Notes under the pieces: model-generated | What the model saw: the letters and a program-made list of their open reading frames with translations, nothing else | Told to the model about the DNA's origin: nothing | Database searches by the model: none | Part shown: positions 1 to 33,495 of the stretch, one piece after another | Layout of the letters: every line of letters begins with the position of its first letter | Position numbering within the stretch: the stretch's first letter is position 1 | DNA from: Nitrosopumilales archaeon | GTDB taxonomy: Archaea > Thermoproteota > Nitrososphaeria > Nitrososphaerales > Nitrosopumilaceae | Direction of reading: 5' to 3' | Assembly (NCBI GenBank): GCA_016838825.1 | Contig: JAEHKU010000008.1 | Span: 1-33,495 of the forward strand | Length of the DNA stretch: 33,495 bases | Translations under genes and position numbers: made by a program

Positions 1-767
1 CTCTAAAAAGAAGTATATTATTTTTAAATCTCGCTGATGATCCCGCAATTGAAAGGATCATCACACCTCGAATTGCACTCACTGCAGCAGAGTATCTTGC
101 GTATGATCTTGGTATGCATGTCCTTGTAATTCTCACAGATATGACAAACTATGCTGAAGCTTTACGTGAGATCAGTGCAGCACGAGAAGAGGTTCCAGGA
201 AGAAAAGGTTATCCAGGATACCTCTACACTGATCTTTCTACTATCTATGAGCGGGCGGGAAGATTGAAGGGTAAAAAGGGAAGTGTTACACAAATGCCTA
301 TCCTTTCTATGCCTTCAGATGATATTACTCACCCAATTCCTGATCTTACAGGCTATATCACAGAGGGACAGATTGTTCTTGGCAGGGAACTCTTTAGAAA
401 GGGAATCTATCCGCCAGTAAATGTATTGATGAGTCTTAGTAGAATTATGAAAGATGGAGTGGGCGAAGGAAAGACTAGAGGTGATCATCAGGAAATTTCA
501 AATCAATGCTATGATGCATATTCGAGAGCACAGGAGGTTAGGGCACTATCTGAAATTGTTGGAAAAAGTGGTCTGACAGGAGTAGATAGAAAGTACATGG
601 AACTTGGTGACATATTTGAAAAAGAATTTCTGTCACAGGGAGTAGACGAAAATAGAACCCTAGAAGAGACATTAAGTTTACAGTGGAATGCAGCTTCTCT
701 TTTGCCAAAAAATGAACTTACCAAAGTAAAAGACAAGTTTATCGAACAATATTATAAAACGGAGTAA
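1..767 (+). CDS. atpB: A-type ATP synthase subunit B, first copy (5' end outside window)
   Basis: This is the C-terminal part of a non-catalytic B subunit of a rotary ATPase. The reading frame is open from base 3 to the TAA at 765-767 and reads through the window edge, so the gene is cut by the window and not broken. Visible family motifs are [36 protein letters not shown] and [19 protein letters not shown]. It is clearly homologous to the complete B subunit at 6067-7476 but diverged along most of its length. A D subunit follows after 3 bases. The order B, D, small protein, K resembles the crenarchaeal (Sulfolobus) atp operon, so I infer that it belongs to the native A-type operon, with A and E lying upstream. 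One stretch is nearly identical in DNA to the second B gene. Confidence 0.95.
114..204 (+). repeat. Tract nearly identical to 6790-6880 in the second B gene
   Basis: Over 91 bases the two B-subunit genes differ at only two positions (134 and 191), both synonymous. The tract encodes 30 identical residues in both proteins. Immediately upstream and downstream the DNA of the two genes diverges at many sites, including synonymous sites of conserved residues. The pattern suggests a gene-conversion tract; strong protein conservation with shared codon preference is the alternative. Confidence 0.7.
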
Positions 768-770
768 ACT

Positions 771-1406
771 ATGTCATTCGGCCAAACCGTAGCAGCAACT
801 AAAATTGAACTCCTCAAATACAAACGTTCAAGCAAAGTAGCTACAATGGTTCAAAAAATTCTTGATGACAAACGTGAAGTATTACTGAAACGGATCAACG
901 AAATGATCGATGAAGCAACTAAAGCCAGAGGCGATATTTGGACTCCGCTTCAAGATGTTTATCGTTCCGTGAACGAGGCGTATCTTACATTAGGAGCAGT
1001 AACAGTAGATTCAGTTGCACAGTCTACGCCTGCCTCAATGGAAACAGACGTAAATGTAAAACGTGTAGTAGATGTTTCTATTCCTACCCTCAATGTTAAA
1101 GAAATTCATGCTGACTCGATGCCATATGGATTTGCTGACACCAATGCTTCAATTGATAGAGCAGCAAAACAAATCAAAACAATGCTTTCTCAAATTTGTA
1201 AAGCAGCAGAATACGAAAATTCAATATTTACTTTGGGGAAAGCACTTGAGAAGACTCAAAAATTGTTGAATGCCCTAGAGCACATTATTATTCCTCAATA
1301 CGAAGGTCGAATCAGGTTCATCCTTTCCACGTTAGAAGAGAAAGATCGAGAAGAATTCGTAAGATTAAAAAAAGTTAAAGCTGTAATTGAAAAGAGAAAA
1401 GGATAA
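771..1406 (+). CDS. atpD: A-type ATP synthase subunit D, first copy
   Basis: Subunit D is the central-shaft coiled coil that couples rotation of the membrane rotor to the A3B3 head. The 211-residue product has the expected two long helices, at the N-terminus (about residues 5-75) and the C-terminus (about 130-210), with the family-typical stretch IIPQYEGRIRFILSTLEEKDREEF near the end. It starts 3 bases after the first B gene, and its stop overlaps the next ATG (TAATG). It is strongly diverged from the second D subunit at 7483-8148, so the two are not a recent duplication. I infer that it serves the native A-type complex together with the first B and K1. Confidence 0.92.
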   Translation: MSFGQTVAATKIELLKYKRSSKVATMVQKILDDKREVLLKRINEMIDEATKARGDIWTPLQDVYRSVNEAYLTLGAVTVDSVAQSTPASMETDVNVKRVVDVSIPTLNVKEIHADSMPYGFADTNASIDRAAKQIKTMLSQICKAAEYENSIFTLGKALEKTQKLLNALEHIIIPQYEGRIRFILSTLEEKDREEFVRLKKVKAVIEKRKG

Positions 1407-1537
1407 TGCCAAAAGAAGAAATTAAGAAACTTTTTGAAAGCGCAAATTCAAGTCTTGACCAAGATCATGAAATTTTTGTGAAAGCTATACAAGATGATCT
1501 TCAATCTTTCAAGAAGAAAATGATGGAAAAAATCTAA
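1406..1537 (+). CDS. 43-residue acidic/lysine-rich helical protein in ATPase operon
   Basis: A short reading frame begins with an ATG that overlaps the stop codon of the first D gene (TAATG at 1404-1408) and ends at TAA 1535-1537. The product begins MPKEEIKKLFESANSSLDQD and is rich in Lys, Glu, Asp and Gln with no hydrophobic stretch, so it is probably a soluble amphipathic helix. Translational coupling to atpD and its place before the proteolipid gene make it likely to be real. In Sulfolobus acidocaldarius a small epsilon subunit gene occupies the same slot between gamma (D) and the proteolipid; equating the two is inference from position only, because I see no recognisable motif. Confidence 0.72.
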   Translation: MPKEEIKKLFESANSSLDQDHEIFVKAIQDDLQSFKKKMMEKI

Positions 1538-1548
1538 CAAATCACGTT

Positions 1549-1565
1549 ATAATTTAAATATAGTC
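1549..1565 (+). promoter_or_regulatory. Internal TATA-rich promoter before K1
   Basis: The 50-base gap before K1 contains the run TTATAATTTAAATATAG, ending about 23 bases before the ATG at 1588, with an AAAAGGA that could serve as ribosome-binding site nearby. This would allow the proteolipid, needed in many copies per ring, to be expressed separately from the upstream B-D genes. The function is inferred from sequence and spacing only. Confidence 0.55.
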
Positions 1566-1587
1566 TGAAAAGGATCAACTTTTATCA

Positions 1588-1893
1588 ATGAAGTCTAATT
1601 TTTTCGTAATTTTTGGAATTATGTCTGTGTTAGTTTTAGGCTCGATGGGAGTTGTCTATGCTGAAGAAGGCGAATCTACTGGTGCTGAAGGAATGAAAAT
1701 GTTAGGTGCTGGTCTGGCGTTTGGTCTTGCTGCACTTGGTGCAGGCATTGGATTAGGCTATGTAGGCTCTGCAGGACTAGCAGTTATCAGTGAAAATCCT
1801 GCACTTCAGTCCAAGGTATTCATCTTTATTGGCATGGTTGAGTCTATTGCAATTTACGGCATTGTAATGATGTTCATTATCTTAGGTCAATAA
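1588..1893 (+). CDS. atpK: ATP synthase proteolipid subunit K (rotor ring), copy K1
   Basis: This is the 101-residue rotor-ring c/K subunit. An N-terminal hydrophobic signal (about residues 1-25, ending VYA before EEGES) precedes two transmembrane hairpin helices, about 38-68 and 75-101. Helix 1 is glycine-rich (GLAALGAGIGLGYVG) and helix 2 carries the ion-binding carboxylate E85 in the motif MVESIAIYG. The residue 29 positions before the Glu, which is Gln in many sodium-binding rotors, is Leu56 here, so I infer proton coupling. Length and placement after B-D-small protein resemble the Sulfolobus proteolipid gene. A second, different proteolipid follows at 1970. Confidence 0.93.
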   Translation: MKSNFFVIFGIMSVLVLGSMGVVYAEEGESTGAEGMKMLGAGLAFGLAALGAGIGLGYVGSAGLAVISENPALQSKVFIFIGMVESIAIYGIVMMFIILGQ

Positions 1894-1919
1894 ACTACCA
1901 ATAAAATCTCTTACTAAGA

Positions 1920-1946
1920 AATTTTATTAAAATTAGATTAATATAG
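1920..1946 (+). promoter_or_regulatory. Promoter of the second ATPase operon (palindrome plus TATA)
   Basis: The 76-base gap between the two proteolipid genes holds a perfect 7-1-7 AT palindrome (AATTTTATTAAAATT, 1920-1934) followed by TTAATATAG at 1938-1946. The TATA-like element is centred about 28 bases before the ATG at 1970, the spacing expected for a leaderless or short-leader archaeal transcript. It supports a boundary between two operons at this point. The palindrome could be an operator or just part of an AT-rich promoter. Confidence 0.55.
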
Positions 1947-1969
1947 CGTCTCAAAAAGAGCCATACTAA

Positions 1970-2314
1970 ATGTTGCTTAGCAGACGAATTAAATTATCTG
2001 GAATTACCATAATTGCTGGAATTGTGATCGCACTTTTTACTATATTTTCACCTCCAGCGTTTGCACAAGAAGAATCAACCTCTTCTGGTTCAGACTTGGC
2101 AAAACCAATCTTGGCTTTAGCTGCATCAATTGCAATAGCAGGAGGTCTGATAGGTACGGGTAACGCACAGCAAGGAATTGGTGCTGCTGGTATGGGAATC
2201 ATAGCAGAGAAACCAGAAAAATTCGGTCAAGTGTTGTTCTTCTTTGTTATTCCGGAAACGCTTTGGATCATTGGTTTTGTGCTAGGAATAATCCTATTAC
2301 TTGATATTCTATAG
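1970..2314 (+). CDS. atpK: V/A-type ATPase proteolipid subunit K, copy K2
   Basis: This 114-residue proteolipid has a longer N-terminal signal (cleavage likely after FAQ or PAFA, near residue 32) and one two-helix hairpin. Helix 1 contains IGTGNAQQGIGAAGMG and helix 2 has the ion-binding Glu in VIPETLWIIG (E96), the PET form usual in euryarchaeal and V-type K subunits. Gln67 sits 29 residues before E96, where K1 has Leu. In sodium-binding c-rings such as that of Ilyobacter a Gln at the comparable place is an ion ligand, so sodium use is possible but unproven. It opens the K-E-C-F-A-B-D-x-H-I operon, with subunit E starting 9 bases after its stop. Confidence 0.92.
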   Translation: MLLSRRIKLSGITIIAGIVIALFTIFSPPAFAQEESTSSGSDLAKPILALAASIAIAGGLIGTGNAQQGIGAAGMGIIAEKPEKFGQVLFFFVIPETLWIIGFVLGIILLLDIL

Positions 2315-2323
2315 GACAACACG

Positions 2324-2881
2324 ATGAGCATAGATTCATTCGTCCTTGAGATTGAGAACAGAAAAAAAAAGGATATTGAAACTCTTGATAAAGAATCAGA
2401 TGAGAAGAAGACTGCAATAGAAAGTAAAAAGAGTACCGCCATTAAAGAATTGCAAGAAAGTTATGCAAATGAGGCTAAAATAAAATCTGACAGAGAGGCC
2501 GCTAGAATAGTCGAGGCAGGAAAGCTAGACGCAAAAAAGATTTTGTTTGATGCCATTAACATAAATTTAGATTCCACATTTGAGATTATAAAACAAGAAT
2601 TAAAGGACTACACGAAGACGCCTACATATAAAAAAATATTAAAAACTATGGTCGAGTCCTCAAAAAAAAGATTAGATAAGGAGATTATAGTCCATTGTCG
2701 CAAAGAAGATGACACTGTTTTAAAGGACCTAGGCGTCACTGTTGGTTCTTCCATTCAAACTTTAGGTGGAATTGTTGCAGAAAATCAGGATGGCACAAAA
2801 GAACTTGATTTAACTTTCGAGGAATTATTGCGAACACACGAAGACGAGATTAAGAATACAATTCTGGAGAAAATGCTATAA
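2324..2881 (+). CDS. atpE: V/A-type ATPase subunit E (peripheral stalk)
   Basis: Subunit E forms, with subunit H, the peripheral stalk that holds the catalytic head still. The 185-residue product has a highly charged N-terminal coiled coil (about residues 5-75, rich in Lys, Glu and Ala) and a globular C-terminal domain ending near LRTHEDEIKNTILEKML. The length is typical of archaeal E subunits. It lies 9 bases after K2, and its stop overlaps the start of subunit C (TAATG), which indicates translational coupling. Identification rests on domain layout and operon position; primary sequence of this family is poorly conserved. Confidence 0.88.
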   Translation: MSIDSFVLEIENRKKKDIETLDKESDEKKTAIESKKSTAIKELQESYANEAKIKSDREAARIVEAGKLDAKKILFDAININLDSTFEIIKQELKDYTKTPTYKKILKTMVESSKKRLDKEIIVHCRKEDDTVLKDLGVTVGSSIQTLGGIVAENQDGTKELDLTFEELLRTHEDEIKNTILEKML

Positions 2882-3945
2882 TGGGAACATCACAATATTC
2901 CTCGTCTTTTGGCAGATTACAATCAATATCGATTAATTTCCTTTCAAAAGATTTCATTCAAAATATACTAAAAGCAAATGATGTCAACGAGATGATCAAA
3001 ATGTTAGAATCCACTTGGTATGGTCCAGAGATTAAAAGAGCTGCATCAGTATATCAAGGCCCCGAACTTTTAGAAGTTGCACTGAACCGTCATCTAGTTG
3101 AAGTTAATAAAATTCTCTTAGAAGCTACACCGTTTAGTGGTAAAAATGCAGTCCGAGCTTATCTATCAAAGTGGGATATTTACAACATTGAGCTAATCCT
3201 TTCTTCAAAAAGCATGGGACGAACAATTACTGAAACCGAATCACTATTAATCTCCAGTCGTAATGTTCCTGCTGGGATTTCTGCTGGAAATATTTCTCAC
3301 GATGAGATGAAAATTATTCTCGCCGAGTCAGGAGTTGAAGGGGTGGTAGATAAACTTGCAAAGTACGGTTATGGAGTTATACTAATGAAACATCTAGAAG
3401 CATACCAAAAGACAGGAGACCTTGCACCAATGATGTCCGCTTTACATGGATCCTACTACCAAAAGTTACTCGAGTCCCTAAAATTTTTTCAAGGAGATGA
3501 AGGTATGATTAGGGAATTAATTAGAGTAGAGATAGATAAGAAAAATATTCTAAACCTTTTGAAGGGAAAAGAATCGAATTTGGATAAAGAGATAGTTGCG
3601 AGGCATCTTGTAGAGGGGGGAAAAATTTCCACGAATGAATTACTGGAGATATATGGTGTAAAAAATGTTGCAGAAATTGTGGGAAGAATAGAATCTTACT
3701 TTAAACTAGGTGAAGCACTTGAACAGTACAAGACAACAAAAAGTTTGATTGATTTTGAAATTGATATTACTAAATTCATCAATACAACTTACGTACAGAA
3801 ATTAAAAAATATCGCATTATCCATTGGAACTATTTTCTACTTTATCATTAATGCAGAACATGAACATGAAAATCTTAAAAGGATAACATATGGAAAACGC
3901 TACAATCTTTCAAATGAACGGATAAGTTCGATGTTGCTGTCATGA
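2881..3945 (+). CDS. atpC: V/A-type ATPase subunit C (central stalk socket)
   Basis: Subunit C (V-type d homologue) is the funnel that links the D/F shaft to the proteolipid ring. The product has 354 residues, about the usual family length, and is mostly helical. Recognisable C-family pieces are a tryptophan-containing region near LESTWYGPEI, the segment LSKWDIYNIELIL, where the family has a W-D-x-x-N motif, and an N-terminal SFGRLQSISI. It overlaps the end of subunit E by one base and the start of F by four (ATGA), so E, C and F are translationally coupled. Confidence 0.9.
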   Translation: MGTSQYSSSFGRLQSISINFLSKDFIQNILKANDVNEMIKMLESTWYGPEIKRAASVYQGPELLEVALNRHLVEVNKILLEATPFSGKNAVRAYLSKWDIYNIELILSSKSMGRTITETESLLISSRNVPAGISAGNISHDEMKIILAESGVEGVVDKLAKYGYGVILMKHLEAYQKTGDLAPMMSALHGSYYQKLLESLKFFQGDEGMIRELIRVEIDKKNILNLLKGKESNLDKEIVARHLVEGGKISTNELLEIYGVKNVAEIVGRIESYFKLGEALEQYKTTKSLIDFEIDITKFINTTYVQKLKNIALSIGTIFYFIINAEHEHENLKRITYGKRYNLSNERISSMLLS

Positions 3946-4292
3946 GTGAAAAAGTGTATAAACAAAAAACTGAAACAAGTGGCAGAATAGCCGTAGTAGG
4001 TGATCGTGAGCTTGTTATTGGTTATCGACTTAATGGAATTGATGATACCTTTATAGTTGATGAGGAAGATGCCAGCAAAAAAATGCAGGAATTGTATTCT
4101 TCCAACGAATTTGGTTTAATTATTGCAAGCGAATCCGTTCGAAGTAAACTTCCAGCAAAATTCCTGTCACAAGTAGAGGCCTCCATTGAACCTCTTATGT
4201 TATTCATGCCTGCACAAAAAGAAAGCATACACGAAGAATCGATTTCTGCTTTGGCAAAACGAGTTCTTGGAATTAATATCAAAGTGGATTGA
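3942..4292 (+). CDS. atpF: V/A-type ATPase subunit F
   Basis: Subunit F is a small Rossmann-like protein that binds the D shaft in the head. The 116-residue product shows the family pattern: an N-terminal strand IAVVGDRELVIGYRLNGID, a middle segment LIIASESVRSKL and a C-terminal helix ISALAKRVLGINI. The ATG overlaps the stop of subunit C in an ATGA arrangement. The gene ends 7 bases before the ATG of subunit A. Length matches archaeal F subunits (about 100-115 residues). Confidence 0.9.
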   Translation: MSEKVYKQKTETSGRIAVVGDRELVIGYRLNGIDDTFIVDEEDASKKMQELYSSNEFGLIIASESVRSKLPAKFLSQVEASIEPLMLFMPAQKESIHEESISALAKRVLGINIKVD

Positions 4293-4299
4293 TGATAAT

Positions 4300-6066
4300 A
4301 TGGTAGAAGCTATAATTTCACGTATCTCTGGCCCGGTTGTTGTAGCTAAAGGTCTAGGAGGCGCACAAATGTTCGATGTTGTTCGTATTGGAGAATTAGG
4401 TCTTGTGGGAGAAATAATTCGTCTAGAAGGTAATTCCGCTATGGTTCAAGTTTACGAGGATACTACAGGATTGAAACCTGGAGAAAAAGTAATCAACACA
4501 AAACGACCACTTTCTTTGCAGCTTGGACCAGGACTCTTGAAGTCAATTTATGATGGCATTCAGAGACCATTAGATATTTTAAGAGAGCAAGGCGGGGACT
4601 TCATTACTAGAGGAAGTGTTGTTCCAGCTTTAGATGAAAAGAAAAAATGGGACTTTGTTCCGATCAAGAAAAAAGGTGAAAATGTATCTCCAGGTGAAAT
4701 CATTGGTGAAGTTCAGGAAACTCCAATAATAAAGCACAAAATAATGATCCCACATAATGTTAATGGCGAACTAACAGAAATTACTGAAGGCGAATATACT
4801 GTCAATGAAAATGTGGCAGCTGTGAAAACAAATAGTGCTATTACTGATATTGGTTTATCAAGTTGGTGGACTGTTCGAATACCAAGACCAGTTGCACGTA
4901 AGCTACCACCAGAAGAACCATTGATTACAGGCCAACGTATTCTGGATACATTTTTCCCAATTGCAAAAGGTGGAACCGCTGCAATACCAGGTCCTTTTGG
5001 AAGTGGAAAAACGGTAATTCAACAACAGCTCGCAAAGTGGGCAGACAGTGAGATTATAGTCTACGTTGGATGTGGTGAAAGAGGAAACGAGATGTGCGAA
5101 GTTCTTTCAACGTTTCCAAAACTAGAAGATCCAAAGTCAAAACGTCCACTGATGGAACGTACAATTCTAGTTGCTAACACATCCAACATGCCGGTTGCAG
5201 CAAGAGAAGCAAGTATCTACACCGGCATTACAATGGGAGAGTATTATCGCGATATGGGATATGGAGTAGCAATGATGGCAGATAGCACGTCTAGATGGGC
5301 TGAAGCGCTTCGAGAAATCTCAGGAAGATTAGAAGAAATGCCAGGTGAAGAAGGATATCCAGCATATCTAGGAAGAAGACTAGCAGAATTTTATGAACGA
5401 GGAGGAAAAGTCATAACAATCTCTCCAGATAAAAGGGAAGGTTCTCTATCTATAGTGGGAGCAGTTTCTCCACCTGGTGGAGACTTTTCAGAACCAGTTT
5501 CACAAAACACGTTAAGGGTTACACGAGTATTTTGGGCACTGGATGCAAGTCTAGCTTCGAGAAGACACTTTCCATCTATCAATTGGTTGACAAGTTATTC
5601 TCTATATGTTGATGGTATGTCAGATTGGTACAAAGATAATGTTTCCAAAGAATGGATTGAACAAAGAAAAGAAGCACTAGAAATTTTACAAAAAGAAGCA
5701 GAATTACAAGAAATTGTTCAGCTAGTTGGATATGATGCGTTACCAGAACCAGAAAAAGGTATTTTGGATATTGCTCGCTCTATTCGGGAAGACTACCTTC
5801 AGCAAAGTGCATATGATGAGGTCGATACTTACACATCAATTAAAAAACAAAACACTATGCTTTCTGTAATTTTAGAATTTGGTAGAATGGGAGCTGATGC
5901 AATAAAGAAGGGAATTCCTTCCTCGAAAGTAAGTGAAATTGCTGCAAGAAGAATGTTATCAAAAATAAAATGGACAAAAGAAGATCAAGTAGAACAGCTA
6001 GTTAAAGAAATTAAGGCTAACATGAAACTACAGTTTGATAGCCTGTTAAAGGAGGCGTCTGACTAG
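4300..6066 (+). CDS. atpA: V/A-type ATPase catalytic subunit A
   Basis: This is the catalytic nucleotide-binding subunit, 588 residues. The Walker A loop GPFGSGKT is at residues 231-238, preceded by the A-subunit-specific bulge region (about 110-185, the non-homologous insert absent from B). Other motifs are GCGERGNEM, the Walker B region [20 protein letters not shown] and LEEMPGEEGYPAYL. I chose the ATG at 4300 because the product then begins MVEAIISRISGPVVVA, as in the family; the frame stays open upstream into the F gene but that extension has no homology. The stop abuts the ATG of the second B gene, and an AAAGGAGG ribosome-binding site for B lies inside its last codons. Confidence 0.96.
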   Translation: MVEAIISRISGPVVVAKGLGGAQMFDVVRIGELGLVGEIIRLEGNSAMVQVYEDTTGLKPGEKVINTKRPLSLQLGPGLLKSIYDGIQRPLDILREQGGDFITRGSVVPALDEKKKWDFVPIKKKGENVSPGEIIGEVQETPIIKHKIMIPHNVNGELTEITEGEYTVNENVAAVKTNSAITDIGLSSWWTVRIPRPVARKLPPEEPLITGQRILDTFFPIAKGGTAAIPGPFGSGKTVIQQQLAKWADSEIIVYVGCGERGNEMCEVLSTFPKLEDPKSKRPLMERTILVANTSNMPVAAREASIYTGITMGEYYRDMGYGVAMMADSTSRWAEALREISGRLEEMPGEEGYPAYLGRRLAEFYERGGKVITISPDKREGSLSIVGAVSPPGGDFSEPVSQNTLRVTRVFWALDASLASRRHFPSINWLTSYSLYVDGMSDWYKDNVSKEWIEQRKEALEILQKEAELQEIVQLVGYDALPEPEKGILDIARSIREDYLQQSAYDEVDTYTSIKKQNTMLSVILEFGRMGADAIKKGIPSSKVSEIAARRMLSKIKWTKEDQVEQLVKEIKANMKLQFDSLLKEASD

Positions 6067-7476
6067 ATGTCTGGGATATCGTATAAGACACTCTCAAAGA
6101 TTGCTGGACCTCTGATATTTGTTGAAGGGGTAGATAACGCAGCCTATGGTGAGATGGTTGAGATAAAACTTATCAATGGAGATAGACGTCAGGGACAGGT
6201 TCTCGATACACGACAGGGTTTAGCAGTTGTTCAAGTTTTTGGTTCTACACTTGGTCTGAATACTGAGGGCACTGCAACAAAATTTCTTGGCGAGTCTGCA
6301 ACAGTATCGGTTTCTGATGAAATGCTTGGAAGAGTGTTTGATGGACTCGGAAATCCTATAGATAATGGCCCAAAAATTGTATCAAAACACAAGTATGATC
6401 TTGTGGGATCCGGCATAAATCCATACTCTAGAGAAGAACCATCCGAATTCATCCAAACAGGAATGTCAAATATTGATGCAATGAATACTTTGGTAAGAGG
6501 CCAGAAACTACCGATTTTCTCAGGCTCTGGTCTTCCACACAATTTACTTGCATCACAAATTGCAAGACAAGCAAAAGTTCTTGGAGGAACTGAAAGCTTC
6601 TCTGTTGTATTTGCTGCTATAGGAATTACCAGTGAGGAAGCAAACTTCTTTATTAAACAATTTGAAGAAAGTGGAGCCCTTGATAGAACAGTTTTGTTTT
6701 TGAATCTATCATCTGATCCTTCAATGGAGCGTATACTTACTCCTAGACTTGCATTAACCACAGCAGAATTTCTTGCTTATGAACGTGGAATGCATGTCCT
6801 TGTAATTCTTACAGATATGACAAACTATGCTGAAGCTTTACGTGAGATCAGTGCAGCACGAGAAGAAGTTCCAGGAAGAAGAGGATATCCAGGCTACATG
6901 TACACTGACCTGGCTTCAATTTATGAACGCGCTGGAAGGATAAAGGGTCGAAACGGTTCAGTAACTCAGATTCCAATTCTTACGATGCCTGCTGATGATA
7001 TTACACATCCAATCCCAGATCTTACAGGTTACATTACGGAAGGGCAGATCGTGATGAGTAGAGACTTGCATAGAGCGAACATTCAGCCACCAGTTGACGT
7101 TCTAACTAGTCTTTCACGTTTAATGAATCAAGGAATTGGGAAAGGACGAACACGGGAAGATCATAGAAGCCTTGCAGATCAACTTTATTCAACATATGCA
7201 CAAGGCAAAGATGCAAGAGCACTAACAGCTATAGTAGGAGAAGAAGCATTAAGTGACCTTGATAGGAAATTCCTTAAAATTGCAAACGAATTTGAGAAAA
7301 AGTTTGTAAATCAAGGCTTGGACGAAAACCGTGACATTGAAAAAACTTTGGATATTGGCTGGGACTTGCTTAGTGGTCTTTCAGAAGCAGAACTGACTCG
7401 TGTTAAACCTGAATTCATAGCAAAATATGCAAAGACTGACACACAATGGTGGAAAAAAAGACATGATGCAAGGTAA
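6067..7476 (+). CDS. atpB: V/A-type ATPase subunit B, second (complete) copy
   Basis: This is a complete non-catalytic B subunit of 469 residues. In place of a Walker A loop it has FSGSGLPHN (about residues 151-159), the expected degenerate version. The family motifs [36 protein letters not shown] and [19 protein letters not shown] are present. It begins directly after the stop of A, preceded by GGAGG at 6051-6055. A tail of about ten residues rich in Lys, Arg and Trp ([11 protein letters not shown]) has no counterpart in the first copy. Residues 242-271 are encoded by DNA almost identical to the first B gene. D follows 6 bases later. Confidence 0.96.
6790..6880 (+). repeat. Tract nearly identical to 114-204 in the first B gene
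   Basis: This is the second member of the 91-base pair described at 114-204; 89 of 91 positions match. Flanking DNA diverges abruptly on both sides. The two mates are direct repeats about 6.7 kb apart, so unequal recombination between them could delete the K1 to A interval and leave a hybrid B gene. Confidence 0.7.
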
Positions 7477-7482
7477 CTAGGA

Positions 7483-8148
7483 ATGCCCGCAGATGCTGAT
7501 ATACGTCCAACACGCCTTGAATACATACGTGCCAAACGAAGGATTCGTATTGCTCAAAAAGGACTGAAACTTTTAAAGCTTAAACGCCAAGCATTGATTC
7601 TCGAGTTTTTCAATATCAGTAAAACTTCGGCTAGATTGAGAAATGAACTACAATCTGAATTGATCAAGGGTTATCAAAGTATCAGAATGGCAGAGATGTT
7701 AGATGGTGAAATGCGACTAGAAAACGAGGCAATGAAAATACCACAGCTAAAAAAGTTACAGATTTTACCAAAGAACGTAATGGGAGTTCGTATTCCAAAA
7801 TTGGAGGGTGGAACTAGGGACCAACCCATTACTGAACATTTACTGGAAGTTCCTACTTCTATAAGCGAAGCAATAAAGGCATTCCAAGAGATTCATAAAA
7901 TTGTCTTAGATGTTGCAGAAAAAGAAACTACTTTACGAAAACTTCTCTTTGAGATAGAACGAACCAATCGTAAAGCTAATGCTATAGAGAATATCTTCAT
8001 TCCAAGTTTAGAAGGTGCTGTAAGATTCATTACGTTTCGACTCGATGAAATTGAGCGTGACACATTCACTATGTTAAAGACTGTAAAGCGAAAGATGGCT
8101 GAAAGAGAGCAAAAAACTACAAAGGAGGTAACTGTTGTTGCAGGATAA
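7483..8148 (+). CDS. atpD: V/A-type ATPase subunit D, second copy
   Basis: This is a second central-shaft subunit, 221 residues. The N-terminal helix begins DIRPTRLEYIRAKRRIRIAQKGLKLLK, close to the TRxELlxLkrrlklAxrGhkLLK form of euryarchaeal and bacterial V-type D subunits, and the C-terminal helix contains FIPSLEGAVRFITFRLDEIERDTF. The start at 7483 is 6 bases after the stop of B. It is more V-type-like than the first D (771-1406), in line with two separate ATPases. Its end overlaps the next small gene, whose ribosome-binding site (GGAGGT, 8124-8129) lies in its last codons. Confidence 0.94.
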   Translation: MPADADIRPTRLEYIRAKRRIRIAQKGLKLLKLKRQALILEFFNISKTSARLRNELQSELIKGYQSIRMAEMLDGEMRLENEAMKIPQLKKLQILPKNVMGVRIPKLEGGTRDQPITEHLLEVPTSISEAIKAFQEIHKIVLDVAEKETTLRKLLFEIERTNRKANAIENIFIPSLEGAVRFITFRLDEIERDTFTMLKTVKRKMAEREQKTTKEVTVVAG

Positions 8149-8266
8149 TTTTGCAAATCCACAACATAAGAAATTTTATTTTATAAGAAGAGCATTTAAG
8201 ATCGGTAACATTGTTATCGCAATAGCTGCAATATTATTTCTGGCCAAATATTTCTTAGGTATTTAG
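8135..8266 (+). CDS. Small single-pass membrane protein in V-type ATPase operon
   Basis: A 43-residue frame starts at TTG 8135 (or TTG 8138, one codon shorter) and ends at TAG 8264-8266, two bases before the ATG of subunit H. A strong GGAGGT at 8124-8129 stands 5 bases before the first TTG. The product has a basic N-terminal half (HKKFYFIRRAFKIG) and one hydrophobic segment (NIVIAIAAILFLAKYFLGI), so a single membrane helix with the N-terminus inside is likely. Tight packing between D and H makes it a candidate accessory subunit of the V-type rotor or an assembly factor. I do not recognise a family. Confidence 0.78.
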   Translation: MLQDNFANPQHKKFYFIRRAFKIGNIVIAIAAILFLAKYFLGI

Positions 8267-8268
8267 CC

Positions 8269-8598
8269 ATGTCAGATACACAAGAAAAGTATGTCCATTC
8301 GCTCAAGAAAATCAAAGAAGCTGAGGAAAAAGTACGAGCAGAAATTGAAAATCATAGGAAAAAAATCAATGAAGAAATTAAGAAATTACAAATTGATACT
8401 GAAAAAGCAATAGCAAAATCAAAAATAGAAGGCGAAAAACTAGTAGAGTCTAGCATTGAAGAAGCTAGAAAGAGGGCTACAGCGGAAACAGAAAAGATCA
8501 TAGAAGACGCCAAGGCCAAAGCAAAAACTACATCTACAAAGGTAAATGCACAGACTGCACAAGAAATAATCGATATTTTGCTAAAAGGTGTGGAATAA
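8269..8598 (+). CDS. atpH: V/A-type ATPase subunit H/G (peripheral stalk coiled coil)
   Basis: The 109-residue product is almost entirely a charged coiled coil: KKIKEAEEKVRAEIENHRKK, repeated Glu/Lys heptads, then a short C-terminal helix TAQEIIDILLKGVE. This is the AhaH/subunit G type, which pairs with subunit E to form the peripheral stalk. The ATG is 2 bases after the small membrane-protein gene, and its stop overlaps the ATG of subunit I (TAATG). In euryarchaeal operons H likewise directly precedes I. Confidence 0.88.
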   Translation: MSDTQEKYVHSLKKIKEAEEKVRAEIENHRKKINEEIKKLQIDTEKAIAKSKIEGEKLVESSIEEARKRATAETEKIIEDAKAKAKTTSTKVNAQTAQEIIDILLKGVE

Positions 8599-10682
8599 TG
8601 GTACTAAAGCCTGTTCCAATGACACGTATAGCGGTCCTCGGTTTAAGAAAATACAGCCAAGCTGTTGTATCTATTTTACATGACCTCCAAGTTGTGCAGC
8701 TAGAAACATTGTCGAAAGATGTTGCTGCACTACTAAGAAACGAACGTGATAGTGACACGTCCAGACAAGTTTCAGATCAACTTCTTCGAATTAGAGCACT
8801 AAGGACAGTGCTTCCTGCTATTCCGTTCACAGAAAGTCGACGTTTTGAATCTACTCAAGACCTCATGAAAACTGCTAAATCAATTGATGTCGATAATGAA
8901 GTCGCATCTCTAGAAAGAGAAAAGGAGAGTCTTCTTACTGAAATACAGGAGACAGAAAATAATATCAAACTCGTCGAGGAATTTACATTTTTTCCAGAAG
9001 ACTTCAAAGTTCTTCAGTTATCGTCTGCTAATTCTTACTTTGGTCGTATTGCATCCGAAAAATTTCCGGACTTTAAAAAGGCTTTAGAAGAACACAAGAA
9101 AGATATTTTTCTTTACTTTAAAGAAGAGAAAAAAGTTACACACCTTGTTATTGTTGTTTTTTCTAGTTTCTCACCACAAACCTTTGCTAATTTAATTCAG
9201 TCACATGATGTAAAAATTGAATCTGTACCAAAACTTGATGGAAAACCAGAAGTAATAATTAAAAGCCAAAAAAATATCCTTGATAGTCTTTATCAGAAAC
9301 TGAAACAGATTGATAAACAACTTGGAGAAATTTCTAAAAAACATTTTAGAAATATAGTTTATGTTGAAGAACAGCTTGAGATTGAAAACAAAAAACATGA
9401 AGTTATTGGTAATTTGGGAGTAACGGATGATGCATTCGCTTTAGAAGGATGGATTCCAAAACCAAAGCTTGAACAGGTAAAGGCTACTTTACAAAAGTAC
9501 AGTACTGGAACTACAATTTATGAATTAGAAACAGATGAAAAGCCGCCTACTTTGTTTAAGAATCCTAAAAGGTTCAGATTGTTTGAAGCTTTCATTAGAT
9601 TCTATTCGATACCACAGGGAAGAGAATTTGATCCTACTATTATTTTCGCTATTTTCTTTCCGATCTTCTATGGACTTATGATTGGTGATGTTGGTTATTG
9701 TCTTGTAATACTTCTTGTTTCTCTTTGGGTTATCCGACGTGTAGAAGGTGGAAAGCGAAACTTTACTATCATGCCAAAGCCGTTGAGAAGTTTTGCCATG
9801 TTAATATTGAAAAAAAGGCAGATGGTAAAATTAGCAAAGGCATTGATTCCCGGTTGTATCATTGGAATTATTTTGGGATTTACCTTTGACCTATACTTTG
9901 GATTTCACCTTAACGGTTACTTGTTTGATTATCTAAGTACTCTTGGTGTTACCAATCTTCCTGTTGCAGGTGAAACCTTAAACATACCTTCACGTGCATT
10001 TCTAGATCCTATTCGTGATGCAGGCAAACTGTTGGTAATTAGCGGATACATTGGTATAGGAATGATATCATTTGGTCTCGTTCTTGGAATATTAAACTGT
10101 ATTAGAGAAGGCGAAAAAAGAGAAGCGACTGGAAAAGTTGGTTGGCTGGCATTTAGCTGGGGAGTTGTTCTTTTTGGATTGGCAATTCTAAGAGGCCAAC
10201 CTATGGATCCTATGACTAATTCGATAATGTTTGCTTATTTTGGATTGCTCATTGGGGGAGTTGTATTAATGTTCGTTGGCGAGGGTATCAGAGCGCTGAT
10301 GGAACTACCATCAATAGTTAGCCATATACTTTCGTATACTAGACTTATCGGAATATTGCTGGCATCAGTTATACTTGCACATACTACCGACTTCATTTTT
10401 CTAAAGGCTTTGAATATATCAATACCGTTCATTATTCTTGGAACTTTGATTTTGCTAATTGGACACACTTTCAATATAGTAATTGGAGTCTTTGCGCCAG
10501 GCATTCAAGGGGCACGATTAATTTATGTCGAGTTTTTCTCCAAATTCTATCGTGGTAATGGAAGAACATTCAAGCCTTTTGGAACTATACGAAAGTTTAC
10601 TACCGATCAATATAAGATAGAATCATCAAATGCTGACAAAATTACAGTAGAAGTGTTAGAAAAAAAAGTAAAATCTCCTTAA
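8598..10682 (+). CDS. atpI: V/A-type ATPase subunit I (membrane stator, a-subunit)
   Basis: Subunit I is the stator that forms the two half-channels for the coupling ion. The 694-residue product has a cytoplasmic N-terminal half (about residues 1-335) with long coiled coils, then about seven or eight membrane helices, including PTIIFAIFFPIFYGLMIGDV, GYIGIGMISFGLVLGILN and IPFIILGTLILLIGHTFNIV. The essential arginine is seen as R582 in SHILSYTRLIGILLAS. The C-terminus has the family motif GARLIYVEFFSKFYRGNGRTFKPF. It is the last gene of the operon; a 71-base gap separates it from the convergent pyrI. Confidence 0.96.
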   Translation: MVLKPVPMTRIAVLGLRKYSQAVVSILHDLQVVQLETLSKDVAALLRNERDSDTSRQVSDQLLRIRALRTVLPAIPFTESRRFESTQDLMKTAKSIDVDNEVASLEREKESLLTEIQETENNIKLVEEFTFFPEDFKVLQLSSANSYFGRIASEKFPDFKKALEEHKKDIFLYFKEEKKVTHLVIVVFSSFSPQTFANLIQSHDVKIESVPKLDGKPEVIIKSQKNILDSLYQKLKQIDKQLGEISKKHFRNIVYVEEQLEIENKKHEVIGNLGVTDDAFALEGWIPKPKLEQVKATLQKYSTGTTIYELETDEKPPTLFKNPKRFRLFEAFIRFYSIPQGREFDPTIIFAIFFPIFYGLMIGDVGYCLVILLVSLWVIRRVEGGKRNFTIMPKPLRSFAMLILKKRQMVKLAKALIPGCIIGIILGFTFDLYFGFHLNGYLFDYLSTLGVTNLPVAGETLNIPSRAFLDPIRDAGKLLVISGYIGIGMISFGLVLGILNCIREGEKREATGKVGWLAFSWGVVLFGLAILRGQPMDPMTNSIMFAYFGLLIGGVVLMFVGEGIRALMELPSIVSHILSYTRLIGILLASVILAHTTDFIFLKALNISIPFIILGTLILLIGHTFNIVIGVFAPGIQGARLIYVEFFSKFYRGNGRTFKPFGTIRKFTTDQYKIESSNADKITVEVLEKKVKSP

Positions 10683-10753
10683 CTAAAACCGAAATAATTA
10701 TCAGAACTAAAAATAAATTGTAAATTAATCCACTTTTACAGCTTCATCCTATC

Positions 10754-11215
10754 TCAGTAATACTTTAACTCACTAACATTTAGAATTCTTGTACAGTATT
10801 TACATCGAAGAACCAGCCCTGTTTTGTCCACGACATCCATTATCGATTCAATATCTTCATTACTATTTGATATACAATCAGGATTTGAACATCTAAAAAT
10901 TCGCTCAACTTTGTTTGGAAGAGAAACTAGCCTTTTTTCTACAAGCTTAAAATCCTTAATTATATTCACAGTAGCCTTTGGCGAGATAAGAGCCAGCTTA
11001 TTTGTGTCATCATCTTTTAGGTACTTGTTTTCCACCTTTATGATATCCTTTTTTGATATTTTTGCACTCGGGACATTAAGTGCCAAAGTTATTACGTTAC
11101 CGTCACTTCCGTTTATGCCAAGTGCATTGAGGACTTGAATACCTTTACCAGCCTTGAGGTGGTCGATAACTGTCCCATCTCTAATCCTTCTTACTATAAG
11201 ATCATGCTCTGACAT
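10754..11215 (-). CDS. pyrI: Aspartate carbamoyltransferase regulatory chain
   Basis: PyrI is the regulatory subunit that transmits CTP/ATP control to aspartate carbamoyltransferase in pyrimidine synthesis. With the start at 11215 the product has 153 residues, beginning MSEHDLIVRRIRDGTVIDHL, the normal PyrI start; the frame extends upstream, but that extension runs into pyrB. The nucleotide-binding domain holds GKGIQVLNALGI, and the zinc domain has the four cysteines C109, C114, C138 and C141 that contact the catalytic chain. It is transcribed divergently from pyrB, unlike the usual pyrBI order. Confidence 0.96.
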   Translation of the reverse strand: MSEHDLIVRRIRDGTVIDHLKAGKGIQVLNALGINGSDGNVITLALNVPSAKISKKDIIKVENKYLKDDDTNKLALISPKATVNIIKDFKLVEKRLVSLPNKVERIFRCSNPDCISNSNEDIESIMDVVDKTGLVLRCKYCTRILNVSELKYY

Positions 11216-11256
11216 TGGAATAATTTGTATTACAGTACTATATATCATTGAATGGA
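11216..11256. promoter_or_regulatory. Divergent pyrI/pyrB promoter region
   Basis: Only 41 bases separate the start codons. On the minus strand GATATATAG (11238-11246) is centred about 27 bases before the pyrI start, a good leaderless TATA spacing. For pyrB the best plus-strand element is the weaker AATAATTTG near 11221, about 30 bases before the ATG at 11257. The two promoters must overlap, so the genes could be co-regulated or mutually interfering. Confidence 0.5.
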
Positions 11257-12186
11257 ATGAATGACTTTTTTCAAACCGATATAATCTCAATTCGCGATTT
11301 TAATAAAGAAAAACTCGAAACGGTCTTTTCCGCCACGGATAAGATAATTCAGATGAATCCCAATGAACGACGAGAACTTGCTCGTGGAAAGACTCTAGGT
11401 TATCTTTTTTTTGAACCAAGTACAAGAACACGATTAAGCTTTCAGGCTGCTATGGCTTCGCTTGGTGGCACATCTTTAGGAATAGCTGATGCGTCATCTT
11501 CATCCACAAAAAAAGGTGAGAGTCTTGCTGATACTGTCCATATAATGTCACTTTATTCAGATGTTCTTGTTTTAAGACACCCGCTTGATGGTTCTAGTAG
11601 ATTTGCTGCAGAGATATCATCAAAGCCTTTGATCAATGGAGGGAGTGGAACTGAAGAACATCCTACACAGGCAATACAGGATCTGTTTACGATTATTAGA
11701 GAAAAGAAAAAGATTGATGGTTTGAAAATTGGGGTAGCTGGTGATTTAAAATATGGAAGAACAGTATACTCACTTTTGTATGCATTAAGCAATTACAATG
11801 TTGATGTCCATCTTATTTCCCCTGAATCCTTGAAAATCAGATCCGATTCTACATATGATATTAAGAAACGTCTAAAATACAAAGAGTCTTCTTCACTTGA
11901 AGAACACATAGACGAGTTTGATGTTTTATACGTAACCAGAATACAAAAAGAAAGATTTCCAGACGAGGAAGAATATCTAAAAGTAAAAGGAAGTTACACA
12001 ATAGGTTTAGATCTTGTAAAAAAGATGAAAGATGATGCTATCATATTACATCCATTACCTCGTGTTGACGAAATTTCTACCGATGTAGATGAAACTAAAC
12101 AGGCAAAATACTTCAAACAAGCACAATATGGTAAGGATACCCGCGCAGCACTTTTAGCACTAATTTTAAACGAGAATTCATTTTAG
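11257..12186 (+). CDS. pyrB: Aspartate carbamoyltransferase catalytic chain
   Basis: PyrB condenses carbamoyl phosphate with aspartate to N-carbamoyl-aspartate, the committed step of pyrimidine synthesis. The 309-residue product has the carbamoyl-phosphate loop FEPSTRTRLSF (about residues 52-62), the flexible SSSTKKGESLADT segment, HPTQAIQDL, the aspartate-domain residues YVTRIQKERF and the HPLPRVDEI loop. I prefer the ATG at 11257; an in-frame TTG at 11248 would add three residues. Its partner pyrI lies divergently upstream. A CBS-domain gene follows after 58 bases. Confidence 0.97.
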   Translation: MNDFFQTDIISIRDFNKEKLETVFSATDKIIQMNPNERRELARGKTLGYLFFEPSTRTRLSFQAAMASLGGTSLGIADASSSSTKKGESLADTVHIMSLYSDVLVLRHPLDGSSRFAAEISSKPLINGGSGTEEHPTQAIQDLFTIIREKKKIDGLKIGVAGDLKYGRTVYSLLYALSNYNVDVHLISPESLKIRSDSTYDIKKRLKYKESSSLEEHIDEFDVLYVTRIQKERFPDEEEYLKVKGSYTIGLDLVKKMKDDAIILHPLPRVDEISTDVDETKQAKYFKQAQYGKDTRAALLALILNENSF

Positions 12187-12244
12187 CTTGTTTTCAAATA
12201 AAGAAATAATTATCCAAAAACCAATTTCTAGGATCTGATACAAA

Positions 12245-13156
12245 ATGGATAAACAATCTACTACACTACCTAGAATAAAGGCACTTTTGAATATTCCAGT
12301 TGAAAAAATGATCGATCCAAGTGTGCTAATAATGAGCATTGACAAAACAGTTGAAGAAGCAGTTGAGAATATGCAGGAAAAAAATGCCAAGGCGATTCTA
12401 GTCTCTGATAAGGGAGAACCAAAAGGGATAGTTACTAAAACTGACATAATCTTCAAAGTTGTGGACAAAGGCAAGCCTTTGAACAGTACTACATTAGGGA
12501 TGATAATGTCAAGTCCTATCCGTAGTTTGTTACCACATTCTACGTTTAAGGATGTACTAGATCATATGGAAAAATTTTCAGTTCGACAGATAGTTGTACA
12601 AGAAGGCTCATCGATCATAGGAGTGGTCACAAGAGATACCATATATGAGAAATTACAAGCAGTTACATTACCAACAAAAGAATCCTTAATGGGAGCCATA
12701 CTAACTGGCACTAAAGTTGACAAACCTGTGGAACAGACGAAAGATGATGGACTCTTTTCAATTCCACTTGGAAAAGTAATGGACCCCAACATTTTGGTAA
12801 TAGAACATAACAAGACAGTATCTGATGCTATTGATTTATTGAAACAAAAAAAATCCAAACTAATACTAGTTTCTAATATAGGAGAATCGATCGGTATTGT
12901 TTCTAAAAGTGACATGTTATTCAAAGTGGCTGCAAGAAAGTTATCTCCTAAAAAAATAACTTTACGACACATAATGTCAAGCCCTGTCCATTCGTTATCC
13001 ATCACGTCCTCTGTAAGGGATGCTCTAGAGTACATGGACAAGTATAAAGTGAGACAAATAGCTGTTTTCTCTGCTCAGCTAAAAAACAGGGTTCTTGGAA
13101 TGATAACTCGCGATTATATTTATGAAAACTTGAAAGCTCATCATCTTTTGGAATAG
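12245..13156 (+). CDS. Protein with four CBS domains
   Basis: The 303-residue soluble protein consists of four CBS domains, about residues 21-73, 85-136, 177-229 and 241-295, forming two Bateman pairs. The halves are an internal duplication: both contain a K-V/M-x-D-P start, an ILVS..GE..GIV.K.D core and a second domain beginning IMSSP and containing VRQI. CBS pairs bind adenine nucleotides (AMP, ATP, SAM) and usually act as energy or metabolite sensors. No catalytic or DNA-binding domain is attached, so the target is unknown. It follows pyrB on the same strand but with a 58-base gap; co-regulation is possible, not shown. Confidence 0.9.
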   Translation: MDKQSTTLPRIKALLNIPVEKMIDPSVLIMSIDKTVEEAVENMQEKNAKAILVSDKGEPKGIVTKTDIIFKVVDKGKPLNSTTLGMIMSSPIRSLLPHSTFKDVLDHMEKFSVRQIVVQEGSSIIGVVTRDTIYEKLQAVTLPTKESLMGAILTGTKVDKPVEQTKDDGLFSIPLGKVMDPNILVIEHNKTVSDAIDLLKQKKSKLILVSNIGESIGIVSKSDMLFKVAARKLSPKKITLRHIMSSPVHSLSITSSVRDALEYMDKYKVRQIAVFSAQLKNRVLGMITRDYIYENLKAHHLLE

Positions 13157-13213
13157 ATTTTTTGAAAAGGCTAAGAGTAGAATAGCTTTTTTCCTATGAT
13201 AAGCCCATCTTCG

Positions 13214-13597
13214 TCACAACGTAACGAGCTTTATAGTATCCATTTTTTTGTTGATTTGAAAGTCTCTTGTTATTGAGCTTACTTGCTCTGCATTGCCTTT
13301 CAGTAAAAAAAGCTCCATACATTTTTCTCCTTCTATCTTACTGTGAAGATGGGTCGTAATGAGATCCTCGAAATTTTGTTTAATTCCAGTAACAACAGCA
13401 TCAAATTCATCATTATGAACTACAAGCAAAATTGCATTGAGGTTACCGGTAAGTTGATTTTTCTGTTTTTCATCAGAAACAAAACTTCGGATTCCTGCTC
13501 TAATAGCTTCAGACCTTCCGGAAAAACCCATTGAACTTTGAAGTTTATCAAGTTCAGCTAAAATCTCGTCATTTAATGAGATAGAGATGATTGGCAT
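13214..13597 (-). CDS. NikR-like metal-responsive ribbon-helix-helix repressor
   Basis: The 127-residue protein has an N-terminal ribbon-helix-helix DNA-binding domain (residues 2-42, ISISLNDEILAELDKLQ then GRSEAIRAGIRSFV) and a C-terminal ACT-like metal-binding domain as in NikR. Putative ligands are H61, H83, H85 and C93 (THLHSKIEGEKC). By eye alignment the NikR nickel ligand corresponding to E. coli H76 falls on Gln74, and the spacing from HxH to Cys is two residues longer, so the metal may not be nickel. It is divergent from a ZnuABC-type transporter, and a perfect dyad lies between the two. I infer that it represses the transporter, and possibly itself, in response to zinc or a similar metal. 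Confidence 0.88.
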   Translation of the reverse strand: MPIISISLNDEILAELDKLQSSMGFSGRSEAIRAGIRSFVSDEKQKNQLTGNLNAILLVVHNDEFDAVVTGIKQNFEDLITTHLHSKIEGEKCMELFLLKGNAEQVSSITRDFQINKKMDTIKLVTL

Positions 13598-13618
13598 ACG
13601 AGGAATATTATTAATTAT

Positions 13619-13626
13619 CTTATAAG
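13619..13626 (-). promoter_or_regulatory. TATA box of the NikR-like gene
   Basis: The minus strand reads CTTATAAG, centred about 26 bases before the start codon at 13597, the distance expected of a leaderless archaeal promoter. The left arm of the dyad at 13639-13648 lies just upstream of it, so one operator could control both directions. Confidence 0.55.
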
Positions 13627-13638
13627 TTTAGCCATAAT

Positions 13639-13671
13639 TGTTATTAATTTATCACAGATTTATTAATAACA
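13639..13671. promoter_or_regulatory. Perfect 10-base dyad, candidate NikR-like operator
   Basis: TGTTATTAAT (13639-13648) and its exact reverse complement ATTAATAACA (13662-13671) are separated by 13 bases. NikR-type tetramers bind two separated half-sites of this general layout. The right arm overlaps the TATA-like TTTATTAAT (13659-13667), centred 26 bases before the substrate-binding protein gene at 13689, so binding would block transcription factor access. The AT-rich composition raises the chance of coincidental symmetry, but ten matched bases and the position argue for function. Confidence 0.65.
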
Positions 13672-13688
13672 CATTCATTTGGTGTGTG

Positions 13689-14618
13689 ATGCACAAAGAT
13701 CGTGAAATTGCAATCATAGCAATAGCTATAACCATTCCACTTATTTCAATTGGCATCTGGACTTCGGATCAAAGGGATGCAGTAGCAGATTTAGAAGAGA
13801 AAGAAAAAATTCTTGTGGCCGCTTCTTTTTATCCACTTTACGAATTTACTAAAGAAATCGGAAAAGAACGAGTAGAAGTTATTTCACTGGTACCATTCGG
13901 AATTGAGTCACATGATTGGGAACCTTCTGTCCGCAGTCTTCAAAAAATGCAACAAGTTGATCTTATCGTAATTAATGGTGTAGGTTTTGAAACGTGGCTG
14001 AATGATCTTATTTCATCTAGTTCAAATGTTACAATAATAGATACCAGTGAAAATATACTAAAAACCTACTTTCTTGAAGGAGATGACTCTGGTCGTTACA
14101 CCAAGTACAAAGATCCACATATGTGGTTGAATCCAGTTTTTGCAAAAATTCAAGTTCAAACTATTGCTAGTGCTCTAATAGAAATAGATCCACAAAATAT
14201 GGAATATTATAAAAAAAATGCAAATGCATATACAGATAAGTTATCTGAGCTCGATACAAAAATCCGAGAAGAAATTTCTGTATGTGATAGAAAGGATTTT
14301 CTTGCCTACCATAATTCATTTTCGTATTTTGCAGATGAATATGGTTTAATTCAGCATAGCATAATTAGTGGCAACGATCCACATGAAGAAGCAACACCAA
14401 AAACAATTGAAAAAATAATTCAGCATTCTAAAAGCTTAGGAATTGATATCATCTTTTCTGAAGAAGCAATTGATTCAAGATTATCTGAAGTTATAGCAAC
14501 TGAAATTGGTGCAAATGTCTTAGTCCTGGATCCAATTGAAATTGGTGGAGAAAATACGAGCTATTTTGAGAAAATGGAAAAGAACCTTGCAAATCTAAAG
14601 GAGGCTTTATGTTCATGA
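13689..14618 (+). CDS. znuA: Zinc/manganese ABC transporter substrate-binding lipoprotein-like protein
   Basis: This is a cluster A-I (TroA/ZnuA family) metal-binding protein of 309 residues. A single N-terminal hydrophobic segment (residues 7-24) acts as signal or membrane anchor; no lipobox cysteine is visible. Metal ligands expected for the family are present: H75 in ESHDWEPS, H144 in DPHMWLNP, H208 in AYHNSFSY and an acidic residue at E268/E269. There is no long His-rich loop of the kind seen in many zinc-specific ZnuA proteins, so zinc and manganese cannot be told apart. I chose the ATG at 13689 because it gives the signal sequence and lies 26 bases after a TATA box. The stop overlaps the next ATG. 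Confidence 0.92.
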   Translation: MHKDREIAIIAIAITIPLISIGIWTSDQRDAVADLEEKEKILVAASFYPLYEFTKEIGKERVEVISLVPFGIESHDWEPSVRSLQKMQQVDLIVINGVGFETWLNDLISSSSNVTIIDTSENILKTYFLEGDDSGRYTKYKDPHMWLNPVFAKIQVQTIASALIEIDPQNMEYYKKNANAYTDKLSELDTKIREEISVCDRKDFLAYHNSFSYFADEYGLIQHSIISGNDPHEEATPKTIEKIIQHSKSLGIDIIFSEEAIDSRLSEVIATEIGANVLVLDPIEIGGENTSYFEKMEKNLANLKEALCS

Positions 14619-15337
14619 AATTGGTAGACATCAAAAATTTAACGGTTGATTTCGACAGAATACTGGCGTTACAAGACGTGAATTTTTCAGTAAGTAAAGG
14701 TGACTTTTTAGGTATAATTGGACCCAACGGTGCAGGAAAAACGACGCTTTTTAGCTGTATGCTTGGATTAAAACAAAATTTCAAGGGTGAAATTAAATTC
14801 TTTGATAAAAACATTCGAAAATCAAAACAATACCTTACCAAAGTGGGGTATGTACCACAGAAGCCAGTCTTCGAAAAAAATTTTCCTGCCACTGTAAAAG
14901 AAGTAGTAAAAATGGGCTTAAGAAAACATTCTGATAAAGATGATAAGGTAGACCGTACACTTCAACAAGTTTGGATTCATGAGCTTGGTCTTAGAAGGAT
15001 TGGCGAGCTGTCGGGTGGTCAACTGCAACGAGTATTTATTGCAAAAGCACTTGTGAATGATCCGCAGATACTTATTCTTGATGAACCTGTAACTGGGATC
15101 GATTCACAAAGTAAAGAATTGTTTTACGAAATTTTGCGTGGCCTAAACAAAAATGAAAATTTAACAATAATTTGGTCTTCCCATGACTTGGAAGCTGTGG
15201 CAAAACTTGCCAACAAAGTGGCGTGTCTAAATAGAACATTGTTCTTCCATGGAATATCTAACGAGTTTTTCAGCAATGAGGCCTTGCTAAAACAATATTC
15301 TGAATCTTCAATGCAAATGCATATGCATCAACACTGA
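14615..15337 (+). CDS. znuC: Zinc/manganese ABC transporter ATP-binding protein
   Basis: This 240-residue ABC ATPase energises the metal importer. It has Walker A GPNGAGKTT, the Q-loop region VGYVPQKP, the signature LSGGQLQR, Walker B ILILDEPVTGID and the switch histidine in WSSHDLEAV. The ATG at 14615 overlaps the upstream stop (ATGA) and stands 10 bases after GGAGG; the ATG at 14609 would add two residues and is also possible. The C-terminus ends in a His/Met-rich SSMQMHMHQH, which could bind metal. The permease gene begins 6 bases downstream. Confidence 0.95.
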   Translation: MKLVDIKNLTVDFDRILALQDVNFSVSKGDFLGIIGPNGAGKTTLFSCMLGLKQNFKGEIKFFDKNIRKSKQYLTKVGYVPQKPVFEKNFPATVKEVVKMGLRKHSDKDDKVDRTLQQVWIHELGLRRIGELSGGQLQRVFIAKALVNDPQILILDEPVTGIDSQSKELFYEILRGLNKNENLTIIWSSHDLEAVAKLANKVACLNRTLFFHGISNEFFSNEALLKQYSESSMQMHMHQH

Positions 15338-15343
15338 GATCAA

Positions 15344-16192
15344 ATGTCCCTCGAGATCCTTACTTACGGTTTTATGCAAAGAGCTATTGTATCAGGAATT
15401 GCAATTGCATTAATTTGCTCAACAGTAGGATTGTTTCTAGTACTTAGACGACAGTCTCTCTTTGGTGATGCTTTAGCTCATTCTGCATTTGGTGGTATTG
15501 CTGCAGGATTATTTCTTGGATTTTATCCAACGTGGATAGCATATGCAGTTGCAATAGGAAGTGCATTAGGACTATCGAAAATTAGACAAAGGTTTCAGAT
15601 ATCAGGTGATGCAACAGTAGGAATTTTACTTTCTTCTGGAATAGCAATAGGAGTTGTTCTGATTAGCTTATCAGGTGGATTTACAGTTGATATATTCAGT
15701 CTTCTCTTTGGCAGTATTTTGTTAGTTAGCGTGGAAGATACTATTTTTATTTTAGGTTTGGCTGGTGCGATCCTCATTGTGATTTTATTGTTATACAGGG
15801 AACTATCATACACAACCTTTAACGAAGAACAAGCAAAAGTTAGTGGCATTCCGGTCGAAAAAATAAACTATCTGCTAGTAATTATTGCTGGGATAACAGT
15901 AGTTACTTCAATTCAACTTGTTGGAATTTTGCTGATATCCGCTCTCTTTGTAATACCGAATGTTACAGCAATAATGTTAGGACGTAGCTTTAAACAAACT
16001 GCGATACTTTCAATATCTTTTGCAATTTTTTCAGTAGTTACAGGAATACTAGCTTCTTATGTATTTGACATTACACCATCAGGAATGATAGTACTGATTT
16101 CTATGGCAATTTTTGTTACTGCCCTTGGTGTTAAATCAACGGGATTGCAAAGTTATCATAGAATTAGACGCACTAAAAAAATTAAATCTTAA
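15344..16192 (+). CDS. znuB: Zinc/manganese ABC transporter permease
   Basis: This is the ABC-3 family membrane component of 282 residues with about eight transmembrane helices. Family motifs visible are GLFLVLRRQSLFGDALAHSAFGG, where the ABC-3 family has its conserved D-x-x-x-H, and LVGILLISALFVIPN. It is the third gene of the znuA-znuC-znuB unit and completes the importer. A hairpin-forming inverted repeat follows the stop directly. Basic residues at the C-terminus (HRIRRTKKIKS) are consistent with a cytoplasmic tail. Confidence 0.95.
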   Translation: MSLEILTYGFMQRAIVSGIAIALICSTVGLFLVLRRQSLFGDALAHSAFGGIAAGLFLGFYPTWIAYAVAIGSALGLSKIRQRFQISGDATVGILLSSGIAIGVVLISLSGGFTVDIFSLLFGSILLVSVEDTIFILGLAGAILIVILLLYRELSYTTFNEEQAKVSGIPVEKINYLLVIIAGITVVTSIQLVGILLISALFVIPNVTAIMLGRSFKQTAILSISFAIFSVVTGILASYVFDITPSGMIVLISMAIFVTALGVKSTGLQSYHRIRRTKKIKS

Positions 16193-16216
16193 TTTACATT
16201 TCGTATCTAATGTAAA
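16193..16216. terminator. Perfect 8-base hairpin between convergent genes
   Basis: TTTACATT, an 8-base loop, and AATGTAAA form a perfect but AT-rich stem directly after the znuB stop. On the plus strand it is not followed by a T-run; on the minus strand a T-rich stretch follows. It could help end either convergent transcript. Function is inferred from symmetry and position only. Confidence 0.4.
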
Positions 16217-16236
16217 TAAAAAGAGAAAAAGGGGGA
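16216..16236 (-). terminator. T-run terminator of the cupredoxin gene
   Basis: Reading the minus strand just past the stop of the copper protein gene, the sequence is CCCCCTTTTTCTCTTTTTA. Archaeal RNA polymerase terminates at such oligo-T tracts without needing a hairpin. Two T5 blocks lie at 16226-16230 and 16218-16222. Confidence 0.55.
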
Positions 16237-16245
16237 GGAAATATT

Positions 16246-17088
16246 CTAGAGTCTTGGAATTAGTTTTGTTTTTGCAGTAAATGCAATTATGCTAACAACT
16301 CCAACTGCAAGAATCATCATTGCGATTGTACCAAATTCTGGAACAACTTGAGCAGTCATTTCTTCACCTATAGGACCAGTAAACGGTTGGTTAACTCCAA
16401 AACCTTTGAAGGTGACATCAACATCTACAGGATTATCACCAGAAGCATCAGCATCTAGTGCACTAGTAGTAAACGTAAAACTACCGGCATGGTCATCTGT
16501 ATGTACATTTGTCTTATCAAGAACTCGATTGTTACCTTGAGTTGCTGTTATGTCAATATTAGCATGCTCTACAGCACTTCCGTCACTGCCTGTAATTGAA
16601 ACATTAATTGTCATTGTTTCACCAGCACTTGCAGGTTCTGCTTCGATTGAAATCATTACTGATTCTGGCTCCATCATTATCACTTCTTCAGGTTCTTCAG
16701 CCATTGCTGCACCTACAATTACACTTCCTTGCATCCAGGGATGCACCATGCAGAAGTAGTCAAATGTCCCTTCTGTATCAAAAGTATGTTCGAATGTAGC
16801 ACCAGTCATGAATAGACTACTGTCAAAGATACCATCTGGTCCATCAGCTGGGCTTCCACTTGTAACAGTGTGAGCAGCAATATCATCGTTAGACCATGTG
16901 ACTGTTTCTCCTACAGCAATGCTAATGTTATTTGGCATCCAACATTCGTTATTCTCTTCACAACCAGGTACTCCAGTACCTTCTGGAACACTAACCTCAG
17001 CTGCAAACGCTGATGGGATAGTAGACAACGTAGCTACAATAGCAAAAAGTATGAAAAAAGAGCTTATTGTATTAGTCTTCATTGCCAT
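16246..17088 (-). CDS. Secreted cupredoxin-domain copper protein with PEFG sorting tail
   Basis: The 280-residue precursor has a signal peptide (about 1-29, ending SAFA), then a plastocyanin-like domain (about 30-126) with a complete type 1 copper site: H73, C113, H116 and M119 (YFCMVHPWM). A second Ig-like beta domain (about 143-240) follows, then the C-terminal tripartite signal VPEFG at 249-253, a membrane helix and a basic end. PEFG tails are recognised by an archaeosortase and anchor proteins to the archaeal surface. Blue copper proteins are abundant in ammonia-oxidizing archaea and are thought to carry electrons; that role is inferred here. A TATA element (TTTTTATTTA) on the minus strand at about 17105-17114 suits the start at 17088 or the next Met at 17082. 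Confidence 0.92.
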   Translation of the reverse strand: MAMKTNTISSFFILFAIVATLSTIPSAFAAEVSVPEGTGVPGCEENNECWMPNNISIAVGETVTWSNDDIAAHTVTSGSPADGPDGIFDSSLFMTGATFEHTFDTEGTFDYFCMVHPWMQGSVIVGAAMAEEPEEVIMMEPESVMISIEAEPASAGETMTINVSITGSDGSAVEHANIDITATQGNNRVLDKTNVHTDDHAGSFTFTTSALDADASGDNPVDVDVTFKGFGVNQPFTGPIGEEMTAQVVPEFGTIAMMILAVGVVSIIAFTAKTKLIPRL

Positions 17089-17202
17089 TGATCATTATGA
17101 GAGGTAAATAAAAACCTGATCTTCATTATTTTAGATTTTTCTTTTTAGTTCATCAATTTTTTTGTATATTGTTAATTCCGAAAGATGAAAATTTGATCGT
17201 AT

Positions 17203-17213
17203 GCTTAAATAAG
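17203..17213 (+). promoter_or_regulatory. TATA box of the WIKNNA-repeat protein gene
   Basis: GCTTAAATAAG is centred about 25 bases before the ATG at 17233, consistent with a leaderless transcript; no ribosome-binding site is visible. Confidence 0.5.
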
Positions 17214-17232
17214 GAAATTAGAGTGATTAGAA

Positions 17233-18906
17233 ATGTTGTATCAAGTGCTGATTACCATAGCAATGTTATCCATTCTGATATTACCAATGTATGTCAACGA
17301 AGTCTATGGTCATGGTTTAGGAGGTGATCAAGCTCCTCCAATAGATTTTTCTGGAATGCAAGTTACTGTAGCTACTCAACTTGATCCAAGTGATATTACT
17401 GTAGGAGAAGTAGATAGTGCAAATATTTCAATAAGATTTTTTGATTTAATTACCGATAACAACCTTGACAAGGTTACCTATGGAGTAGAAATTTGGAGGG
17501 GCGGTGAATTACTAGCTCGAAAACTTTTCTATGATGCAGATGGTCAACTTGATATTGAGATTCGACCTAGGTCTGATTGCAATGAAATACAAAGGTGGAG
17601 ATGTACTACTTACAATGGGGAGATAGAGCCAATTGGTGGTGGATTATTTGCTCGCGGTTTAGCAAGACCATTAGTTACAGGACCAATTTTTGACAAAGGA
17701 GGTTTGTACAACATTAGGGTAGACATAGAAGGTGCTACTAGTCCCAATGTTCTAGTAGCTGAGAGACTAAGTTTTGAAACTTTTGTTAGCGTAGCACAAA
17801 ATCAAAACTTCTTTATCCAAACTGCACAAGCACAAGAACTTCCTGTAATTGTAAAAACGTATTACGATGAAGTAGAAAATTTGCAGTTTGACAAAAGTAA
17901 TAACTCAATTTCTTTTGAGATGCCGTTTGATTGGAATCCAGACTATGTAGATCTTGTTCAAGTGGTCCATGAAGAAGTTAGAGTACCAAAGAGTTTTGAA
18001 CCATACAAGGAAGGAACAGAGTTCATAGGATATATTGATGATATTGAACTGAGCAGCAAAGCTTTGCTGATCGATCCATTCTCTTCTCCAGATGAAAACA
18101 TAATTCATTTTATGGTTTCTGGTTCTGAACTAAAGCGAGTCAATCAAGAATTAGGAACTAGTCACTTTGATAGTAACAAAATGTTCTTTGAACTCGTACC
18201 AAAGGGAGTAACTCAAACTAACTCATTTTCTATTGATTTTGATACTGGTGCAAAGGTTGATGTAGAATGGAACACAAAATTTGGCGCAGGTTCTGAAATA
18301 CCTTTCGGTATAACTTTCTTTGATGCTTTTGGGAATCTACTAAAAGACGTACGTTATGGCTATACGCTAATTGATGAGAACGGAAAAGAACTGCTAACAA
18401 ATATCGGAAACGAACCAACTAACCCAGGATTACTTGCAAGTGAGGGAATCGATACTGAATCAATCTTAATCCCATCTAGTGGCGTCTATCAATTACAGAT
18501 TGCAATCATGGGTCAGGGGATTGGGTCAAGCACAAACCTAAAGTATTCTGGTATCGCAAGCGGATTCTTTGAAGTTGGACCATCTGGCCAAAAAATAGTA
18601 CCACCTGCATCAACTCCAGCATCACCTGCTAAAGAAAAAGTTCCTGGATGGATTAAAAACAACGCAAAGTGGTGGTCTGAGGGACAAATTGGGGAAGCAG
18701 ATTTTTTAAATGGAATACAATACATGATTAAAGAAAAAATTATCAACATACCAGATTTACCTGAACAAGCTTCTGAAACTGCTAAAGAAAAAGTTCCTGA
18801 TTGGATTAAAAATAATGCTGGTTGGTGGGCTAATGGCCTGATATCAGAAGATGATTTTGTTAATGGAATTAAATATCTAGTGGAAAATGGAATAATCTCG
18901 GTGTAA
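17233..18906 (+). CDS. Secreted surface protein with two C-terminal WIKNNA repeats
   Basis: The 557-residue protein has an N-terminal signal (about 1-25, ending VYG), a long beta-rich extracellular region without cysteine clusters apart from C112 and C120, and a Pro/Ala/Ser linker. Two 38-residue repeats follow at 469-506 and 520-557, each of the form VPxWIKNNAxWWxxGxIxxxDFxNGI. I recognise this repeat from many predicted extracellular proteins of thaumarchaea, but its function is not known to me; it may mediate attachment to the S-layer or another surface partner. No PEFG tail or transmembrane anchor is present at the C-terminus, so the repeats may serve as the anchor. The repeats share a 19-base identical stretch of DNA, which suggests fairly recent duplication. 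Confidence 0.82.
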   Translation: MLYQVLITIAMLSILILPMYVNEVYGHGLGGDQAPPIDFSGMQVTVATQLDPSDITVGEVDSANISIRFFDLITDNNLDKVTYGVEIWRGGELLARKLFYDADGQLDIEIRPRSDCNEIQRWRCTTYNGEIEPIGGGLFARGLARPLVTGPIFDKGGLYNIRVDIEGATSPNVLVAERLSFETFVSVAQNQNFFIQTAQAQELPVIVKTYYDEVENLQFDKSNNSISFEMPFDWNPDYVDLVQVVHEEVRVPKSFEPYKEGTEFIGYIDDIELSSKALLIDPFSSPDENIIHFMVSGSELKRVNQELGTSHFDSNKMFFELVPKGVTQTNSFSIDFDTGAKVDVEWNTKFGAGSEIPFGITFFDAFGNLLKDVRYGYTLIDENGKELLTNIGNEPTNPGLLASEGIDTESILIPSSGVYQLQIAIMGQGIGSSTNLKYSGIASGFFEVGPSGQKIVPPASTPASPAKEKVPGWIKNNAKWWSEGQIGEADFLNGIQYMIKEKIINIPDLPEQASETAKEKVPDWIKNNAGWWANGLISEDDFVNGIKYLVENGIISV

Positions 18907-18939
18907 ATTCTTATACACAACATCTTTTGAGCAAAATCA

Positions 18940-19698
18940 ATGTTCCCACTAAAAGATGAAAATCCTCATCCACCAGGATTCAAACCAATAGTTACCTACG
19001 CCCTAATCGCTACCAATGTAATTGTATTTTTTTATCAAGTAGCTCTTACTGGACAATTTTTTGAATTCTCAAACCAAAGTGCATATATTTTATTTTATGA
19101 ATGGGGTGCAGTTCCAGATTGTGTAATGGGAGCAAGCTCTGTAGTTTTAAGTGGTTTACGAATTCCATGTCCTGTAATCCCAGAAATCACCCTACTAAGC
19201 TCTATCTTTTTGCATGGTGGAATAATGCACCTTGGCGGAAATATGCTCTTCTTGTGGATCTTTGGCGACAACATAGAACTAAAGTTTGGCAGAGTAAAGT
19301 ATCTTGGAATTTATCTGGGCTGGGGAATTGCTGCAGGAATGGCTCATGTAATGATTGATCCAACTAGCGCAATTCCTGCAGTAGGAGCATCAGGAGCTAT
19401 ATCTGGTGTCTTAGGTGCTTATCTTGTACTATTTCCACGTGCGAAGATTCTCACGTTTATGATGTTGGGATTTTTCTGGAGAATGATGCACATTTCTGCA
19501 AAGTGGTTTCTTCCATTCTGGTTAATCTTTCAAAACCTTCTTCCATTTTTTATTGGAGGATTCGGCGTAGCTGGTGCGGGCGTAGCTTACATGGCTCACA
19601 TCGGTGGATTTATGATAGGATTAGCAACAGGATTTCTCTACAAAAAAAGTCATAGTTCTGAATTTACATATGGCACACGTTATGGATGGAAGCAATAA
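18940..19698 (+). CDS. Rhomboid-family intramembrane serine protease
   Basis: The 252-residue membrane protein has six or more hydrophobic helices. The catalytic serine is S151 in GASGAISG, and the catalytic histidine is H210 in YMAHIGGF; the oxyanion motif HGGIMHLGGNM (H97, N101) is also present. Rhomboids cleave single-pass membrane proteins within the bilayer. The unusually long segment between helix 1 and helix 2 (about 38-80) contains two cysteines, C61 and C77, that could form an extracellular disulfide. The gene starts 33 bases after the surface-protein gene, so co-transcription is possible; whether it processes surface proteins is speculation. Confidence 0.93.
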   Translation: MFPLKDENPHPPGFKPIVTYALIATNVIVFFYQVALTGQFFEFSNQSAYILFYEWGAVPDCVMGASSVVLSGLRIPCPVIPEITLLSSIFLHGGIMHLGGNMLFLWIFGDNIELKFGRVKYLGIYLGWGIAAGMAHVMIDPTSAIPAVGASGAISGVLGAYLVLFPRAKILTFMMLGFFWRMMHISAKWFLPFWLIFQNLLPFFIGGFGVAGAGVAYMAHIGGFMIGLATGFLYKKSHSSEFTYGTRYGWKQ

Positions 19699-19748
19699 TA
19701 AAAACAGATTTCTTTAAAGAATAAATCAAACCTTTCTGCGTAACATAC

Positions 19749-19925
19749 ATGCCATTAATTACTGTGTCAATGTATCCGGGTAGAAGTCAACAACAAAAAA
19801 ATGACTTTGCAAAAGCAGTAACAAAGTCTGCAGTTGAAATTCTAAATACAAAAGAAAATCATGTAATCGTAGTTTTTGATGAAAACCCAAAAGAAAATTG
19901 GTTCATGGCAGGAAATCAATTATAA
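19749..19925 (+). CDS. 4-oxalocrotonate tautomerase-like protein
   Basis: This 58-residue frame begins MPLITVSMYPGRSQQQKNDF. Proline directly after the initiator Met is the catalytic base of the 4-oxalocrotonate tautomerase superfamily, and the length, the SxxQK..FA.A pattern and the later strand VIVVFDENPKENW all fit. Such proteins form hexamers that move protons in enol/keto substrates; the substrate here is unknown. It stands alone between the rhomboid and nitrilase genes with about 50 bases upstream, including an AT-rich TTTAAAGAATAAATC near 19713-19727. It is easily missed because of its size. Confidence 0.85.
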   Translation: MPLITVSMYPGRSQQQKNDFAKAVTKSAVEILNTKENHVIVVFDENPKENWFMAGNQL

Positions 19926-19930
19926 ACTAC

Positions 19931-19942
19931 CTTTTTATTTTA
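19931..19942 (+). promoter_or_regulatory. TATA box of the nitrilase-family gene
   Basis: CTTTTTATTTTA lies about 26 bases before the GTG start at 19962. This spacing supports the GTG as a leaderless start. Confidence 0.5.
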
Positions 19943-19961
19943 ACTCAATTTACCACATTCC

Positions 19962-20771
19962 GTGTCAAAAATAGCTTTAGTTCAATTCAAAGCTGATACT
20001 GACAAATACAAAAACTTGAAAAAAATTCTTAGTTACATAAGAAAAGCTGCTAATAAGAATGCAAATCTATGTACGTTTCCGGAGTTCATGATGTTTTATA
20101 CTCCTGCTTCTCAATCAGCGAAAGATGTTGCCAAACTTGCTGAAACAATTCGTGGTGAATTTGTTTCTGCAATTGCAGACTATGCAAAAGAAAACTCAAT
20201 TCAAGTCATCGGAACATTTTATGAAAAAAGTAAAAAGAAAAATCGAGTATACGATACTGCTTTTTTCATAGACAAAAATGGCAAATTAATTTCATCGTAT
20301 AGAAAAATTCACCTTTATGATGCACTAGGGATAAAAGAATCTGATAAATTAGTAGCTGGATCAAAAATCAAGCCTCCAATTAGAACTACAATAGGTAAGA
20401 TAGGGATGATGATTTGTTACGACCTTAGATTTCCTGAGGTATCAAGAACACTAGCGGCTTCTGGTTCTGAGATTATTGTTGTTCCTTCTGCATGGGTTCA
20501 AGGTAAAATGAAGGAAGAACACTGGATAACACTGAACAAAACACGTGCCATAGAAAATGGTTGTTACGTGATTGCACCAGATCAGCTGGGAAACATTTAC
20601 TGTGGTAGAAGTATAGCAGTTGATCCTTTTGGAAAAATAATGTTAGATATGAAAAAAAGAGAAGGTCTTGGAATTATTGATGTATCTACTGAAAAAATTC
20701 ATAAGGTAAGAAGAAGTTTACCATTATTGCAGAATCGACGCACAGACATTTATTCAGATTTTACGCTTTAG
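19962..20771 (+). CDS. Nitrilase-superfamily carbon-nitrogen hydrolase
   Basis: The 269-residue enzyme has the full catalytic triad of the superfamily: E41 in FPEFMMF, K115 in SSYRKIHLYD and C152 in MICYDLRFPE. The overall pattern is that of the Nit/omega-amidase branch, which hydrolyses amides such as deaminated glutathione or alpha-ketoglutaramate; the substrate cannot be told from sequence. The start is GTG at 19962, placed by a TATA box about 26 bases upstream. Its 3' end overlaps the convergent zinc-finger gene by 18 bases. Confidence 0.93.
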   Translation: MSKIALVQFKADTDKYKNLKKILSYIRKAANKNANLCTFPEFMMFYTPASQSAKDVAKLAETIRGEFVSAIADYAKENSIQVIGTFYEKSKKKNRVYDTAFFIDKNGKLISSYRKIHLYDALGIKESDKLVAGSKIKPPIRTTIGKIGMMICYDLRFPEVSRTLAASGSEIIVVPSAWVQGKMKEEHWITLNKTRAIENGCYVIAPDQLGNIYCGRSIAVDPFGKIMLDMKKREGLGIIDVSTEKIHKVRRSLPLLQNRRTDIYSDFTL

Positions 20772-21260
20772 ATTTTTAGTTTTACATTTGATATTTGCAC
20801 ATTGTCTTAACCACTTTTGTCTCCTAGAATATCGTACAAGAATTATTGGCCATCGACAAAGTTCACATGGTGTTTTTGTTGTACGGATCATTCCTTTTTG
20901 AATTAAGGGTGTTGATGCTCTACAACCATTGTAATAATTTGAGCATCCAATGAATCTTTTTTTTGTTGTACGAGAACGTATCACTATTAATTTTCCTGTG
21001 TGACATAAAGGACAAATTACCAGACCGTTTGATGGTGAATTAGTTCCAAGTATTACATACTTCTTTTTTCTTGAAGACCATGAAAGATATCCTTTATCAT
21101 CATAATATTGATCAATTTCTTTTTTTAGTGAGTTAATTTTTCCTTTTGTAAGTTTCACATAGTTTCTTGTAATCCTCGATTTAGTTTTGATAATCTGAAT
21201 CTGGTTTGAAATGCTCTGTTGCATTAAGTTCGTATCTAATTCTCGTAATTGAATCGTCAT
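20754..21260 (-). CDS. Protein with two topoisomerase-type C4 zinc fingers
   Basis: The 168-residue basic protein has an N-terminal helical, Lys-rich part (about 1-75) and two C4 zinc fingers of the type found at the C-terminus of bacterial topoisomerase I: C83/C86/C106/C113 (CPLCHTGKL, FIGCSNYYNGC) and C132/C135/C154/C159. No topoisomerase catalytic domain is present, so it is a free-standing nucleic-acid-binding protein of unknown role. It is divergent from the thiolase gene and overlaps the convergent nitrilase gene by 18 bases at its 3' end. Confidence 0.85.
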   Translation of the reverse strand: MTIQLRELDTNLMQQSISNQIQIIKTKSRITRNYVKLTKGKINSLKKEIDQYYDDKGYLSWSSRKKKYVILGTNSPSNGLVICPLCHTGKLIVIRSRTTKKRFIGCSNYYNGCRASTPLIQKGMIRTTKTPCELCRWPIILVRYSRRQKWLRQCANIKCKTKNLKRKI

Positions 21261-21266
21261 GAAGAA

Positions 21267-21275
21267 TTTTTATAG
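21267..21275 (+). promoter_or_regulatory. TATA box of the thiolase operon
   Basis: TTTTTATAG is centred about 26 bases before the ATG at 21297 and sits in the 36-base gap between divergent genes. Confidence 0.55.
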
Positions 21276-21296
21276 GGAATTTGGTCAGCGAAATTT

Positions 21297-22451
21297 ATGG
21301 AAAAAGTTTGTGTTATAGGTGCTGGCAGTACAAAATATGGAAAATTAGAAGATAGTATTGCAGATCTTGCTATTCAGGCATCTGTAGGAGCAATTGACGA
21401 TGCAGGAATAGAACCAAAAGAAATCAAGGCTGGTTACATCTCAAATGTATTTGGTGTTGCCGACAAACAAGTTCACATAGGACCGGTCATAATGAGTAAT
21501 TTAGGCATACCAGAAGTTCCATCTTTGTCAATAGAATCTGCTTGTGGTAGTGGTTCTGTTGCATTTAGAGAAGCATATGCAAATGTTGCAGCTGGATTTT
21601 ACGATGCAGTTTTAGTTACTGGTGTTGAAAAAGTAAATCATAAGGGTACAGAATGGAATACAACTTACTTTTCATATTGTTCTGATTTTTTTTATGAAGG
21701 AGGATCTGGCGCATCGTTTCCTGGACTTTTTGCGTCAATGGCACGAGCTTATCTTGCTGAATTCAAAGCAACTGAAGAAGATCTAGCTCTAGTTGCTGTC
21801 AAAAACCATGATAATGGCCTACTAAATCCTAAAGCACATCTACAAAGAAAAATTTCTGTAGAGGATGTAATGAATTCTCCAGTTGTTGCGAGTCCGTTAA
21901 AGTTGTATGATTGTTGTCCTTTTTCGGATGGAGCAAGTTCAGTAATTATTTGCAGTGAAAATTTTGCAAAAGATCATACTAAAGATTACATTGATGTTAT
22001 TGGCTCAGGTAGGGGTGGTTCCCCTGCTGCACTGCAAGGCCGTGATCATCTGACAACGATACCAAGCACAAAGATTGCAGCAGAGGCTGCATACAAAATG
22101 GCTAACATAACACCAAAAGATGTGGATTTTGCGGAAGTACACGATTGTTTTACTATTGCAGAAATCATAGACTCGGAAGATTTAGGATTTTTTGAAAAAG
22201 GGAAAGGAGTGGATGGTGTACGTGAAGGTTTAACAAAAAGAAATGGTGACATACCAATTAATCCATCAGGCGGCTTAAAGTCTAAAGGACACCCTATAGG
22301 TGCAACAGGTGTAGGTCAGGTAGTAGAGACCTTTGAACAGCTTATGGGAAAAGCTGGAGAAAGAACTGTTAAAGACGCCAATATTGGTCTGACACATAAT
22401 TTTGGAGCAACTGGTGCAAGTTGCGCTGTTCATATCTTCAGAAGAGCATAA
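21297..22451 (+). CDS. Acetyl-CoA acetyltransferase (archaeal thiolase)
   Basis: The 384-residue protein is a thiolase of the archaeal/SCP-x-like type. Catalytic residues visible are C83 in ESACGSGS, H282 in EVHDCFTIAE, H332 in KGHPIGATGVG and C376 in GASCAVHI. It would interconvert acetyl-CoA and acetoacetyl-CoA. In thaumarchaea this serves the last step of the 3-hydroxypropionate/4-hydroxybutyrate CO2-fixation cycle and the first step of the mevalonate pathway; which applies here is inference. A DUF35 gene follows after 5 bases, as in characterised archaeal thiolase/HMG-CoA synthase complexes, though no HMG-CoA synthase gene is in this window. Confidence 0.93.
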   Translation: MEKVCVIGAGSTKYGKLEDSIADLAIQASVGAIDDAGIEPKEIKAGYISNVFGVADKQVHIGPVIMSNLGIPEVPSLSIESACGSGSVAFREAYANVAAGFYDAVLVTGVEKVNHKGTEWNTTYFSYCSDFFYEGGSGASFPGLFASMARAYLAEFKATEEDLALVAVKNHDNGLLNPKAHLQRKISVEDVMNSPVVASPLKLYDCCPFSDGASSVIICSENFAKDHTKDYIDVIGSGRGGSPAALQGRDHLTTIPSTKIAAEAAYKMANITPKDVDFAEVHDCFTIAEIIDSEDLGFFEKGKGVDGVREGLTKRNGDIPINPSGGLKSKGHPIGATGVGQVVETFEQLMGKAGERTVKDANIGLTHNFGATGASCAVHIFRRA

Positions 22452-22456
22452 TCAAA

Positions 22457-22822
22457 TTGTCAGCCAAGCAGGAATTCATAAACACCGCGAAATCAGGCAA
22501 AGTTCTCGCACGTAAATGCACCAAATGTGGTTTCTTACATCTAGTTACAGTCTATTTTTGTCAAAATTGTGGGAACAAAGGATTTGATGATTTTACGATT
22601 GAAGGGAAGGGTTCCATCGTAACATATACCATAATTACCGTACCTCCAACAGGATGGGAAAAATATACCCCTTATGCATGGGTCGTAATGAAACTTGATG
22701 AAGCAGATTTACGTGTTTCTGGATTTATGGAAAAGATTGCATTACCTACTGATCTTCCAATAGGTACAAGTGCGAAAGTCGCTGGATATGATGAACGTGG
22801 ATTAATAATAGAAAAACTGTGA
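22457..22822 (+). CDS. DUF35 OB-fold protein with zinc ribbon, thiolase partner
   Basis: With the TTG at 22457 as start, the product has 121 residues: a rubredoxin-like zinc ribbon (C21, C24, C35, C38; CTKCG...CQNCG) and an OB fold (about 45-121). In archaea this family is a scaffold that bridges acetoacetyl-CoA thiolase and HMG-CoA synthase and forms a shared CoA site. The frame extends upstream into the thiolase gene, but the TTG 5 bases after the thiolase stop gives the normal family length. Tight linkage indicates one operon. Confidence 0.88.
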   Translation: MSAKQEFINTAKSGKVLARKCTKCGFLHLVTVYFCQNCGNKGFDDFTIEGKGSIVTYTIITVPPTGWEKYTPYAWVVMKLDEADLRVSGFMEKIALPTDLPIGTSAKVAGYDERGLIIEKL

Positions 22823-22861
22823 ATCAAATTTACTGAACTGATTAAAAAAATCAAAAAACAT

Positions 22862-22872
22862 CTTTTATAATT
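22862..22872 (+). promoter_or_regulatory. TATA box of the short zinc-ribbon gene
   Basis: CTTTTATAATT is centred about 27 bases before the TTG at 22894. The spacing supports this TTG as the start of the small protein. Confidence 0.5.
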
Positions 22873-22893
22873 TGAACAAAAAATTACTCGTTA

Positions 22894-23052
22894 TTGGTAG
22901 ATATTGTTTGCAGTAAATGTGGCACCAAAATAGTTAATATGAAAATGTTAAAGCCTGTAAAGGACGTGATGAAATCTTATAACAACAAGTGTCCGTCATG
23001 TGGACAGACTCTTTCTACATCTGAATTTACACTTGATATTCAGAAAAACTGA
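22894..23052 (+). CDS. 52-residue zinc-ribbon protein
   Basis: A frame from TTG 22894 to TGA 23050-23052 encodes a protein with two CxxC knuckles, CSKCG (residues 6-10) and CPSCGQ (about 33-38), separated by a Lys/Met-rich loop. This is a classic small archaeal zinc ribbon of unknown role; it might bind nucleic acid or another protein. A TATA box at leaderless distance and paired cysteines make the gene credible despite the TTG start. It lies between the thiolase operon and the regulator gene, and I cannot assign it to either. Confidence 0.7.
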   Translation: MVDIVCSKCGTKIVNMKMLKPVKDVMKSYNNKCPSCGQTLSTSEFTLDIQKN

Positions 23053-23156
23053 CGGCAGCTTTTCTAAATGGATCAAAATAATACAAAACTGATCAAATTT
23101 TATCATTAAATGTCTAGTCATAAATTTTAAGTACCCATCATCATTTAGATTTGGAT

Positions 23157-25253
23157 ATGGAACGAGGCGAGGAAGTACTAGCGGAGCCTTTACGCGGAAA
23201 TATTTTACAATCTACATCAAGGCGTGTAAGAATGATCTTTTCTGTTATGGCAAGTCCAAATAGAATAGATATACTACGTATTTTGAATTCAAAAGGACCT
23301 TTAACCTATTCAGAATTAAAGTCCTTAGCGGGTTTTAAGTCAAAAAAAGAGAGTGGAAAATTCGCATATCATCTAAGAAAACTACTAAGGCAGTCTCTGG
23401 TAGCACTAAACAAGTCTGAAAGGAGGTATACGATCACAAATCTAGGAAAACTTGTTCTAAGTCTTGCAAGGCAGATCGAAGAGAGATCTATAATTGAAAG
23501 TGGAAAGATGTATGTGCGAACCTCACATGAATCAATTGAGGAGTTTAACTCTCAAAAAATAATTCAATCCCTTGTCCGAGAGGGTAGTCTTCCATTAGAA
23601 CTTGCCCAAAAGATTACCGAGGAAGTAGAAAATCGCATATACAAGTACCAAACCACTTATCTGACCGGATCTTTGATACGCGAAATGGTCAATTCTGTCC
23701 TATTAGAACATGGCCATGAGGAATATAGGCATAAATTGGCCAGACTTGGCCTCCCTGTCTACGATGTTCACGAGATGATTACGAACGTCGATATGACTGA
23801 TAGTGGTGTAGAAGGAATTCTAACCAAGGCGGGTCAGACCATAATTGGCGAGCACCTTGTTTTAAATACTCTCCCGAAAGATATAGCAGATTTCTATCTT
23901 TCAGGTGATATTCACATAACAAATCCGGGAACATGGTCTCTTTTGGTCGATACGATGTTTGTAGACCTGAAAGAGCTGATTGAAGATGGAGTAAATTTAC
24001 GTGGAAAGTTATTAGGAATAACAAGAATATCTTCTGTAAAGACCCTGGATAATCTTACTTCCGCGATATCATTGATAACATCTTTGCTATCAAAAGAGGC
24101 CTCCCAAGAGGTAATTATTGATGGGTTAGTACCACTTTTACAAAAATATTCAAAAAATCTGTCAGATTTAGAAGAAAAACTGGTCAATGCTTTCGGAACT
24201 GCTATCATATCAAGGCACGGTAAAAGCTCCACTTTAGTTTCATTCAGAATTCCTATTGCAAGTGATCAAAAAACAGTAAAAGCTGTTCTTTCAGCGTACA
24301 AAAAATATACCAAATCAACACCTATCCCACAAATTGGACTTGTAATTGACTATGAAAAGGGCAAAGTCAGTGATTTCTCTGAGATCCTTTCAGAAATAAT
24401 TGCGCTGGGAGGAGTAATCATCTTTTCCAAGGGAATTAGATCTAATAATGGATTACGTCGTTCTGAGAAAGAGGCTACTAGTTCCTCCTCAATAAAATTA
24501 CAGTCACTATCAATAAATCTTCCAAGACTAGCATTTGAGTCAAACAAGGATGAGACATACTTTAGAGCACGACTAGCACTTTTGATGAAACCAGCACTGG
24601 CTGCTATGTCCCTTAGAAGAAAAGACGTATCTGATCTCACTAGACGTGGATTGAGTCCAATTCTTGCCGGCAATACTCAGTTTATGCAAAAAAAATCTAT
24701 TGCACTTGTTGTTAATCTTGTAGGATTAAAGGAAGCGGTATATGCCATTCTTGGACATAAAGAAAATAAGGAAGGAAAGGAGATTCTCTTCAAAGTATTA
24801 GAGACAGCTGTAGAGGTCGCAGCTAAAAAGGGAAAGGAGCTTGGAGATCCTGTTACAATAACTATGATAGAAAGTGATGCTACATCAAGATTTGCCTCTT
24901 TGGATGGTGAAAAATATGGCAAAATGTCTGTCCTTCGGTCTATCAAAGGTGAATCTTACTCACAAGGATTAGTATTTGATGCCCATGAGATCGAAGAAAT
25001 GAATTCTAAAAGTGAAAAGATTGTTGAATGCAACAAGATGACTAAGATATTAAATGGTGGACTTTTGGTTCAACTAAAGATGCCAGATGGATCAAATCCC
25101 TTACAAATAAAGAATACTATAGAAAAGGCTTCTGATATTTTCGACTCCTTTAAACCAATTAAAAAAATTTCTATTTGTGGTAACTGTGGGCTAAAGGATG
25201 AAAAACTCCAAGAAAAGTGCCCATCCTGTAAATCTCCTTACATAATAACCTAG
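23157..25253 (+). CDS. Winged-helix/ATP-cone protein with inactive class III ribonucleotide reductase-like body
   Basis: The 698-residue product (ATG 23157; a TTG at 23151 would add two residues) has, in order, an ArsR-like winged helix (about 18-108; SPNRIDILRILNSKGPLTYSE), an ATP-cone (about 115-205; VRTSHESIEEFNSQKIIQSL to the DVHEMI segment), a long region resembling anaerobic reductase NrdD (about 210-660; NTLPKDIADFYLSGDIHITNPG) and a C-terminal C4 zinc ribbon like that of NrdD (ICGNCG...CPSCK). The catalytic cysteines expected in the body are missing: only one other cysteine exists. The glycyl-radical loop that should follow the zinc ribbon is absent too, so it cannot be a reductase. 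It sits 230 bases upstream of nrdJ. I infer a nucleotide-sensing transcription regulator. A TATA-like ATTTTAAG near 23124-23131 fits the ATG. Confidence 0.85.
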   Translation: MERGEEVLAEPLRGNILQSTSRRVRMIFSVMASPNRIDILRILNSKGPLTYSELKSLAGFKSKKESGKFAYHLRKLLRQSLVALNKSERRYTITNLGKLVLSLARQIEERSIIESGKMYVRTSHESIEEFNSQKIIQSLVREGSLPLELAQKITEEVENRIYKYQTTYLTGSLIREMVNSVLLEHGHEEYRHKLARLGLPVYDVHEMITNVDMTDSGVEGILTKAGQTIIGEHLVLNTLPKDIADFYLSGDIHITNPGTWSLLVDTMFVDLKELIEDGVNLRGKLLGITRISSVKTLDNLTSAISLITSLLSKEASQEVIIDGLVPLLQKYSKNLSDLEEKLVNAFGTAIISRHGKSSTLVSFRIPIASDQKTVKAVLSAYKKYTKSTPIPQIGLVIDYEKGKVSDFSEILSEIIALGGVIIFSKGIRSNNGLRRSEKEATSSSSIKLQSLSINLPRLAFESNKDETYFRARLALLMKPALAAMSLRRKDVSDLTRRGLSPILAGNTQFMQKKSIALVVNLVGLKEAVYAILGHKENKEGKEILFKVLETAVEVAAKKGKELGDPVTITMIESDATSRFASLDGEKYGKMSVLRSIKGESYSQGLVFDAHEIEEMNSKSEKIVECNKMTKILNGGLLVQLKMPDGSNPLQIKNTIEKASDIFDSFKPIKKISICGNCGLKDEKLQEKCPSCKSPYIIT

Positions 25254-25310
25254 TTTCGTTATTAATTTACGATTTCCATCAATTAAAATAATAAAATTAA
25301 TAATACAAAA

Positions 25311-25321
25311 ATTTTATTTTT
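25311..25321 (+). terminator. T-rich tract after the regulator gene
   Basis: ATTTTATTTTT lies 58 bases after the regulator's stop and could end its transcript by the archaeal oligo-T mechanism. The surrounding DNA is generally AT-rich, so the call is weak. Confidence 0.3.
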
Positions 25322-25353
25322 CTGTAGTTAGTAAGCTTGTTATTTAATTTTTA

Positions 25354-25384
25354 TTGATAATGAAACAACTAATGTTGATAATGA
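25354..25384. promoter_or_regulatory. Two 10-base direct repeats 21 bases apart upstream of nrdJ
   Basis: TTGATAATGA occurs at 25354-25363 and again at 25375-25384. Start-to-start distance is 21 bases, two turns of B-DNA, so both copies face the same side of the helix. A related 8-mer, CTAATGTT, overlaps the second copy (25369-25376) and recurs 42 bases later (25411-25418), again a multiple of 21. They stand about 100-130 bases before nrdJ and upstream of its likely TATA element (CTTTATTAT, 25442-25450). They are candidate binding sites for the adjacent winged-helix/ATP-cone protein; that is inference. The rest of this 230-base gap is AT-rich without a credible gene. Confidence 0.5.
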
Positions 25385-25471
25385 TCTAGTCAACCAAATT
25401 GAATCGAAGTCTAATGTTAGAGAATTTTTTTTCATCTGAAACTTTATTATCCTAATGCATCTTACAATTTT

Positions 25472-25480
25472 GGGGAGAGG
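25472..25480 (+). promoter_or_regulatory. Ribosome-binding site of nrdJ
   Basis: GGGGAGAGG ends 3 bases before the ATG at 25484. A clear purine-rich site like this is uncommon among the first genes of transcripts here, most of which look leaderless, and it settles the nrdJ start. Confidence 0.55.
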
Positions 25481-25483
25481 CAT

Positions 25484-28138
25484 ATGAGCGATTTTTCACA
25501 AATAGAGAGTTCTATCATTGATGTTAGAAAGCGTGATGGAAGGATCACAAATTTTAAAAAAGATAAAATTTCAAATGCTGTATTTAAGGCATTAGAGGCA
25601 ACTGGCAAAATTGATCGTGAAATTGCTGATGAATTAGCTAGCGCTGTAGTTTCTAAGCTCGTGGAACAAGGATTTTCGGCATCAAATCCACCAAGTGTAG
25701 AAGATATCCAAGATATGGTTGAATCAACTCTCATAGACAAGGGATATGGTGACATAGCTAAAGCATACATCCTGTATAGACACGAACGAAGAAAGCTACG
25801 TGATGCAAAAATGAAGGTTCTTAATACAAAGTCGCTTGATGACGTAGCAAAAAAATTTGATCTGAATAGCCTTAGGATTTTGGCCTCAAGATACTTGATG
25901 CGTGATTCCAAAGGTTCGATTATTGAAAGCCCAAGTGAAATGTTCGAGAGAGTAGCAATTTTGGTGGCCCTTGCTGATCTTCTAAGAGATAATACTGTTT
26001 TTGAACGAGATGGCCATATTTCACAAGACATAGAAGAGGCTAGGAAATATTTTGATAAACTAGATGATTTTAATTACAAGTTCAAAATAGGCAGTTACTA
26101 TCTCAATAAGTGGCATTTTAGATCACTCATTAACCAATACCTTAATCTTGCAAATCAAGGCCAGATGAAGGTAGGCTTTAAGCAATTTCTAACTATGCTA
26201 GCAGCAAAGGAATTCGATGGTTATGCAGAAAGAATCTCAGAATATCTTAATTTAATGACCTCGCAAGACTTTCTTCCTAACTCTCCTACTATGATGAATG
26301 CTGGTGGAAGATTAGGCCAACTTTCTGCATGTTTTGTACTTGATATGCCTGACGATATGGGGAGCATAATGAAGTCATCCTCTGATGCAGCCTTGATTTT
26401 CAAGTCAGGAGGTGGAGTTGGAATAAACTATTCTACTTTAAGACCGGAAGGAGAAATGGTTGGCTCCACGTCAGGAGTAGCATCAGGCCCTGTTTCATTT
26501 ATGAACATAATAAACACTGTAACCGAGGTTGTCAAACAAGGAGGTAAACGTAGAGGAGCAAATATGGGAATAATGGAAGTATGGCACCCTGACATAGAGA
26601 AATTTATCACAGCAAAGACAGAACCAGGAGTGCTAGAAAACTTTAACGTAAGTGTAGGTATTTGGGAAGATTTCTGGAACCATCTAGTTAATTCAGAAGA
26701 TGGAAAATACATCTTACGTGATCCACGTGACAGATCTGCTAGACGTGAAGTAAGTGCACACCAGTTAATTGATCTAATTGCTCTTTCTGCTTGGAAAAGT
26801 GCGGAGCCTGGTCTAATCTTCTTTGATCTTATCAACAAATACAATGTGTTTGCAAAAGCACGTGGCGAACCTTTACGTGCTACAAATCCTTGTGGAGAAC
26901 AGAGTCTATACCCATATGAATCGTGTAATCTTGGTTCAATTAATCTTGCAAATCTTGTTAAAAGACAAGCTGATGGACAATACGAATTTGATTGGCAAAG
27001 ATATGAGGAAGTAATTCGAAAGACCACAAGATTTTTGGATGATATCATAGATATGAACACTTATCCAATTTCTGAGATAGACAAAGCTTCTAGAGATTCA
27101 CGTAGAATAGGACTTGGAGTTATGGGCGTAGCTGATTTACTCTACAAACTTAGAATTCCATACAATTCAAAAGAAGGATATGAATTTCAATCCAAGCTAG
27201 CAGAAGCACTGACGTATTACTCTATGGAAGAAAGCACTGCTCTGGCAAAAACTAGAGGTGAATTTCCACTAAATCCTAAGACAGAATATCCAGAGAAAAA
27301 GATTCCTATAGCTGGATATTATGAAACACCAAAGGACGAACACTACTACGATTGGGATGCATTAATCTCAAAGATCCAAAAATACGGCATTAGAAATGTA
27401 CTAACGACTACTATTGCTCCAACAGGAACTCTTTCTATGATTGCTGATTGTTCAAACGGAATGGAACCAACGTTTGCACTTGTTTTTGAAAAGAGAGTAA
27501 CAGTTGGTAGATTCTTCTATACTAACAAAATATTTGAATCCGTTTTGAAAGAATATGGTTTGTATAATGATGAGATTCTAAGAAAGATTGCTGATAACTA
27601 TGGCTCACTAAAAGGCATGCCAGAAATTCCAGAGTGGATGCAGAAGATATTTGTCACTGCTATGGATATCCATTGGTCTGATCATCTGATGGCGCAAGCT
27701 GTATGGCAGAAATGGATTGGAAATGCAATAGCAAAAACAATCAACATGCCGCATGACGTGACACCTGATGATGTAAAAGCATCATATCTATTAGCACATG
27801 AACTTGGTCTCAAAGGAATTACTGTATACAGAGATGGTTCGCGTCATAAACAAGTTTTGCATATGATAAGTGAGAATGCAGAAAAAACTTTCCAGGTAAC
27901 TCCTAACACATTTGTAACTGATTACATTACTAAGAATATTACAAACTCATACGTAATGAGTCAAATTAAGAATGCATTAAGATTGAAAATTCCAGAAATA
28001 ATACAAACACAAGGTCAAGCACCAACAGAAAAGGAATTAGAAGAGAGACTGTGTCCTAGCTGTAAAAGTGACTTAGTCTTTGCAGAAGGTTGCAGTACTT
28101 GTATAGAATGTGGGTATAGCGGTTGTACTGGCGCTTAG
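25484..28138 (+). CDS. nrdJ: Cobalamin-dependent (class II) ribonucleotide reductase
   Basis: NrdJ reduces ribonucleotides to deoxyribonucleotides using adenosylcobalamin. The 884-residue product begins with an ATP-cone (about 12-105), the allosteric site for overall activity. The catalytic barrel has the N468-C470-E472 triad (NPCGE; C470 is the thiyl-radical residue), with redox partner C283 in LSACFVLD and C481 eleven residues after C470, as in Thermotoga NrdJ. GGVGINYSTLRPEGEMVGST is the glycine-rich effector/substrate region, and PTGTLSMIADCSNGMEP is characteristic. The C-terminal CPSCKSDLVF...CSTCIECGYSGC tail carries redox or zinc cysteines. Oxygen-independent, B12-based dNTP synthesis fits cobalamin-producing ammonia oxidizers. 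A putative regulator lies just upstream. Confidence 0.97.
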   Translation: MSDFSQIESSIIDVRKRDGRITNFKKDKISNAVFKALEATGKIDREIADELASAVVSKLVEQGFSASNPPSVEDIQDMVESTLIDKGYGDIAKAYILYRHERRKLRDAKMKVLNTKSLDDVAKKFDLNSLRILASRYLMRDSKGSIIESPSEMFERVAILVALADLLRDNTVFERDGHISQDIEEARKYFDKLDDFNYKFKIGSYYLNKWHFRSLINQYLNLANQGQMKVGFKQFLTMLAAKEFDGYAERISEYLNLMTSQDFLPNSPTMMNAGGRLGQLSACFVLDMPDDMGSIMKSSSDAALIFKSGGGVGINYSTLRPEGEMVGSTSGVASGPVSFMNIINTVTEVVKQGGKRRGANMGIMEVWHPDIEKFITAKTEPGVLENFNVSVGIWEDFWNHLVNSEDGKYILRDPRDRSARREVSAHQLIDLIALSAWKSAEPGLIFFDLINKYNVFAKARGEPLRATNPCGEQSLYPYESCNLGSINLANLVKRQADGQYEFDWQRYEEVIRKTTRFLDDIIDMNTYPISEIDKASRDSRRIGLGVMGVADLLYKLRIPYNSKEGYEFQSKLAEALTYYSMEESTALAKTRGEFPLNPKTEYPEKKIPIAGYYETPKDEHYYDWDALISKIQKYGIRNVLTTTIAPTGTLSMIADCSNGMEPTFALVFEKRVTVGRFFYTNKIFESVLKEYGLYNDEILRKIADNYGSLKGMPEIPEWMQKIFVTAMDIHWSDHLMAQAVWQKWIGNAIAKTINMPHDVTPDDVKASYLLAHELGLKGITVYRDGSRHKQVLHMISENAEKTFQVTPNTFVTDYITKNITNSYVMSQIKNALRLKIPEIIQTQGQAPTEKELEERLCPSCKSDLVFAEGCSTCIECGYSGCTGA

Positions 28139-28170
28139 TTCTATCATAACTTTTTTAGCCTCAATCATAA

Positions 28171-29283
28171 GTGCAAATCCTATTGAATGCTAGAATAGTA
28201 AGTGGTGTAATTGCAGCAGGCGTGATTGCAGTAATCATTGTAGCATTTTTTTCACAAGATAGTTTGCAACCTCAACCAACTATACAACACGATGAAAAAC
28301 TTGGTCTTGTTGTACTTAGTCCAACTAAAATAACAACACTTCCCGAGCTAAAGCAAGCGTATGAACAAGCAGCGTCTACAGGAATTGGCAGAAGCAATGT
28401 CTATCTTTTCTGGAATTTATTGGAACCCGAACAAGGTCAATACAATTGGGAACATTCTGATGTTTTAATGAGTATGAATAAACAAAACGACCTCAAAGTC
28501 ACGTTATTCTTTTCAATAATAAATAGTAGAACGCTAGGACCATTTCCAGAATGGATAGGAAAATCTAGTTTTGATAATCTAGAAGAAAAAACAATCACTG
28601 TACTCGATAACATCCTGTCAAGGTACGACATTATAGATTACGTGATAATTGGCGGAGAAGTTGATGCATATTTTCGTGAAAACGAATATGATGTTCAAAA
28701 GTATAATAAATTTTTTACAAATGTATACGATGTTCTAAAGGAAAAATATAGTAATGTAAAATTTGGAAACTCATTTTCACTTCATGGTATAATACATAAC
28801 AGTCCAGAGGATTTGAGTACGACTCTTGATTTAGGAGATTTTGTAGGTTTTACATATTTTCCAGTCGATAGATTAAATGATATTGTTGATACACCTATTG
28901 ATGCTGCTAGAAATCTTGAAAAGATCATTGACCTAGCAGATGGAAAAAAAGTAGCTATTATGGAAATTAGTTGGAGTACGGCGGAATCAGTTGGTGGAAG
29001 CGAAGAAGGACAGGTAGAATTTATGAAATTAGCATACGATTTCTATAGGGATAATGAATCTGATTTTGAATTCTTTACTTGGTTTAGACAATATGACAGA
29101 CCTGAGGGAAGCTGTATTGATGATCTAAACAAAGAACTAGGTCAAGTCACCTTGGGAGGAAATGAGTTTGTATTACAACGCGTTGCAGATTACATATGTA
29201 ACTCAGGATTAATTGATACTGATGGAAACCCAAAGGTTGGTTGGGAAGAAATGAAAAAACAAATACAGTTTGGTTCTTCATAA
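28171..29283 (+). CDS. Membrane-anchored or secreted glycosidase-like TIM-barrel protein
   Basis: The 370-residue product has an N-terminal hydrophobic segment (about 8-27) and a barrel-like domain. FWNLLEPEQGQYNWE resembles the start of clan GH-A glycosidases such as GH42 and GH53. Candidate acid/base E163 in IIGGEVDAYF and nucleophile E275 in AIMEISWST are 112 residues apart, as expected for the ends of strands 4 and 7. The usual NE pair before the acid/base is GE here, so the activity is uncertain. The start is GTG 28171; a TTG at 28183 is also possible. It follows nrdJ after 32 bases but with no functional link that I can see. It is convergent with the tRNA gene. Confidence 0.75.
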   Translation: MQILLNARIVSGVIAAGVIAVIIVAFFSQDSLQPQPTIQHDEKLGLVVLSPTKITTLPELKQAYEQAASTGIGRSNVYLFWNLLEPEQGQYNWEHSDVLMSMNKQNDLKVTLFFSIINSRTLGPFPEWIGKSSFDNLEEKTITVLDNILSRYDIIDYVIIGGEVDAYFRENEYDVQKYNKFFTNVYDVLKEKYSNVKFGNSFSLHGIIHNSPEDLSTTLDLGDFVGFTYFPVDRLNDIVDTPIDAARNLEKIIDLADGKKVAIMEISWSTAESVGGSEEGQVEFMKLAYDFYRDNESDFEFFTWFRQYDRPEGSCIDDLNKELGQVTLGGNEFVLQRVADYICNSGLIDTDGNPKVGWEEMKKQIQFGSS

Positions 29284-29315
29284 TATTTCAAAACTTTTCT
29301 CATTTTATCAAAAAT

Positions 29316-29388
29316 GCGGTCGCCGGGATTCGAACCCGGGTAACGGGCTTGGAAGGCCAGTGTACTAACCAAACTATACTACGACCGC
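29316..29388 (-). tRNA. tRNA-Gly (anticodon UCC)
   Basis: The minus strand folds as a 73-base cloverleaf: acceptor GCGGTCG/CGACCGC, a D arm with GTAT/GTAC, anticodon loop CTTCCAA (anticodon TCC), a 4-base variable loop, and a T arm CCGGG-TTCGAAT-CCCGG. No intron and no encoded CCA; the discriminator base is A. The anticodon stem CTGGC/GCCCG has one U-C mismatch (28-42). UCC reads glycine GGA and GGG codons. It lies 22 bases downstream of nep1 on the same strand. Confidence 0.95.
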
Positions 29389-29410
29389 TAAAGAATGCAA
29401 ACTCCAGTAC

Positions 29411-30079
29411 CTACTTAAAAATTGTTTTTTCATATTCATACAACACACGACTTACTATGATGTGAGCATCAAGAGAAATATTATCTACTCTAAGTAGTTT
29501 GTTCACTCTATTCAAGACGTTGTTAGAAAAATGTCCTTTTGCGAATCCTCCAACTACCAAACAAGATTCATTTCCAATATTTTGTGCAATATCAGAATAT
29601 GAACTTGGTAATCCATCAATAGAAAGACCTACCACTTTTGAAGGAGATATTTTGTCAATTAAACTATTGAAGGTCATATCTTTGATTTCTAGAAGAGTGA
29701 TTCCATCAGATACAATTTTTCCCTCTAAATATAATTTCTCAATTAAACCTGCGAACCTATGATAGGATTTTGGAAGTCGTACATTTTCTCCAACAAAGAT
29801 TACCTTGTTATCTATTGTATGAACATATACAGCTAATTTTCGATTAAAATAGGAAGGAATTGAACATGCTTCAAGTAAAGAAAAATGAATGAGATCAGGC
29901 CTTCCTCGTTTTGATTCGTTTTCAATTCCTTTCATAGCTGCATAGTGAAATGAAATATCTAAAAGAATCTCAGATGGCTTCTTACCTATTCTTTTGCTAT
30001 GTGATACTATAGAGTTATGGTTATGAAGTTCAGTTGGAACTAGTTCCAATGCAGATTCTGCAAAGACAAGTGAGAGCAA
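29411..30079 (-). CDS. nep1: 16S rRNA pseudouridine N1-methyltransferase Nep1
   Basis: Nep1 (Emg1) is a SPOUT-class enzyme that methylates a pseudouridine of the small-subunit rRNA and helps ribosome assembly. The 222-residue product begins LSLVFAESALELVP and contains KRIGKKPSEILLDISFHYAA, GRPDLIHFSLLEA, VYVHTIDNKVIFVGENVRLP and the SAM-knot segment VVGGFAKGHF, all characteristic. The start is TTG at 30079, chosen because the family begins just there. It is divergent from rnp4, with 35 bases between starts. Confidence 0.95.
   Translation of the reverse strand: MLSLVFAESALELVPTELHNHNSIVSHSKRIGKKPSEILLDISFHYAAMKGIENESKRGRPDLIHFSLLEACSIPSYFNRKLAVYVHTIDNKVIFVGENVRLPKSYHRFAGLIEKLYLEGKIVSDGITLLEIKDMTFNSLIDKISPSKVVGLSIDGLPSSYSDIAQNIGNESCLVVGGFAKGHFSNNVLNRVNKLLRVDNISLDAHIIVSRVLYEYEKTIFK
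29414..29421 (-). promoter_or_regulatory. TATA box of tRNA-Gly
   Basis: The minus strand reads TTTTTAAG here, 26-33 bases upstream of the tRNA 5' end and inside the last codons of nep1. It gives the tRNA its own promoter. Confidence 0.5.
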
Positions 30080-30114
30080 GATCGTATTTTAAGGAGATTC
30101 AATATTTAACTAGA

Positions 30115-30417
30115 ATGAAGCCAGCAATTAGACTAATCGCAATAGAAAGGATGGAAATACTTATCGAAAATGCTTTATCTAATGCAAAATCGAATCCTGT
30201 ACTTGCTCAAAGGCAGGCGACACTTGCAAAAAAGATTAGCACAAAATATCGAATTCGAATGCCGTATCATCATAGAATGAACTTTTGTAAAAAATGCAAG
30301 AAATTTATCACACCAGGAGTCAATGCAAGATTCCGACTAGGAAGATCTTCTGTCAAAGCAATTCGTATAACTTGCGGATTTTGTAACCATACTTACCGCA
30401 AAATAATACCTAAATGA
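30115..30417 (+). CDS. rnp4: Ribonuclease P protein component 4
   Basis: Rnp4 (Rpp21 homologue) is a protein subunit of archaeal RNase P, which matures tRNA 5' ends. The 100-residue product has an N-terminal helical part (IAIERMEILIENALSNAKSN) and a zinc ribbon (FCKKCKKFITPG ... ITCGFCNHTYRK) with four cysteines. The frame is open upstream from 30034, but the ATG at 30115 gives the family length and lies about 27 bases after the TATA-like GTATTTTAAGG (30084-30092). It leads a cluster with rps19e and pdcd5. Confidence 0.92.
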   Translation: MKPAIRLIAIERMEILIENALSNAKSNPVLAQRQATLAKKISTKYRIRMPYHHRMNFCKKCKKFITPGVNARFRLGRSSVKAIRITCGFCNHTYRKIIPK

Positions 30418-30425
30418 TTTATAAG
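30418..30425 (+). promoter_or_regulatory. TATA box of rps19e
   Basis: TTTATAAG starts directly after the rnp4 stop and is centred about 28 bases before the rps19e ATG at 30449. The ribosomal protein gene therefore probably has its own promoter within the cluster. Confidence 0.55.
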
Positions 30426-30448
30426 ACGACTAACAATGTTCACTTTTC

Positions 30449-30901
30449 ATGGCAAAAGTATACGATATACCAGCAGATATTTTGATTGATAAGCTATCAA
30501 ATATTCTAAAAGACGAGGGAGTCTCTGCACCAACATGGGCTGCTTATGTAAAAACAGGTTCTCATAAAGATAAACCTCCACAAAAAAGTGATTGGTGGCA
30601 TACAAGATGTGCATCTATTTTAAGAAAAATATATCTTCGCGGCCCAATTAGTATTGATGATTTACGTCTGAAATATGGTGGTGGTAAAGCTGTTGGATAC
30701 GGAGCTCGAAATCACCGGCTTGCAGGCGGCGCTATTATTAGGACTGCTGTTCACAGTTTGGAAAAATTAGGTTATGTTGAAAAAGTAGAAGGAAAGGGAA
30801 GAGTCATTTCTAGTCAAGGAATGAAAAAGTTAGATGTACTATCAACCCAAATTCTAAAGGAACTTATTGTAAAAGAACCTCAATTGAAAAAATATTCTTA
30901 G
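30449..30901 (+). CDS. rps19e: 30S ribosomal protein S19e
   Basis: The 150-residue protein is S19e, a small-subunit protein shared by archaea and eukaryotes and needed for late 40S-type maturation. Characteristic segments are APTWAAYVKTGSHKDKPPQK, DWWHTRCASILRKIYLRGPI and RLKYGGGKAVGYGARNHRLAGG. It has the usual family length and precedes pdcd5 by 7 bases, a pairing common in archaeal genomes. Confidence 0.98.
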   Translation: MAKVYDIPADILIDKLSNILKDEGVSAPTWAAYVKTGSHKDKPPQKSDWWHTRCASILRKIYLRGPISIDDLRLKYGGGKAVGYGARNHRLAGGAIIRTAVHSLEKLGYVEKVEGKGRVISSQGMKKLDVLSTQILKELIVKEPQLKKYS

Positions 30902-30908
30902 TGATTGT

Positions 30909-31187
30909 ATGAGCAATCCAAACCCTGATGAAAATAGGGAAGAACAGGAGGCTGAAATTGTTGCAAGGAAGGAACAAGCATTACGAGTCTTACTCTCACC
31001 TGAGGCAAGACTAAGACTAAATAATGTAAAGTTGGTTAAACCAGAAATCGCAATGAGTGTTGAAAATTATATTATTAACATGGCATCACAGGGTAAGTTT
31101 AATTCACAATTATCAGATGATCAACTAAAACAAATCTTGCAGTCGTTGCAGAAACCAAAACATGAATTCAAAATCAATCGTCTTTAG
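30909..31187 (+). CDS. PDCD5-family DNA-binding protein
   Basis: The 92-residue product is a compact helical PDCD5/TFAR19 homologue: an acidic N-terminus, then EQALRVLLSPEARLRLNNVKLVKPEIA and a C-terminal helix KFNSQLSDDQLKQILQSL. Archaeal members bind DNA, and in many archaea the gene adjoins rps19e, as it does here. Its precise role in archaea is unresolved. Confidence 0.95.
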   Translation: MSNPNPDENREEQEAEIVARKEQALRVLLSPEARLRLNNVKLVKPEIAMSVENYIINMASQGKFNSQLSDDQLKQILQSLQKPKHEFKINRL

Positions 31188-31194
31188 ATCGAGA

Positions 31195-31206
31195 AAATAT
31201 AATTAA
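31195..31206 (+). promoter_or_regulatory. TATA box of the MDR reductase gene
   Basis: AAATATAATTAA is centred about 28 bases before the GTG at 31229, which supports that start and an independent promoter after pdcd5. Confidence 0.55.
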
Positions 31207-31228
31207 GGGAAACAAGTCGAGACTGATC

Positions 31229-32305
31229 GTGAAAGCCGTAGTTTATGAGGAATATGCTCCGGATGATGATTATAAGAAAATTTTAAAAGTGAAAGATATT
31301 GATGAACCAAAACCAAAACCTAATGAAGTAGTTTTTACAATTAAGGCTGCATCTCTAAATTATAATGATATTTGGGGGATGAGGGGTAATCCTATTCCTG
31401 TCACACTACCACACGTTTCTGGTTCTGATGCAGCAGGAGATGTAATTGCTGTCGGTGATGAAGTGAGGACTGTAAAAGTTGGTGATAAAGTTGTGTCTCA
31501 TTCTAACATGTCATGTAGAGTTTGTGATGCATGTACAGACGGTCGTGAATTTGATTGTCTAAGACGAACCATCTGGGGATTCCAGACAGGTCCTAACTGG
31601 GGAGCCTTTTCAGAAGTTTCTCATCTACCAGAAGTAAATGTTGTAAAAATTCCACAAAATGTAAGCTATGATGAAGCTGCTGCAGCTTCCATGACTCTTC
31701 TTACGTCTTGGCATATGCTGGTAGGTAGAGCAAAGATTAGACCAGGTCAAACTGTTTTGATTATGGGAGGCGGTTCTGGTGTTGGTAGTTTTGGTATTCA
31801 GATAGCAAAACTTTACAATTGTACTGTAATTGCAACAGCAAGTCCAGATAAGCTAGAAAAACTAAAGCAACTTGGTGCTGACTATGCAGTAGACCATAGA
31901 AAGGAAGATTGGCATAAAGAAGTAAGAGGTATCACAAAAGAAATAGCAAAATCTACTGGCAGTTCACCTGGAATAGATGTTTCTTTCGATCATATAGGAC
32001 AAAGTCATTGGAATAAACAGCTCACATTGCTAAAGTTTGGTGCAACATTAGTATCGTGTGGTGCTACCACAGGTTATGACGCTAAAACTGATCTACGACA
32101 TGTCTTCTTCAAAGGAACAAATATTCTTGGCTCAACCCAGGGAACAAGGGCTGAACTTGAACAGGGATTTTATTGGATGGGACGAGGAAAGATAAAGGCT
32201 ACAATAGATTCAGTCCACTCTTTTGAAAATGCAGCAGAAGCCCATACCAAGATGTTGACTGGTAAAGGACTGTTTGGCAAAATCTTATTGAAACCAGAAG
32301 TATAG
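31229..32305 (+). CDS. MDR-superfamily reductase/dehydrogenase
   Basis: This 358-residue enzyme belongs to the medium-chain dehydrogenase/reductase superfamily. The N-terminal GroES-like domain retains the structural zinc lobe (C96, C99, C102, C110), but the catalytic zinc ligands are replaced: SLNYNDIWG in place of the Cys motif and SGSDAAG in place of GHE. It therefore resembles quinone or enoyl-type reductases more than alcohol dehydrogenases. The nucleotide-binding motif is GGGSGVGSFG (about 175-184). Substrate unknown; an enoyl-CoA or acryloyl-CoA reductase is possible in this lineage but not shown. The start is GTG. A CitE-like gene follows after 7 bases, so the two are probably co-transcribed. 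Confidence 0.9.
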   Translation: MKAVVYEEYAPDDDYKKILKVKDIDEPKPKPNEVVFTIKAASLNYNDIWGMRGNPIPVTLPHVSGSDAAGDVIAVGDEVRTVKVGDKVVSHSNMSCRVCDACTDGREFDCLRRTIWGFQTGPNWGAFSEVSHLPEVNVVKIPQNVSYDEAAAASMTLLTSWHMLVGRAKIRPGQTVLIMGGGSGVGSFGIQIAKLYNCTVIATASPDKLEKLKQLGADYAVDHRKEDWHKEVRGITKEIAKSTGSSPGIDVSFDHIGQSHWNKQLTLLKFGATLVSCGATTGYDAKTDLRHVFFKGTNILGSTQGTRAELEQGFYWMGRGKIKATIDSVHSFENAAEAHTKMLTGKGLFGKILLKPEV

Positions 32306-32312
32306 GCTACGT

Positions 32313-33170
32313 ATGGCAAGGCTTCTTCGCAGCCTAATTTTTGTTCCAGGAAATAATTTCCGATTTTTAGGGAAAGCAAAATCATTAAAAGCAGACATTA
32401 TATGTTTTGATCTAGAAGATTCAGTACCAGATGAAGAGAAAGAAACTGCACGAAAACTTGTCAGAGAGGCTCTAAAGAATAGACTACAATATACATCAGA
32501 AGTTTATGTCAGGACGAATTCACCTACATCCGGCATGATATCTCAAGACTTGGAGAAAATAGTTTGGAAGGGAATTGATGGTATTGTAATTCCAAAAGTT
32601 AACAACATTAAGGAATTAAAAAAAATTGAAAAAAAACTTGAAAGTTTAGAGAAAAAACGGAAGTTAAGGCCAATTGAATTAATGCCTTCGATTGAATCAG
32701 CAGAAGGTGCTGTAAATGCTTACAGCATAGCTTCTCATAGTAAACGAGTTTCAGCTTTGATTTTTGGTATCTTCGACTTGTTAAATGACATGAGTATTGA
32801 ATATAGCAAACAACCAGAGGGGGCTAAATACACGAGAGCAAAGATACCCGTAGATGCTAGAGCAGCAGGCATCTATGCGATAGATGCTATTTGGCAAGAT
32901 CTCAAAGACAAAAAAGGTCTAAGAGAAGATTGTATTATTGGAAAAAGTTTAGGTTATAGCGGAAAATGTCTAATTCACCCAGATCAACTTTCTATAGCCC
33001 ACCATATTTTTCATCCAAACAAAACAGAAATCCAGTGGGCAGAGAAAGTATGCAAAACATATCTAAAATCTGTCAAAAAAGGGAAAGGTGCTACAGTAGC
33101 AGATGGAAAGATGATCGATGAAGTTCATTTCAAAAGAGCTAAATCATTATTAAAATTAACCAAAAGTTAG
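32313..33170 (+). CDS. CitE-like lyase (HpcH/HpaI aldolase family)
   Basis: The 285-residue TIM-barrel protein belongs to the CitE/malyl-CoA lyase/CLYBL group. Visible motifs are RSLIFVPGNN at the start, the metal-binding ICFDLEDSVPDEEK, VRTNSP (substrate Arg), IPKVNN, MPSIESAEG (catalytic/metal Glu) and GKSLGYSGKCLIHPDQL near the C-terminus. Such enzymes cleave or form C-C bonds in acyl-CoA compounds such as (3S)-citryl-, malyl- or citramalyl-CoA. No citrate lyase alpha or gamma partners are nearby, so a CoA-thioester lyase or thioesterase is more likely than citrate lyase. It begins 7 bases after the reductase gene. Confidence 0.92.
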   Translation: MARLLRSLIFVPGNNFRFLGKAKSLKADIICFDLEDSVPDEEKETARKLVREALKNRLQYTSEVYVRTNSPTSGMISQDLEKIVWKGIDGIVIPKVNNIKELKKIEKKLESLEKKRKLRPIELMPSIESAEGAVNAYSIASHSKRVSALIFGIFDLLNDMSIEYSKQPEGAKYTRAKIPVDARAAGIYAIDAIWQDLKDKKGLREDCIIGKSLGYSGKCLIHPDQLSIAHHIFHPNKTEIQWAEKVCKTYLKSVKKGKGATVADGKMIDEVHFKRAKSLLKLTKS

Positions 33171-33327
33171 AAAGGAATTAGGAATCTAAATAAAAAAAGC
33201 AATTGAACTAGTATTGCAGCATTTATTCCAAATTACATTTGATACGAACTGTTAACGAATCTTGATTTGGATATAATTTTGATATTTAGTTATAACCCAA
33301 AAATATTGATGAGTGTAGGATAATAGA

Positions 33328-33495
33328 TTGCTCAAGACTCGATATAATGGAACTATTCGATTGGTTACTCAACCTGATCATGCAGCAGTATCTGGTTACA
33401 TGGCAGCACATTGGGGCAACGAAGAGTTTTCCAAATTGGGTTATTTTGATGATTCGTCAGAACCTGAACAGTTAGCGGCAGAAACAATTTTTGGT
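33328..33495 (+). CDS. DUF3891-like protein (3' end outside window)
   Basis: An open frame begins at TTG 33328, the first possible start after an in-frame stop at 33316-33318, and runs to the window edge (56 codons). The product begins MLKTRYNGTIRLVTQPDHAA and continues with VSGYMAAHWGN, the opening of the DUF3891 family, whose conserved TQxDHxxxS and WGN motifs suggest a metal-dependent enzyme fold; its function is unknown. The 157-base gap upstream is AT-rich, with TATA-like elements near 33270-33295. Confidence 0.75.
   Translation, partial: MLKTRYNGTIRLVTQPDHAAVSGYMAAHWGNEEFSKLGYFDDSSEPEQLAAETIFG

Follow-up and report, generated by a model that had tools for sequence, protein, structure and literature searches.

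The window analyzed here is a stretch of 33,495 nucleotides (positions 1 to 33,495, forward strand, of contig JAEHKU010000008.1, assembly GCA_016838825.1) from a Nitrosopumilales archaeon of the family Nitrosopumilaceae. It carries a gene for a degenerate relative of the class III anaerobic ribonucleotide reductases (NrdD), hereafter the pseudo-reductase, followed after 230 bp and on the same strand by nrdJ, which encodes a complete class II reductase (NrdJ_Z, with 738 bits for a cut-off of 400). The features of this locus are listed in Table 1. Just upstream of the pseudo-reductase, across the window's family and also in locus L111, lies a short gene whose 52-aa product has two CxxC pairs (LVDIVCSKCGTKI...NNKCPSCGQTL) and is probably a zinc-ribbon protein (22894-23053, + strand). 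It is preceded by a thiolase-like gene and a ChsH2-type OB-fold/zinc-ribbon gene (21297-22822, +), a pair also found upstream of this locus in the order genomes of L048-L050, L052 and L053. After nrdJ, a gene at 28171-29283 (+) has a likely N-terminal membrane segment and weak similarity, below cut-off, to GH35/GH42 glycosyl hydrolase barrels.

Table 1. Features of the pseudo-reductase and nrdJ locus, in window positions.
Feature	Position	Strand	Remarks
GTCAtAA..TTAA block beside the presumed TATA region of the pseudo-reductase's own promoter	23116..23133	+	Conserved; putative role
Winged-helix/ATP-cone/dead NrdD/zinc-ribbon protein (pseudo-reductase)	23157..25253	+	698 aa from ATG; alternative TTG start at 23151
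Winged helix, DNA-binding (DUF7347/HTH_20)	23223..23459	+	Pfam; family mean identity 99.9%
ATP-cone	23508..23726	+	V120, E128, F130 and K134 retained; equivalents of NrdR K50/R51 are T122/S123
Degenerate NrdD barrel body without catalytic cysteines	23799..25160	+	Pfam, Foldseek, alignment, cysteine count
NrdD-type zinc ribbon, C674-x2-C677...C688-x2-C691	25176..25229	+	Protein ends just after; no glycyl-radical loop
nrdJ upstream footprint, imperfect dyad GTCAA-N5-TTGAA, core GTCAACCAAATTGAA	25389..25403	+	Conserved; candidate regulator site
Candidate nrdJ TATA-like element CTTTATTA	25442..25449	+	Putative role, from alignment
nrdJ, adenosylcobalamin-dependent class II reductase with its own ATP-cone	25484..28138	+	Pfam, NCBIfam

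The N-terminus of the pseudo-reductase matches the Pfam families DUF7347 and HTH_20 (E 2e-10 and 4e-8), and is followed by an ATP-cone (PF03477, E 8e-9) and by an NRDD match covering residues 430-695 (PF13597, E 1e-25). The NCBIfam NrdD profile also recognizes the protein at an E-value of 6e-23, yet with 81 bits, far below its cut-off of 326. There are five cysteines in all, C625 and the zinc set C674/C677/C688/C691. Alignment with three active NrdDs shows that the protein has neither the RPFC cysteine nor those of the CC finger loop, and that it stops at the zinc ribbon, with no glycyl-radical loop. A Foldseek search with the low-confidence full-length model returned class III reductases for all of hits 1-31 in the PDB (E 8e-12 to 8e-7), the NrdD fold being kept over ~500 residues. 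The AlphaFold model of the full protein is poor (mean pLDDT 52.7, with parts of 290-660 at ~70-85), as is that of the winged helix and cone (mean 59.3), because the alignment was restricted to close relatives. The domain make-up proposed by the sequence-only reading (winged helix, ATP-cone, NrdD body and zinc ribbon) is thus borne out by Pfam and by the cysteine positions, the resemblance to NrdD extends beyond the ATP-cone in the low-confidence model, and the catalytic residues reported as missing are also lost in every orthologue aligned.

A protein search across 398 genomes of the phylum retrieved relatives of the pseudo-reductase in 293 of them, with a match in all 63 genomes listed for the window's family and in 11/11 from three other families of the order; the named loci with close relatives belong to marine group I/Nitrosopelagicus ammonia oxidizers. 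All members of the order lack the glycyl loop altogether, together with the radical cysteine and the reducing cysteine, and they form a single, fully supported clade that is nested among the outside relatives and lies apart from active NrdDs. Outside the order, the relatives are ~540-790 aa long and combine an NrdD body with the winged helix and the ATP-cone. They have likewise lost the RPFC cysteine, and their glycyl loop is decayed or absent, the RVTGYY of active enzymes reading RVSAKHL, RSSATYI, KTENIFA and others. Therefore, the pseudo-enzyme predates the ammonia oxidizers. The proposal that the degeneration is special to the window's lineage must be abandoned, since many families of the phylum have such NrdD pseudo-enzymes with a winged helix, some of them encoded beside an active nrdD. 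The protein has also been shortened in places: two families outside the order retain 540-625 aa, and the marine, Nitrosopelagicus-type members L037-L046 end before the zinc ribbon, with an almost unchanged winged helix. In L055 (6002-8127, genome G311) the pseudo-reductase is split into two frames beside an intact nrdJ, possibly by sequencing error or decay. Overall, an enzyme has likely become the regulator of its own functional replacement, with the intermediates preserved as a decayed loop beside an active nrdD and a lost loop beside nrdJ.

The linkage to nrdJ, put forward from the window, holds across the order: nrdJ is the next gene downstream, on the same strand, in 70/70 loci having enough downstream sequence (46 from the window's family, the window included, and 24 from other families; L040, L054 and L128, cut by contig ends, are not counted). 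The adjacent nrdJ genes are not one orthologous set. They form deep groups with pairwise identities down to 25-35%, and the ATP-cone is present in some of their products and absent from others. In quick trees, with a long-branch warning on that of NrdJ, the pseudo-reductase of L115 groups with those of L121/L124/L125/L130 (99 in the quick tree) and its NrdJ groups with that of L116 on a very long branch (100 in the quick tree), a supported conflict between the two trees. The existence of several deep NrdJ groups shows that the reductase was swapped while the pseudo-reductase stayed. Among relatives from outside the order, the adjoining reductase is encoded by an active nrdD in families f27 (6 loci), f37 (4) and f57 (1), sometimes with a glutaredoxin-like gene in between, and by an nrdJ in f18 (1 locus). 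Two pseudo-reductases from genus g51 are 95% identical, and their neighboring nrdD genes are 27% identical. These varied neighbors indicate that the pseudo-reductase follows the reductase function of the locus and not one particular enzyme.

Several families outside the order have no adjoining reductase and often present pyrB/pyrI or an argF-like gene as neighbors, which counts against a role in reductase regulation. As pyrB also flanks the reductase in many loci of the order, the position beside it looks ancestral. At these reductase-free loci, the pseudo-reductase may regulate pyrimidine genes, or the arrangement may reflect old synteny. In L058, L059, L061, L062, L065, L168, L169, L174-L176 and L179, all without an adjoining reductase, the pseudo-reductase is convergent with pyrB, with pyrI nearby; in f12/f17 an argF/pyrB-like gene is close by.

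Sequence constraint is distributed unevenly along the protein. Within the window's family, pairwise identity averages 99.9% in the winged helix, 91% in the ATP-cone and 57-68% in the body; over the whole order, these values are 85%, 74% and 36-48%. Such a ranking would be expected if the protein bound DNA and were switched through its cone. Several groups have lost the zinc ribbon, and this partial loss, together with the fast drift of the body, makes the body look scaffold-like and less a well-kept sensor. Hence, the suggestion that the allosteric and substrate pockets of an ancient reductase became a sensor module survives in part: the winged helix and ATP-cone are kept, but the body that would hold these pockets drifts fastest.

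A palindrome, GTYAA-N6-TTRAC, was first spotted by eye upstream of the genes of relatives. It was followed by a pattern-free scan of all five-base half-sites with spacers of 2-9 (8131 patterns) in 330 kb from 26 loci of the order, 25 of them from outside the window's family. The top pattern was GTCAA-N6-TTGAC, with 18 of its 28 occurrences within the 5.3% of sequence that lies upstream of the pseudo-reductase or nrdJ (p 7e-17, an optimistic value, since related loci are not independent); the next-best patterns were T-runs at 1e-10, and spacers of 4, 5 and 7 gave no excess comparable to N6 in these upstream regions. Perfect GTYAAN6TTRAC sites occur nine times in the 330 kb, always upstream of the pseudo-reductase (6) or nrdJ (3). 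With one mismatch allowed, a site precedes the pseudo-reductase in 14/26 cases and nrdJ in 10/25, against 12/149 control regions taken from before other genes of these loci, some of these 12 being the same sites assigned to a divergent neighbor. A genome-wide count of the exact 16-mer in five genomes from the f68 family gives seven occurrences, six of them at this locus. Relative to the start codon of the pseudo-reductase, several sites are placed ~47-58 bp upstream, immediately before a TATA-like element. The palindrome scan yielded nothing comparable outside the order, where A/T runs and weak signals were all that emerged.

The window's family has a 5-bp spacer, versus 6 bp elsewhere in much of the order. 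The conserved block upstream of nrdJ reads GTAnCGKTGTnAA-N5-TTGA, and a leave-one-genus-out test recovered this footprint at its expected position in 16/17 loci. An unbiased scan within this family, in which coding conservation close to the edges of the zones is a confounder, placed GTCAA-N5 eighth (p 5e-8), and the promoter of the pseudo-reductase itself shows no clear palindrome site there. As the winged helix is invariant, the N5 spacer and the lack of a site in the own promoter mean that the nrdJ site may belong to another factor; these two departures are the main weakness of the operator case. Regarding a wider regulon, GGTGTNAAN5TTGA gave few matches in each of 31 whole genomes, with no clear excess over the reversed-pattern control.

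The bacterial-type regulator NrdR contacts nucleotides through V48, K50, R51, E56 and K62 (PMC9110341). The equivalent residues of the pseudo-reductase are V120, T122, S123, E128 and K134, so that the adenine-side and outer-site residues are kept and the phosphate-contact K-R pair is replaced. The identical V-R-T-S motif is found in an active NrdD, that of L064; therefore, this type of cone need not be dead. In Foldseek, the model of the cone resembles the cones of NrdR and of reductases, with weak E-values. From these residues, nucleotide sensing by the cone is plausible.

No genome of the order has a protein above the TIGR00244 cut-off for canonical NrdR, and true NrdRs above this cut-off are present in 35/398 genomes of the phylum, all outside the order. 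The supposed absence of NrdR from the lineage is therefore right for the order and wrong for the phylum. The true NrdRs of f5 and of one f37 genome (L068, L069 and L070) are encoded beside an ATP-cone reductase gene, and the f5 genomes bearing them also have the winged-helix pseudo-reductase elsewhere in the genome. Active NrdD is above cut-off in 1/101 genomes of the order; this sole case (G408:C30:1-1407) is a contig-end fragment from an incomplete genome and perhaps a contaminant. The pseudo-reductase does not have TIGR00244 among its NCBIfam matches and lacks the N-terminal zinc ribbon, and is therefore not an NrdR. Nevertheless, the pseudo-reductase and NrdR, the reductase repressor of bacteria and a few archaea, both couple an ATP-cone to a DNA-binding domain and are both encoded near reductase genes of any class. 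The palindromic boxes of NrdR stand before reductase genes and often before its own gene; for the pseudo-reductase, candidate sites precede the reductase gene and, in many relatives, its own gene. They differ in that NrdR binds DNA through an N-terminal zinc ribbon, whereas the pseudo-reductase has an N-terminal winged helix and a C-terminal zinc ribbon, a cone in the middle of a protein of ~700 aa, a dead NrdD body and a different palindrome. The pseudo-reductase probably works like NrdR, as its archaeal counterpart. The analogy drawn by the sequence-only reading is thus supported in part: the fold beyond the ATP-cone, the loss of catalytic residues, the linkage to nrdJ, the lack of NrdR in the order and a candidate operator common to both upstream regions agree with it, but the body does not look like a well-kept sensor.

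With NrdD itself the pseudo-reductase shares the ATP-cone, the barrel fold, the C-terminal zinc ribbon and ancestry, but it lacks the catalytic cysteines and glycyl-radical loop and has gained a winged helix. That domain is common to archaeal regulators of the ArsR/DUF7347 type; in the pseudo-reductase, however, the remainder is a reductase remnant with an ATP-cone instead of a metal-sensing site. The reuse of an enzyme fold as the sensor of a transcription factor is already known from the MocR/GntR regulators, which combine a winged helix with an aminotransferase fold, and the pseudo-reductase is thus not categorically new, although MocR derives from an unrelated enzyme and family and retains its cofactor site. 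Our searches of the openly accessible literature returned no description of the pseudo-reductase.

These observations suggest a mechanism in which the pseudo-reductase forms a homodimer or higher oligomer through its dead barrel, placing two winged helices on a palindrome before nrdJ and, in many relatives, also before its own gene. Judging from the sequences, the target would be GTYAA-N6-TTRAC in much of the order and, for nrdJ in the window's family, the variant GTNAA-N5-TTNA. Binding of ATP/dATP to the cone probably determines the state of assembly, by analogy with NrdR, in which DNA binding and repression depend on dATP/ATP. The dead NrdD body is probably a dimerization scaffold and may still read dNTPs at the specificity site. 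At its own gene, autorepression at high dATP would be the most likely outcome, given how closely several sites precede the TATA region. The nrdJ footprint of the window's family is located ~50 bp upstream of the TATA-like element, where activators are more usual than repressors, and activation is therefore possible at this gene.

Other interpretations account for part of these data. Since the NrdD fold persists over ~500 residues, the protein could be a catalytically altered yet active enzyme whose winged-helix fusion is incidental; given that all members of the order lack the glycine loop and both the radical and the reducing cysteine, and that the body is the fastest-changing part, we consider this highly improbable. 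Pseudo-enzymes frequently regulate active paralogues, and the protein could instead be a pseudo-subunit that inhibits or activates NrdJ by direct contact, with the help of its ATP-cone, the winged helix being protein-binding or of minor importance. Such contact would fit a linkage that holds whichever reductase is present, as well as the several adjacent NrdJs without an ATP-cone of their own. However, no other part is conserved nearly as strongly as the winged helix (99.9% in the family), which points to DNA, palindromes are common to the upstream regions, and partners as different as class II groups and class III enzymes would be hard to accommodate at a protein interface and easy at a promoter, so that this interpretation seems rather unlikely.

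A more serious competitor, though still one that we regard as doubtful, accepts DNA binding at the locus but holds that the body and cone no longer bind nucleotides, the protein responding to another signal or acting as a constitutive, autoregulated factor. The replacement of NrdR K50/R51 by T122/S123, the drift of the body (36-48% across the order), its shrinkage in some families and the loss of the ribbon in several groups agree with this idea. Against it, the ATP-cone ranks second in conservation (91% and 74%), E128, F130 and K134 are kept, and the V-R-T-S motif of the active L064 NrdD suggests that a cone of this type may still bind. Taken together, these data make it likely that the pseudo-reductase, derived from an old duplicate of a class III reductase, is dedicated to regulating the transcription of the ribonucleotide reductase that the cell uses. 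With somewhat less confidence, we favor the broader view that this ancient duplicate gave rise to widespread archaeal winged-helix factors that sense nucleotides and control whichever class II or class III reductase adjoins them, as an independently evolved analogue of NrdR.

To our knowledge, gene-level control of dNTP supply is undescribed for most archaea. Ammonia-oxidizing archaea are among the most abundant marine microbes. NrdR is reported to be rare in archaea (PMC9110341). The pseudo-reductase provides a candidate reductase regulator throughout the ammonia-oxidizing archaea, together with a probable binding site, which turns the control of their ribonucleotide reductase into a directly testable question.

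Follow-up and report, generated by a model that had tools for sequence, protein, structure and literature searches.

How transcription of the ribonucleotide reductase (RNR) genes of archaea follows the nucleotide pools is a question on which we found no description in openly searchable papers, subscription papers lying outside the search. The locus studied here belongs to a stretch of 33,495 nucleotides from a Nitrosopumilales archaeon (the window), and poses that question for nrdJ. A first-pass annotation had drawn attention to helically phased direct repeats upstream of this gene, of the kind expected for an oligomeric regulator, and had named the adjacent protein as their candidate binder. 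Two things have to be decided, namely which sequence in the interval is the likely operator and which protein would bind it. The features concerned are:

23151–25253, + strand: candidate regulator, 700 aa; its start may be the ATG at 23157
25354–25363, + strand: TTGATAATGA, copy 1, as first reported; without conservation in relatives
25369–25376, + strand: CTAATGTT, copy 1, as first reported
25375–25384, + strand: TTGATAATGA, copy 2, 21 bp after copy 1; occupies the slot of the E1 palindrome of relatives
25387–25408, + strand: E2 box TAGTCAACCAAATTGAATCGAA, operator candidate; inverted-repeat core TCAA-N5-TTGA at 25390–25402
25411–25418, + strand: CTAATGTT, copy 2, 42 bp after copy 1; between E2 and the TATA-like element
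25442–25449, + strand: TATA-like element CTTTATTA, assigned from sequence; hexamer 44 bp from the TTGA of E2
25472–25477, + strand: GGGGAG, likely ribosome-binding site of nrdJ, conserved in relatives
25484–28138, + strand: nrdJ, adenosylcobalamin-dependent (class II) ribonucleotide reductase with an N-terminal ATP-cone

The direct repeats upstream of nrdJ

The repeats are present as first described, with TTGATAATGA occurring twice at a 21-base period (25354 and 25375) and CTAATGTT recurring 42 bases on (25369 and 25411). They lie in an intergenic region of 230 bp that is 77% AT, and nowhere else in the 1.12 Mb genome does the TTGATAATGA pair occur; a search for further pairs gave a sole other match, unrelated and carrying three mismatches. 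When the 230-bp region was shuffled 400 times with its dinucleotides preserved, 8.25% of the shuffles contained two exact copies of a 10-mer within 60 bp, and 1.0% did so when helical phase was also demanded (a repeat distance that is a multiple of 10.5 ± 1). Among the nrdJ upstream regions of relatives, 7 of 162 contain such a repeat, as do 3 of the 43 AT-rich tiles into which the window was sampled.

Lack of conservation in close relatives had been named by the first-pass annotation as an outcome that would speak against the repeats, and at family level TTGATAATGA is not conserved. Across 168 nrdJ upstream sequences of relatives (duplicates included; none from the genus of the window, the nearest sampled NrdJ being 81% identical to that of the window), exact TTGATAATGA is absent, and no pair at the 21-bp spacing appears even when two mismatches are allowed in each copy. 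In a gap-free alignment to 40 relatives, anchored on the E2 box described below, the 60 bp that hold the repeats show 35% identity versus 29% in the shifted controls that served as background. The stretch with the second CTAATGTT copy aligns gap-free to relatives, which have CTAGCTTT in its place. The repeats are weak evidence of function, and the TTGATAATGA pair is probably a lineage quirk, unremarkable as such.

The E2 palindrome and its distance to the TATA-like element

The idea of a phased regulator site in this interval survives in a different form, in that the palindrome E2, and not the named repeats, is phased to the TATA-like element. E2 is a 22-bp palindrome of about 19 bits with the consensus GTGTcAAnAwwaTTGAncyaAA, obtained by alignment and an iterated weight matrix, and it is kept across ammonia-oxidising archaea: of 142 distinct sequences preceding nrdJ, about 103 contain it at 10 bits or more. 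Scored with a matrix built without the window, the single E2 copy of the window reaches 15.3 bits and is the top site of the whole window; in 2000 shuffled versions of the intergenic region this score was never reached. From E2 down to the TATA-like element, identity to 40 relatives is 62%, versus 29% in the background and 35% where the repeats lie. The association with nrdJ is nearly exclusive: of the 37 genomes of one genus, 35 have the 22-base form, essentially once per genome and at nrdJ, and elsewhere in those 37 genomes only scattered three-mismatch matches or a duplicated nrdJ promoter were seen; in the Nitrosopumilus-like genus a longer pattern, E1 with E2, is likewise essentially single and at nrdJ. 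A recognisable E2 is missing from the nrdJ upstream regions of Nitrososphaerales and Cenarchaeum-like genomes, and a scan of loci for a copy before the regulator gene found none. Weak E2 matches near −2900 in some loci were read by eye as probable coding sequence for a zinc-ribbon motif of the preceding gene and were rejected. A search for a riboswitch or other RNA family returned nothing credible, with one sub-threshold snoRNA match (E 0.12). On these alignments the interval appears to harbour a well-supported operator, of which we found no earlier description.

The geometry of the promoter points in the same direction. In 25 non-redundant sequences, with one or two extra overlapping matches set aside, the TTGA of E2 lies 34–35 or 44–45 bp from the TATA-like hexamer (44 in the window), and octamer distances over all sequences are 32–35 and 43–44, barring three automatic miscalls of the TATA (the window and L146, resolved by an unrestricted pattern scan, and L045, counted by eye). 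On the NrdJ tree the spacing states 33 and 43 each imply about six changes, at least four of which are forced by well-supported branches. With the TATA inferred from sequence, the promoter distances differ by whole helical turns, as in a phased upstream operator; if a DNA-bound protein contacts the transcription machinery, spacing would be expected to change repeatedly by one turn and not by half a turn, as is seen here. The literature search returned no promoter map for Nitrosopumilus.

Many relatives carry a second palindrome, E1 (TATGAAnTTCATA), which starts 19 bp before E2 in 36 sequences and, as a variant, 16 bp before E2 in 32 sequences; in the window E1 has no credible score at any offset. 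The repeats may perhaps stand in for E1 there, with one genome to judge by. Many Nitrosopumilus-like genomes (L113–L172) have, by eye, an extra short palindrome, CGATCATCG, tens of bp before E1. In three loci (L049, L052 and L058) the entire E1-E2-TATA promoter is duplicated ∼380 bp upstream (in L052, intergenic at about 4521–4720), and the additional copy is directed towards a conserved stretch of ∼80–100 nt, TCCAGAGGAGT...ACTCCTCTGGA, which is found in 3 of the 37 genomes of the genus, is predicted to form a strong branched hairpin and has no Rfam match. The stretch is possibly a small RNA that shares the nrdJ promoter.

The adjacent candidate regulator

The description of the neighbouring protein as a winged-helix/ATP-cone protein is confirmed by domain matches, which reveal a more unusual architecture: a winged helix (residues 29–103; above cut-off to PF24038 and HTH_20), an ATP-cone (residues 120–192), an NrdD-fold domain that matches NRDD (PF13597), and a zinc ribbon (residues 676–693). 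An AlphaFold model, for which 29 relatives were used, has a mean pLDDT of 74, with low confidence in the winged helix. It matches class III RNRs of the PDB over most of the chain and has the NrdD fold, structural matches including 9d3x (E 7e-21) and 1hk8 (TM 0.67 by target length). The glycyl-radical motif is absent, the chain ending at the zinc ribbon with CPSCKSPYIIT, and no catalytic barrel cysteine is conserved, since among 66 homologues only cysteines 676, 679, 690 and 693, all of the zinc ribbon, are kept. Catalysis by this protein is therefore most unlikely. No NrdG was found above the cut-off in the genome of the window.

Across ammonia-oxidising archaea the winged helix (window 23208–23486) is near-invariant, in contrast to the remainder of the protein, which drifts. 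Mean identity of the winged helix to that of the window is 98% in Nitrosopumilaceae-like and 89% in divergent sequences, and that of the NrdD-like part is 65% and 41%, respectively. Codons at identical residues agree in only 48% and 36% of cases for the same two groups, so that the constraint acts on the protein. By its pattern of substitution the winged helix shows the marks of a strongly selected DNA-binding domain, and its invariance suggests constrained targets beyond nrdJ. In the Nitrosopelagicus-like loci L065, L067, L069, L084 and L111, the regulator is shorter (665–681 aa) and E2 is strongly altered (TTGTGAAATTAATTTACCC); in L084 and L111, the two inspected, the regulator is without a zinc ribbon.

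In each of the 99 loci whose sequence extends far enough, the regulator gene immediately precedes nrdJ. More widely, a homologue of the winged helix and ATP-cone, or of one of these parts, is present in 105 of 151 Thermoproteota genomes. In five further Thermoproteota loci (L199–L203) the homologue is followed by a canonical nrdD with the glycyl-radical motif R-[IV]-TGYY, and in L206 by nrdJ. Adjacency to an RNR gene is not universal outside thaumarchaea, since L199–L204 were selected for it (a second ATP-cone gene close by) and in L205 the 1.9 kb that follow the homologue contain no RNR gene. The gene that follows nrdJ in the window (28171–29283) encodes a product with only weak glycoside-hydrolase matches. 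No NrdR protein (TIGR00244) was matched over the cut-off in the genome of the window and 25 relatives, in which positive controls were detected. The neighbour is an unusual protein that deserves a direct test.

Readings of the locus and comparison with known systems

Our preferred reading, to which we give about an even chance, is that E2, and not the TTGATAATGA pair, is the upstream operator of nrdJ, and that the adjacent dead-NrdD protein is its most likely binder. In this mechanism a dimeric DNA-binding protein would occupy TCAA-N5-TTGA about 44 bp before the TATA, on a helix face fixed relative to it, and about 75 bp before the expected transcription start, where it could contact or recruit TBP/TFB or RNA polymerase. 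The binder would be the adjacent class III RNR paralogue, with catalysis lost and a winged helix carried, and ATP or dATP in its ATP-cone would switch it, tuning nrdJ transcription as NrdR does in bacteria; an NrdD specificity site, perhaps retained, may also read ATP/dATP. What the analysis establishes is E2 itself, its conservation and near-exclusive association with nrdJ, its phased distance to the TATA, the synteny and the dead-NrdD architecture; binding of E2 by the regulator, a nucleotide signal and activation are what we infer. An activator is favoured over a promoter-blocking repressor because E2 lies upstream of the TATA; repression by contact is possible.

The regulator is a plausible binder of E2. 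The winged helix is nearly unchanged where E2 is missing, and this lack of co-variation argues against E2 as the only or main target of the regulator; since the winged helix hardly varies, the comparison lent binding no support. The same observation, together with the lack of an E2 upstream of the regulator gene, is consistent with E2 being a true nrdJ operator that is bound by a different transcription factor, the dead-NrdD protein binding elsewhere or acting as a partner of NrdJ; its winged helix is near-invariant even where E2 is absent or altered. We regard this as rather unlikely, given the unbroken regulator–nrdJ synteny (99/99), the fact that E2 serves one gene only and that this gene adjoins one for a DNA-binding protein, and the homologues beside RNR genes in other Thermoproteota.

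It is improbable that the TTGATAATGA pair is itself the site of the regulator, perhaps as a lineage-specific substitute for the E1 of relatives. Its second copy falls exactly in the E1 slot, a phased repeat of such length arises in only 1% of shuffles and the pair is unique in the genome; against this, neither copy nor pair recurs in the 168 sequences of relatives, the repeat region is near background in its identity to relatives (35% versus 29%), such repeats are not rare in AT-rich DNA once the phase requirement is dropped, and the winged helix is unchanged in relatives that lack the repeats. That the repeats arose by chance or slippage in AT-rich DNA, with the conserved stretch representing an extended core promoter without a specific regulator, would agree with the recurrence of such a repeat in 8.25% of shuffles and with the conservation of the TATA and of the stretch preceding it. 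We give this explanation little credence, as E2 is palindromic, carries about 19 bits, lies 34–45 bp upstream of the TATA, keeps its sequence while the intervening DNA shifts by one turn, and does not occur at other promoters.

If the preferred reading is extended beyond this locus, an RNR paralogue may have become a transcription factor throughout Thermoproteota. In that case a catalytically dead NrdD that carries a winged helix would sense nucleotides through its ATP-cone, and possibly through the NrdD specificity site, control the adjacent RNR of any class and replace NrdR, acting through TCAA-N5-TTGA in Nitrosopumilales. We hold this tentatively, at slightly below even chances. In the openly searchable literature we found neither a winged-helix/ATP-cone regulator nor a regulator of thaumarchaeal RNR. 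With essentially one operator per genome and the candidate regulator beside it, a single protein and a single DNA fragment would suffice to test the proposal. Should the neighbour bind, it would clearly exemplify regulatory exaptation, as an enzyme that became a transcription factor and senses the effectors of its own enzyme family, and the one-turn spacing rule would parallel that of NrdR.

Parts of this arrangement are familiar from other systems. The regulator resembles class III NrdD in its whole-fold match, its PF13597 match and its ATP-cone, and differs from active enzymes in lacking the glycyl-radical motif, in conserving only the zinc-ribbon cysteines and in its added winged helix; unlike in class III NrdD systems, no NrdG activase accompanies it above the cut-off in the genome of the window. 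It shares the winged helix at residues 29–103 with ArsR-like/DUF7347 (PF24038) proteins, but here this domain is fused to an ATP-cone and an NrdD-fold domain and encoded beside RNR genes. NrdR is rare in archaea (PMC9110341); its regulon is marked by two 16-bp boxes spaced by about three helical turns (PMC9110341, PMC12051234), with 15–16 or 25–26 bp between them, corresponding to whole helical turns (PMC12051234). An ATP-cone sensor, RNR target genes of whatever class, palindromic sites and whole-turn spacing are common to NrdR and the system proposed here. In contrast, NrdR binds DNA through a Zn-ribbon domain, where the present protein has a winged helix and a dead NrdD, and the phased distance here runs from a single box with TCAA-N5-TTGA to the TATA and not between paired boxes. 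On the best reading, the regulator would act in the manner of NrdR without being one, as its archaeal analogue.
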